Program-made: the position numbers and the translations under genes
In this document: positions 1-64,000 of the stretch, one piece after another
How positions within the stretch are numbered: the stretch's first letter is position 1
How the letters are laid out: every line of letters starts with the position of its first letter
The notes under the pieces: generated by a model
Database searches by the model: none
What the model saw: only the letters and a program-made list of their open reading frames with translations
What the model was told of the DNA's origin: nothing
Assembly: GCA_016342285.1 (NCBI GenBank)
Contig: JAEINQ010000023.1
Span: 1-64,000, forward strand
Reading direction: 5' to 3'
Source of the DNA: Desulfobacterales bacterium
GTDB taxonomy: Bacteria; Desulfobacterota; Desulfobacteria; Desulfobacterales; JAEINQ01
DNA length: 64,000 bases

Positions 1-127
1 TCGGTTGGATCGGTTGGATCGGTTGGATCGGTTGGATCGGTTGGATCGGTTGGATCGGTTGGATCGGTTGGATCGGTCGGATTGGTCGGATCGGTCGGAT
101 CGGTCGGATCGGTCGGATCGGTCGGAT
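1..127. repeat. 9-bp tandem repeat (TCGGTTGGA, shifting to TCGGTCGGA), probably continuing left of the window
   Basis: Direct reading: consecutive copies of tcggttgga, then tcggtcgga. Confidence 0.95.
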
Positions 128-128
128 C

Positions 129-178
129 AAGAAACAAGACGCCCATGGCCGCAACCGGCCATGGGAGTCTTGTTTCTT
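129..178. terminator. Long inverted repeat, likely terminator of the pilB-like gene
   Basis: AAGAAACAAGAC(129-140)/GTCTTGTTTCTT(167-178) perfect; inner CCCATGGCC(142-150)/GGCCATGGG(157-165), 6-nt loop; lies 3' of the minus-strand ORF. Confidence 0.75.
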
Positions 179-224
179 TAAGCGACAACGCCGCGTCATA
201 TACAAATCGCGACAGCGATTTGCA

Positions 225-2534
225 TTATTTGATACAGACCTTCCGTACCTGCAACAGGTCGACCATTCCGCCGAAAATCTTGCCGATACCGTCCTGTTTC
301 AAGGTGGTCATGCCGTCATGCAGGGCCTGCTCCCGAAGCACTTCCATCTTCTCGTTGATCTGAATCTTCTTTTTCATGTCATCGGTGCCCATGAGCAGCT
401 CGTGCAGGCCGCAGCGGCCGGCATATCCGCTGTTGTTGCACTTATCGCACCCCACGGGTTTTTTCAGCATCAACTCGTCAGAGTAGGGAATGCCGACGTA
501 TTTGTCGAACAGCTCCTTGCTCCCGTATTCGCGGACCAGTTCGTTGTACTGGTCCTGGGTGGGATGGAAATCTTCCTTGCATTTTTTGCACAGGGTCCGG
601 CCGAGACGCTGGGCCAGAATGCACAAGATGGCGTCGGCGAAGTTGAAGGGGTCCATGCCCATGTCCAACAGCCGGGTGATACTTTCCGGCGCGCTGTTGG
701 TATGGAGGGTGGAAAAAACCAGATGGCCGGTGAGCGAGGCCTCGATACCGATGGAAGTGGTCTCCTTGTCACGCATTTCGCCCACCATGATCACATCCGG
801 GTCGGCACGGAGAAAGGCACGCATGGCCGCGGCAAAGTCGAAGCCGATCTTGGACTGGACCTGCACCTGTCGCAGGCCCCGCTGGGTGATTTCCACCGGG
901 TCCTCGGCGGTCCAGATCTTGGTTTCGGTCTTGTTGATATAGCCCAGGGCACTATGGAGCGATGTGGTCTTTCCCGAACCGGTGGGACCGCAGACAAAAC
1001 AAATGCCGTAAGGCGCGGTGATGACGCTGACGAAATTGTCGAAGTTGGCCGTCGTCAGCCCCAGCTTGTCCAGGGGAATCGGTTCGCCGGCGGCCAGAAT
1101 ACGCATGACAACGTCTTCCATCTGCCCCTGGGTGGGAATGGTGGCCACACGAAGCTCGATGTCGAGCCCGCCGTACTTCTTGAATTTGATCTTGCCGTCC
1201 TGGGGTTTTCTGCGTTCGGCGATGTCCAGGTCGGCCATGATCTTGAGGCGGGATGAGATGGCGGCGCGGTAGGCGTAAGGGATGGTCTGATAGACGGTGC
1301 AGGACCCGTCAATGCGGATCCGCACCTGGGTGTTCTGCTTGCCCGGATACGGCTCGATATGAATATCCGACGCCCCGCGGTTGTATGCATCGATGATGAT
1401 CTTGTTGACCAGTTGGACAACGGCACTGTCCTCCTCCCCCACGGACCCTTCGGCTTCGTCGATCTCGGCGTCCTCGGCGGAGAGCTGGGCCAGAATATCG
1501 TCCATGGAGGCCAGCTCTTTTTCATCCTGGGTAAAGAGCTTGATGTACTCCTGAATATCCTCGCGGAAGGCGACATGAACGGCCAGGCTCTTTCCCGAAA
1601 AAAGCGCCTGGACCATATCGACCTTCTGCAGATCGTTGGGGTTGTCCATGGCGATGATAATCTTGCTGTCCTCCACACGTAGCGGCACCAGGTGGTTGTT
1701 GCGCATGAAGGGAACCTTGACGTGCCTGAGCAGTTCGCCGGGAATGGGGGCGTTCTTGTTAAACTCCACATAAGGAACCTTGTAGAACTGGCTCAGCGAC
1801 TTGCCGATTTCCGCCTTGGGAATCTTCAGGTCATTGATGAGGATCGTCTCGATGGGTTCCTTGCGCTGCCGGGCATCGGCAATGGCCTTGTCCAGTTCTT
1901 TCTGGGTCAGAATATGGTTTTCCAGGATGTAATCGAATTTGTTCGGCCGCGACCGGGCCATCCGTTTCTGGTTGTATAGGGCGATGCCGAGGATCTTGGC
2001 CAGTTCCTCCACGGCCCATTCGTCCAGGGCAACGAACTTGGTACCATCCTTGCGATTGATGAGCTGAATGGCGCCCAATAAGAATTTTTTATAAATGATG
2101 GGGAAGACCAGCACCTGTTTGGTGACGAAACCGGTCTTCTTATCCCAGCTTTTGTCGAACTTCAGATGGGGATCAATGGCGCCCAGTTCTTTGTCGTTAT
2201 AGGCGTTCTTGATATTAATCAGCTTCTGCTTGTAGGCCGAACACCCGGCCAGGCTGTTGGGAGATACCGGAATCCGAATTTCGCCGACCTCGCTACCCGA
2301 TTTGAAACGGGAGACCAGTTCGCGATTCTTTCCATCCACCACATAAACCGTGATGCGCTCGGCTTCGAATAGTTTGGTAATCTCATCCTTAAGGTTGATC
2401 AGGATATCGTCCAGGTTCTTTGCCGCGTATATGTTGTTGCAAATCTCCTGGAGTTTGGTCCGGTATTCCACCTCGGACTGCAGATCGCGACCATCGGCAC
2501 CATTTTGTTTGTTGAGCGTCTTCGCTTCGGCCAT
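225..2534 (-). CDS. GAF domain + MshEN + GspE/PilB-type secretion/pilus ATPase
   Basis: Walker A GPTGSGKTTSLHSAL, AEDPVEITQRGLRQVQV, GEMRDKETTSIGIEASLTGHLVFSTLHTNSA, CxxC pairs near C-terminus; GAF-like N-terminus. Confidence 0.92.
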   Translation of the reverse strand: MAEAKTLNKQNGADGRDLQSEVEYRTKLQEICNNIYAAKNLDDILINLKDEITKLFEAERITVYVVDGKNRELVSRFKSGSEVGEIRIPVSPNSLAGCSAYKQKLINIKNAYNDKELGAIDPHLKFDKSWDKKTGFVTKQVLVFPIIYKKFLLGAIQLINRKDGTKFVALDEWAVEELAKILGIALYNQKRMARSRPNKFDYILENHILTQKELDKAIADARQRKEPIETILINDLKIPKAEIGKSLSQFYKVPYVEFNKNAPIPGELLRHVKVPFMRNNHLVPLRVEDSKIIIAMDNPNDLQKVDMVQALFSGKSLAVHVAFREDIQEYIKLFTQDEKELASMDDILAQLSAEDAEIDEAEGSVGEEDSAVVQLVNKIIIDAYNRGASDIHIEPYPGKQNTQVRIRIDGSCTVYQTIPYAYRAAISSRLKIMADLDIAERRKPQDGKIKFKKYGGLDIELRVATIPTQGQMEDVVMRILAAGEPIPLDKLGLTTANFDNFVSVITAPYGICFVCGPTGSGKTTSLHSALGYINKTETKIWTAEDPVEITQRGLRQVQVQSKIGFDFAAAMRAFLRADPDVIMVGEMRDKETTSIGIEASLTGHLVFSTLHTNSAPESITRLLDMGMDPFNFADAILCILAQRLGRTLCKKCKEDFHPTQDQYNELVREYGSKELFDKYVGIPYSDELMLKKPVGCDKCNNSGYAGRCGLHELLMGTDDMKKKIQINEKMEVLREQALHDGMTTLKQDGIGKIFGGMVDLLQVRKVCIK

Positions 2535-2640
2535 GATTGGACCCTCTTTTCCCCCTGGGTTCTCTTCTCCGGTTCGCCATTGACGTCACCTGAAAGTAGC
2601 GGACCAGGAGATCTTCGGTTCATGGGCAAATGTACCGTAA

Positions 2641-2729
2641 CGGTCGATCCGTGGATGCCGAGCACTGCCTTGGGATCGAACCTACGGTGGCAGTTTCCTT
2701 CTTTCGCCATAGGCTGCCGGTTCACCACC
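2641..2729 (-). promoter_or_regulatory. Structured 5' leader of the GAF-PilB gene (possible cis-regulatory RNA)
   Basis: GGTCGATCC(2642-2650) pairs with GGATCGAACC(2673-2682); GGCAG(2689-2693) with CTGCC(2714-2718); GGTGG(2686-2690) with CCACC(2725-2729). Confidence 0.35.
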
Positions 2730-2986
2730 TAAGGGCCATCGGGGTGCGATTCCGGCGGACCATCTTGCAACAACTTGTAATTGCAAATAATTTTACGCGC
2801 ACCGCCGCCGATCAAGATAGACCCCATCAGGTAAAAGCAAAACCGGATAAAAAAAGACTCCGATGAAAAACTGCCAACGCCTTGAAGCCGGGCCATGACC
2901 TGGGGGATGCGGTAAAATACACCAAGTCCGGCAAGAATCAGCAAGATGCCCCAGACGATTTGGGTCTTCGACCTGTTTTGGGTCAT
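2729..2986 (-). CDS. Small membrane protein, unknown function
   Basis: 85-aa ORF with two hydrophobic segments (IVWGILLILAGLGVFY; FCFYLMGSILIGGG). Confidence 0.6.
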   Translation of the reverse strand: MTQNRSKTQIVWGILLILAGLGVFYRIPQVMARLQGVGSFSSESFFIRFCFYLMGSILIGGGARKIICNYKLLQDGPPESHPDGP

Positions 2987-3089
2987 TGTGTCTTTCCGAT
3001 TCTATGAGAACAAACGGCCGGATTATCATTCATGAGTTAATGAATATACCTTAACATCCCGGGAAATGTCAAATATAACAAGGGGGAAA

Positions 3090-3675
3090 CTATCTAAACC
3101 CCATGAGGGTCGGGAGCCACAGCACGACATCGGGCAGAAAGGTCATTATGAGCAGCACGAGGATCTGAATGGCGATAAAAGGCAGCACCGCCCTGGACAC
3201 GTGGATGATGTCCCGATAGGCGATGGCCCCGGTGATGTAGAGGCTCACCCCCATGGGCGGGGTGCAGTAGCCGATGGCCAGGTTCACCGTCATGATCAGC
3301 CCGAAATGCATCCAGTCCACCCCGAAGGCATCGAGCATGGGCAAAAAGACCGGGAAGGAACCCGGTCAGAAAAAGCCCCTCTAAGGATACGTTGCTGATC
3401 ATCGAGTACAAAATCATCCCGATGCTCGGCGGGATGATCACCCCCAGGTTCGGGCTGGTGGTCATCAGCCCCAGGGTGTAATCCTCCGGGTAACCGTTTT
3501 CCAGCAGCGCCGGGATCATAAAGCCCCCCAGGGCCACCACCGTGGCCACCGTGGATCCGGATATGGCGCCGAAGAGCCCGCAAATATCTTCATAGAGCAC
3601 CTGAAGGGTCCGAAGACCCATCAGCACCCCCATCAGCGGCAGCATGGAAAAAATGTAGACCAGCGGAATCTGCAA
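3090..3675 (-). pseudogene. Remnant of TRAP transporter large permease (DctM)
   Basis: DctM-like sequence (LMGLRTLQVLYEDICGLFGAISGSTVATV...TSPNLGVIIPPSIGMILYSMISN) breaks frame after GFLPGLFAHA and resumes in another frame (DAFGVDWMHFGLIMTVNLAIGYCTPPMGVSLYITGAIA); the N-terminus and a central stretch are missing. Confidence 0.85.
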
Positions 3676-3704
3676 GATGATCGTCTTCTGAGGGGATTCT
3701 TCCG

Positions 3705-4136
3705 TCAGATGCCGTAAATCTCGGGGCCGTCGAACAGTTTAAAACCGTTTTCCCGGAGTTTTCCAACGGCCTCATCAATTTTATCGAACCGAAAGATCAT
3801 GACTGCCTTGCCTCCCGCGGGATGAACAAACGCGTATAGATATTCCACGTTCACGCCGGCTTTGAGCAGCATGTCGAGAATGGCATGAAGCCCCCCGGGT
3901 CGGTCGCTGACCCCCACGGCCACCACATCGGTCTTTCTCACGGTAAAGCCGTTGTTTTTCATAATGGTTTCAGCTTTATCCGAATCGTCGACAATCAGTC
4001 GAAGAACACCGAAATCGGAAGTGTCGGCCACGGAGAGCGCCCGAATATTGATGCCGCCCTCGGACAGGATTTCGGTCACTTCGGCCAGACGGCCCGGTTT
4101 GTTTTCCAGAAAGATGGAAATCTGCTTGATGCGCAT
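3705..4136 (-). CDS. ACT domain protein
   Basis: Tandem ACT pattern: ISIFLENKPGRLAEVTEILSEGGINIRALS ... VGVSDRPGGLHAILDMLLKAGVNVEYLYAF. Confidence 0.88.
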   Translation of the reverse strand: MRIKQISIFLENKPGRLAEVTEILSEGGINIRALSVADTSDFGVLRLIVDDSDKAETIMKNNGFTVRKTDVVAVGVSDRPGGLHAILDMLLKAGVNVEYLYAFVHPAGGKAVMIFRFDKIDEAVGKLRENGFKLFDGPEIYGI

Positions 4137-4153
4137 GGGTGGTCTCCTTTTAT

Positions 4154-5455
4154 TTAAAGCTTCCGGTTGTCGATGACCCGCACGGCCTTGCCCTGGCTGC
4201 GTTCAATGGACTTGGGTTCCACCAGTTGGACCCGGGCCGACACGCCGAGCATTTCCTTGATGTTTTTTGCGAGCTTCTTTTCCATGGCCTGAAGTTTCCG
4301 GACTTCGTCGGAGAATAGTTTCTCGTCCACCTCCACGCGGACCGTCAGCGTGTCCAGGTTCCCTTCACGGTCGACCATCAGTTGGTAGTGAGGTGCCACC
4401 TCTTCGGTTTCCATGAGAACGGATTCGATCTGGGAAGGAAAGACATTCACCCCGCGAATGATCAGCATATCATCAGTCCGGCCGCTGACCCGCTGCATTC
4501 GTGCATGGGTCCGGCCGCAAACGCACGGTTCGGTCCGGAGGGCGGAGATATCCCTGGTCCGGTAACGAATCACCGGAAATGCCTCTTTGGTCAGTGAGGT
4601 AAAGACCAGCTCGCCTTCCTGACCGGCCGGCAGCACATCTCCGGTGGCCGGATCGATAATCTCAGGAATAAAGTGGTCTTCGAAGACGTGCAGGCCGTTT
4701 TTTGCCTCGTGACACTCAATGGCAACGCCCGGGCCCATGACTTCGCTGAGGCCGTAAATATCCACGGCCACGATGCCCAGCTTTCGCTCGATTTCATCGC
4801 GCATCTTCTCTGACCATGGTTCCGCACCGAAGATTCCGTATTTGAAACTGAGCTGGTCAAAGGCGATGCCCATCTCTTCAGCCACTTCAGCCAGGTGCAG
4901 GGTATAGGAAGGGGTGGCCGTAAGAATGGTCGGGCCGAAATCGCGCATGATTACGATCTGGCGTTTGGTGTTGCCCCCGGAGACCGGAATAACCGAAGCT
5001 CCCAGCCGCTCCGCGCCGTAGTGGACACCGAGCCCGCCGGTGAACAAGCCGTATCCGTAGGCATTGTGAATGATATCGCCCCGGGTGGCGCCGCCGGCTG
5101 AGAGCGCCCGTGCCATCAGTTCGGCCCAGGTACTCACGTCCCGGGCCGTATACCCCACCACCGTCGGCTGACCGGTGGTACCCGACGAGGCATGAATACG
5201 GACCACATTGTCCATGGGAACGGCAAACATTCCGAAAGGGTAATTGTCACGCAGGTCCTGTTTTGTGGTAAACGGCACCTTGCGCAGATCGTCGAGGCTA
5301 GTGATGTCAGCGGGTGTGATTCCGGCAGATTCGAACTTCTTTTTGTAAAAAGGCACGCTGGCGTATACCCGTTCAAGCGTCGCCTGAAGCCGCCGCAACT
5401 GAATCGCTTCCAGGCCCTCCCGGGGCATGGTTTCGTAATCGATGTTGTAAATCAT
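4154..5455 (-). CDS. paaK: Phenylacetate-CoA ligase family protein
   Basis: [59 protein letters not shown]. Confidence 0.92.
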
Positions 5456-5584
5456 CCGTCATGACCTCCAAAAGTAAAATAAGTTAAAAAATTTGGGTCG
5501 AAAATCGAAGCACTTTATGTGCTGTGCATGGTGTTTATGATTTGGAACAAAAAACGGCCACAGAGGGTTCCCCGCGGCCATAAA

Positions 5585-5625
5585 AAAACCATGGGATCTG
5601 GCGTTTGCCGTCTACCCATGGTTTT
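5585..5625. terminator. Rho-independent terminator-like hairpin
   Basis: AAAACCATGGG...CCCATGGTTTT. Confidence 0.7.
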
Positions 5626-5838
5626 GATTGTTGCTATGTCAGGCTCTCGCTACAGCGCCTCTCCATGGGCAGACTTCCTAAAAAAGAAGCACCCAAAAAA
5701 ACCGCGGAAGAAAAAGCAAAAATGGTCAAACCGCATGTTGTTCCGTCGTTTCCGGTTTAAATATTGTCGCTGCAAAACTGCCGACGAGCTATAACGGACC
5801 GGCTCAAACCTGTCAAGGCCTTTTTGGTCAATCCTGCA

Positions 5839-6627
5839 TCACTGCAACTTTCCCTTAAAAACAGGTTTTCGTTTTTCCAGAAACGCCGAAGTGCCCTCTT
5901 TTGAATCTTCGCTGGCCATGCACAAGGCAAAGGCATCGATTTCAAGGCTGCACCCGGTCGCCAGGTCGACACCCAGGCCACTATTGATGGCCTGTTTGGC
6001 CGCCCGCAGGGATACTTTCCCCTTGGCCGCGATTGCGCCCGCGGTTTTCATCACCGCCGCCATCAGTTCATCCGGCGCGCAGACCTTGTTGACCATCCCG
6101 ATGGCCAAGGCTTCAGCCGCCGGTATCATTTTCCCGGTAAAAATCATCTCCTTGGCCTTGTTGATACCGACGAGCCGCGGCAGACGCTGGGTCCCCCCAA
6201 AACCGGGAATGATGCCGAGGCTGATTTCCGGCAGGCCGAACATGGCGTTTTCCGATGCATAGACAAAATCGCAGGCCAGGGCCATTTCGCTGCCGCCTCC
6301 CAGTGCAAATCCGTTGACCGCGGCAATGACCGGTATGGCCAGTTGCTGGAGCCGGCTGACGACGTCCTGACCCCGTTTGGCAAAAATCTTGGCGCCAAGG
6401 GCATCACATTGGGCGATCTCGGAAATATCGGCACCAGCCACGAAAGACTTCTCCCCGGCACCGGTAAGCACCAGCACGCGAATTTCTTCATTGTCCATCA
6501 CAACGCCCAGGGCATCGTCCAATTCGGCCAGCAACGCCCGGTTCAAGGCATTGAGTGCCTTGGGACGGTTGAAGGTAATGGTGGCAATGCCGCCGCTTTC
6601 TTCAAAAATGATGCTCTCGTAAGCCAT
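5839..6627 (-). CDS. Enoyl-CoA hydratase/isomerase family protein
   Basis: Crotonase motifs AGADISEI, NGFALGGGSEMALACDF; start at MAYESIIF preferred over MEERLM because GGAGGAAAG precedes it. Confidence 0.9.
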   Translation of the reverse strand: MAYESIIFEESGGIATITFNRPKALNALNRALLAELDDALGVVMDNEEIRVLVLTGAGEKSFVAGADISEIAQCDALGAKIFAKRGQDVVSRLQQLAIPVIAAVNGFALGGGSEMALACDFVYASENAMFGLPEISLGIIPGFGGTQRLPRLVGINKAKEMIFTGKMIPAAEALAIGMVNKVCAPDELMAAVMKTAGAIAAKGKVSLRAAKQAINSGLGVDLATGCSLEIDAFALCMASEDSKEGTSAFLEKRKPVFKGKLQ

Positions 6628-6737
6628 GAGTCTTTCCTCCATTTTTAAAAAATCCTGGCCCTTAGGGCCACTTTGGTTTGCCCATGAAGGGCGTGGTTGC
6701 TGGCAAAAAAGTGTGGCGTCCTACTTCGAATTGAAAC

Positions 6738-9158
6738 CTACCCGCCCTCGCCGTCATCGTGCTGGATATAAGAAATGACGGTCGGATGGAGTTCCTTGAT
6801 ATAGGTTCGAATGCCATCCACAATGCCGTCACATAGATGTTCCTGATAGTTTTTGCTGATCAGGCGGCGGCATTCCCGGGCGTTGCTGATAAAAGAAGTT
6901 TCAATCAAAATGGCCGGCATCTGGGCACCGATCAGGACGTAAAATGGTGCCTGCTTGACCCCTTTGTTCCGAATCTGATTGTACTTTGTTTTGAGCCCGC
7001 GGGTGATTCGGGTCTGAACGTGCCCGGCCAGACGACTCGATTCGTTAATTTTGGCGTTTTTCATCAGGTCGGTCAGGATACTCTGAAGATCGCTGATATT
7101 CTTTCTGGACGTGGCGTTTTCCCGGGCGGCAACGCGAATGGCATCGTCATCGGTGGCCAGGTTCAGGAAATAGGTTTCCACGCCATAGGCCCGCTGGTCG
7201 CGAACCGCATTGGTATGTATGGAGACAAAGAGGTCAGCGTTGCGGGTATTGGCGATGGCGGTCCGTTCTTCAAGGGTCAGGTAGGTATCATCGGTCCGGG
7301 TCAAAAAGGCCTCACATCCCAGGTCTTTTTTGATTTTCCGCACCAGTCGTTTGGCAATTTCGAGCACCACTGTTTTCTCATGAACGCCTTTTAAATACCC
7401 CGGTGCGCCGTAGTCCTTTCCCCCGTGGCCCGGATCCACGGCGATACGACTCACACCCAGAGAGAGTTGAGCGGCCAGGGAGCCGACCTGTGGCGTCTGG
7501 CTGGAGCCCGGTTCCATCACCCGCGGCTGGGCCTCTGCCACGGCCGTTTCTTCCCCCCAGACGTCGATAACGATGCGAAACGGATTTCGAAGAGAAAAGA
7601 TCTTGTAGGTATTGAAGGATTTGATGTCGATGACCACCCGGACCACATCGGCGGAGAACTGTCCGGCCCGGGCGTACTTCAACAGATCGTCGTTGATGGG
7701 AATGGTCTTATCAAGACCGCTGCCCAACCGGCTCCCCGAAAGATCGACGTAGAGCCGCTGGAGTTTCTTCAATGCGGGATCCTGTTTGAGCAGTCGGTGG
7801 TCGAAGTCGGTGTGTCGGTTTGCGTCGATGACCACCCGTGTGTATCGCGGATTGGACCAGTATCGCAGGCCTGTCACCGTGGCCGGACCTTGACCGGCAT
7901 CGGCTTCAGGCTCGGTCGGCATCTCTTCCGCTGCCGCCTCAATGGTTTGGGCAATGGCGTCGTCATCGGGTTCACCCGTTTGGCCGGAGGGCGGTTCCAC
8001 ACCGGATGCCAGGGCAGCGCGCCGACTGTAAGGGCTTTCAGGGAAGGCTTCCATGAGTCGATGCCAGACCGCCAACCCTTTTTCCCGATCCGAGGCCAGG
8101 TATGAATGTTCGGCCAGTTCCTCAAGGAGTTTGCCCTCCATGAACAGGGCGGCCGGGGCAAGGGGGCCGGTCGGGGCCTGACGATAAACCGCGTCGAACC
8201 GCTCGATCAAGTTCTGCCATTTGTCCCGGTATTTTTGCCAGGACGGTCGCCGCAACAGTCGATTGTAAGCGGTTTGTGCCTCCTCAAAGGCCTTTCGGGT
8301 GCTCACGGACCGACCGGCACCGCTATCCGGTGCCGATGGGGATCGGGTCGCTGGAATGCGGGCCTTCGGATCGAGCTTTTTCATCTCGTCGATGGCCAAT
8401 TGTCGGTATCGGCTGTCGCCATATCGTCGCACCACCCGCGCCAGCAAGTCCAGTGCCTCCTTCTTGTCTGAGCTGATGTATGATTTTCCATAGAGTTCGC
8501 CGTAGACCCGGCCGCTCATGAACAGGGCCGTTGCCGCCGCGGGACCGTCAGGGTCCTTGCGGTGGGCGGCCGCGTATTTGTCGATGACGGCCATCCACCG
8601 GTCCCGATACATCTGCCACTTGGGATGGGCAATCAGCTTGCGGTAGGCCGCCTCGGCCGATCGTAACAGTCGGCCGGCTTCGCCCGCCCCCTGAACGTTA
8701 ACCTTGAGGGCAGTCTCCAGGCCAGCCTTCTGGGCCGGGGTTTCAACCCTGGCCATGATCTTCAAATCAGCCTGGGCCTTGGTCCGGTAGGCGCTTTTGG
8801 GAAATTTTCGAACGATTCGTTCCAGAAGGTCCTGAGCCTCCTTCCGGTCCCTGTTCCGGCCTGAGAAATGGGCCAGTTCGGCGTACAGATCCGCTGCCAG
8901 GTAAAGTCCGGCCGGGGCCCATCCACCGTTTGGATCCTGCTGGTACGCATTCTGGGCCTGCTCGATGCATCGCATCCAATAGTCCCGGTATTTTTTCTTC
9001 GCAGGCGAACGCCGAAGCTCCCGGGCGCAGTTCTCGGCCTGAAAAAACAGATCCTTTGGCGCCGTTGCCGCCCCAAGGCCGACGGGCAATGCCAAAGCGA
9101 CCGCGGACCATACGATCAACGCCCGGAAGAGCTTGTATTTGGAAAGGTTTGGCTTCAT
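6738..9158 (-). CDS. N-acetylmuramoyl-L-alanine amidase with AMIN domain and three N-terminal repeat modules
   Basis: IAVDPGHGGKDYGAPG, FVSIHTNA, ILIETSFISN (Amidase_3); AMIN-like GLRYWSNPRYTRVVIDA. Confidence 0.92.
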   Translation of the reverse strand: MKPNLSKYKLFRALIVWSAVALALPVGLGAATAPKDLFFQAENCARELRRSPAKKKYRDYWMRCIEQAQNAYQQDPNGGWAPAGLYLAADLYAELAHFSGRNRDRKEAQDLLERIVRKFPKSAYRTKAQADLKIMARVETPAQKAGLETALKVNVQGAGEAGRLLRSAEAAYRKLIAHPKWQMYRDRWMAVIDKYAAAHRKDPDGPAAATALFMSGRVYGELYGKSYISSDKKEALDLLARVVRRYGDSRYRQLAIDEMKKLDPKARIPATRSPSAPDSGAGRSVSTRKAFEEAQTAYNRLLRRPSWQKYRDKWQNLIERFDAVYRQAPTGPLAPAALFMEGKLLEELAEHSYLASDREKGLAVWHRLMEAFPESPYSRRAALASGVEPPSGQTGEPDDDAIAQTIEAAAEEMPTEPEADAGQGPATVTGLRYWSNPRYTRVVIDANRHTDFDHRLLKQDPALKKLQRLYVDLSGSRLGSGLDKTIPINDDLLKYARAGQFSADVVRVVIDIKSFNTYKIFSLRNPFRIVIDVWGEETAVAEAQPRVMEPGSSQTPQVGSLAAQLSLGVSRIAVDPGHGGKDYGAPGYLKGVHEKTVVLEIAKRLVRKIKKDLGCEAFLTRTDDTYLTLEERTAIANTRNADLFVSIHTNAVRDQRAYGVETYFLNLATDDDAIRVAARENATSRKNISDLQSILTDLMKNAKINESSRLAGHVQTRITRGLKTKYNQIRNKGVKQAPFYVLIGAQMPAILIETSFISNARECRRLISKNYQEHLCDGIVDGIRTYIKELHPTVISYIQHDDGEGG

Positions 9159-9235
9159 GTTACACAGCGTTCACTCCTTTGGCCCTGCCATTGACAGTAA
9201 CAAATCAAGATTTTCCACCCGCGGCGCAGGCGGCC

Positions 9236-11854
9236 TCAGCCCACGGTTTCCGCTTCATCCTTGAGCCCGTTGAGGCAGTTCAGGGCCTCCAGCGGTGTCA
9301 TGCGGGAGATATCCATCTGCTTGAGCCGCCTGATGAAGTAGGCCTCGGGCTGATGAAAGAGTTCAAGTTGAACACCCTGTTTTTTCAGAGTTTTGGACGC
9401 GCCAGAGTCGGGTTGCGGCGCCGGTGGCACACCATTCCTGTTTTCGATGTCAAACAAAATCGCCTTGGCCCGACGAATGACGTCCATCGGAATACCGGCC
9501 AGCCGCGCTACCTGAATCCCGTAGCTGCGATTGGTCCCGCCCTCGACCAGCTTGCGCAGGAAGATGATCTCTTCGTTCCATTCCTTAACGGCGATATTGT
9601 AGTTCTTTACCCGCTCCCGGTTTTGGGCCAGCTCGGTCAATTCGTGATAATGGGTGGCAAACAGGGTTTTGACGCCGCAACCGTTGAGGTCGTGAAGGTA
9701 TTCAGCCACGGCCCAGGCGATGCTCAATCCGTCAAAGGTGCTGGTTCCCCGGCCGATTTCATCCATGATGACCAGGCTGCGATCCGTGGCGCTGTTGAGA
9801 ATATTGGCCGTCTCCTGCATCTCCACCATGAAGGTGCTCTGCCCCTGGGAGAGGTTGTCCAGAGCGCCGACCCGGGTAAAGATGCGATCGGTTAAGGGAA
9901 TGTTCACCTTTTTTGCCGGCACAAAGGCTCCCATCTGGGCCATGAGCACCGTCAGGGCCACCTGGCGCAGCACGGTCGATTTTCCGGCCATGTTGGGCCC
10001 GGTGATGATCAGGACCTGATCACTGGCATCGTCGAGCCTCAGGGAATTGGGCACGAACCGTTCTCCGGCAATCATCTTCTCAATTACCGGATGCCGGCCG
10101 TCTTCGATGGCCAGGATGCCGTTGTCATTGATTTCGGGGCGGTGATAATCGTTCTTGTCCGCCGCTTCGGCCAGGGCCAGAAGGCAGTCCAGTCCGGCGA
10201 GAAATTCCGCGACCTGCTGAATATCACGGGTCTGTTCCATCACACGGGCCCGAATGTCGTTGAAGAGATCGTATTCCATGGATGCCCGCTGATCTTCGGC
10301 AGTCAGCACCTTTTGCTCGAACTGTTTGAGATCGTCGGTAATGTAGCGTTCGGCGTTGACCAGGGTCTGCTTTCGAACGTAATGGACCGGCACGCCTGCC
10401 GCATGGGCCTTGGGTATCTCAATATAATAACCGAAGACTTTGTTGTAACGAACCTTGAGGGCGTTGATCCCCGTGGCCGCTTTTTCATCGGCCTCCAGAC
10501 GGGCCAGCCACCCCTTGCCGTCCCGGCTGATTTGAATCAATTCGTCAAGTTCATCGCTATACCCGGTGCAAATGATGCCACCCTCTTGAATGGTGAGCGG
10601 TGCGTCTTCACGGATGGCGCGGTGAATCCGTTCCGCCAGCGCCGTCAGTCCGGCAAGGGGGATGGGCCATTTAAGAAGGGGGCTGTGACAACACCCCAGA
10701 TCATCAACCACCCCGGGCAGAACCAGCAACGACTGCTTCAAGGCGGTCAGGTCTCGGGCATTGGCATGACCCATGGCGATCTTGCTTCCCAATCGCTCCA
10801 GGTCGTAAACTTTTTTAAGCCTGTCTCGGACCGTATCGGCGATGCTTCGCTCGGCCAGGAGTTCCTCGACCGCGTCGTGCCGGCCGATGATTCTCTCGGC
10901 ATCAACAAGGGGGTATCGCATCCACATCTTGAGCATTCGCCCGCCCATGGCGGTCCGGGTATGGTCCATCACGCTCAGCAGTGTCCCCTGCCGGGACCCG
11001 GTTCGGATATTGGCAAACAGTTCCAGGTTCTGGCAACTGAGACTGTCGATGACCAGGTGGTCTTCCAGGCCATAGCTTCGGATCCGGGTCAGATGCGACA
11101 GGGTCTGTTTCTGGGTTTCGTGGACATAGGCCAAAAGAGCGCCTGCCGCACGCACTCCGGTCCGCATGGTTTCGCAACCGAACCCTTCCAGCGAGAGGGT
11201 GTTAAACTGCTCCAGCAGTCGGTTGCGGCCAGACCGGTGATCGAAAAGGTCGTCGGCCAGAGAGGTCACGGCCCGTTCGGGCACCGCTTCGGCCAGGGTT
11301 TGCAGCGCGGCATCGGACGATACCGCAAGCAGTATTTCCCGGGGCGAAATGCGCCGCACTTCCTCAGCCACCGCCCGAAGGTCGGCAGACTCCGTCATCC
11401 TAAAATCCGCCGTGGAGATGTCCAGGCTGGCGATGCCGACCCTGTCCCCGTCTCTGGCCAGGGCCAGCAGATAATTATTGCTCTTGCCATCAAGCAGGTC
11501 ATCCTCAACGATCATGCCGGGCGTCACCACCCGGACCACTTCGCGTTTAACCAGCCCTTTGGCTTCGGCTGGATTTTCCACCTGGTCGCAGATGGCAACC
11601 TTGTACCCCTGTTCGATGAGCCGGGCGATATATCCCTGGGCCGCCCGATATGGCACCCCGCACATGGGAACCGGTACATCGTCGTGTTTGTTGCGTGAGG
11701 TCAGGGTAATTTCCAGCGCACGGGAAGCCGTTTCCGCATCCTGAAAGAACATCTCATAGAAGTCGCCCATGCGATAGAAAAGAAGGGCGTCAGGGTATTT
11801 GTCCTTGATGGACAAATACTGCTGAATCATCGGGGTGATTTTGGTTTTGGCCAT
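9236..11854 (-). CDS. mutS: DNA mismatch repair protein MutS
   Basis: TPMIQQYLSIKDKYPDALLFYRMGDFYEMF; GPNMAGKSTVLRQVAL; DEIGRGTSTFDGLSIAWAVAEYL. Confidence 0.98.
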   Translation of the reverse strand: MAKTKITPMIQQYLSIKDKYPDALLFYRMGDFYEMFFQDAETASRALEITLTSRNKHDDVPVPMCGVPYRAAQGYIARLIEQGYKVAICDQVENPAEAKGLVKREVVRVVTPGMIVEDDLLDGKSNNYLLALARDGDRVGIASLDISTADFRMTESADLRAVAEEVRRISPREILLAVSSDAALQTLAEAVPERAVTSLADDLFDHRSGRNRLLEQFNTLSLEGFGCETMRTGVRAAGALLAYVHETQKQTLSHLTRIRSYGLEDHLVIDSLSCQNLELFANIRTGSRQGTLLSVMDHTRTAMGGRMLKMWMRYPLVDAERIIGRHDAVEELLAERSIADTVRDRLKKVYDLERLGSKIAMGHANARDLTALKQSLLVLPGVVDDLGCCHSPLLKWPIPLAGLTALAERIHRAIREDAPLTIQEGGIICTGYSDELDELIQISRDGKGWLARLEADEKAATGINALKVRYNKVFGYYIEIPKAHAAGVPVHYVRKQTLVNAERYITDDLKQFEQKVLTAEDQRASMEYDLFNDIRARVMEQTRDIQQVAEFLAGLDCLLALAEAADKNDYHRPEINDNGILAIEDGRHPVIEKMIAGERFVPNSLRLDDASDQVLIITGPNMAGKSTVLRQVALTVLMAQMGAFVPAKKVNIPLTDRIFTRVGALDNLSQGQSTFMVEMQETANILNSATDRSLVIMDEIGRGTSTFDGLSIAWAVAEYLHDLNGCGVKTLFATHYHELTELAQNRERVKNYNIAVKEWNEEIIFLRKLVEGGTNRSYGIQVARLAGIPMDVIRRAKAILFDIENRNGVPPAPQPDSGASKTLKKQGVQLELFHQPEAYFIRRLKQMDISRMTPLEALNCLNGLKDEAETVG

Positions 11855-11948
11855 GATGGTGTCAGATCGTTGCAGGCCATGCGCTCAGACTGAATTCTCC
11901 CGGCATGCCGGAAAAATTTAAAACCGGAGAGTTTCGATACAACGGGTT

Positions 11949-12323
11949 TCAGGACTCGGAGGCCGAACCGGAGCCGGCCACAGGATCGACCACGGGATCA
12001 GTTGCGGCCGGCCGCAGCCCCTCCACCTGTTTTTTCATCGCATCGAGTTCCGCCCGTTGGGCATCCAGGGTGGCATTGAGGGTTTTGATGGTCCGGTTGG
12101 ACTTGAACCGGCCTGACAGGCTGAAAAAATAGGCGATCAAAAGACCGGCGACAAAAAAGGCGGCAAAGAGAATGGCTATGGACACGGTCGGAGTATTGTA
12201 GTTCCAAAAAAACAGATCGATGCGAAAGTCCTGTTTGTCCAGAAAAAACGGTTTATTCTGCAGAATGATCAGGGCAAAGAATCCGATAATGAGTGCCCAG
12301 AATGCGATTTTGGTTTTTTTCAT
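11949..12323 (-). CDS. LapA-domain-like inner membrane protein
   Basis: Two TM segments plus cytosolic coiled coil. Confidence 0.6.
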   Translation of the reverse strand: MKKTKIAFWALIIGFFALIILQNKPFFLDKQDFRIDLFFWNYNTPTVSIAILFAAFFVAGLLIAYFFSLSGRFKSNRTIKTLNATLDAQRAELDAMKKQVEGLRPAATDPVVDPVAGSGSASES

Positions 12324-12422
12324 GCTGAATCTCCCACCTCTGATGATACATGCACTGCGTCAATGGCCGGCAGTCAAATAGGGATCGAAATCGTGTTAAT
12401 CTAATCGGTTCACGGCTAAAAC

Positions 12423-13178
12423 TCAACCCTTTTTTCCTGTCAGAGGGATCAGCTCAAGGTCTCCCCACATGCCCATGCGGTCCTCGTGTACCGCCACAAT
12501 GCCGGCGATGCCGGAGATGGTCCGGCCAAAATCGAGGGCCGCGGGAATATCGTCACCCCGTACAATGCGGTTGCCAACGGCGGTGGCCGTGGCATCGGCC
12601 AGGGCCCCGTCGGCAGCCACCACACAGACCGCATGGGCCCGTCCCATGCTCAGGCTGTGGCCGATCCGTCCCGACGAGGTGCAGACCGCCCGCGGGCAGT
12701 CTCCCGATTCAATGCGCAGACCGATCTTCATGCTCAGGGGCGAATCGCCGGCAAAAATCGCAACGGTCAGGGGCCGGGCCATGCGAATAAACAGATCCCC
12801 GCCGTTTTCCACGATGACCTCCCGGCTTTGGACCAGAAGGTCCCGACCGACCGCTTCCGCGATGGCCCCGGCCACGGCCGCCATGGGACCGACCCCGGCC
12901 GCACGGCCCGCCGCCACCATGGCCCTGACGATATTCGGCATCCACCGGTCCTCGGGCCACGGCGCCAGACTGGTGGCAAAGCCGGGCTGCTGGGCGATAT
13001 AGGTCTCGATATAGCCCCGATGGCGCAAAACAGCATTCCGGGCGACCCGTGTTAAATCACCATCAGCATGGACGTACAGATCGGACTCTTGAACAACCGT
13101 TCGAAAACCGGTCAGGCCCGGGGGGTTGACCCGCCTCCGGTAGGTTCGCCGGCGGTATTGCAGGGGGTCTTTGGTCAT
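12423..13178 (-). CDS. UPF0280 family protein
   Basis: VGPMAAVAGAIAEAVGRDLL, VIVENGGDLFIR, CTSSGRIGHSLSMGRAHAV. Confidence 0.8.
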   Translation of the reverse strand: MTKDPLQYRRRTYRRRVNPPGLTGFRTVVQESDLYVHADGDLTRVARNAVLRHRGYIETYIAQQPGFATSLAPWPEDRWMPNIVRAMVAAGRAAGVGPMAAVAGAIAEAVGRDLLVQSREVIVENGGDLFIRMARPLTVAIFAGDSPLSMKIGLRIESGDCPRAVCTSSGRIGHSLSMGRAHAVCVVAADGALADATATAVGNRIVRGDDIPAALDFGRTISGIAGIVAVHEDRMGMWGDLELIPLTGKKG

Positions 13179-14368
13179 GGGCCGCTCCCGGCTCCCACGG
13201 CCGGACGGGTCACCGAAAACGCCTTTCCGTGGGGGCCCTGGTCCAAAAAGTAGCGATCGGTCATCCCTGCCATAAAATCACGGACGATTTCAACCGGACG
13301 GCTTTTTTGCGCATAGGCATCGGACATGTTGCACAGGAATCCGGTATGGATCACCGAAGCCTCGTTTCCCTGACGCAAATCCTCCAGGAAGGTATGAAAC
13401 AGTGCCTCAAATCGACGGGTCACCCCGGGCAAATGGGCCTTGATGTCCGGATTGAGATAGATCCGCTCCAGGTTGAACGCCTTGAGCTGCCGTAGCGCCT
13501 CGGAAACTTCCGGAGAAAAAGCCACGACATCGGTATTGCGGCGGTGGGCAATGATGTCGGTGACCAGACGGTAGACGATGGTCCCGTTGGTATCACCTAG
13601 CACCGTTGTGCTGCGCCGGGGCAGATCGCTTCGCCGAATCAGGTTCAGGCGGATGGCATCTTCGATGTCCCGGCCCACATAGCCGATGGTGTCGGACATG
13701 CGGACCACGCAACCTTCCATGGTCATGGGTATCAGGGAGATTGCCGACGCGGCCTCCACCGCTGTCATTTCCAGGGCCAGTTGATCGAATGTCTTTTGGC
13801 CCGCCGGGGCCAGTTGCGGGTCGTGAACTTCGCCATCGTGGCACAAAATCCCGTCCAGGGTCTGAAGGGTGAGATTCCATCCCCGCCCCTGGCGCTCCAC
13901 GCCGTCGAGAAAACGAACACTTTGCACGTTATGATGAAAAGCCCCGATGCCGGCCTGGACACACAGCCGTGACAGAATCCGCTCACCATCATGTCCAAAC
14001 GGCGGATGGCCGATATCATGCCCCAGGGCGATGGCCTCGATGAGGTCTTCATTGAGCCCCAGAAAACGGCCGATGGTACGGGCAATTTTGGAAACCAGTT
14101 GAACGTGGAGGACCCGGTGGGTGATATGGTCGTGATGGATCAGGGAAAAAACCTGAGTCTTGTCGATATAGCGGGCATAGGCCCTGGAATGAAGAATCCG
14201 GTCCACATCAACGGAAAAAGACTGCCGGTATCCGTCCCGCAGTCGCGGTTCGACCCGGCGTCTGAGGGCATCCCGGCTTAGGGTCGCCCGAAGGCCGAGC
14301 CGGCCCCTCTCCCGTTCATCCATCTCCCGGCGAAGGTTGCCGGTATCGTCCCCATCAAAGGGTGCCAT
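13175..14368 (-). CDS. dgt: Deoxyguanosinetriphosphate triphosphohydrolase-like protein
   Basis: HD motif GHDIGHPPFGHDGERIL; RVLHVQLVSKIARTIGR. Start at MAPFDGDD preferred, to reduce overlap with the upstream gene. Confidence 0.9.
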   Translation of the reverse strand: MAPFDGDDTGNLRREMDERERGRLGLRATLSRDALRRRVEPRLRDGYRQSFSVDVDRILHSRAYARYIDKTQVFSLIHHDHITHRVLHVQLVSKIARTIGRFLGLNEDLIEAIALGHDIGHPPFGHDGERILSRLCVQAGIGAFHHNVQSVRFLDGVERQGRGWNLTLQTLDGILCHDGEVHDPQLAPAGQKTFDQLALEMTAVEAASAISLIPMTMEGCVVRMSDTIGYVGRDIEDAIRLNLIRRSDLPRRSTTVLGDTNGTIVYRLVTDIIAHRRNTDVVAFSPEVSEALRQLKAFNLERIYLNPDIKAHLPGVTRRFEALFHTFLEDLRQGNEASVIHTGFLCNMSDAYAQKSRPVEIVRDFMAGMTDRYFLDQGPHGKAFSVTRPAVGAGSGP

Positions 14369-15170
14369 GGCCGATGCGTCTCTCCATGAGTTGGGTATAG
14401 TCGATGCCGGCATGGGCAAACCCTTCCAGGCCATACTTCATGTTCCCTTCCAGCACGTAGCAGCGCCCCTGGTGAATACAGATGTCAATCCCCACATCAT
14501 CCCATCGGCAGGCGGTGGCCACATGCCGGGCCAGGCAGGTGGCCGCTTCCGGTACCGGATCGCGTCCGATGGTCCCGCCCATGGCCAGGTTGCTACAAAA
14601 TTCTCCCTGCGTGGCAATACGCCAGTAAGCGTGTACCACCTCTCCGCCGATGACCACCACGCGAATATCCCGGTCAATGGGCATAAATTCCTGAATATAG
14701 GCGATGCGAGTGTGCCGGGTGTAGTCAGTCAGCTCCTGGGGGTTGCGAATAAGCCAGACCCCGCGCCCCCGGGCCGACCCCCGGGGGATCTTTCCCACAA
14801 AAGGGAACTGAAAATAGTCAAAAAGGGTTCCCATCTGGCGTTTCCCGTAAAATACCCGGGTCCGGGGATGGGAAATGCCGAGAAGGGTGAACAGGGCGCT
14901 CTGACGAATTTTGTCCTGGGCGAAGGTGTAGCTGTGCCAGCTGGGAAAGGTGCGTTTGCCCATGGCGGCAAAAAGATGGGCGTAAAGGGCCGACGGGTAG
15001 TAGATGGTCTCGGCCTGACGAATCCGATCCGCCTCGGCAGCGGTGTAGTCGCCAAAATTAGGACGCACGCCCAGGGTCAGAACATTTCTACATCCCCTGA
15101 GACGCCCCTCCAAAGCAACGGCTTGTTCGGGTGACGCCATGGGCCTCCGGTCATTGCGGGCAAAGGCCAC
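14355..15170 (-). CDS. ATP-grasp (RimK-like) family protein
   Basis: QDKIRQSALFTLLGISHPRTRVF, FVGKIPRGSARGRGVWLI, YVLEGNMKYGLEGF. Confidence 0.7.
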   Translation of the reverse strand: MAFARNDRRPMASPEQAVALEGRLRGCRNVLTLGVRPNFGDYTAAEADRIRQAETIYYPSALYAHLFAAMGKRTFPSWHSYTFAQDKIRQSALFTLLGISHPRTRVFYGKRQMGTLFDYFQFPFVGKIPRGSARGRGVWLIRNPQELTDYTRHTRIAYIQEFMPIDRDIRVVVIGGEVVHAYWRIATQGEFCSNLAMGGTIGRDPVPEAATCLARHVATACRWDDVGIDICIHQGRCYVLEGNMKYGLEGFAHAGIDYTQLMERRIGHGTL

Positions 15171-15200
15171 ACCGGCAGGGATTCGCCAGCGTGTGGTGTT

Positions 15201-15974
15201 TCAGGACGCCGGCGTCATCACGAACAGCTCAGGGGAGATGGCCACGTCCGTCCACAACCGTGACGCCGTAAGTTGCAGTGAGGTGCCGCCGCCGGACAGG
15301 GACAGAACACGGGGAATCCGGTACCGGCCGACAGTCTGCATGTTGTCAAAAGCCGCCTCATAGATCAGCGTGCCACCCGTATCAAAAAACGCGACGCGCA
15401 ACGGTTCCCGGGTTCCGGCGTCCATAAAAATGGTCTGGCGAACGCGCCACCAGCGGCTGAGGGCAATCTTCAGGATGCCGCCGTCGGCAGCCGTTTCCAA
15501 TGCGGTCGACTGGTAATCGATCACCGGCACCCGCCCCATGAGCAGGGCAGCCAGATGGCTGGCCCGGATGGGAACACCGACGATGCGTTCCAGATCCGGG
15601 TCGGCAGTGGCATGGTCAAAAAACCGTCCCTGGCCGTGGATCATTCCCGTAACCCTGCTGCCGTCGGTCGCCAGGCTCATCACGGACGATCCTCCGCCCG
15701 GGCCGAGCACTTCAAGGCGAATTCGCCCACCCGGCGCCACAATCCATGCCAGGCGGGCGGCCCTCAACCCGGACGGCGTCCGCAGCCTCAACGCACCGAT
15801 CCCCTTAACCGATGCCGGCTGGGACCGCGGCCCGGTCAGGGACCGAATCAGGTCCTCGGCCTGGCGGTCAGCCGCCGGTTCCATCGTAACCGTTCCGGCC
15901 GGGCCGGCACATGCAGCGAGCAGCCCAAAAACAGCTACCAGCAGGGCACCTGCGATCCGCTCACGGCCGGTCAC
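15201..15974 (-). CDS. Lipoprotein, LolB/DUF4292-like
   Basis: Lipobox-like LLAACAG after signal peptide; VKGIGALRLRTPSGLRAARLAWIVAPGGRIRLEVLGPGG. Confidence 0.6.
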   Translation of the reverse strand: MTGRERIAGALLVAVFGLLAACAGPAGTVTMEPAADRQAEDLIRSLTGPRSQPASVKGIGALRLRTPSGLRAARLAWIVAPGGRIRLEVLGPGGGSSVMSLATDGSRVTGMIHGQGRFFDHATADPDLERIVGVPIRASHLAALLMGRVPVIDYQSTALETAADGGILKIALSRWWRVRQTIFMDAGTREPLRVAFFDTGGTLIYEAAFDNMQTVGRYRIPRVLSLSGGGTSLQLTASRLWTDVAISPELFVMTPAS

Positions 15975-17719
15975 GGTGCGCTGCCGCTCAGGTCATGGAT
16001 CTTTTTCTCAAGATCCGCCGTGCCGCCCTTCTTGTTCTTCAGAGACCGACGATAGACATCCAGGGCCTTTTCCGGCGCCCCCAATTTCCCGTAGGCGTCC
16101 CCCAAGTGTTCCAGTATAACCGGATCATTCGGGACCATCTCGGCCGCTTTTCTTAGGTATTCCAGGGCTTTTTCGAATTTCCCCCGCTTGAAGTAGACCC
16201 AACCGAGACTGTCGGTGATGTAACCGTCATGGGGCATCAGGGTCAGGGCCCGCTTGATCAGGTCCTCGGCTTCATCAAGGCTCTGGCCGAGATCGGCATA
16301 GGTGTATCCCAGGTAGTTCAGGGCATTGGCATGCTTGGGATCAATGCGGAGCACCTCTTTCATGGACTGGATCGACTGGTCTTTGTGCTCCCATTTGTCG
16401 TAGACCACCCCCAGCCTGAAATGGATCTTGGCGTTGTCCGGCTCAACGACCAGGCCCGCCTTTAAGGCCGCTACAGCTTTCTCGTACGCCTTGCTCTCTT
16501 CGTAAAAAGTCCCCAGAAACAAACGGAATTCGGCATTTTCCGGCAGGTGGCGGATCACCTGGGTTAAAAAGGCGATTCCCTCATCGACCCGGCCCTGCTC
16601 CTGGTAGATAAAGGCGATGTGAACCGCTGCATCCGAATAGAACCGCTCGCCGGGCTTGACCCGGGCAAAATGTTCCAGGGCCAGGTCCAGTCTCTTTTGC
16701 CCCTCCAGAGCCACGGCAAGCAGATAATGGATGTCCGACGGCGCGGCACTGCCAACCAGCATCCCCTCCAGGACCACAGCAGCCTCCGCGTATCGCTTTT
16801 TTTCAAGAAAATCGCGAATCAGGAACCGGAAAACGGCGTTGTCCTCCCCACTTCGATGTCCCAGCGCCTTGAACAACTTGCCAGCGTCATTCATCCGGCC
16901 CTGGTCATGCAGGTGAAGGCCGTATTGCATAGCGGCGCGAATGTCCTTGGGGTTGTTTTCGAGCAACGCCTCAAACTGGGGAGCGATTTTCTCCCTTTTT
17001 CCGGTCCTTTCATAAAGATCGATCAACTCGAATCGCGGCTGTTCGAGGCCATGTTTGATTTCCAAGGCGCGAAGAAACGATTTTTCCGCCGCTTCCTCGT
17101 TTCCCTGCTCCGCCTGAAGCTTTCCCAGATAAAACTGCCCGGCAAAACTGTTGGGGAAGCGGGCTGTCAGTCGGGTATAGACCTCAAAGGCGGCCTCGCT
17201 TTCACCGGCTTCCATATGCAGGCCGCCCAGCAACAGGTAGATGTCCTGCCTGGTTTCGTCCAGGTCGATCACCTTGCGGTAAGCTTCCTTGGCCAGGGCC
17301 AGCCGTTTCATCCCCTGGTTGATCCGGCCATAGATAATCAGGGCCTCCACATCGTCGGGCCGGCTGCCGAGCAGCGCTTCGACCACTTCAAGGGCCTCAT
17401 CGTGTCGGGCTTGCTGAATCAGCAGCAAGGCCAGTTCCCTTTTAAGAAACCCCGAAGCAGGGTCCTTGTTGATGGCCTCCTCAAGGGCATCGCGGGCGCG
17501 GTCCAGATCGCCCTGGCTCCGTTGTATCTGGAACACCAGATAGGCGTAATAGCCGCCGGATTGGGGCGGCAGACCTTCGGCGACGGTCGGTTCGCCCCCC
17601 GCTTCCGCTGGTTTGACAGTGGCGGTGTCGCTCGTGACACAGCCCCAAATAACGATGCTTGATGCCAGAATCAGCGTCAGCAGGGTTTGTTTCAATTTCA
17701 CCATGGGTCTGATCATCAT
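15971..17719 (-). CDS. TPR repeat protein (lipoprotein-like N-terminus)
   Basis: Multiple TPR units (e.g. HANALNYLGYTYADLGQSLDEAEDLIKRALTLMPHDGYITDSLGWVYFKRGKFEKALEYLRKA); signal plus IWGC lipobox. Confidence 0.88.
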   Translation of the reverse strand: MMIRPMVKLKQTLLTLILASSIVIWGCVTSDTATVKPAEAGGEPTVAEGLPPQSGGYYAYLVFQIQRSQGDLDRARDALEEAINKDPASGFLKRELALLLIQQARHDEALEVVEALLGSRPDDVEALIIYGRINQGMKRLALAKEAYRKVIDLDETRQDIYLLLGGLHMEAGESEAAFEVYTRLTARFPNSFAGQFYLGKLQAEQGNEEAAEKSFLRALEIKHGLEQPRFELIDLYERTGKREKIAPQFEALLENNPKDIRAAMQYGLHLHDQGRMNDAGKLFKALGHRSGEDNAVFRFLIRDFLEKKRYAEAAVVLEGMLVGSAAPSDIHYLLAVALEGQKRLDLALEHFARVKPGERFYSDAAVHIAFIYQEQGRVDEGIAFLTQVIRHLPENAEFRLFLGTFYEESKAYEKAVAALKAGLVVEPDNAKIHFRLGVVYDKWEHKDQSIQSMKEVLRIDPKHANALNYLGYTYADLGQSLDEAEDLIKRALTLMPHDGYITDSLGWVYFKRGKFEKALEYLRKAAEMVPNDPVILEHLGDAYGKLGAPEKALDVYRRSLKNKKGGTADLEKKIHDLSGSAP

Positions 17720-17889
17720 CGTTCCATTTTTATTGTCATCCGGCCATTCATACCGGAAGCGTCCCTTGCCGGGTTTAGGCGTTTTTGCCCATCGGGTGAA
17801 TGCAGGGCAGCAATCCCATCAAAGATCCGGTTGTTTAGTGAGATGATAAGACGTTGACAAGCGGGATTCAAGGGCGCCGGGGCCACGCC

Positions 17890-19005
17890 TTATCCGGTTT
17901 CGTCGATATCGGCATAGGCGGCAAAGTCGGGAATTTCTTCTTTAAAGAAATCTCTCATTTTTCGAATGATATTTTTTTCCACCTGCCTGACCCGCTCTCG
18001 GGATATGCCGTAGCGGTCACCGATATCCTGGAGGGTGGCAGGGGTATCGGAAAAAATACGCAGATCGAAAATTTCCAGTTCCCGGGACTTCATCTGCTTT
18101 CGAAACGCGGCAATCTTTTGGTGAAGCAGGGCCTCCATCTCTTTTTTGGCCACCTGGTCTTCGATGGAAACGGCGTCGGTATTGAGAAATTCGATGCGCT
18201 CGGTATCCGAGTCTTCTTTGAGTGGGGCATCCAGGGACAGATCCCAGCCATCCAGCCGCTGGTCCATATCGATGATTTCCCTCTCGGAAACACCCAGGCG
18301 CTGGGACAGCAACTTGGGTTTGGGCTCAAATCCCTGATCGATCAGCCTTTGTTTTTCCTTTTTCAGCTTAAAAAAAAGCTTGCGCTGCCCCTGGGTCGTG
18401 CCAATTTTGACCAGTCGCCAGTTGTCCATAATGAACTTGAGGATATAGGCCTTGATCCAGAAGGAGGAATAGTAAGAGAACTTGACGTTTTTGTATGGAT
18501 CGAATTTCTTGACCGCCTGCATCAGGCCAATGTTACCCTCCTGGATCAGATCTAGCAGGTTCTGCATCCAGATGCGCTGGAATTCCAGGGCGATTTTGAC
18601 CACCAGCCGCAGGTTCGAAGTCACCAGCCGATAAGCGGCATCGGTATCCCCCTCTTCCCGAACAAGGATTCCCAGTTCACGCTCCTGGTCCCGGGTCAAC
18701 AGTTTATAGCGGCTGATCTCGGAAAGGTAGCTTTGAAGCGGGTCGTATTTGACCAGGGACCTTTCCGAGTCCTGGGCCTTGTCGGTGGCGACCTTTTTGG
18801 CAGCCGCCTTTTTGGCAGCCGCTTTCTTGGCAGCCGCTTTCTTGGCAGCCGTCTTCTTGGCAGCCGCTTTCTTGGCAGCCGTCTTCTTGGCAGCCGTCTT
18901 CTTGGCGGCGGCCTTCTCGCCCTTCAAGATTTTAGGCGGTGATCCGGATGCGTCCGCCTCGGGGGTCTCCGCACTCTTTTTTTCTATCGTTTGCTTCCTT
19001 ACCAT
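17890..19005 (-). CDS. RNA polymerase sigma-70 family factor (RpoH/RpoD-like) with Lys/Ala-rich N-terminal tail
   Basis: [67 protein letters not shown]. Start at [10 protein letters not shown]. Confidence 0.9.
18790..18912 (-). repeat. 15-bp tandem repeat encoding [10 protein letters not shown] pentapeptides inside the sigma factor gene
   Basis: Repeated ttcttggcagccgyc units; protein [40 protein letters not shown]. Confidence 0.92.
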
Positions 19006-19120
19006 GCGATCTCTTTTTTCCTTTGCACCACCACCGTTACGGCCCCTATGGCACACATACATTTTTATAGACAAGCGACGGTGAATCTGTTAATTTTTTT
19101 GCTTTCGATTTTGCCTTTAA

Positions 19121-19197
<77 letters not shown>

Positions 19198-19205
19198 AAA
19201 ACCGT

Positions 19206-19238
19206 GGGATTGGTCACTGAGGCCAATCCCTTTTTTAT
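19206..19238 (+). terminator. Terminator downstream of tRNA-Arg
   Basis: GGGATTGG tcactgagg CCAATCCC TTTTTT. Confidence 0.88.
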
Positions 19239-19444
19239 TTGAAAATGGAACACCCCCAACCCATTTATCGCTGCCGAGGGTATCACGGCCCCTTCTTTGA
19301 CGATATCCTATCACAAACGGCAAATTTATCAATCCCATATAGGAGTTGCGTATTGGATATTGAGCATTCAGGTAAAACCTTCTCTCACAGGAACGATCGC
19401 CTCTTTCCGGGTCAACCACGGGAATAGGCGGCTTAATGCCAGAG

Positions 19445-20560
19445 TTAAGCCGACACCACCCGGTTTTTCCCGTCCTTTTTGGCCTGGTACAAGGCCTGAT
19501 CCACTCGGTGGATCAATGCCTCCACCGTATCACCGACAGTAAAGGCGGTCACGCCGATACTGACCGTCACCGACAGGTGCTTGCCGCCGGGTGAACCATC
19601 GGTCAGATAGCTGGTATCGGCCACCGCCTTGCAGATGTGGCGAGCCTTTTTCATGGCGTTTCGAAGACTGGCACCGGGAAGAATCAGGGCAAATTCCTCA
19701 CCGCCGTATCGGGCAAAGAAATCCTCACCGCGAATATACTCCCTGCATTTTGCCGCCATGGAGATCAGCACCCGGTCCCCCACCGGGTGACCGTGGATAT
19801 CATTGATTTTCTTGAAATCGTCAATATCCATGAGCAGCAGCGAAAAGGGGCGGCGCATGACGCTGTTACGTTCGACCCGGCTGATCACTTCCCAGTCAAA
19901 GGCGCGGCGGTTGAAAGTGGCCGTAAGACCGTCACTGAGAGATTCAGCCCTTGATTTTGCCAGCTCGGCGTTCAGCGACTGAATCTGGTTGGACAGGCTT
20001 TCCACCTGGCTTTGGTCCTGGGCCTGCTTTTCGGATATGGTCCGGCGCATCTGCGCGACTTCTTCACTCAGCGATTGTTTGATCTTTCGAATATCGTCCA
20101 GATGGGTAAGTTTTTCGATTTTTTCACTCTGTTCGTAGACGATCTGGTTGTAATTCCGGTTTTCCGTATCGATGGTGGCCATGGCCTGGGTCAGCAGGTC
20201 GATAATTTCACGCAGTTCCTTTTCCCGAACCAGAATATAGTCTTTCTGCCTGGCGATAAAGCCGACAAGTCGTCTTTTGAATCGCTCAAAAACCGATGTG
20301 AGGCCGCCCTTGGAGGGCGACTCGAACAACTCTCCGGTCATGGCCTGGACATCGTCTCGAAACCCCTGGGCATCGAGTTCGCCGATGTCCATGGCAAAAT
20401 CCTTCAACAGCACCAGAATCGGGCGCAGGATCGCCAAGAATTCGTCCGGGTCGGGCCGTTGGGCCGCCGGTAAAGGATCCGGTGCCTGGGGTTGCTCTGT
20501 CCTATGGAATCGCCGCAGGGTAAATTTCATCGTCTTGTCCATGGATGCCCATCCACTCAA
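19445..20560 (-). CDS. Diguanylate cyclase (GGDEF/GGEEF)
   Basis: DIDDFKKINDIHGHPVGDRVL, FFARYGGEEFALILPG. Confidence 0.93.
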   Translation of the reverse strand: MSGWASMDKTMKFTLRRFHRTEQPQAPDPLPAAQRPDPDEFLAILRPILVLLKDFAMDIGELDAQGFRDDVQAMTGELFESPSKGGLTSVFERFKRRLVGFIARQKDYILVREKELREIIDLLTQAMATIDTENRNYNQIVYEQSEKIEKLTHLDDIRKIKQSLSEEVAQMRRTISEKQAQDQSQVESLSNQIQSLNAELAKSRAESLSDGLTATFNRRAFDWEVISRVERNSVMRRPFSLLLMDIDDFKKINDIHGHPVGDRVLISMAAKCREYIRGEDFFARYGGEEFALILPGASLRNAMKKARHICKAVADTSYLTDGSPGGKHLSVTVSIGVTAFTVGDTVEALIHRVDQALYQAKKDGKNRVVSA

Positions 20561-20586
20561 GAACCGATTCGTGGACGGACACTCGT

Positions 20587-21363
20587 TTAGGGTTTAGGAT
20601 CCGTCATCAGCGACCGAATTCGGGTGCCGATGGCTTCCACGGCTCGGGCCGCCCGACCGTCGGGCGCTGTGGCACAAAACGGACGCTGTTGCCTCACCGC
20701 CTGTCGCACCGCCGGATCGCTGGGGACGCTGCCAAGATAGTTCAGTGTCACCTGCAGGTAGGTGTCGGCCACCCGGGCGATATTATCATAAACGCGGCGG
20801 CCCTCGTGGTCACTGGCCGTGTCGTTGACCACCACATGAAAGTGGTCCTTGCCGTAACGCTGCCTCAACACCTTGATCAAGGCGTAGGCATCGGTGACCG
20901 CCGTGGGATCCGGCGTCATGACCACGATGTTGCCCTGGGCATAGTCGTTGAACCATAAAACCGACGATCCAATACCGGCGGCCGTGTCCATGAGCACCAC
21001 ATCAAACCCCGTGGCGAGCCGGCCGAGGTATTCACCCAGGCGCGCCTGGTCTTCCGGCCCCATGCTCACCATTTCTGGCACGCCCGAGGTGGCCGGCAAA
21101 ACCGCCAGACCATGGTCCGGCCAGACCAGAGCGTCTTCAGGCTCGGCATCGCCCTCAAGGACGTCCCGCACGGTACGCCCCACTTCCAGACCCAGCATCA
21201 GGTCGACATTGGCCAGACCCATATCACCATCAACAATGAGCACCCGCAAATCGGCACGACTCAGGCAAAGCCCGAGGTTGACGGTCAGGCTGGTTTTGCC
21301 CACACCGCCCTTTCCGCTGGTCACACAGACGATCAGTGGTAAAGGATTCTCAATCATGGTCAC
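20587..21363 (-). CDS. MinD/ParA-family ATPase (FlhG/YlxH-like)
   Basis: VTSGKGGVGKTSLTVNLGLCLSR, LMDTAAGIGSSVLWFN. Confidence 0.88.
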   Translation of the reverse strand: MTMIENPLPLIVCVTSGKGGVGKTSLTVNLGLCLSRADLRVLIVDGDMGLANVDLMLGLEVGRTVRDVLEGDAEPEDALVWPDHGLAVLPATSGVPEMVSMGPEDQARLGEYLGRLATGFDVVLMDTAAGIGSSVLWFNDYAQGNIVVMTPDPTAVTDAYALIKVLRQRYGKDHFHVVVNDTASDHEGRRVYDNIARVADTYLQVTLNYLGSVPSDPAVRQAVRQQRPFCATAPDGRAARAVEAIGTRIRSLMTDPKP

Positions 21364-21448
21364 CTTGTTCGGTCAACTCAGGTATTAAAAAAAATTCTCC
21401 GTGAGCTCGGTAATCTCCGTGGTCAAAAATCGACTATTTACAAAACCG

Positions 21449-22201
21449 TCAGGATCGGAACAAAAGCCCTTTTTTCTCGGCATCGGTCACTTCGGTGGCG
21501 ACGGCTTGTGCCCGGCCCATGTCATGGCTAATCCGGTTTCGTCCGTCTGACTTGGCGTTAAAGACAAGCCGGTCCACCCTCTGGATCAGTTCGTGACCGG
21601 TCAATGCATCCTCGACGCCGTATGCGTCAACGCCGAAACTGGCCGTCACCTGGATCCGTGTGTCTCCCACCACGGCCGGTGCGCCATGCAGATCCCGCCG
21701 AATCCGCTCGGCGGTCATCAAGGCGGCCTGAAGCCGCGTCGCCGGCAAAATGACGAGAAACTCCTCACCGCCATAGCGACACGGCAGATCGATGCGTCGG
21801 ATGGAGATTTTGAGCTGTTCGGCCACATGCACCAGAACGTCGTTTCCGGTCTCGTGCCCGTAGGTGTCGTTGATCCGCTTGAAATGGTCCAGATCCAGCA
21901 TAATCAGGCCGGTGGGCAGGCCGGTCCGCCGGGTCCGCTCCATTTCCCTCTCCAGGGTGTCCATGAGGAATCGGTAGTTGTAAAAACCGGTCAGCGCGTC
22001 GGTCTGGCACATCTCCTCCAGTTCCCGGCAGCGCTGTCGCAACCGGGCAACCTCCTCTGTCAACGGGCAGGAAGAGAATTCGGCCGGACACGGGGTGAAT
22101 GGCTCGGAGGGGTGGCGCAACAGGGACTCCTTGATCGGATTATAGGGATTTGTCAAAATTCTGTTCCATTTGAACGCCTGCGACCTGCTGGCCATTGACA
22201 A
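21449..22201 (-). CDS. Diguanylate cyclase (GGEEF)
   Basis: LDHFKRINDTYGHETGNDVL, CRYGGEEFLVILP. Annotated N-terminus lies inside a MITE-like repeat, so start is uncertain. Confidence 0.88.
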   Translation of the reverse strand: MSMASRSQAFKWNRILTNPYNPIKESLLRHPSEPFTPCPAEFSSCPLTEEVARLRQRCRELEEMCQTDALTGFYNYRFLMDTLEREMERTRRTGLPTGLIMLDLDHFKRINDTYGHETGNDVLVHVAEQLKISIRRIDLPCRYGGEEFLVILPATRLQAALMTAERIRRDLHGAPAVVGDTRIQVTASFGVDAYGVEDALTGHELIQRVDRLVFNAKSDGRNRISHDMGRAQAVATEVTDAEKKGLLFRS

Positions 22202-22242
22202 TGTCTCGTCGGGCCGGTTGCCGCTGACAATCCCTATGATAA
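22139..22242. mobile_element. MITE-like element, copy 1
   Basis: Terminal inverted repeats TTATAGGGATTTGTCA / TGACAATCCCTATGATAA; near-identical inverted copy at 28304-28405. Confidence 0.8.
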
Positions 22243-22337
22243 ATGGAAATCGACACTGCCTGCCCAGGCATCACCATCTCCATGGATTATCGGCACCGGA
22301 CGGTATTTCTTTAGGGAAAAGAGGCCAAATACAGATT

Positions 22338-24623
22338 TTAAAGGCGTTCGATAAATTCGGCAATGGTTCGGTAAACCCGGTCAGAGCCCGGTCCGAGCAA
22401 TATGCCGTGGCGGTCGATGTTGACCAGGGTGTAGGTCTTGTCTTCACTGCCGAGTTTGTGAAAAATTTTCATTGAGCCGTCCGGGTCCACCACCGGGTCC
22501 AGTTGGGATTGGACCACCAGGGCAGGCCGGCGAATCTTTTCCAGTCGCGGCGGCAGGGTGTCCATGAGCCGCTCGAGTTCCCGTATGCCGGCAATGGGAT
22601 TGCGGTGGTAGTTGATATGGGGGTTTTCGGGATGATTTTCGACAAATTCCATCCCGGCACCGTCGATCCCCACCTTCTTCATCAGCCGGTTCCATGCATC
22701 GACAGCCGGCGCGAAGCGGGCGGAAAAGTCTTGAAGCCGCAGGGGCGGCGAGACGGCGAATACCCCGGCGACCGTGTCGACACGCGCGGCCAGGTCCAAA
22801 GCGAGCCCTGCTCCCGTCGAAAACCCACCGACCACGACCCGTTGGCACAGGCATCGGACCGCGGCATAGGCAGCGTCCACCGATGCCACCCAATCGGCGT
22901 AGGTTCGGCCGGCCAGATCCGGGGGCGAGGTGCCATGGCCGGCAAGCCTCGGGGCGTAGACCCAAAACCCTCGACGGCCGAGATACTCGGCCAGTCCGCG
23001 TACTTCCAAGGGCGCCGCCATGTATCCGTGAACCAGCACCACCCCCAGGCGGCGGGAGCGGCCCCGCACCAGAAAAGGCCGCCCCACCGACCGGTCCTTG
23101 GATTCACCCGGGACGTAAAATCGGTCATAGGCGGTGGCAAAATCCTGTTCAGCCCGGTTCAGCAGGTAACGGGCCGTCTGACGGCGAATCCACCATTTCG
23201 GTGTCAGGGCGATGCGGCCAATGGAACGGAGCAGCGGCCGGAGCGGCTCGATCTCGTTGGCCATGACGGAGATGGGATTGTCTATGCGGGCCCGGTGGAA
23301 ATCAAAAGGGGAACCGATGGCCTGGCGCTGGCAGATCAGGCCCTGGTCGGTTCGGGTCACCACGCCTTTGTCCAGAGCCAGGGCCATGAAATCCTCGGTC
23401 TTGCCGAACCGGTCGTCGGTGAGCAGATGGGTCTGGTCCTTCTTGAGGCTGTGATGGCAATGAATACCGGCCTGCTGCAATGGTCCGACGATGGACAAAA
23501 AAATCCGGCGGTTAAGGTCTTCGATATCGATCCTGCGCCAGAGCCTGGACCGAAGCATAACGGCAAAAAGATGGTCATGGTTGACCGTTGTCATGTCGTA
23601 AATGGCCCTCATGTAGGCCTGCATCACCTCACCGGCCGCCCGTTGCATGGGAACGCGGGAGGCAAGCACGTCGTCGAAACCGATGGGTCGCGCCGAGACA
23701 ATATCCGCGGCCACACGCCTGTCCGTTAGAAAGGGGGCGATGGCCAGAGGTTTTCCAATGCTGACATCGATATCCACCCCACCCAGCAGCATGCTCCCTT
23801 CGGTGATAATCTCTTCCATGGCCTGAGCGGACAGGTGCCCCTTTATTTTTGACGCCAGACGGCTGAGCAGGTTCTCTCTGGCCCGTAAGGGGTAATAGGT
23901 AACGTTGACCGGCACAATGTGGGTCTGTTGTCGGTCTATCCGCACCTCCGGAGCGATGCCGAACAACGCCCGGGTGCGCGCCGCCTCAGTCTCCTCTCCT
24001 TTTTTTGACAGGGCGATCAGTCGCTGACGATAGAATTCCGTCCTAAGGGCCAGCGCGGCCGCCCCGGTATGGGGCGGGTGCTTCCCGTCGGCGTGAATGA
24101 TCATGAACCGGCCCCGTTCCATGATCTTCTTGCTTTTGACCATAAGCCCTTCCGGATAGATGATCCAGGAGGCATCTCCGGTCAGCAGGGTCTTGACGAT
24201 GAGCAGGTCCCGGTGGGGGTTTCGGGTGGAGACGGTACCTACCCGGTCGAAAAAGGCCGACAGGGCCGGTGTAAACAGTTCGGCAGCCGCCAGGGACCAT
24301 ACCGGCATGTCGGTGACCCGATGGATGTGGTAGGGCAGCAGCAGGGTTTCGATCCGGGTGAAATGATTGACGACAAAAAGCGCCGCCCCACGGGGAAGGT
24401 GTTCCTGGCCGTGAACGCGCACCTGAGCTTTCAATAACCCTGAAAGGGTCTGAATGGCCAGGCCGGTGGTACGGTAGGCATAACGGTTCATTTTCGACGT
24501 CGCTTGGTGGTATTCGAAGGTTTTGTCATGGATCCCGGCCCCCAAGCCCAGGCTTTGGCTTGCCATTGGAAGGGGCTGCGTATTGAACTCCAGGTATCGG
24601 TTGACACCGACTTCGATTGTCAT
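22338..24623 (-). CDS. PlsC-like acyltransferase fused to a C-terminal alpha/beta hydrolase
   Basis: VVNHFTRIETLLLPY, IIYPEGLMVKSKK (acyltransferase-like); LGVVLVHGYMAAPLEVRGLAEYLGRRGFWVYAPRLAGHGTSPPDL, VVGGFSTGAGLALDLA (hydrolase). Confidence 0.82.
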   Translation of the reverse strand: MTIEVGVNRYLEFNTQPLPMASQSLGLGAGIHDKTFEYHQATSKMNRYAYRTTGLAIQTLSGLLKAQVRVHGQEHLPRGAALFVVNHFTRIETLLLPYHIHRVTDMPVWSLAAAELFTPALSAFFDRVGTVSTRNPHRDLLIVKTLLTGDASWIIYPEGLMVKSKKIMERGRFMIIHADGKHPPHTGAAALALRTEFYRQRLIALSKKGEETEAARTRALFGIAPEVRIDRQQTHIVPVNVTYYPLRARENLLSRLASKIKGHLSAQAMEEIITEGSMLLGGVDIDVSIGKPLAIAPFLTDRRVAADIVSARPIGFDDVLASRVPMQRAAGEVMQAYMRAIYDMTTVNHDHLFAVMLRSRLWRRIDIEDLNRRIFLSIVGPLQQAGIHCHHSLKKDQTHLLTDDRFGKTEDFMALALDKGVVTRTDQGLICQRQAIGSPFDFHRARIDNPISVMANEIEPLRPLLRSIGRIALTPKWWIRRQTARYLLNRAEQDFATAYDRFYVPGESKDRSVGRPFLVRGRSRRLGVVLVHGYMAAPLEVRGLAEYLGRRGFWVYAPRLAGHGTSPPDLAGRTYADWVASVDAAYAAVRCLCQRVVVGGFSTGAGLALDLAARVDTVAGVFAVSPPLRLQDFSARFAPAVDAWNRLMKKVGIDGAGMEFVENHPENPHINYHRNPIAGIRELERLMDTLPPRLEKIRRPALVVQSQLDPVVDPDGSMKIFHKLGSEDKTYTLVNIDRHGILLGPGSDRVYRTIAEFIERL

Positions 24624-24671
24624 TAAGTTATGATGTTTTCAGCGTAAAATAAAGATCTTTCTGGAGGTGTC

Positions 24672-25097
24672 GTGTATTCGAAAATCCTGATTCTACGCTT
24701 TCCAAAAACCGAGGTCCAAAAACCAGTGGTCTGCAATCTGGCCCGGGACTTCGACCTGGTCTTTAACATTCTCAACGCCACGGTCTTTCCACGCAAGGAA
24801 GGAATGATGGTGCTGGAACTGTTCGGCACCCGAAAAAACTTTAAGGAAGGTGTCCAGTACCTGCGAGACCAAGGCGTCCACGTCAAGAAGGCTTCCCAGG
24901 ATATCAAGCGGGATAATCAACGCTGCACCCACTGCGGGGCGTGCACGGCCGTTTGCCCCACCGGCGCCCTATCCGTGCGACGCCCGGAAATGGAAGTGGT
25001 CTTTGACCATGACAAATGCAGCGTCTGCGAGCTTTGCGTGACCGCCTGCCCGGTCCGGGCCATGGAAATACGCCCCGTTACCCAGACCTTCTTCTGA
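24672..25097 (+). CDS. NIL-domain / 4Fe-4S ferredoxin
   Basis: Two CxxCxxCxxxCP motifs: CTHCGACTAVCP and CSVCELCVTACP; NIL-like N-terminus. Confidence 0.88.
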   Translation: MYSKILILRFPKTEVQKPVVCNLARDFDLVFNILNATVFPRKEGMMVLELFGTRKNFKEGVQYLRDQGVHVKKASQDIKRDNQRCTHCGACTAVCPTGALSVRRPEMEVVFDHDKCSVCELCVTACPVRAMEIRPVTQTFF

Positions 25098-25100
25098 TCC

Positions 25101-26159
25101 ATGTCTTCACCCGTTGCCATTGCCGTCAGTGGCGGTATCGACTCCATGACGGCGGCCTGGCTGCTCAAAGCCCAGGGCCGTTCCCCCATGGGCATCCACT
25201 TTACCACCGGATACGAATCGGCAAAAGGCTTCGGTGGAAACACGGGCGAGGCCATCGGCCGGCGCCTGGGGATCCCCGTAACAACCGTGGATATTGCCGG
25301 CCCGTTCCGCGCAAGGGTGGTGGACTATTTTGCCGATACCTACGCGCGTGGACAGACCCCGAACCCATGCATGGTGTGCAACCAGAGAATCAAGTTCGAC
25401 CTGATCCTGGAAACCGCGCTGGGGATGGGCGCATCCCACCTGGCCACCGGCCACTACGCCCGCTGTGCGACCGGCACCAGGGGGCACTTCCGGCTGTCCC
25501 GGGGCATCGACCCGGAAAAGGATCAGTCTTACTTTCTGGCCCGCCTCGATCAGCGTGCCCTGTCCCGGGCCATGTTCCCCCTCGGGGCCATGACCAAAGT
25601 CCAGGTACGCGCCCTTGCGGCCAACCAGGGGCTATCCCCGGTTTTTTCCGGTGAGAGCCAGGACGTGTGCTTCATCCCCCGGGGCGGTTATGGGGCTTTT
25701 CTTCACAGCCGCGCGGGTTTCACCGCCAATCCGGGTCCCATTGTGGACACCAACGGTAACGTCCTGGGTCGGCACCGGGGATTACCCTTTTACACGGTCG
25801 GCCAGCGCCGGGGGCTCGACTGCCCGGCCAGCCAGCCCTACTATGTGGTTCGACTGGAGTTGGAAAAAAACCGGCTGGTGATCGGTTTCAAGAAGGAGAT
25901 CATGTCGTCGGGATGCCGGGTCAGCCACGTCCGCTGGACGGACCGGGAGATTGACGCACCGACCGATGTGGCGGTCCAGATTCGATACCGCGGCCCCGCA
26001 TCGGCGGCCCTGTTAACGCCCACGGGCAACGGCAGGGCCACGGTCCGCTTTCACTCACCGCTGGAAGCCGTCACACCGGGCCAGGCAGCGGTCTTTTATC
26101 GCGGTGACGAGGTCCTTGGCAGCGGATGGATCAAAGAAGCCCTGCCTGCGGATCAATGA
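25101..26159 (+). CDS. mnmA: tRNA-specific 2-thiouridylase MnmA
   Basis: AVSGGIDSMTAAWLL, GQTPNPCMVCNQRIKF, LATGHYARC, DQSYFLARLDQRAL, GESQDVCFIPRGGY. Confidence 0.92.
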   Translation: MSSPVAIAVSGGIDSMTAAWLLKAQGRSPMGIHFTTGYESAKGFGGNTGEAIGRRLGIPVTTVDIAGPFRARVVDYFADTYARGQTPNPCMVCNQRIKFDLILETALGMGASHLATGHYARCATGTRGHFRLSRGIDPEKDQSYFLARLDQRALSRAMFPLGAMTKVQVRALAANQGLSPVFSGESQDVCFIPRGGYGAFLHSRAGFTANPGPIVDTNGNVLGRHRGLPFYTVGQRRGLDCPASQPYYVVRLELEKNRLVIGFKKEIMSSGCRVSHVRWTDREIDAPTDVAVQIRYRGPASAALLTPTGNGRATVRFHSPLEAVTPGQAAVFYRGDEVLGSGWIKEALPADQ

Positions 26160-26218
26160 TGCGTCACCATATCACCGCATTGGATTGCCCCTAAAGAGGA
26201 GCTGCTGTGGGTGTTTGA

Positions 26219-26340
26219 AGTTCGAAGTGCCTAAAGTGCCTAAAATTAATGAATTCTGCCATATCTTAGCTGAAAAAAATTGGAGCGAAGCGACTCATTA
26301 ACTTTAGGCATTTCGAACTTTAGTGCATTTTAGGCAATTG
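26219..26340 (+). repeat. Dispersed palindromic repeat copy A, upstream of mtaB
   Basis: GTGCCTAAAGTGCCTAAAATTAATGAATTCTGCCATATCTTAGCTGAAAAAA...; inverted copy at 27815-27947. Confidence 0.8.
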
Positions 26341-26422
26341 CCGCCAATCTCCTCGGCATCGCCAATTGACTTTGACCACGCCCAAAGGACGTGGATTCTT
26401 ATTTCAAATTGAAAGACCAGCC

Positions 26423-27727
26423 ATGCCCAAATTCCATATCACCACCCTCGGCTGCAAGGTCAACCAATGCGAATCGGCCGGTCTGGCCTTCAAGCTGGTC
26501 AATTCCGGCTGGCAGCAAGCCCAAGGCGGCCAGGCTGTCGACCTGCTTGTTATCAACACCTGTGCCGTAACCGGTAAGGCGGCCATGCAGTCGCGCCAGG
26601 CGGTGCGTCAGGCCGTTCGGGAAAACCCCGGTGCCAGGGTGGTCGTGACCGGCTGTTATGCCCAAATCGATCCCCAGGCCCTGGCCGACATCGACGGGGT
26701 GGCGGCTGTCATGGGCACCGGTGAAAAACTATCCATCGCCGACGCTCCAAACGACGATATCGACGATATACCAACGATCCGTTGCGCCGATGTCATGGGT
26801 CTTGAAAAATTCGACCCTCTGCCCCAATGGGGAGCCACCGACCGGACCCGCCCCTTTCTCAAGATCCAAGACGGCTGCAACGCCCACTGTACCTATTGCA
26901 TCGTACCCAGTGCCCGTGGTCCCAGCCGCAGCCTTGCGCCCGACCTGGCCCTGGCCCAGCTCCGGGCCCTGGCCCAGGCAGGGTTTCAAGAAACCGTCCT
27001 GACCGGCATTCACCTGGGGTGCTACGGCCATGACCTGACGCCGCCCACCACCCTGGACGATTTGCTCGGACAAATGGACCACGAGGGTGCCATGGCACGG
27101 GTTCGGATCAGTTCCATCGAACCCAAAGAGCTATGCAATGCCATTATCGATCGGGTCACAAACGCAAATTGTCTGTGCCCCCATATCCATACGCCCCTGC
27201 AAAGCGGCGACGACGGGGTACTGCGGAAAATGGCCCGGCCCTATACCCGCGACTTTTTCCGGGACCGCATCCTGACGGTGCATCGGCGAATACCGGATTG
27301 TGCCATCGGCGTTGATGTGCTGGCCGGTTTTCCCGGTGAATCCGACGCGGCCTATGAAAACACCTTTGGGCTTCTCGAAGATCTTCCCATCACTTATCTG
27401 CATGTCTTTCCCTTTTCCTCACGCCCGGGAACGCCAGCCAGTCGAATGGCCAATCCGGTGCCATCGGATGTGATCAAAGCCCGGTGCGCAGCGCTTCGAG
27501 AACTGGGCAGGGAAAAGAGACGCGCCTTTTACAGCGCATTTATCGGCCGCTCGGCCCGTGTGCTGGTGGAAGGGTCGGCCCCGTTGCCGCCGGGAACGCT
27601 ACGCGGTATCAGCGACCATTATCTTCCCGTCTTGTTTTCCGGTGACGGCGACCTCAAGGAAACCTTCGTGACCGTCCGTGTCGAGCGCATGGGGCCAAAT
27701 TTGGAACTCTTCGGCACCCGGGTTTAG
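26423..27727 (+). CDS. mtaB: MiaB-like tRNA methylthiotransferase (MtaB family)
   Basis: MPKFHITTLGCKVNQCESAGL; radical-SAM DGCNAHCTYCIVPSARGPSRS. Confidence 0.92.
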   Translation: MPKFHITTLGCKVNQCESAGLAFKLVNSGWQQAQGGQAVDLLVINTCAVTGKAAMQSRQAVRQAVRENPGARVVVTGCYAQIDPQALADIDGVAAVMGTGEKLSIADAPNDDIDDIPTIRCADVMGLEKFDPLPQWGATDRTRPFLKIQDGCNAHCTYCIVPSARGPSRSLAPDLALAQLRALAQAGFQETVLTGIHLGCYGHDLTPPTTLDDLLGQMDHEGAMARVRISSIEPKELCNAIIDRVTNANCLCPHIHTPLQSGDDGVLRKMARPYTRDFFRDRILTVHRRIPDCAIGVDVLAGFPGESDAAYENTFGLLEDLPITYLHVFPFSSRPGTPASRMANPVPSDVIKARCAALRELGREKRRAFYSAFIGRSARVLVEGSAPLPPGTLRGISDHYLPVLFSGDGDLKETFVTVRVERMGPNLELFGTRV

Positions 27728-27814
27728 AACCGGAAGATGTGAATTTCAACTCGAGATAGGAATCCACTTCCCGTAGGCGTGGTCAGAGAAAGCGGACTAT
27801 GCCGATAAGGTTGC

Positions 27815-27947
27815 CAACAAGTGCCTGAAATGCACCAAAGCTTACATTCCTAAAATTGAGAGGTCGCTTCGCTTCAGCTTTTTTCAGCTAAGATATGGCA
27901 GAATCCCTTAATTTTAGGCACTTTAGGCATTTTAGGCACTGGCCGAC
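27815..27947 (-). repeat. Dispersed palindromic repeat copy B, inverted relative to copy A
   Basis: Reverse complement reads GTGCCTAAAATGCCTAAAGTGCCTAAAATTAAGGGATTCTGCCATATCTTAGCTGAAAAAAGCTGAAGCGAAGCGAC. Confidence 0.8.
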
Positions 27948-28049
27948 AAGTGAAACGGCATCTTTGATTGACTCCGGCCATGCCTTGAGGGCATGGATTT
28001 CCAGACGCATCTGAAATTCCTCGAATCCAAAGGGGATCTGAAGGGTTAA

Positions 28050-28286
28050 ATGAACAAAGACAATGTGTGCAGACCGGATCCAGCGATTTTGCTTGAATTG
28101 GCCAGGATGGAAATGCCGTTCGGCAGATATAAGGGGCTGCGGTTGATCGACCTGCCCGAGCCTTATGTGGTATGGTTTTCCCAGCAGGGATTTCCACCCG
28201 GAAAACTGGGGGAAATGCTGGCCATGGTTTACGAAATCAAAGTAAACGGGCTGGAATACCTGTTTGAGCCCCTGCGGGACCTGTAG
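28050..28286 (+). CDS. DUF3820-like small protein
   Basis: MPFGRYKGLRLIDLPEPYVVWFSQQGFPPGKLGEMLAMVYEIKVNGL. Confidence 0.8.
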   Translation: MNKDNVCRPDPAILLELARMEMPFGRYKGLRLIDLPEPYVVWFSQQGFPPGKLGEMLAMVYEIKVNGLEYLFEPLRDL

Positions 28287-28303
28287 CAAAGCAAACCTTG
28301 CCG

Positions 28304-28405
28304 TTATCATAGGGATTGTCAGCGGCAACCGGCCCGACGAGACATTGTCAACGGCCGTCAGGGGGCAGGTGTTCAAACGGAACAGAATTTTGACAATCCC
28401 TATAA
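28304..28405. mobile_element. MITE-like element, copy 2 (inverted relative to copy 1)
   Basis: TTATCATAGGGATTGTCAGCGGCAACCGGCCCGACGAGACATTGTCAA...GGAACAGAATTTTGACAATCCCTATAA. Confidence 0.8.
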
Positions 28406-28491
28406 CCTCGCAAACTAATTTTGTGGTTCTACCCATGGGCCGAAAACAATCCGGTTTCGGCTCGATGCCACCCATTCACCAGGAGACCTAA

Positions 28492-30888
28492 ATGAAAGTG
28501 CTGAAACGCGTCTTGGTATCGCTTCTCGTCGTTATCCTCGTTGTTGCCGGCGCGGGGTATTTTTTCCTCGATTCCAAGCAGCCGAATCGATCGGGGGACC
28601 TTGACCTTCCCGGGCTGGCGAATCAGGTGACGGTCCATTTTGACCCATGGGCCATTCCCCATATTTACGCCGAGACCGAAAAAGACGCCTATTACGCCCT
28701 CGGCTACCTCCATGCCCAGGAGCGGCTTTTCCACATGGAGATTCTCCGGCGGCTGGCCAAGGGCCAGCTTGCGGAAATCCTCGGGCCGAAACTCGTCTCC
28801 ACGGACAAGCTCTTTCGAACCTTGAGGCTGAAGCAATTCGGCAAAGAGTACATGCAGCACCAGAATTTAAAAGCGCCCGAATGGGTGACGGCAAAAGCCT
28901 ACATCGACGGCATCAACCAGTTTGTCAAAACCGGTGCAACGCCCGTCGAGTTTACGATCCTGGGGATCCCCAAAACGGAGTATACCCTCGCCGATACGGC
29001 AAGCCTGGCCGGATACATGTCCTACAGTTTCGCGGCAGGGTTTAAGACCGACCCGATCCTGACCTTTGTGCGCGACCAGCTCGGCAACAATTACCTCAAG
29101 GACATGGGCTACCGGCTGGCCGGGAAGCCGCCGCTGAAACTGCTGGCTGGCACCCAGCGGTCAATGGGGGCGTTGGCCGGGCTGGTGGCTGACGTGGAAG
29201 CAACCTATTCCCCGGTGGGATTTTTCGAGGGGAGCAATGCCTGGGTGGTTTCCGGAAGCAAAACCCGATCGGGCAAGCCGATATTTGCAGGCGATCCCCA
29301 CATCGCCTTTTCCTGCCCGTCGGTCTGGTACGAGGCCCACATCGTCACGCCCGGGTTTGAGCTTTACGGGCACTATCTTTCCGGAAGTCCCCTGGCCCTG
29401 CTGGGAGTAAACCGCAACATCGCCTGGTCATTGACCATGTTCCAAAACGACGATGTCGACATGTTCCGCGAAACGGCCAATCCGAAAAACCCCGACCAGG
29501 TCTGGTCGGACGGCAACTGGGTGGACCTTGAAATCGAGACCGAAACCATAAAGGTCAAGGGGGCCGCCGACGTTCAGCTGACAGTCAGGCGCTCAAAGCA
29601 TGGTCCCATCCTCAACGATGCCGTCGATGCCATGGGCGACGAGAAAGAGCCGGTGGCCCTGTGGTGGGCCTTTTACGATTTTAACAATGAGATGGGACGG
29701 GGATGTTACAAACTGGCCCATGCCCGGGATGCCTTTGAAGCCCGGGACGCCGTGGGGCTGATCAAGGCACCGGGGCTCAATTTTGTCCTGGCCGATGCCA
29801 AGGGGAACATCGCCTGGTGGGCCGCCGGAACAGTCCCCATCCGTCCGGCCCATGTGGATTCCAATTTCATCCTGGACGGGGCCAGCGGCAAGGACGAATA
29901 CCTGGGCATGGTTCCGTTCGATAAAAACCCCCAGATGATCAACCCTGCCTCGGGAATGATTGTCTCGGCCAACCACCAGCCCCAGGATTTCGGCACCGGC
30001 GTGGTTCCGGGGTATTACAACATTGACAACCGGGCGAAAAGAATCGAGCACCTGCTGGAACAGAAGGAAACCGGGTGGACCGCTGAAGACATGACAGCCA
30101 TCCAGCTCGACACCCGCTCCAATTTCTCCCTGGGTATCCGCAACGACGTGGTCCGGGTTCTGGAAACCATGGACGTGGTAAAGAAAAACGAAACGTCTGT
30201 CCGGGCCTTTGAATTGTTTAAACAGTGGGACGGAGACCACCGCCTGGAAAGCATCGGACCGACGATCTTTCATACCCTGCACTACAACCTGATTGAAATG
30301 ATTTATAAAGACGAGCTTGGGGAGGTGCGTTTCAAGCCCTTTTTAAGAACCCGCCTTCCCGACCGATCCATTGAAAAAATCGTAAAACTTGACCAATCAG
30401 TCTGGTGGGACGACATAAAAACGGAGAAGAAAGAGACCCGTAAAGACATTCTGGGCGCGGCCTGGGTAAAAACCATGGCTCACCTGCAAGCCATCGTAGG
30501 GCCTGATCCGACTGCCTGGCAGTGGGAAAAGGTTCACACGGTGGCATATGTCCACGCCATCGGCCGGAAAAAGCCTTTTGACAAAATCTTCAACATCGGC
30601 CCGTTCAAGGCCGAAGGGAGCCGGGATGTGCCCAACTACTTGGGCTTTGCGCTCTCTGCTGCCCCGCACCAGGTGACGATCGGCCCCTCGACCCGAAGAA
30701 TTGTCGATTTTGCCGAACCCGAACACTCCCTGGGCATCAACCCCACCGGCCAGTCCGGGTATTTCTTTAACCACAACTATGACGATCAGGCCGGAATGTA
30801 TATTGACGGCCGCTACCGCCGGCAGCTGATTGACCAAAAAGAGATCGAGGCAGCCAAGGTCAGCACGTTGACGTTGAATCCCTCTTGA
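28492..30888 (+). CDS. Penicillin acylase family protein
   Basis: VTVHFDPWAIPHIYAETEKDAYYALGYLHAQERLFHMEILRR; GSNAWVVSGSKTRSGKPIFAGDPHIAF. Confidence 0.93.
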   Translation: MKVLKRVLVSLLVVILVVAGAGYFFLDSKQPNRSGDLDLPGLANQVTVHFDPWAIPHIYAETEKDAYYALGYLHAQERLFHMEILRRLAKGQLAEILGPKLVSTDKLFRTLRLKQFGKEYMQHQNLKAPEWVTAKAYIDGINQFVKTGATPVEFTILGIPKTEYTLADTASLAGYMSYSFAAGFKTDPILTFVRDQLGNNYLKDMGYRLAGKPPLKLLAGTQRSMGALAGLVADVEATYSPVGFFEGSNAWVVSGSKTRSGKPIFAGDPHIAFSCPSVWYEAHIVTPGFELYGHYLSGSPLALLGVNRNIAWSLTMFQNDDVDMFRETANPKNPDQVWSDGNWVDLEIETETIKVKGAADVQLTVRRSKHGPILNDAVDAMGDEKEPVALWWAFYDFNNEMGRGCYKLAHARDAFEARDAVGLIKAPGLNFVLADAKGNIAWWAAGTVPIRPAHVDSNFILDGASGKDEYLGMVPFDKNPQMINPASGMIVSANHQPQDFGTGVVPGYYNIDNRAKRIEHLLEQKETGWTAEDMTAIQLDTRSNFSLGIRNDVVRVLETMDVVKKNETSVRAFELFKQWDGDHRLESIGPTIFHTLHYNLIEMIYKDELGEVRFKPFLRTRLPDRSIEKIVKLDQSVWWDDIKTEKKETRKDILGAAWVKTMAHLQAIVGPDPTAWQWEKVHTVAYVHAIGRKKPFDKIFNIGPFKAEGSRDVPNYLGFALSAAPHQVTIGPSTRRIVDFAEPEHSLGINPTGQSGYFFNHNYDDQAGMYIDGRYRRQLIDQKEIEAAKVSTLTLNPS

Positions 30889-30955
30889 ACGTGTTTCTGA
30901 CAAACGCAATAAAAAAACGGGCCTGCGTCAAACACAGGGTTTTCGAGGAGACATC

Positions 30956-32335
30956 ATGAAAACGGATTTCGGGCCGGCCGCGACTGCACCCATGGGCGAA
31001 AAGTTATCCTTTGGATTAAAATTCGGATACGGGATCGGGGATATCGGGTGCAATATTTTCATTGTTTCAACCGGCATGTTCCTTCTTTTTTTCCTGACCG
31101 ATGTCCTGGGGGTAGAGCCGGCCCTGGCCGGTCTGGTGCTCCTGATTCCCAAGCTGTGGGACGTTGTTTCCGACCCGATCATGGGCGGCATCTCCGACGT
31201 GACCCGCTCGCGGATGGGAAGGCGTCGCCCCTATCTGCTCTATGCATCGATTCCCTTCGGCCTGACGTTTTTCGCCCTGTTTGTTGCCCCCCATTATCCA
31301 TCGCAACTGGTCGGTGCGATCCATGTCGGTGTGCTGTTCGCCCTGGGATGCACGGCCTTTACCGTTTACAACGTCCCCTATTCCGCCATGGTGGCGGAAA
31401 TGACCGATGATTATAACGAGAGGATGTCGGTGACATCCTTTCGAATGATCGGATCGTCGGTAGGCGTTTTGCTGGCCGGCGGCCTGGCCATGCCGCTGGT
31501 GGAAGCGGGTGGCGGGGGGGAATCCGGATTTGGTTTCATGGGGTTGGTCTTCGGCATCCTCATCGCAATTTTCTGCCTGGTCAGTGTATGGGGGACCCGA
31601 AACGCCAGGTCTTTAACCGCCGTTGATCAAACACCGGCCCTTATGGAGCAGATAAAGGTCGCCTTTGCCAACCGGCCGTTCAAGGTCCTGATGCTCATGT
31701 ACCTCATCCAGTCCATCGCCATTGGGGTGCTGATGGCCGGCCAGATCTACTATGTGAAATACGTGATGAAGATGCCCGAGAGCTACGTGGGGGTGATCTC
31801 GGCCATTTTGTTCATCACGGCCATCGTCTTTATCCCCTTCTGGGTCAGGGTCGGAATCCGGCTGGGAAAAATTAACGCGTATACCATCGGGCTGTCCCTG
31901 ATGGCCGTAATGCTGTTGTCACTCTTTTTCACAAGGCCTTCCCAGTCGACGATATTCTTTTTCCAGATGTTTCTCCTGGGGATCGGCTTTTCCAGTTTCC
32001 AGCTCTTTCCGTTTTCCATGCTGCCGGATACCATTGAATTTGATGAACTCAAATCCGGCATGAGACGGGAAGGGATTTTTTCCGGTGCCTGGGCATGCGG
32101 ACAAAAAAGCGCCTATGCCATCGGCCCGGCCATTGTCGGCATGACCCTGTCCCTGTCCGGGTTTGCCGGTGCCGGGCTGCAACCCGAAAGCCTTGCCACC
32201 GGCATCCGGTTGGTGTTTTGCCTGTTCACGGCGGCCATGCTGCTGTTGAGCCTGATTCCGTTTAGAAGATACGAATTGACCGAAACGCGGTTTGAGGAGA
32301 TCAAGCAGTTGATCCGGACAAAATCCGCCAACTGA
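30956..32335 (+). CDS. MFS transporter, GPH (MelB-like) family
   Basis: GYGIGDIGCNIF, LWDVVSDPIMGGISDVTRSRMGRRRPYLL. Confidence 0.9.
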   Translation: MKTDFGPAATAPMGEKLSFGLKFGYGIGDIGCNIFIVSTGMFLLFFLTDVLGVEPALAGLVLLIPKLWDVVSDPIMGGISDVTRSRMGRRRPYLLYASIPFGLTFFALFVAPHYPSQLVGAIHVGVLFALGCTAFTVYNVPYSAMVAEMTDDYNERMSVTSFRMIGSSVGVLLAGGLAMPLVEAGGGGESGFGFMGLVFGILIAIFCLVSVWGTRNARSLTAVDQTPALMEQIKVAFANRPFKVLMLMYLIQSIAIGVLMAGQIYYVKYVMKMPESYVGVISAILFITAIVFIPFWVRVGIRLGKINAYTIGLSLMAVMLLSLFFTRPSQSTIFFFQMFLLGIGFSSFQLFPFSMLPDTIEFDELKSGMRREGIFSGAWACGQKSAYAIGPAIVGMTLSLSGFAGAGLQPESLATGIRLVFCLFTAAMLLLSLIPFRRYELTETRFEEIKQLIRTKSAN

Positions 32336-32392
32336 TCGTCGTCAGGACCCTAAGTGCTCGAAAACACAATTACTGCGACATATCATGTATTA

Positions 32393-32612
32393 ACCGCAGA
32401 CACGCGCCGACACCCGCAGACTTTTTCGAACCGGCCGACCTGGCCGGCCCAAAGAGGTCGCCCTGGGGGGCGCACGCTGAAAAAGGAGACTCCTTCTTGC
32501 TTAGAATCTGTCGAACCCTTCGCGAAGCGATGCGAATTTGTTGGCGATCAGGTCGATCGCCATCAAGCCTTCTTGTCTGCGACGGTCTGCGAGCGTCTGC
32601 GGTTCATAATCA
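32393..32612. repeat. Intergenic element bounded by imperfect ~30-bp inverted repeats
   Basis: AACCGCAGACACGCGCCGACACCCGCAGAC ... GTCTGCGACGGTCTGCGAGCGTCTGCGGTT. Confidence 0.65.
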
Positions 32613-32732
32613 ACTTGGATCTGTTCGGACTTCAGTAAACTTACGTCATTGTATTTCTGACAAGCTGTACGAAGCCGGGGTCTGGACCGCCGGCATTTTC
32701 TCCCTCCCGAATCCAGAGGAAAATCAAACCCA

Positions 32733-33554
32733 ATGAACAGCATCGAAGATCTTCGACAACTCGGGTGCAACCCGGCCTTTATCGCCGGAATCCACAACTA
32801 CTGCGACCGCTGGTGCGAGCGGTGCCCCATGACCGCACACTGCTCGGTCCATGCCATGGAGGCGGCAGACGCGGATGTATTGGGGACGGTGCAACCCAAG
32901 GCCTTTTGGGAACAGCTTTCCCGTTCCTTTGAAACGACGGCAGCCCTGCTCCACGAACTGGCCCAAGAGGCCGGAATCGATCTTACCGCCATCACCGATA
33001 CTGCCGGATCAGAGGATGAATTCGCTGCTGCCGACGATCATATTCTGGTGGGTTCGGCCCGGCATTACGCCCATGGGGTTGGCGACTGGTTCGCTCTCTG
33101 GGAGTCGCGGCTTTATGGGGCCATGGCCTCTTTGGACAAAGAAAAACACGCCCACCTGCAGGTTGTGGATCCTTCGCCGACACCGATTGGTAATCCGGAA
33201 CGCATGGAAATCATTTTGCGGTATCACAGCCTGATTCCCGCCAAGATCCACCGGGCCGTCATGGGGGCGGCGGACGAGTTCGAAGCAGACGCCGACGACT
33301 TTCCCCGCGATGCCGATGGTTCGGCAAAGGTCGCCCTGATCGCCATCGACCGGTCCAAGGCGGCCTGGACCGGCCTGATCGAGGCCGCGCCAGAAGCCAG
33401 GGCAGACATCCTTGCGTTTCTTGGCCAGCTTGAGAGGCTGGGCCGCGCCACGGAATGGACCTTTCCCCGGGCCCGGGCCTTTGTCCGGCCGGGATTCGAC
33501 GACCTTCCGCCCGTTGTCGCGCCGCCCGGCGTCCAGGACACGTCGGCACAATGA
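32733..33554 (+). CDS. Hypothetical protein with N-terminal Cys cluster
   Basis: 273-aa ORF; CNPAFIAGIHNYCDRWCERCPMTAHC. Confidence 0.7.
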   Translation: MNSIEDLRQLGCNPAFIAGIHNYCDRWCERCPMTAHCSVHAMEAADADVLGTVQPKAFWEQLSRSFETTAALLHELAQEAGIDLTAITDTAGSEDEFAAADDHILVGSARHYAHGVGDWFALWESRLYGAMASLDKEKHAHLQVVDPSPTPIGNPERMEIILRYHSLIPAKIHRAVMGAADEFEADADDFPRDADGSAKVALIAIDRSKAAWTGLIEAAPEARADILAFLGQLERLGRATEWTFPRARAFVRPGFDDLPPVVAPPGVQDTSAQ

Positions 33555-33692
33555 TTGTGGCAACAGCCCGACCGGATCATTCCCGTTTTTATCGGAAGGT
33601 CTTATATTTTCCCACCCAAGAGAGGGTTTGACAACGCCCTGCCGATTTCGTAAAATTTGATTTTTTTCCCAAACCTGTCGTCAGGGAGCACC

Positions 33693-35156
33693 ATGGCCAA
33701 CAACATCAACAGCGTTGCGTATTCTCTGAGCAAATATTTCGGCCCGATCCTGGATCTGATCGGCGACGGGATCTATATCTCCGACCGGCAGGGCTGCACC
33801 CTGCGGATCAACGCCATGTACGAGCGCCTCACCGGATTGAATAGAAAAAACTTGGTGGGCCGCAACGTCGAGGTCCTCACCACCGAGGGAGGGATGGACA
33901 CCATCCTCAACCCCCAAATTGTCAAGACGGGCAAACCGGCAACCAGCATACAGACCGACAGCAAGGGCAAAAAGCTGGTCCTCAACGGCCACCCCATTTT
34001 TGACGACAACGGCGAAGTGGCGCTGGTGGTCACCTTCGTACGGGATGTAACCCTGCTGGCCCAGCTCAGGGCACAGATTCTCACCCAGCGCAAACAGATC
34101 GAAAAATACCGCACCAATGTCCAGTATATCAACGAGGACATCTCCCTGAAACGCCCCCTGATCGCCCATAGCCCGGTCATGGTGGACCTGAATCACCGGG
34201 TAGAACATCTGGCCGCCACCGACGCCACCATTTTGCTCCAGGGCGAAACCGGGGTGGGCAAGGATGTCTACGCCCGGCGCATACACCAGGCCAGCACCCG
34301 TGCGGGAAAACCCTTCGTTAAGGTCGACTGCCCCACCATTCCGGAAACCCTCTTTGAGTCGGAACTCTTTGGCTACGCCCCGGGAGCCTTTTCCGGCGCC
34401 CATGCCAAAGGCAAACTGGGCTTCCTTGAAATGGCCGACAAGGGGACCTTGTTTTTGGATGAAGTCGGGGAGTTGCCCCTGGGGATGCAGGCCAAACTGT
34501 TGCGGATGCTCCAGGACCGGGAGTTCGTTCGCGTGGGTTCCACCAAGACCCGCAGTGTGGATGTGCGGGTGATCTCGGCCACCAACCGGGATCTGGAAAA
34601 AGAGATGAAAAATGGGCGTTTTCGCAGCGATCTATACTACCGCCTGCGGGTGGCGGTCGTCACCATCCCGCCCCTGCGCGAGCGCCAAGCGGATATTATC
34701 CCCCTGGCAAAACACTTTCTGGAGCGCTACACCAACCGCTACAAAAAAACCTTGCGCTTTGACCCCGCTGCCCTGGATCTGTTTTCAGGCTACCACTGGC
34801 CGGGCAATATTCGGGAAATTCAGAATCTTATCCAGAGTATGGTCATCACCAACCAGAATAGCGACATCAAAATCTCGGATCTGCCCAGCAATATGGTCTG
34901 CCACATTGCCGAGCCCTCTCCTCTGCCCGTTGCTTCGGCCGCCCAACAGCCGCTCACCCCAGAGCTGGATTTTTCCGACCTGCACCAGGAGATCGATGAG
35001 GGCAATCGCAGCCTCAAGGAGATCATGGCCGATATCGAGCGTCAAATTCTGAGCTACGCGCTCAAAAAACACGGATCCCAGGACAATGTGGCCAAACGGT
35101 TCAAGATGGACCGTTCTACCCTCTTCCGCAAGCAACGCGCCGAACGCGCCGGATAG
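33693..35156 (+). CDS. PAS domain sigma-54-dependent transcriptional activator
   Basis: GETGVGKDVYARRIH, GAFSGA (GAFTGA variant), GTLFLDEVGELP, FRSDLYYRLRV, C-terminal Fis-like HTH. Start at MANNINSVAYSL. Confidence 0.93.
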   Translation: MANNINSVAYSLSKYFGPILDLIGDGIYISDRQGCTLRINAMYERLTGLNRKNLVGRNVEVLTTEGGMDTILNPQIVKTGKPATSIQTDSKGKKLVLNGHPIFDDNGEVALVVTFVRDVTLLAQLRAQILTQRKQIEKYRTNVQYINEDISLKRPLIAHSPVMVDLNHRVEHLAATDATILLQGETGVGKDVYARRIHQASTRAGKPFVKVDCPTIPETLFESELFGYAPGAFSGAHAKGKLGFLEMADKGTLFLDEVGELPLGMQAKLLRMLQDREFVRVGSTKTRSVDVRVISATNRDLEKEMKNGRFRSDLYYRLRVAVVTIPPLRERQADIIPLAKHFLERYTNRYKKTLRFDPAALDLFSGYHWPGNIREIQNLIQSMVITNQNSDIKISDLPSNMVCHIAEPSPLPVASAAQQPLTPELDFSDLHQEIDEGNRSLKEIMADIERQILSYALKKHGSQDNVAKRFKMDRSTLFRKQRAERAG

Positions 35157-35231
35157 GCCGACAGACCGTTTCAGGAGAAGTAAAGAATCCTGGCCCATGG
35201 GACGTGGATTGTAATTTTCAAGGGCGGGAAA

Positions 35232-35420
35232 CTATTTAGCGGTTTCGTCACACTGCTTAACGCATTTGGCAAGCGTGGTGTTGCAGACCCCTTTCTTCTC
35301 GGGTTGGGCCTCCTGGCAGTCCTGCCAAGTCTCATTGCAGTCCGAGGCGCATTCAACATCGCTTCGGGGTATCAACTTATCCTTATCAATGGTGCTCGGG
35401 GCTACTGTTTTTTCAGTCAT
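35232..35420 (-). CDS. 62-aa cysteine-rich small protein (CX3CX6C-X10-CX6CX3C)
   Basis: Six Cys at 24/28/35/46/53/57 in MTEKTVAPSTIDKDKLIPRSDVECASDCNETWQDCQEAQPEKKGVCNTTLAKCVKQCDETAK. Confidence 0.65.
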   Translation of the reverse strand: MTEKTVAPSTIDKDKLIPRSDVECASDCNETWQDCQEAQPEKKGVCNTTLAKCVKQCDETAK

Positions 35421-35654
35421 GGTTTATCCTTTCAAAGGGTTGTGTGTGTTTTGGTTATACCTGCATTCTCCGATTTTCAGGCTCATGACCGCGAGCCGAT
35501 GGCGGGATACATCCTATCATAAATCAGATCGAGGTGTCGGGGATCTGATCGGTCTCCTCAATGGAACCGTGGCCATATTGTGACACCATATCCATGAGGG
35601 TAATCCGGACGCCGTTAATACCGGCCACATTCTGCCGGCGGATATGCATGCAGA

Positions 35655-35891
35655 TCAGCATATGCCATCGGTCCCAATCCGGCCAGCAGCCGGCCGGTAA
35701 GCCGCCACGATGGAGAGCGGGTATTTCACCGGACAGCCCTCAATCACAGGCGATTCATCCAGTTCCAGGGGCGAAAACCCGCCGCCAAAGTCCCAGTAGG
35801 TCACGTCGGAGACCGTTTCTCCGGTTTTGAGGCGGATATCGTAATGTTTTGCGTCCTCGGGCCTGGGCACATCGAGCGGTATCCATTCCAT
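35655..35891 (-). CDS. Hypothetical small protein
   Basis: MEWIPLDVPRPEDAKHYDIRLKTGETVSDVTYWDFGGGFSPLE...; plausible RBS upstream (aaaggagtcaaccc on the coding strand). Confidence 0.6.
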   Translation of the reverse strand: MEWIPLDVPRPEDAKHYDIRLKTGETVSDVTYWDFGGGFSPLELDESPVIEGCPVKYPLSIVAAYRPAAGRIGTDGIC

Positions 35892-36093
35892 GGGTTGACT
35901 CCTTTGGTGGCCGCAGGGCCCCTGGCAGAGAGATTCTGCCACATTGGCTTTTTTCATATCGGCAGAGCGAAGCGATTCCACACTTTAAATTTCGACACTG
36001 AGGATTGGACATTCGGAATTGTCGTTGAAACTGCCGTTTGTTTTCTTCCCGGAACCGTCGAACCTTTCCGGGTCCGCCACAGTAAGGGGCGGC

Positions 36094-36372
36094 TTAACAC
36101 CGGCCCTCTCCCCCCGCGGATGCATCGCTCTCTGTTTCAGGGTTCGCACAGGCCGACAGGTGCTGCTCGACCTCACGGCAGACGCCGATCGTCAGTTTGA
36201 GTTCGTTTAGCTTCCAGGCAAAGGCACGATCCCAATTATCCGGGTCGGTGGGGTGACAGAAACGATCCAGAATCCGGCTGGCTTCGGTGATAAGGTCACC
36301 GGCCTGGGCCAGTGCCCGGGCGGCCCGCCGCACATCGTCCCAATTTTTTTGCTGTTCGCTGGAAATCTCCAT
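36094..36372 (-). CDS. Hypothetical small helical protein
   Basis: MEISSEQQKNWDDVRRAARALAQAGDLITEASRILDRF... Confidence 0.55.
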   Translation of the reverse strand: MEISSEQQKNWDDVRRAARALAQAGDLITEASRILDRFCHPTDPDNWDRAFAWKLNELKLTIGVCREVEQHLSACANPETESDASAGGEGRC

Positions 36373-36413
36373 GCCGGCCTCCCTTTTTCGGTTCAACAAC
36401 GGCCGGCGGCGTC

Positions 36414-37478
36414 CTATCCGTGAGCGCCGCCCAGGTTGAGCGTATATTGCAGGATAACGTAAACACTGTAGACCGACAAGAGCCAAACCCCTTGCCACCG
36501 CCTGAAAAGGCCGTCTTTGTTCATGGAGATAAAGGCCCTGAACGACCAGAGGATAATCAGCATGGCCGGAAAATGGAAAAAGAAAAAATTGGGCGGAATG
36601 GCCAGGGGCCTGGCCGTGGCCGCGGCCCCAATGACAAAGAGGCAGTTGAGCACATCGGCCCCCACCACATTGCCCACGGTAATTTCCGGATGCCCTTTGC
36701 GGATGGCGGCAATGGCGGTCATCAACTCAGGCAGCGATGTGCCAAAAGCCACCAGGGTGGCGGCGATCACATCTTCGGGCACGCCCATGCGCGTTGCGAT
36801 CTCAGAGGCGCACGGCACCAGGACGCGCGCACTGAGGATCACCAGGGTGAGGCCGCCGACGATCATGACCCAGCAGAGCCAGATATCCCGGGGCTGGCTG
36901 TGCCCCTCCAACTCACCTTCCAGGGCCGATTCGCCGCCGTTCTTCGCCCACCGGTAGGTCACATAGAGATAAGCGGCCAGAAGACAAAGGAAGGTAATCC
37001 CGATGCTCCGGCCGATCACCGGTTCTCCGGCCGATGTCAGCAGCAACACCACCGAAATGACCACCAGCAGGGTCGCCGAGCCAACCTGGACCCAGCCGGT
37101 GCGGTTGAGGATAAAACGGTTGACCGGGACCGCCGCGAGGATACAGGTCAGACCGAATATCAGGCCGGTATCGGCAATGATCGAACCCACGCCGTTGCCC
37201 AGGGCCAGGCCGGGATTGCCCATCCAGGCGGCCATCACCGAGACAAAGGCCTCGGGCATGGTGGTTCCCAGCGAAATGATGGTCGCCCCAATGACGATCC
37301 GCGGCATCCCGGTGCGTTCGGCCAGGTCGACCACCCCGTCAATCATCCAGTCCGCCCCCTTGGACAGGAGCACAATACAGACAACGATAAAGCCGAGCAG
37401 TACGACCGTGGGCAGCCCCGCAATCAACGCCTGCAGCAACGCTTCATTTGTAAACCATTGAAAAAGCGAGTGTTCCAT
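36414..37478 (-). CDS. CaCA family Na+/Ca2+ exchanger-like protein
   Basis: Two alpha-repeats: GATIISLGTTMPEAFVSVMAAWMGNPGLALGNGVGSIIADTGLIFGL and AATLVAFGTSLPELMTAIAAIRKGHPEITVGNVVGADVLNCLFVIG. Confidence 0.92.
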   Translation of the reverse strand: MEHSLFQWFTNEALLQALIAGLPTVVLLGFIVVCIVLLSKGADWMIDGVVDLAERTGMPRIVIGATIISLGTTMPEAFVSVMAAWMGNPGLALGNGVGSIIADTGLIFGLTCILAAVPVNRFILNRTGWVQVGSATLLVVISVVLLLTSAGEPVIGRSIGITFLCLLAAYLYVTYRWAKNGGESALEGELEGHSQPRDIWLCWVMIVGGLTLVILSARVLVPCASEIATRMGVPEDVIAATLVAFGTSLPELMTAIAAIRKGHPEITVGNVVGADVLNCLFVIGAAATARPLAIPPNFFFFHFPAMLIILWSFRAFISMNKDGLFRRWQGVWLLSVYSVYVILQYTLNLGGAHG

Positions 37479-37586
37479 TGATACCCCTTGGAGATGAAAT
37501 CTCTTCTAAGCAATGATCGGGTTGTCGTCAACCGGTGACAATATCAGACATAATACCCGCGATGTAAACCGCGGGCAAAAATCATC

Positions 37587-37617
37587 AAAAAAGGCTGCCC
37601 GGAAAGGGCAGCCTTTT
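37587..37617. terminator. Terminator downstream of the TRAP operon
   Basis: AAAAAGGCTGCCC ggaaa GGGCAGCCTTTT. Confidence 0.85.
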
Positions 37618-37638
37618 GAGAACAATACCCGGAATCGA

Positions 37639-38955
37639 TCATCGGCCCAAATAGGCCGGCAACCAGGTGGCAATGGCCGGAAACAAGACAATCAGGGTCA
37701 TGCCGATGAGCTGCAGGACCATGAACTGCATCATGCCGACGTAGATGTCCTTAAGCTGCCAGCTCGGCACCACCCCCTTGAGAAAATAGGCCGAAAGGGC
37801 CACCGGCGGCGACAGCCAGGCGGTCTGCAGGGTCACGGCCACCAGGGTGCAAAACCAAAGCAGATTGTAGTCCATCTGCCGGACCAGGGGCATGAGGATG
37901 GGGATGATGATCAACACGATGGGCACCCATTCCAGGGGCCAGCCGAGGACAAAAATAAGGGCCAGGATCAAAAACAGCATCACCAGGGGGGGCAGGTGGA
38001 GGCCCATGAGCACCTCGGTCAGCATGGTGGCAGACCCCAGGCGCGAAAAAACCGACCCAAAAAAATTCGATGCCGCCACCAGCAGCAGGATCATGGCCGA
38101 GATCTCCACGGTCCGCATGGTAGAGCTTTTTAGCCCTTCCCACGTCATGCGGCGGTAGGCGGTGGTCAACACCAACGAACCAAAGGCGCCTGCCGCGGCC
38201 CCCTCGGTGGGGGTGGCCATTCCGGCCATGATGCTGCCGAGGGTGGCCAGGATCAAGGTCATCACCGGGATCACCCCGAGGCACAACTCTTTAAGCACCC
38301 AGACAAAAGAAGTGGCACGCAACTCCATTGGAAGGGGCGGGCCGAGTTCGGGGTTGATCCAGCAGCGGATCAGGGTATAGCCGATATAAATGCTGGCCAG
38401 GATGATACCGGGAAAAATCGCCGCCGCAAACAGGTCGGTGACCGGAACGCCGACCACGGGCCCCATGACCACCAGCATGATGCTTGGCGGAATCAGGATA
38501 CCCAGGGTGCCGCCGGCGGAAATGCATCCGGCCGACAGCCGCACATTGTATTTGCTTTCGGTCATGGTCGGGGCCGCCATCACGCCCAACAAGGTGATGG
38601 ATGATCCGACGATGCCGGTGGCGGCGGCAAAAACGGTGGCCGTGGCGGTCACCGCCAGGTAAAGCGAACCGGGCAGCCGGGCCAGCATCAGCTGGAAGGC
38701 CTTAAACAGCCGGTTCATCAGGCCCGAGCTTTCAAGGATGTACCCCATGAACAGGAAAAAGGGGACCGCCGACAACACCGTATCCGTCATGACCGAATAG
38801 AATTGAAGGGTCATCAGGTGAAAGACGACCTTGCCGATGCCGATGTAGCCGGTAACCAAGCTGAGAAAAATCAGCGTAAAGGATATGGGAAAACCGACCA
38901 GGATGAAGAAGAACAGACTCGCCAGGGCGAGCAGGCCGAGAACTTCGGGACTCAT
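37639..38955 (-). CDS. dctM: TRAP transporter large permease DctM
   Basis: 12-TM TRAP-L pattern: MSPEVLGLLALASLFFFILVGFPISFTLIFLSL; GGTLGILIPPSIMLVVMG. Confidence 0.93.
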   Translation of the reverse strand: MSPEVLGLLALASLFFFILVGFPISFTLIFLSLVTGYIGIGKVVFHLMTLQFYSVMTDTVLSAVPFFLFMGYILESSGLMNRLFKAFQLMLARLPGSLYLAVTATATVFAAATGIVGSSITLLGVMAAPTMTESKYNVRLSAGCISAGGTLGILIPPSIMLVVMGPVVGVPVTDLFAAAIFPGIILASIYIGYTLIRCWINPELGPPLPMELRATSFVWVLKELCLGVIPVMTLILATLGSIMAGMATPTEGAAAGAFGSLVLTTAYRRMTWEGLKSSTMRTVEISAMILLLVAASNFFGSVFSRLGSATMLTEVLMGLHLPPLVMLFLILALIFVLGWPLEWVPIVLIIIPILMPLVRQMDYNLLWFCTLVAVTLQTAWLSPPVALSAYFLKGVVPSWQLKDIYVGMMQFMVLQLIGMTLIVLFPAIATWLPAYLGR

Positions 38956-38972
38956 TGGGTACGCTCCTTGTG

Positions 38973-48388: not shown

Positions 48389-49393
48389 GTGGACATTCTA
48401 GAACGCTGTAAAAATGCCTGCCAGCAGCATCCGGGCGTCGTTGTCTTCCCCGACGCTCTGGATCAGCGCGTTCTTGAGGCCGCAAGGCAACTCAAAGCCG
48501 ATGGGCTTGTTGAACCCGTGCTGATGGCGTCGCCATTTAGCGTACGCAACAAGATGCAGACAACCCGCATGACCGGTGCGGGACTGACCGTGGTCGATCC
48601 GGTCAGCCCTGGTTTCCTGGAGAAAAACAGTCGGGACTACATGGCGTTGCGGAAAGCCAAAGGCAAGTCCGTCACAGCAGAAGCGGCCCGGGAGGCCATG
48701 CACTGCCCCCTCGGTGCGGCGGCCATGATGGTCCGTCGGGGGGAGGCGGAAATAGGCGTCGGGGGCAATCTCTCGTCCACAGCCGCGGTGCTCAGGGCCG
48801 GACTCAGCGTCCTTCCCAGAAAGCCCGGCATCAAGACCATTTCCTCCTTTTTCCTGATGGTCTCGCCCAGTGGAGAGAAGCAGTATATTTTCGCCGACTG
48901 TGCCGTCGTTCCCGAACCGTCAGCCGACACCCTGGCCGACATCGCCGTCGCCTCTGCTGACAAAGCGACCATTTTACTCGGCCAGGCGCCCCGCATCGCC
49001 ATGTTGAGCTTTTCGACCAAAGGAAGCGCGGTCCATCACCGGGCAAAGATGGTCAGCGCCGCGGTGGCACAGATCCGGACCCGTGACCCCAATCTTTTGG
49101 TGGACGGCGAGTTGCAGCTCGATGCCGCTGTCGTGCCACGGGTGGCAGCACTCAAGGCCCCGGGAAGTTTTATCGACGGCAAGGCCAATGTCCTGGTCTT
49201 CCCTTCCCTGGAGGCCGGCAACATCGGATACAAACTGGTACAGCGCCTGGCCGGCTACACCGCCATTGGCCCCTTTATACAGGGATTTGAAGGCGGGTGG
49301 CACGATCTGTCCAGGGGGTGCAGCGCCAATGACATTTACATGGTCGCCGTCATTGGGCTCTGCCTGAAACGCGGCAATGCAACACAACACTAA
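48389..49393 (+). CDS. Phosphotransacetylase (EutD/Pta type)
   Basis: VVFPDALDQRVLEAA, GGNLSSTAAVLRAGL, LSFSTKGSA, VDGELQLDAAVVPRVAALKAPGS, LVFPSLEAGNIGYKLVQRLAG. GTG start. Confidence 0.92.
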   Translation: MDILERCKNACQQHPGVVVFPDALDQRVLEAARQLKADGLVEPVLMASPFSVRNKMQTTRMTGAGLTVVDPVSPGFLEKNSRDYMALRKAKGKSVTAEAAREAMHCPLGAAAMMVRRGEAEIGVGGNLSSTAAVLRAGLSVLPRKPGIKTISSFFLMVSPSGEKQYIFADCAVVPEPSADTLADIAVASADKATILLGQAPRIAMLSFSTKGSAVHHRAKMVSAAVAQIRTRDPNLLVDGELQLDAAVVPRVAALKAPGSFIDGKANVLVFPSLEAGNIGYKLVQRLAGYTAIGPFIQGFEGGWHDLSRGCSANDIYMVAVIGLCLKRGNATQH

Positions 49394-49448
49394 ACCCGAT
49401 TTGTAGATGAAGACAAAATCGTCACCGAATCTTTTAAGGAGGCCGAAA

Positions 49449-49730
49449 ATGAACGATGCTTTAGGCATGATCGAAACCGTTGGACTGACCGCACTGGTGG
49501 AGGCCGCGGATGCCATGGTCAAGGCGGCTCGCGTGGAAGTGGTCGGCTTCAATCAGATCGGCGCCGGTTTGGTCACCGTGATGGTACGCGGTGATGTGGC
49601 GGCATGCAAGGCCGCGACCGATGCCGGCGTTGCCGCTGCCAAGCGGTTGGGTGAAGTGGTCAGTGCCCATGTGATTCCCAGGCCGCACGGTGACCTTGAT
49701 GACGTTTTCCCCATTAACCCGGAAAAGTAG
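49449..49730 (+). CDS. BMC-H shell protein 1
   Basis: [60 protein letters not shown]; aaggagg RBS supports start at 49449 rather than 49407. Confidence 0.95.
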
Positions 49731-49817
49731 AAATGCCACGCAAGACAGGGCGCACAGGGGACAAACGGGCGTCAGGCTCGAACCCCATACAGCGGCGAAC
49801 CCGATCAGGGCAAAGCG

Positions 49818-51164
49818 ATGCAGGGAATGGATAAAGAGACCCTATTAAAATTGGTTTGCGACGCCGGCGTGGTCGGTGAAGGCGGAGCCGGTTTCCCGGC
49901 CCACGTCAAATACGACACCCAGGTGGACACGGTGATTGCCAACGGTTGTGAGTGCGAACCCTTGCTCTATACGGATCAGCATATTATGGGCCGGCACAGC
50001 GCGGCCATTGTCCAGGCCATCCAGGCCCTTATGTCGGTTACCGGGGCCACGCGCGGGGTGATCGCCATCAAGCGAAAATACCAAGACGCCGCCCGGCTGT
50101 TCACCCAAGCCATGGCCGGCACCAGCCTTGAGTTGGCCCAGTTGGACAATTTCTACCCCGCAGGCGATGAGTTTATCCTCGTACACGAAGTCACCGGCAA
50201 AACCATTCCGCCCCTGGGCCTTCCGAAAGATGTGGGGGCCGTGGTGGCCAACGTGGGCACCCTTGTTAACGTCAAACGGGCACTGGAAAACATTCCCGTT
50301 ACCCAAAAAGTGGTCACGGTAACCGGCGAGGTTGCCCGACCGGCCGTTATCGAAGTGCCCATCGGCACCCCGGTGGCCGCCTGTATTGAAAGTTGCGGCG
50401 GCCCGACCGTAGAAGATCCGGTCTATGTCCTCGGGGGTCCCATGATGGGCCGCATCGTCGAAAACGCGGCCGCCCTTGCCACCGAAGTGATCACCAAGAC
50501 CAACGGCGGGATTATTGTCCTGCCCCGTGGGCACTACCTGCACACAACCAATACGATCCCTTTGGAGGTTCTCCAGAGGCAAGCGGCGGTTTCCTGCATC
50601 CAGTGCCGCTATTGCACCGACCAGTGCCCCCGTTACCTTCTGGGTCACGGATTTGAGACCCACAAGGTGATGCGCGCCTTCAGCGCCGGCATCGATGCCG
50701 CCATGGATGCCGTTCAAGCCCACATGTGCTGCGAATGCGGGGTCTGCGAATTGTTCAGTTGCCCCATGCGCATCTCTCCGCGACGAGTCAATGTGCTTTT
50801 AAAGCAACGCTTTCGCGAGCAGGGCCTGACCTACAAAGGGCCTCGGGTGGTCAATCCGTCGCAAACGGCCCTGCGCGAGTACCGCAAGGTCCCCGTAGAG
50901 CGCCTGGCTTATAAAATAGACATCGCCCGATATATGGAAATCCATCCCGAGTTCAGCGAGACCCGCCCGCCGGCGCAAGTCCGCATCCCCCTGCACCAGC
51001 ACATCGGCGCCCCGGCCGATGCCCGGGTCAAGGTGGGCGACAGGGTCAAGACCGGCGATCTGATCGGCCGCATGGCGCAAGGGGCACTGAGCGCCAACGT
51101 TCATGCTTCCATCCAGGGCGTCGTTACCGCTGTGGACCGGTCCGTAACCATCCAAGGAGATTAA
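49818..51164 (+). CDS. PduS/RnfC-like flavin and Fe-S oxidoreductase
   Basis: GVVGEGGAGFPAHVKYDTQVDTVIANGCECEPLLYTD; CIQCRYCTDQCPRYLLGH and CCECGVCELFSCPM. Confidence 0.93.
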   Translation: MQGMDKETLLKLVCDAGVVGEGGAGFPAHVKYDTQVDTVIANGCECEPLLYTDQHIMGRHSAAIVQAIQALMSVTGATRGVIAIKRKYQDAARLFTQAMAGTSLELAQLDNFYPAGDEFILVHEVTGKTIPPLGLPKDVGAVVANVGTLVNVKRALENIPVTQKVVTVTGEVARPAVIEVPIGTPVAACIESCGGPTVEDPVYVLGGPMMGRIVENAAALATEVITKTNGGIIVLPRGHYLHTTNTIPLEVLQRQAAVSCIQCRYCTDQCPRYLLGHGFETHKVMRAFSAGIDAAMDAVQAHMCCECGVCELFSCPMRISPRRVNVLLKQRFREQGLTYKGPRVVNPSQTALREYRKVPVERLAYKIDIARYMEIHPEFSETRPPAQVRIPLHQHIGAPADARVKVGDRVKTGDLIGRMAQGALSANVHASIQGVVTAVDRSVTIQGD

Positions 51165-51168
51165 ACTG

Positions 51169-51723
51169 ATGGCCAACATCCAAGCCGTTGGGATGATCGA
51201 ATTCAACAGCATCGCCGTGGGCATCGAAGCCGCCGACCGCATGGTCAAGGCCGCCGAGGTGGAACCGCTGATGCTCAAAACCATCTGCCCCGGAAAATTT
51301 GTGGTGGCCATTTACAGCAATGTCGCCGCCGTACAGGCCTCCATTGACGCGGGATTGAACGTCGGCGCCGATGCATTGGTCGATCATTTCGTCATCCCCA
51401 ATATTGACCCGGCCGTAATCTCTGCCATGAGCTCATCCATTGCCCGTACGAGCGGCAGCGCCGTTGGGGTCATCGAGACGTTTTCAGCGGCTTCCTGCAT
51501 CGTGGCCGCCGATGTGGCCGTTAAAACCGCGGATGTGGACCTGCTTGAAGTCCGCATCGCCATGGGTGTTGGCGGCAAGGCTTTTTGCATTCTTGCCGGA
51601 AACGTCGGTCCGGTGGAAATGTCTGTGGCGTCGGGGTCCGCCTCAGCAGCAAAAAAAGGACTGCTGGTGAGAAAAACGGTCATCCCCAACATATCCCAGC
51701 AGGTCATGCGTCATATCATGTAA
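51169..51723 (+). CDS. BMC-T (tandem-domain) shell protein, PduT-like
   Basis: Two BMC domains (AVGMIEFNSIAVGIEAADRMVKAAEVE; AVGVIETFSAASCIVAADVAVKTADVDLLEV) and ICPGK Cys40. Confidence 0.94.
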   Translation: MANIQAVGMIEFNSIAVGIEAADRMVKAAEVEPLMLKTICPGKFVVAIYSNVAAVQASIDAGLNVGADALVDHFVIPNIDPAVISAMSSSIARTSGSAVGVIETFSAASCIVAADVAVKTADVDLLEVRIAMGVGGKAFCILAGNVGPVEMSVASGSASAAKKGLLVRKTVIPNISQQVMRHIM

Positions 51724-51816
51724 TGATTTTGCATCATCAACGGCACCATGGGGTCCGGCCATTGAACATAAAAAAGTAGGCGGCCCCATTAAACACTTCG
51801 GCGAAAAGAGGAAAAC

Positions 51817-52167
51817 ATGACAGCTAACGATTCTTTGGGATTTGTTGAAGCATACGGCATGGTGGCAGCCATTGAGGCGGCCGATGCCATGGTCAAAACC
51901 GCCCGGGTCAAGGTTAAGACCGTCTTGAATGCCGATGCGGGCTTGCTCAGCGTGATTTGTGAAGGCGATCTGGCCGCATGCAAGGCGGCCGTCGATGCCG
52001 GCAAGGCGGCCGCCGACCGTGTGGGCAAATGCTTGCGCACCAACCTGATACCACGGCCGGCCGGAGGCATCGAAACGCTTATTTCCAAAAGCATCGGATC
52101 TGAGATCTTCCCAACGAAAACCAAAGCCAAATCTCCGGTTGCAAAAAAAGGTCCGGCTAAAAAATAA
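51817..52167 (+). CDS. BMC-H shell protein 2 with Lys-rich C-terminal tail
   Basis: [56 protein letters not shown]; tail [16 protein letters not shown]. Confidence 0.94.
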
Positions 52168-52226
52168 CTTCCACCATCGTGGTGGTCATCCGTTGGAACG
52201 CAAAAAAAACAAACAAGGAGCATAAA

Positions 52227-52499
52227 ATGGACGCATTGGGAATGATAGAAACAAAGGGATTGGTCGCCTTGATCGAAGCTTCCGACGCCATGGTTAAAAC
52301 GGCGCGGGTTGAATTGGTCGGGTACCAGAAAATCGGTGCCGGATTCGTGACCGCGCTTGTTCGTGGTGATGTGGCCGCATGCAAGGCTGCCACGGATGCC
52401 GGTGCCGCGGCTGCCCAGCGCCTGGGAGAAGTCGTCGCCGTGCATGTGATCGCACGCCCCCATGACGATCTTGAAGCTGTTTTTTCCCTGAAAAAATAG
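52227..52499 (+). CDS. BMC-H shell protein 3
   Basis: [59 protein letters not shown]; aaggag RBS. Confidence 0.95.
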
Positions 52500-52618
52500 C
52501 CATAGCCCCCAGGTGTCAGCAGAGATTGTATTGACGAGGCGCAAGACCCGACCCTATCGCTTGTGCATTTTTCCAAGCGTATGTGTGAATCTCAAAACCG
52601 ACACCAAGGAGAATCAAA

Positions 52619-52903
52619 ATGGAATTGGGAAAGGTCGTAGGACAGGTGGTTTCAACGGTTCGCGATCCGGGGTTGCCGAACCTGACCCTGCTTCTGGTGG
52701 ACATCGTGGACGCCGCCGGCAAGGTGGTCCTTGGCAGCCAGGTGGCCGCCGATAGCATTGGAGCCGGAGAAGGAGAACTGGTGCTTCTGGTGCGCGGCAG
52801 TTCCGCCCGCATGATCATGGAAGCAAAAACACCCCTGGATTTGAGTATTGTCGGTATTGTCGACCAGGTGACCGCCCGTAAAAAGACGCTGTACACCAAA
52901 TAA
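52619..52903 (+). CDS. BMC-P vertex protein (EutN/CcmL family)
   Basis: MELGKVVGQVVSTVRDPGLPNLTLLLVDIVDAAGKVVLGSQVAADSIGAGEGELVLLVRGSSAR. Confidence 0.94.
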   Translation: MELGKVVGQVVSTVRDPGLPNLTLLLVDIVDAAGKVVLGSQVAADSIGAGEGELVLLVRGSSARMIMEAKTPLDLSIVGIVDQVTARKKTLYTK

Positions 52904-52930
52904 GATAGCGCTCAGCGTATTGGAGAACCC

Positions 52931-54352
52931 ATGTCAGTTCAAAAAGAGCAGATAGAATCCATTGTTGCCGAGGTGCTCAGATCACTGTCGGTCGCGACCC
53001 CCGATGCGATTCCGGCCATTGATCCGGGGGACTGGGGTGTTTTTGAACAGCTCGATCAAGCCGTCGCAGCGGCGACAACCGCCTACAAACGAAACAATAC
53101 CGTTGCCCTCCGCAACAAGGTTGTCGGAGCCATTCGCACGGCCGCCCGGGAGAATGCCAAACGCCTGGCTGAAATGGCTGTTGAAGAGACCGGCATGGGC
53201 CGAATCGAAGATAAAACCACAAAGAACCTCCTTGTGGCCGATCACACGCCGGGTCCCGAGGTTCTCAACCCCAGCGCCATATCGGGCGACAACGGTTTGA
53301 CGCTGATTGAAAACGCCCCATGGGGCGTTATCGCATCGGTGACCCCCTCGACAAACCCCGGCGCCACGGTGATCAACAACGCCATCAGCATGATCTCCGG
53401 AGGGAATTCAGTAGTGTTTGCACCCCACCCCGCGGCCAAACGCGTCACCCAGGAAACCATTCGCATCCTAAACCGTGCCATCGTCGCCGAAACCGGCATC
53501 AACAACTTGATGGTCTGCGTCCGCGAACCGAGCATCGAAGTGGCCCAGCAATTGTTCACCCAGCCCGGCATCCACCTGCTGGTGGTAACCGGTGGCGAAG
53601 CCGTGGTGGAAGCGGCCCGCAAGAGTACGAATAAACGGCTCATCGCCGCGGGGGCCGGCAACCCACCGGTGGTGGTCGACGACACGGCCGATCTGGCCCG
53701 GGCCGCCGAGAGCATCTATACCGGCGCCTCCTTTGACAACAATATCGTCTGTGCCGATGAAAAAGAGATTATTGTCGTCGACCGGGTCGCAGACGCCTTT
53801 AAAGAAGCGCTCAAAGGCCGCGGTGCCATCGAGATTTCCCTGGAACAGGCCGATGCCATTGCCCGGGCCGTGCTGATCGATTACCCGGGTGCCAAGTGCC
53901 GCCCCAACCCCAAATGGGTGGGACGCGATGCCTCCGAACTGGCAGCGGCCGGCGGGTTCAGCATTGCCGAAACCTGTCGTCTTCTCTTCGTGGACGTGGG
54001 TCGCGATGTGGACCATGTTTTTGCCCGCATGGAACAGATGATGCCCCTGTTGCCCGTATTGCGTGCCCGCGACTTCGACGAAGCCCTGGCGTGGGCATTG
54101 GTCCTTGAACGGGGCCTTCTGCACACCGCCGGTCTGCATTCGCGAAACATTGACAACATGGACGCCATGGCCACACGTATCAACTCCAGCCTCTTTGTTA
54201 AAAACGGACCCCATGTGGCCGGATTGGGTGCCGGCGGCGAGGGCTGGACATCCATGACCATCTCTACCCCCACGGGTGAAGGGGTGACCAATGCACGCAC
54301 CTTTGTACGCCTGAGACGCTGCACCCTGGTCGGCAGCTTCCGGATTGTCTAA
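52931..54352 (+). CDS. CoA-acylating aldehyde dehydrogenase (PduP/EutE-like) with N-terminal encapsulation peptide
   Basis: N-term VQKEQIESIVAEVLRSLS; ENAPWGVIASVTPSTNP; catalytic FDNNIVCADEKEIIVVD. Confidence 0.94.
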   Translation: MSVQKEQIESIVAEVLRSLSVATPDAIPAIDPGDWGVFEQLDQAVAAATTAYKRNNTVALRNKVVGAIRTAARENAKRLAEMAVEETGMGRIEDKTTKNLLVADHTPGPEVLNPSAISGDNGLTLIENAPWGVIASVTPSTNPGATVINNAISMISGGNSVVFAPHPAAKRVTQETIRILNRAIVAETGINNLMVCVREPSIEVAQQLFTQPGIHLLVVTGGEAVVEAARKSTNKRLIAAGAGNPPVVVDDTADLARAAESIYTGASFDNNIVCADEKEIIVVDRVADAFKEALKGRGAIEISLEQADAIARAVLIDYPGAKCRPNPKWVGRDASELAAAGGFSIAETCRLLFVDVGRDVDHVFARMEQMMPLLPVLRARDFDEALAWALVLERGLLHTAGLHSRNIDNMDAMATRINSSLFVKNGPHVAGLGAGGEGWTSMTISTPTGEGVTNARTFVRLRRCTLVGSFRIV

Positions 54353-54356
54353 AAAT

Positions 54357-55178
54357 ATGGCCATCACTTGGAAAGAAGCAGAGAGACGGCTGGATATCGC
54401 CGCCGAGCTGCTCGACAAAACCGACCGGTGCATCGTGGAAGGGCCATTGCATGCAGGCATCGACCTGGGGACCGCCGATGTGGTGCTGATGGTCTTAAAC
54501 GCCAACGGGGAACCCGTGGCCGCTTTCCTGGAATGGGCCGAAGTGGTGCGCGACGGTATCGTGGTGGATTTTATCGGAGCGGTGGACATCGTATGCCGCC
54601 TCCTGGAAAAAGCCGCCAACCGGTTAAACAGGGAAATCAGCCAGGCAGCCACCTCCTTTCCCCCGGGAACCGACCACCGTCTCTCGACGAATATCCTCGA
54701 ACGGGCAGGGCTCGACGTCGTGGCCGTTCGCGATGAGCCATGCTGCGTGGCTCAGTTGCTGCAATTGGACAAAGCGGCGGTGGTGGATATCGGTGGGGGC
54801 ACCACGGGAACCGCGGTCGTTCAAAACGGGAACATCGTCTTCAGTGACGACGAGCCCTCCGGAGGGCGTCATATCGGCCTTTCCATTGCCGGGCACTTTG
54901 ACATTTCCTTTGAGGAAGCGGAAAAACGCAAGCGCCAGCCCGAGCGTTACGGCATCCTGGATCTGGCACGCCCGACCCTGCAGCGCATCAGCGACATTGT
55001 GGCCCGCCACATCAAAGGGCATGCCGTGGAAAAAATCATCCTGACCGGGGGGACATGCTGTCTGCCAGGCATCGAAGACGTTTTCATGCACGAACTGGGA
55101 CTCCCCGTCCAACTCCCCAACCAGCCGTTGCTCCTCACCCCCCTGGCCATCGCATCGTTGTCTCTTAATAAAATATGA
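54357..55178 (+). CDS. eutJ: EutJ-like chaperone/actin-fold ATPase
   Basis: AGIDLGTADVVLMVLNANGEPVAAFLEWAEVVRDGIVVDFIGA; VVDIGGGTTGTAVV; LTGGTCCLPGIEDVF. Confidence 0.92.
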   Translation: MAITWKEAERRLDIAAELLDKTDRCIVEGPLHAGIDLGTADVVLMVLNANGEPVAAFLEWAEVVRDGIVVDFIGAVDIVCRLLEKAANRLNREISQAATSFPPGTDHRLSTNILERAGLDVVAVRDEPCCVAQLLQLDKAAVVDIGGGTTGTAVVQNGNIVFSDDEPSGGRHIGLSIAGHFDISFEEAEKRKRQPERYGILDLARPTLQRISDIVARHIKGHAVEKIILTGGTCCLPGIEDVFMHELGLPVQLPNQPLLLTPLAIASLSLNKI

Positions 55179-55240
55179 GGCCTGAAACGTAAAAAAGATT
55201 GCCGACTTAAGCGCCATAGGCTATAAGTAAAGGTTGCCGT

Positions 55241-55270
55241 TAACCACGGGTTGTAACACCCGTGGTTTTT
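55241..55270 (+). terminator. Terminator closing the BMC operon
   Basis: AACCACGGG ttgtaaca CCCGTGGTT TTTT. Confidence 0.88.
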
Positions 55271-55294
55271 TATTACTCAAATGAGGAACCGACT

Positions 55295-56932
55295 ATGATC
55301 AGCGCAACCAACGTAACGCTTGCCTATGGCAAGCGTATTTTATTTAAAGACGTCCATATCAAGTTCACCCCCGGTAACTGCTACGGCCTGATCGGCGCCA
55401 ACGGTTCCGGGAAAACAACTTTCCTCAAAATCCTTTCCGGGGCATGCGAGCCCGACAAAGGGGTTGTAAGCATAGGATCCGGCGAGCGCATCGCCGTTTT
55501 GGGCCAGGACCAGTTTGCCTTTGACGAGCAAATTGTCATCGACACGGTGATCATGGGACACGAGCGGCTCCATGCCATCGTGATGGCGCGAAACGCCCTC
55601 TATGCCAAGGCGGATTTCACCGAAGCCGATGGTATCCGCTCCGGTGAACTGGAGGCCGAGTTTGCCGAGATGAACGGCTACGAGGCCGAATCCCAGGCAG
55701 CGGTTCTCTTAAACGGCCTGGGCGTTGCCGAAGAGATGCGCCACCTGAAGATGAAAGAACTGGAAGGGGGAGATAAGGTCCGCGTGCTTCTTGCCCAGGC
55801 CCTTTTCGGCAACCCCGACGTCCTGCTCCTGGACGAACCCACCAACCACCTGGATCACAAGTCCATCGCCTGGCTGGAAGATTTTCTGACGCGTTTTGCC
55901 AACACCGTGATCGTGGTATCCCACGACCGTCACTTCCTCAACCAGGTCTGCACCCACGTTGCCGATATCGACTACGGCCAGATCCGGGTCTTTGCCGGCA
56001 ACTACGATTTCTGGTGTCAGGCGAGCCGCCTGATCCAGAAACAGAAACAGAACGAAAACAAGAAAGCCACGGATAAAGCCAAAGAACTGACCGCGTTTAT
56101 CCAGCGCTTCAGCTCCAACGCTTCCAAGGCCAAACAGGCAACTTCCCGGAAGAAACTCCTGGAAAAGATTACCCTGGATGACATGCCGGTCTCATCACGA
56201 AAATACCCCTGGATCGCCTTTAAGCCGGAACGCCCCTGCGGGAGCGTGATCCTGGAAATCGAAAATCTCAGCAAAACCATCGATGGGGAGAAGATCCTTA
56301 ACAACTTTTCCATGGTGGCAAACGGCGGGGACAAGATCGCCCTTGTCGGAAACAACAGCCTGGCCAAAACTGCCCTCTTCCAGATCCTGACCGGGAAAAT
56401 GGAACCGGATTCGGGCAGCTTCCGATGGGGCCAGACCGTTACCACCGCTTACTTTGCCAAGGAAAACAGCCTTTTCTTTGAAGCCGAGATGTCTCTGGTC
56501 CAGTGGCTGCTGCAGTATGCCCCGCCGGATGAAGGGGTGAGCTTTGCCCGCGGTTTTCTCGGCCGCATGCTCTTCTCCGGAGAAGAGGCCATGAAAAGCA
56601 CCCGGGTTCTCTCCGGAGGGGAAAAGGTACGCTGCATGCTCTCGCGCATGATGCTGACCGGCGCCAATGCGCTTTTGTTGGATGAGCCCACCAACCACTT
56701 GGACCTGGAGGCCATCACCTCACTCAATGAAGGGCTCATGGCCTTTCCCGAGGTGATTCTCCTGGCTTCCCACGACCACCAGCTCGTCTCCACCGTGGCC
56801 AACCGGATCGTCGAGCTCACCCCGGAAGGCGCCATTGACCGACTCATGGACTATGACGACTACCTGCAAAGCCCTGCCGTGGCAAAAGAAAGAGAAGCTC
56901 ACTATTGCGGGGGAACGGTCCAGGCATACTGA
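55295..56932 (+). CDS. ABC-F family ATP-binding protein (YbiT-like)
   Basis: Two ABC cassettes: GANGSGKTTFLKIL, LLLDEPTNHLDHKSIAWLEDFL; LSGGEKVRCMLSRMML, LLLDEPTNHLDLEAI. Start at MISATNVTL. Confidence 0.93.
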   Translation: MISATNVTLAYGKRILFKDVHIKFTPGNCYGLIGANGSGKTTFLKILSGACEPDKGVVSIGSGERIAVLGQDQFAFDEQIVIDTVIMGHERLHAIVMARNALYAKADFTEADGIRSGELEAEFAEMNGYEAESQAAVLLNGLGVAEEMRHLKMKELEGGDKVRVLLAQALFGNPDVLLLDEPTNHLDHKSIAWLEDFLTRFANTVIVVSHDRHFLNQVCTHVADIDYGQIRVFAGNYDFWCQASRLIQKQKQNENKKATDKAKELTAFIQRFSSNASKAKQATSRKKLLEKITLDDMPVSSRKYPWIAFKPERPCGSVILEIENLSKTIDGEKILNNFSMVANGGDKIALVGNNSLAKTALFQILTGKMEPDSGSFRWGQTVTTAYFAKENSLFFEAEMSLVQWLLQYAPPDEGVSFARGFLGRMLFSGEEAMKSTRVLSGGEKVRCMLSRMMLTGANALLLDEPTNHLDLEAITSLNEGLMAFPEVILLASHDHQLVSTVANRIVELTPEGAIDRLMDYDDYLQSPAVAKEREAHYCGGTVQAY

Positions 56933-57041
56933 TTCCAATCCGTTGGAAATGACTAAAGTTGACATTCACATCCAATTGGGTTCTGTTGAAGCGCTGCACG
57001 AGCAACGGGGACCATTGTCGGCAAAAGAAACGGGGCAAGAC

Positions 57042-57575
57042 ATGAACGAAAAAACGAAAGCAACAGGGGCGCCACCCCCTTCCCTGGACCGGGACGCCCT
57101 TCAGCAGTTCATCGACCGGCACCGGATCGATGCCGCGATTTTGAATCTCAACGAACACACCGCCACCGTGGCCGACGCCGCGCGGGCCCTGGAGGTTGAA
57201 ACCGACCAGATTATCAAGTCGCTGGTGTTTCGCCACAACGATGATGCCCTACTGGTGATCGCCAGCGGGCTTGCCCGGGTGGACCGGAAAAAACTCGCCG
57301 CCTTTCTCGGGGTGGGCCGAAAAAAAGTCAAATTCGCCAACCCGGAGGAAGTGCTCCGGATCACCGGATACGTGGTCGGCAGCATGCCCCCCTTCGGGCA
57401 CCGAACCCGGCTGCGCACGCTGATCGACACAGAGGTCACCGGCCTTGGGACCGTTTTTGGCGGCGGCGGCAGCTTAAACACCATGATGCGCCTGACCCCG
57501 GACGAACTGCTGCGGGTGACCGGGGCGGAAGTGGTCAGCGTCTGCGAAGACTCACCCGAAATAAGTGTGGAGTGA
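57042..57575 (+). CDS. YbaK/EbsC family aminoacyl-tRNA deacylase
   Basis: DQIIKSLVFRHNDDALLVIASGLARVDRKKLA; GYVVGSMPPFGHRTRLRTLID; VFGGGGSLNTMMRLTPDELL. Confidence 0.88.
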   Translation: MNEKTKATGAPPPSLDRDALQQFIDRHRIDAAILNLNEHTATVADAARALEVETDQIIKSLVFRHNDDALLVIASGLARVDRKKLAAFLGVGRKKVKFANPEEVLRITGYVVGSMPPFGHRTRLRTLIDTEVTGLGTVFGGGGSLNTMMRLTPDELLRVTGAEVVSVCEDSPEISVE

Positions 57576-57643
57576 CTAAAGTGAGCTAAAGTGACTAATC
57601 CTCCAAAAGGAAAGGCGGACATCCTGTTCCATAAAACCGGTGA

Positions 57644-64000: not shown

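What the first reader, a model, noticed from the sequence alone, without database searches (positions are those of the whole stretch)
49818..51723. Predicted electron conduit across the shell: PduS-like flavo/Fe-S protein next to a PduT-like BMC-T
PduS-like has CIQCRYCTDQCP and CCECGVCELFSCP. The adjacent BMC-T has Cys40 in ICPGK, at the position where PduT has a pore Cys (Cys38) ligating a [4Fe-4S] cluster. Sulfite reduction is cytosolic while acetaldehyde oxidation would be lumenal, so electrons must leave the BMC; this pair is a plausible route.
Basis: partly seen in the sequence, partly recalled or inferred. Interest (0 to 1): 0.7.

Follow-up and report, generated by a model that had tools for sequence, protein, structure and literature searches.

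The report
PduS–PduT pair, isethionate microcompartment
A sulfite-respiring bacterium carries genes for a protein shell in which isethionate is split, together with a paired flavin/iron-sulfur enzyme and pore protein that probably carry electrons out through the shell; the same gene set and the same idea were already published for the gut bacterium Bilophila, so this is a new example rather than a new kind of system.

Summary
At 49818-51164 lies a PduS-type protein: Nuo51 FMN domain, SLBB, two [4Fe-4S] motifs and a C-terminal RnfC barrel, with all eight ligand cysteines at PduS spacing. The next gene, 51169-51723, is a tandem BMC-T with Cys40 in ICPGK, aligned with the pore Cys of PduT. They sit in an isethionate sulfite-lyase (IslA) microcompartment operon.

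Both the operon and the conduit idea are already published: Burrichter 2021 for Bilophila, Ferlez 2019 for glycyl-radical microcompartments generally. I add comparative tests. (1) In 395 genomes of the phylum, the 15 with PduS are exactly the 15 with a tandem PduT-like BMC-T. (2) Nearly every PduS-adjacent BMC-T has the pore Cys (93 of 94; the exceptional locus has a second one that does). (3) Ten IslA loci outside microcompartments have no PduS; all 13 microcompartment IslA loci do. (4) PduS and its BMC-T diverge together (r 0.77), much less with the aldehyde dehydrogenase. (5) IslA microcompartment loci lack an EutG-like alcohol dehydrogenase.

This favours a shell-linked NADH-oxidising electron outlet, but no electron transfer has been shown. 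The only measured PduT potential (+99 mV) argues against direct coupling to sulfite. Verdict: real, ordinary in kind, mechanism plausible.

The parts
49818..51164 (+). PduS-type NADH/FMN/2x[4Fe-4S] oxidoreductase (start could be 49827)
   Evidence: Pfam architecture; 8 invariant Cys; fold match to RnfC
51169..51723 (+). PduT-like tandem BMC-T shell protein, pore Cys40 at 51286-51288
   Evidence: AF2 pLDDT 93.5 and Foldseek to 3NWG, 3PAC and 3N79
41776..44253 (+). IslA isethionate sulfite-lyase (glycyl radical enzyme)
   Evidence: 1408 bits to D. vulgaris IslA 5YMR vs 1180 to 6LON (read as HpsG); sulfonate residues R184/Q188/R673 and IslA-type T307/F677
44408..45355 (+). IslB, radical-SAM activating enzyme
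   Evidence: NF048010, TIGR02494
45745..46740 (-). amidohydrolase_2 protein found beside most IslA genes
   Evidence: Pfam; neighbourhoods
47610..48329 (+). EutQ-like (putative acetate kinase)
48389..49393 (+). EutD-type phosphotransacetylase
49449..49730 (+). BMC-H shell protein
   Evidence: PF00936 96.9 bits; RBS AAGGAGG
51817..52167 (+). BMC-H shell protein
52227..52499 (+). BMC-H shell protein
52619..52903 (+). BMC-P (EutN/CcmL) vertex protein
52931..54352 (+). EutE-type CoA-acylating aldehyde dehydrogenase with encapsulation-peptide-like N-terminus
   Evidence: NF011927 633.7 bits, cut-off 403; N-termini
54345..55178 (+). EutJ-like chaperone; terminator-like hairpin follows at 55242-55267
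37639..41003 (-). TRAP transporter DctM/DctQ/DctP, likely isethionate uptake
   Evidence: ORFs; DctP Pfam

Best explanation
The two genes form a PduS-PduT redox module of an isethionate (IslA) microcompartment. IslA makes acetaldehyde and sulfite inside the shell and the aldehyde dehydrogenase makes acetyl-CoA and NADH (supported by homology and published Bilophila work). PduS, held at the inner face of the shell by its BMC-T partner, oxidises lumenal NADH through FMN and two [4Fe-4S] clusters and passes single electrons to a [4Fe-4S] cluster held by three Cys40 residues at the trimer pore, from which a cytosolic acceptor removes them. This regenerates NAD+ without making ethanol. The families, linkage and Cys position are shown here; NADH oxidation and PduS-PduT binding are shown for Citrobacter proteins only; cluster occupancy, electron crossing and the acceptor are inferred.
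For: PduS domains and all 8 cluster Cys; fold match to NADH-bound RnfC. Pore Cys aligned to PduT and PduT fold. 93 of 94 PduS-adjacent BMC-T have the Cys, and the 94th locus has a second one that does. PduS and tandem PduT-like BMC-T occur in the same 15 of 395 genomes. IslA loci outside shells lack PduS, 0 of 10, versus 13 of 13 in shells. Distances of PduS and BMC-T correlate at r 0.77 (partial 0.73 given AldDH), versus partial 0.07 for BMC-T with AldDH. No EutG-like ADH in IslA shell loci, versus 7 of 10 loci with other GREs, CutC where scanned. Citrobacter PduS is reduced by NADH and co-purifies with PduT. The Bilophila PduS homologue is found with purified shells.
Against: Citrobacter PduT cluster potential is +99 mV, too high for sulfite. 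No experiment shows electron passage. Bilophila makes ethanol, and an ADH plus Flx-Hdr route was proposed instead. CutC-type loci often have both PduS/PduT and an ADH, so the pair is not simply a substitute for ADH. Linkage and co-divergence could reflect cassette inheritance.
Confidence: 0.55

Rival explanations
1. Electrons flow inward or stay in the lumen: PduS/PduT supply the reductant that IslB needs to (re)activate IslA inside the shell.
For: Ferlez 2019 proposes PduS as NADH:flavodoxin oxidoreductase for the activating enzyme. IslB is in the locus, and IslA outside shells does without PduS, as expected if only an enclosed activase needs it.
Against: The PduS flavin at -150 to -262 mV is weak for a radical-SAM cluster (inference). 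PduS/PduT also occur in EutB and PduC loci and in loci with no GRE, EutB or PduC in view. Activation is not stoichiometric, so it leaves the NADH problem unsolved (Burrichter).
Confidence: 0.15
2. NAD+ is recycled by an alcohol dehydrogenase encoded elsewhere (ethanol formed), with cytosolic Flx-Hdr taking the NADH; PduS/PduT have a minor or structural role.
For: Bilophila makes ethanol; its adh and hdr-flx genes give fitness in the gut. This genome has four full iron-type ADH hits and about 12 zinc-type hits.
Against: None lies near the shell genes; no AdhE-sized ORF among the iron-type hits; none of the three best iron-type ADHs scanned reaches the EutG, SarD or AdhE cut-off. It does not explain why PduS/PduT are present in all 13 IslA shell loci.
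Confidence: 0.2
3. PduS is inherited as a cobalamin reductase cassette and has no redox export role here.
For: PduS of Pdu compartments reduces cobalamin.
Against: No B12 enzyme in the locus; ligand and pore Cys stay intact; present in two differently arranged IslA shell types (L043-type, L105/L106).
Confidence: 0.07

Closest known systems
IslA (isethionate) microcompartment of Bilophila wadsworthia 3.1.6 (Burrichter 2021, PMC8667426)
   Same: IslAB, EutE-type AldDH, PTA, EutQ, EutN, PduS homologue (00648), PduT homologue (00647), amidohydrolase; no ADH in the cluster; same electron-export proposal
   Different: This genome is a Desulfobacterota with a different gene order, TRAP transporter adjacent, EutJ present, one EutN instead of two and no EutT-like gene found in the locus
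PduS/PduT of the Pdu microcompartment (Citrobacter, Salmonella)
   Same: Domain architecture, Cys spacing, pore Cys, gene adjacency
   Different: No B12 enzyme here; BMC-T scores 123 bits against the PduT equivalog cut-off of 250.3
GRM loci with PduS/PduT (Ferlez 2019, PMC6325248)
   Same: Glycyl-radical enzyme with PduS/PduT pair
   Different: The substrate is a sulfonate and the locus lacks the ADH of the choline loci
3NWG, microcompartment protein of Desulfitobacterium hafniense
   Same: Closest solved BMC-T (50-51% identity) with pore Cys; 69% identical to the BMC-T of the IslA locus L105, so it may come from an isethionate shell
   Different: Its locus was not examined here

Membership tests
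PduT (TIGR02526) | tandem BMC domains, single BMC-T chain | tested here: met
PduT (TIGR02526) | pore Cys in domain 1 (Cys38 equivalent) | tested here: met
PduT (TIGR02526) | curated equivalog score of 250.3 bits | tested here: not met
   123 bits; hence 'PduT-like', not a member of the equivalog
PduT (TIGR02526) | [4Fe-4S] cluster at the trimer axis | not testable with these tools
   needs EPR or a structure
PduS | domain order Complex1_51K, SLBB, Fer4 dicluster, RnfC_N | tested here: met
PduS | two tetracysteine motifs and the conserved ninth Cys (C54; here C46) | tested here: met
   one search compared with PMC2982820
PduS | binding to PduT and NADH-dependent reductase activity | not testable with these tools
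   shown for the Citrobacter protein only
RnfC (TIGR01945) | RnfC barrel at the N-terminus, within an Rnf complex | tested here: not met
   the barrel is C-terminal although the score passes the rnfC cut-off, 253.8 vs 245.95
IslA microcompartment | IslA sulfonate-binding residues and no HpsG substitutions | tested here: met
   residues from PMC6453916
IslA microcompartment | shell genes, AldDH and PTA in one locus | tested here: met
IslA microcompartment | shells formed on taurine or isethionate | not testable with these tools

The most novel reading that the evidence does not exclude
PduS plus pore-Cys BMC-T is a general encapsulation-linked electron outlet that lets respiring bacteria run aldehyde-oxidising shells without a lumenal alcohol dehydrogenase; the IslA enzyme, found both with and without shells in one phylum, is the natural test of it.
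Probability: 0.4. Interest if true: 0.6.

Novelty: new member of a known kind. Interest (0 to 1): 0.33.

Why it matters
How cofactors are recycled inside closed protein shells, and whether electrons can be wired through a shell pore, is an open question. IslA loci with and without shells give a clean comparison, and in all of these the PduS/PduT pair goes with the shell rather than with the enzyme. If shown, the pair would be a natural wire through a protein shell, of use in engineering redox compartments, and would complete the energy budget of organosulfonate respiration.

Tried and rejected
NCBIfam calls the GRE a sulfopropanediol (DHPS) dehydratase of the HpsG type (NF048011, 1557 bits). 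Rejected: it is closer to solved IslA (1408 and 1331 bits) than to 6LON, read as HpsG (1180), and carries IslA-type Thr307 and Phe677. The PduS is not an Rnf subunit despite passing the rnfC cut-off: the domains are permuted and no other Rnf genes adjoin. An iron-type ADH in one IslA shell locus (L051) was first counted as lumenal ADH; its best family is sulfoacetaldehyde reductase SarD (479.6 bits, below the 700 cut-off). One of the ten non-shell IslA rows in the residue check (L190) picked a wrong ORF and is ignored.

Full report
Observation. The ORF at 49818-51164 has the four-domain PduS architecture and eight cluster cysteines with exactly the spacing reported for Citrobacter PduS. The next ORF, 51169-51723, is a tandem BMC-T. 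Its Cys40 aligns with the pore cysteine of PduT (3PAC) and with the serine of the deposited PduT C38S mutant (3N79). The stop of one gene and start of the next are 4 bp apart and the ribosome site of the second lies inside the first. AlphaFold2 models are confident (pLDDT 93.5 and 85.1) and match PduT-type BMC-T and RnfC structures respectively.

Context. The locus holds IslA and IslB, EutQ, a EutD-type phosphotransacetylase, three BMC-H, one BMC-P, a EutE-type aldehyde dehydrogenase with an amphipathic N-terminal extension, EutJ, and a divergent TRAP transporter. A terminator-like hairpin follows EutJ. IslA identity rests on score (1408 and 1331 bits to solved IslA, 1180 to 6LON, which I take to be HpsG) and on residues: the sulfonate-binding Arg, Gln and Arg are present, and Thr307 and Phe677 are of the IslA type. 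The genome has dissimilatory sulfite reductase and no BMC domains outside this contig.

Alcohol dehydrogenase. None lies in the locus. Genome-wide there are four full iron-type hits plus one partial hit and twelve zinc-type hits, none near the shell genes. The three iron-type proteins scanned do not reach the EutG, SarD or AdhE cut-offs, and no AdhE-sized frame appears. An ADH without a targeting peptide could still be recruited, as PduQ is in Pdu shells, so this is not an exclusion.

Comparative tests. (a) In 395 genomes of the phylum, PduS (E up to 1e-60) is in 15. A full-length PduT-like BMC-T is in the same 15, and only two further genomes have any BMC domain at E up to 1e-10. Five of the 15 are one genus, so the Fisher p (1.9e-27) overstates independence. 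(b) Eighty PduS loci were fetched by PduS sequence alone, so the sample is not biased for the pore Cys; with loci, 93 of 94 adjacent BMC-T have the Cys. The exception is an L118 protein whose locus has a second, Cys-bearing one next to PduS. Among 31 non-adjacent tandem BMC-T of the same loci, 19 lack it (they look like EutL) and 12, the second BMC-T of choline-type loci, have it; the Cys is therefore not exclusive to PduS partners. (c) Thirteen IslA loci in shell operons all have PduS and BMC-T; ten IslA loci without shell genes have neither. PduS thus follows the shell, not the sulfonate lyase. (d) Pairwise distances over 65 loci correlate at 0.77 for PduS with BMC-T, 0.43 for PduS with AldDH and 0.37 for BMC-T with AldDH; the partial correlation of BMC-T with AldDH given PduS is 0.07. 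The two behave as one evolving unit inside mosaic loci. (e) EutG-like ADH is in 7 of 10 loci with other GREs (the four of these scanned are CutC; the first grouping left out loci under 15 kb) and in 1 of 13 IslA shell loci; that one is SarD-like. (f) PduS/PduT also occur in loci with EutB or PduC, and in loci where neither these nor a GRE is seen, which weakens the view that the pair serves only cobalamin or only the activase. A distant or unlinked signature enzyme cannot be excluded there. None of these p-values is corrected for relatedness.

What is known. Parsons 2010 showed NADH-dependent reduction of PduS and its co-purification with PduT and suggested electron passage out of the shell (PMC2982820). 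Ferlez 2019 extended this to GRM loci and noted the conserved cysteine (PMC6325248). Burrichter 2021 described this very gene set in Bilophila, found the PduS homologue with purified shells, noted the missing ADH and proposed PduS/PduT export (PMC8667426). A 2025 study calls NAD recycling in these shells still elusive and proposes ADH plus Flx-Hdr (PMC12125255). The finding is therefore a new member of a known kind with a published hypothesis.

Mechanism and weight. Most likely PduS re-oxidises lumenal NADH and the BMC-T cluster carries electrons through the pore (0.55). Shown here: families, residues, linkage, co-occurrence, co-divergence. Shown elsewhere for relatives: NADH reduction and binding. 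Inferred: cluster in this BMC-T, direction, acceptor. The main objection is energetic: PduT at +99 mV cannot reduce sulfite (-116 mV). The potential of this BMC-T is unknown, and an engineered BMC-T with a pore Cys has -370 mV (cited in Ferlez), so the value can vary widely.

Noticed in passing
L122, L117, L032, L034 (also L054, L067, L076, L078): Deltaproteobacterial shell loci with PduS/PduT, EutJ and BMC-H. The two scanned (L122, L117) have N-methylglutamate-type genes: in L122 a glutamine-synthetase-like protein, class II amidotransferase, FMN glutamate-synthase domain, SoxA- and SoxB-like flavoproteins and CoA-acylating AldDH; in L117 the glutamate-synthase and flavoprotein genes. Possibly an alkylamine (N-alkylglutamate) microcompartment; no paper found in one library search.
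   Followed up: partly
window 45745-46740 (-): Amidohydrolase_2 protein co-occurs with IslA in shell loci and in most non-shell loci, and in Bilophila; role unknown, so it follows the enzyme rather than the shell.
   Followed up: partly
window 41776-44253: NCBIfam NF048011 '(2S)-3-sulfopropanediol dehydratase' scores IslA proteins far above its cut-off, so automatic annotation will misname isethionate sulfite-lyases; likewise TIGR01945 names this PduS an RnfC.
   Followed up: yes
L048 (Neiella litorisoli): A gammaproteobacterium has a PduS (59%) and BMC-T of the IslA-shell type plus a second Cys-bearing tandem BMC-T, but no GRE or AldDH recognised within 10 kb.
   Followed up: no
second tandem BMC-T in choline-type loci (L030, L033, L060, L068, L082, L100, L113): A second BMC-T, not next to PduS, also carries a pore Cys (C-S/A-G-R), so these shells may have two redox-active pore types.
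   Followed up: no
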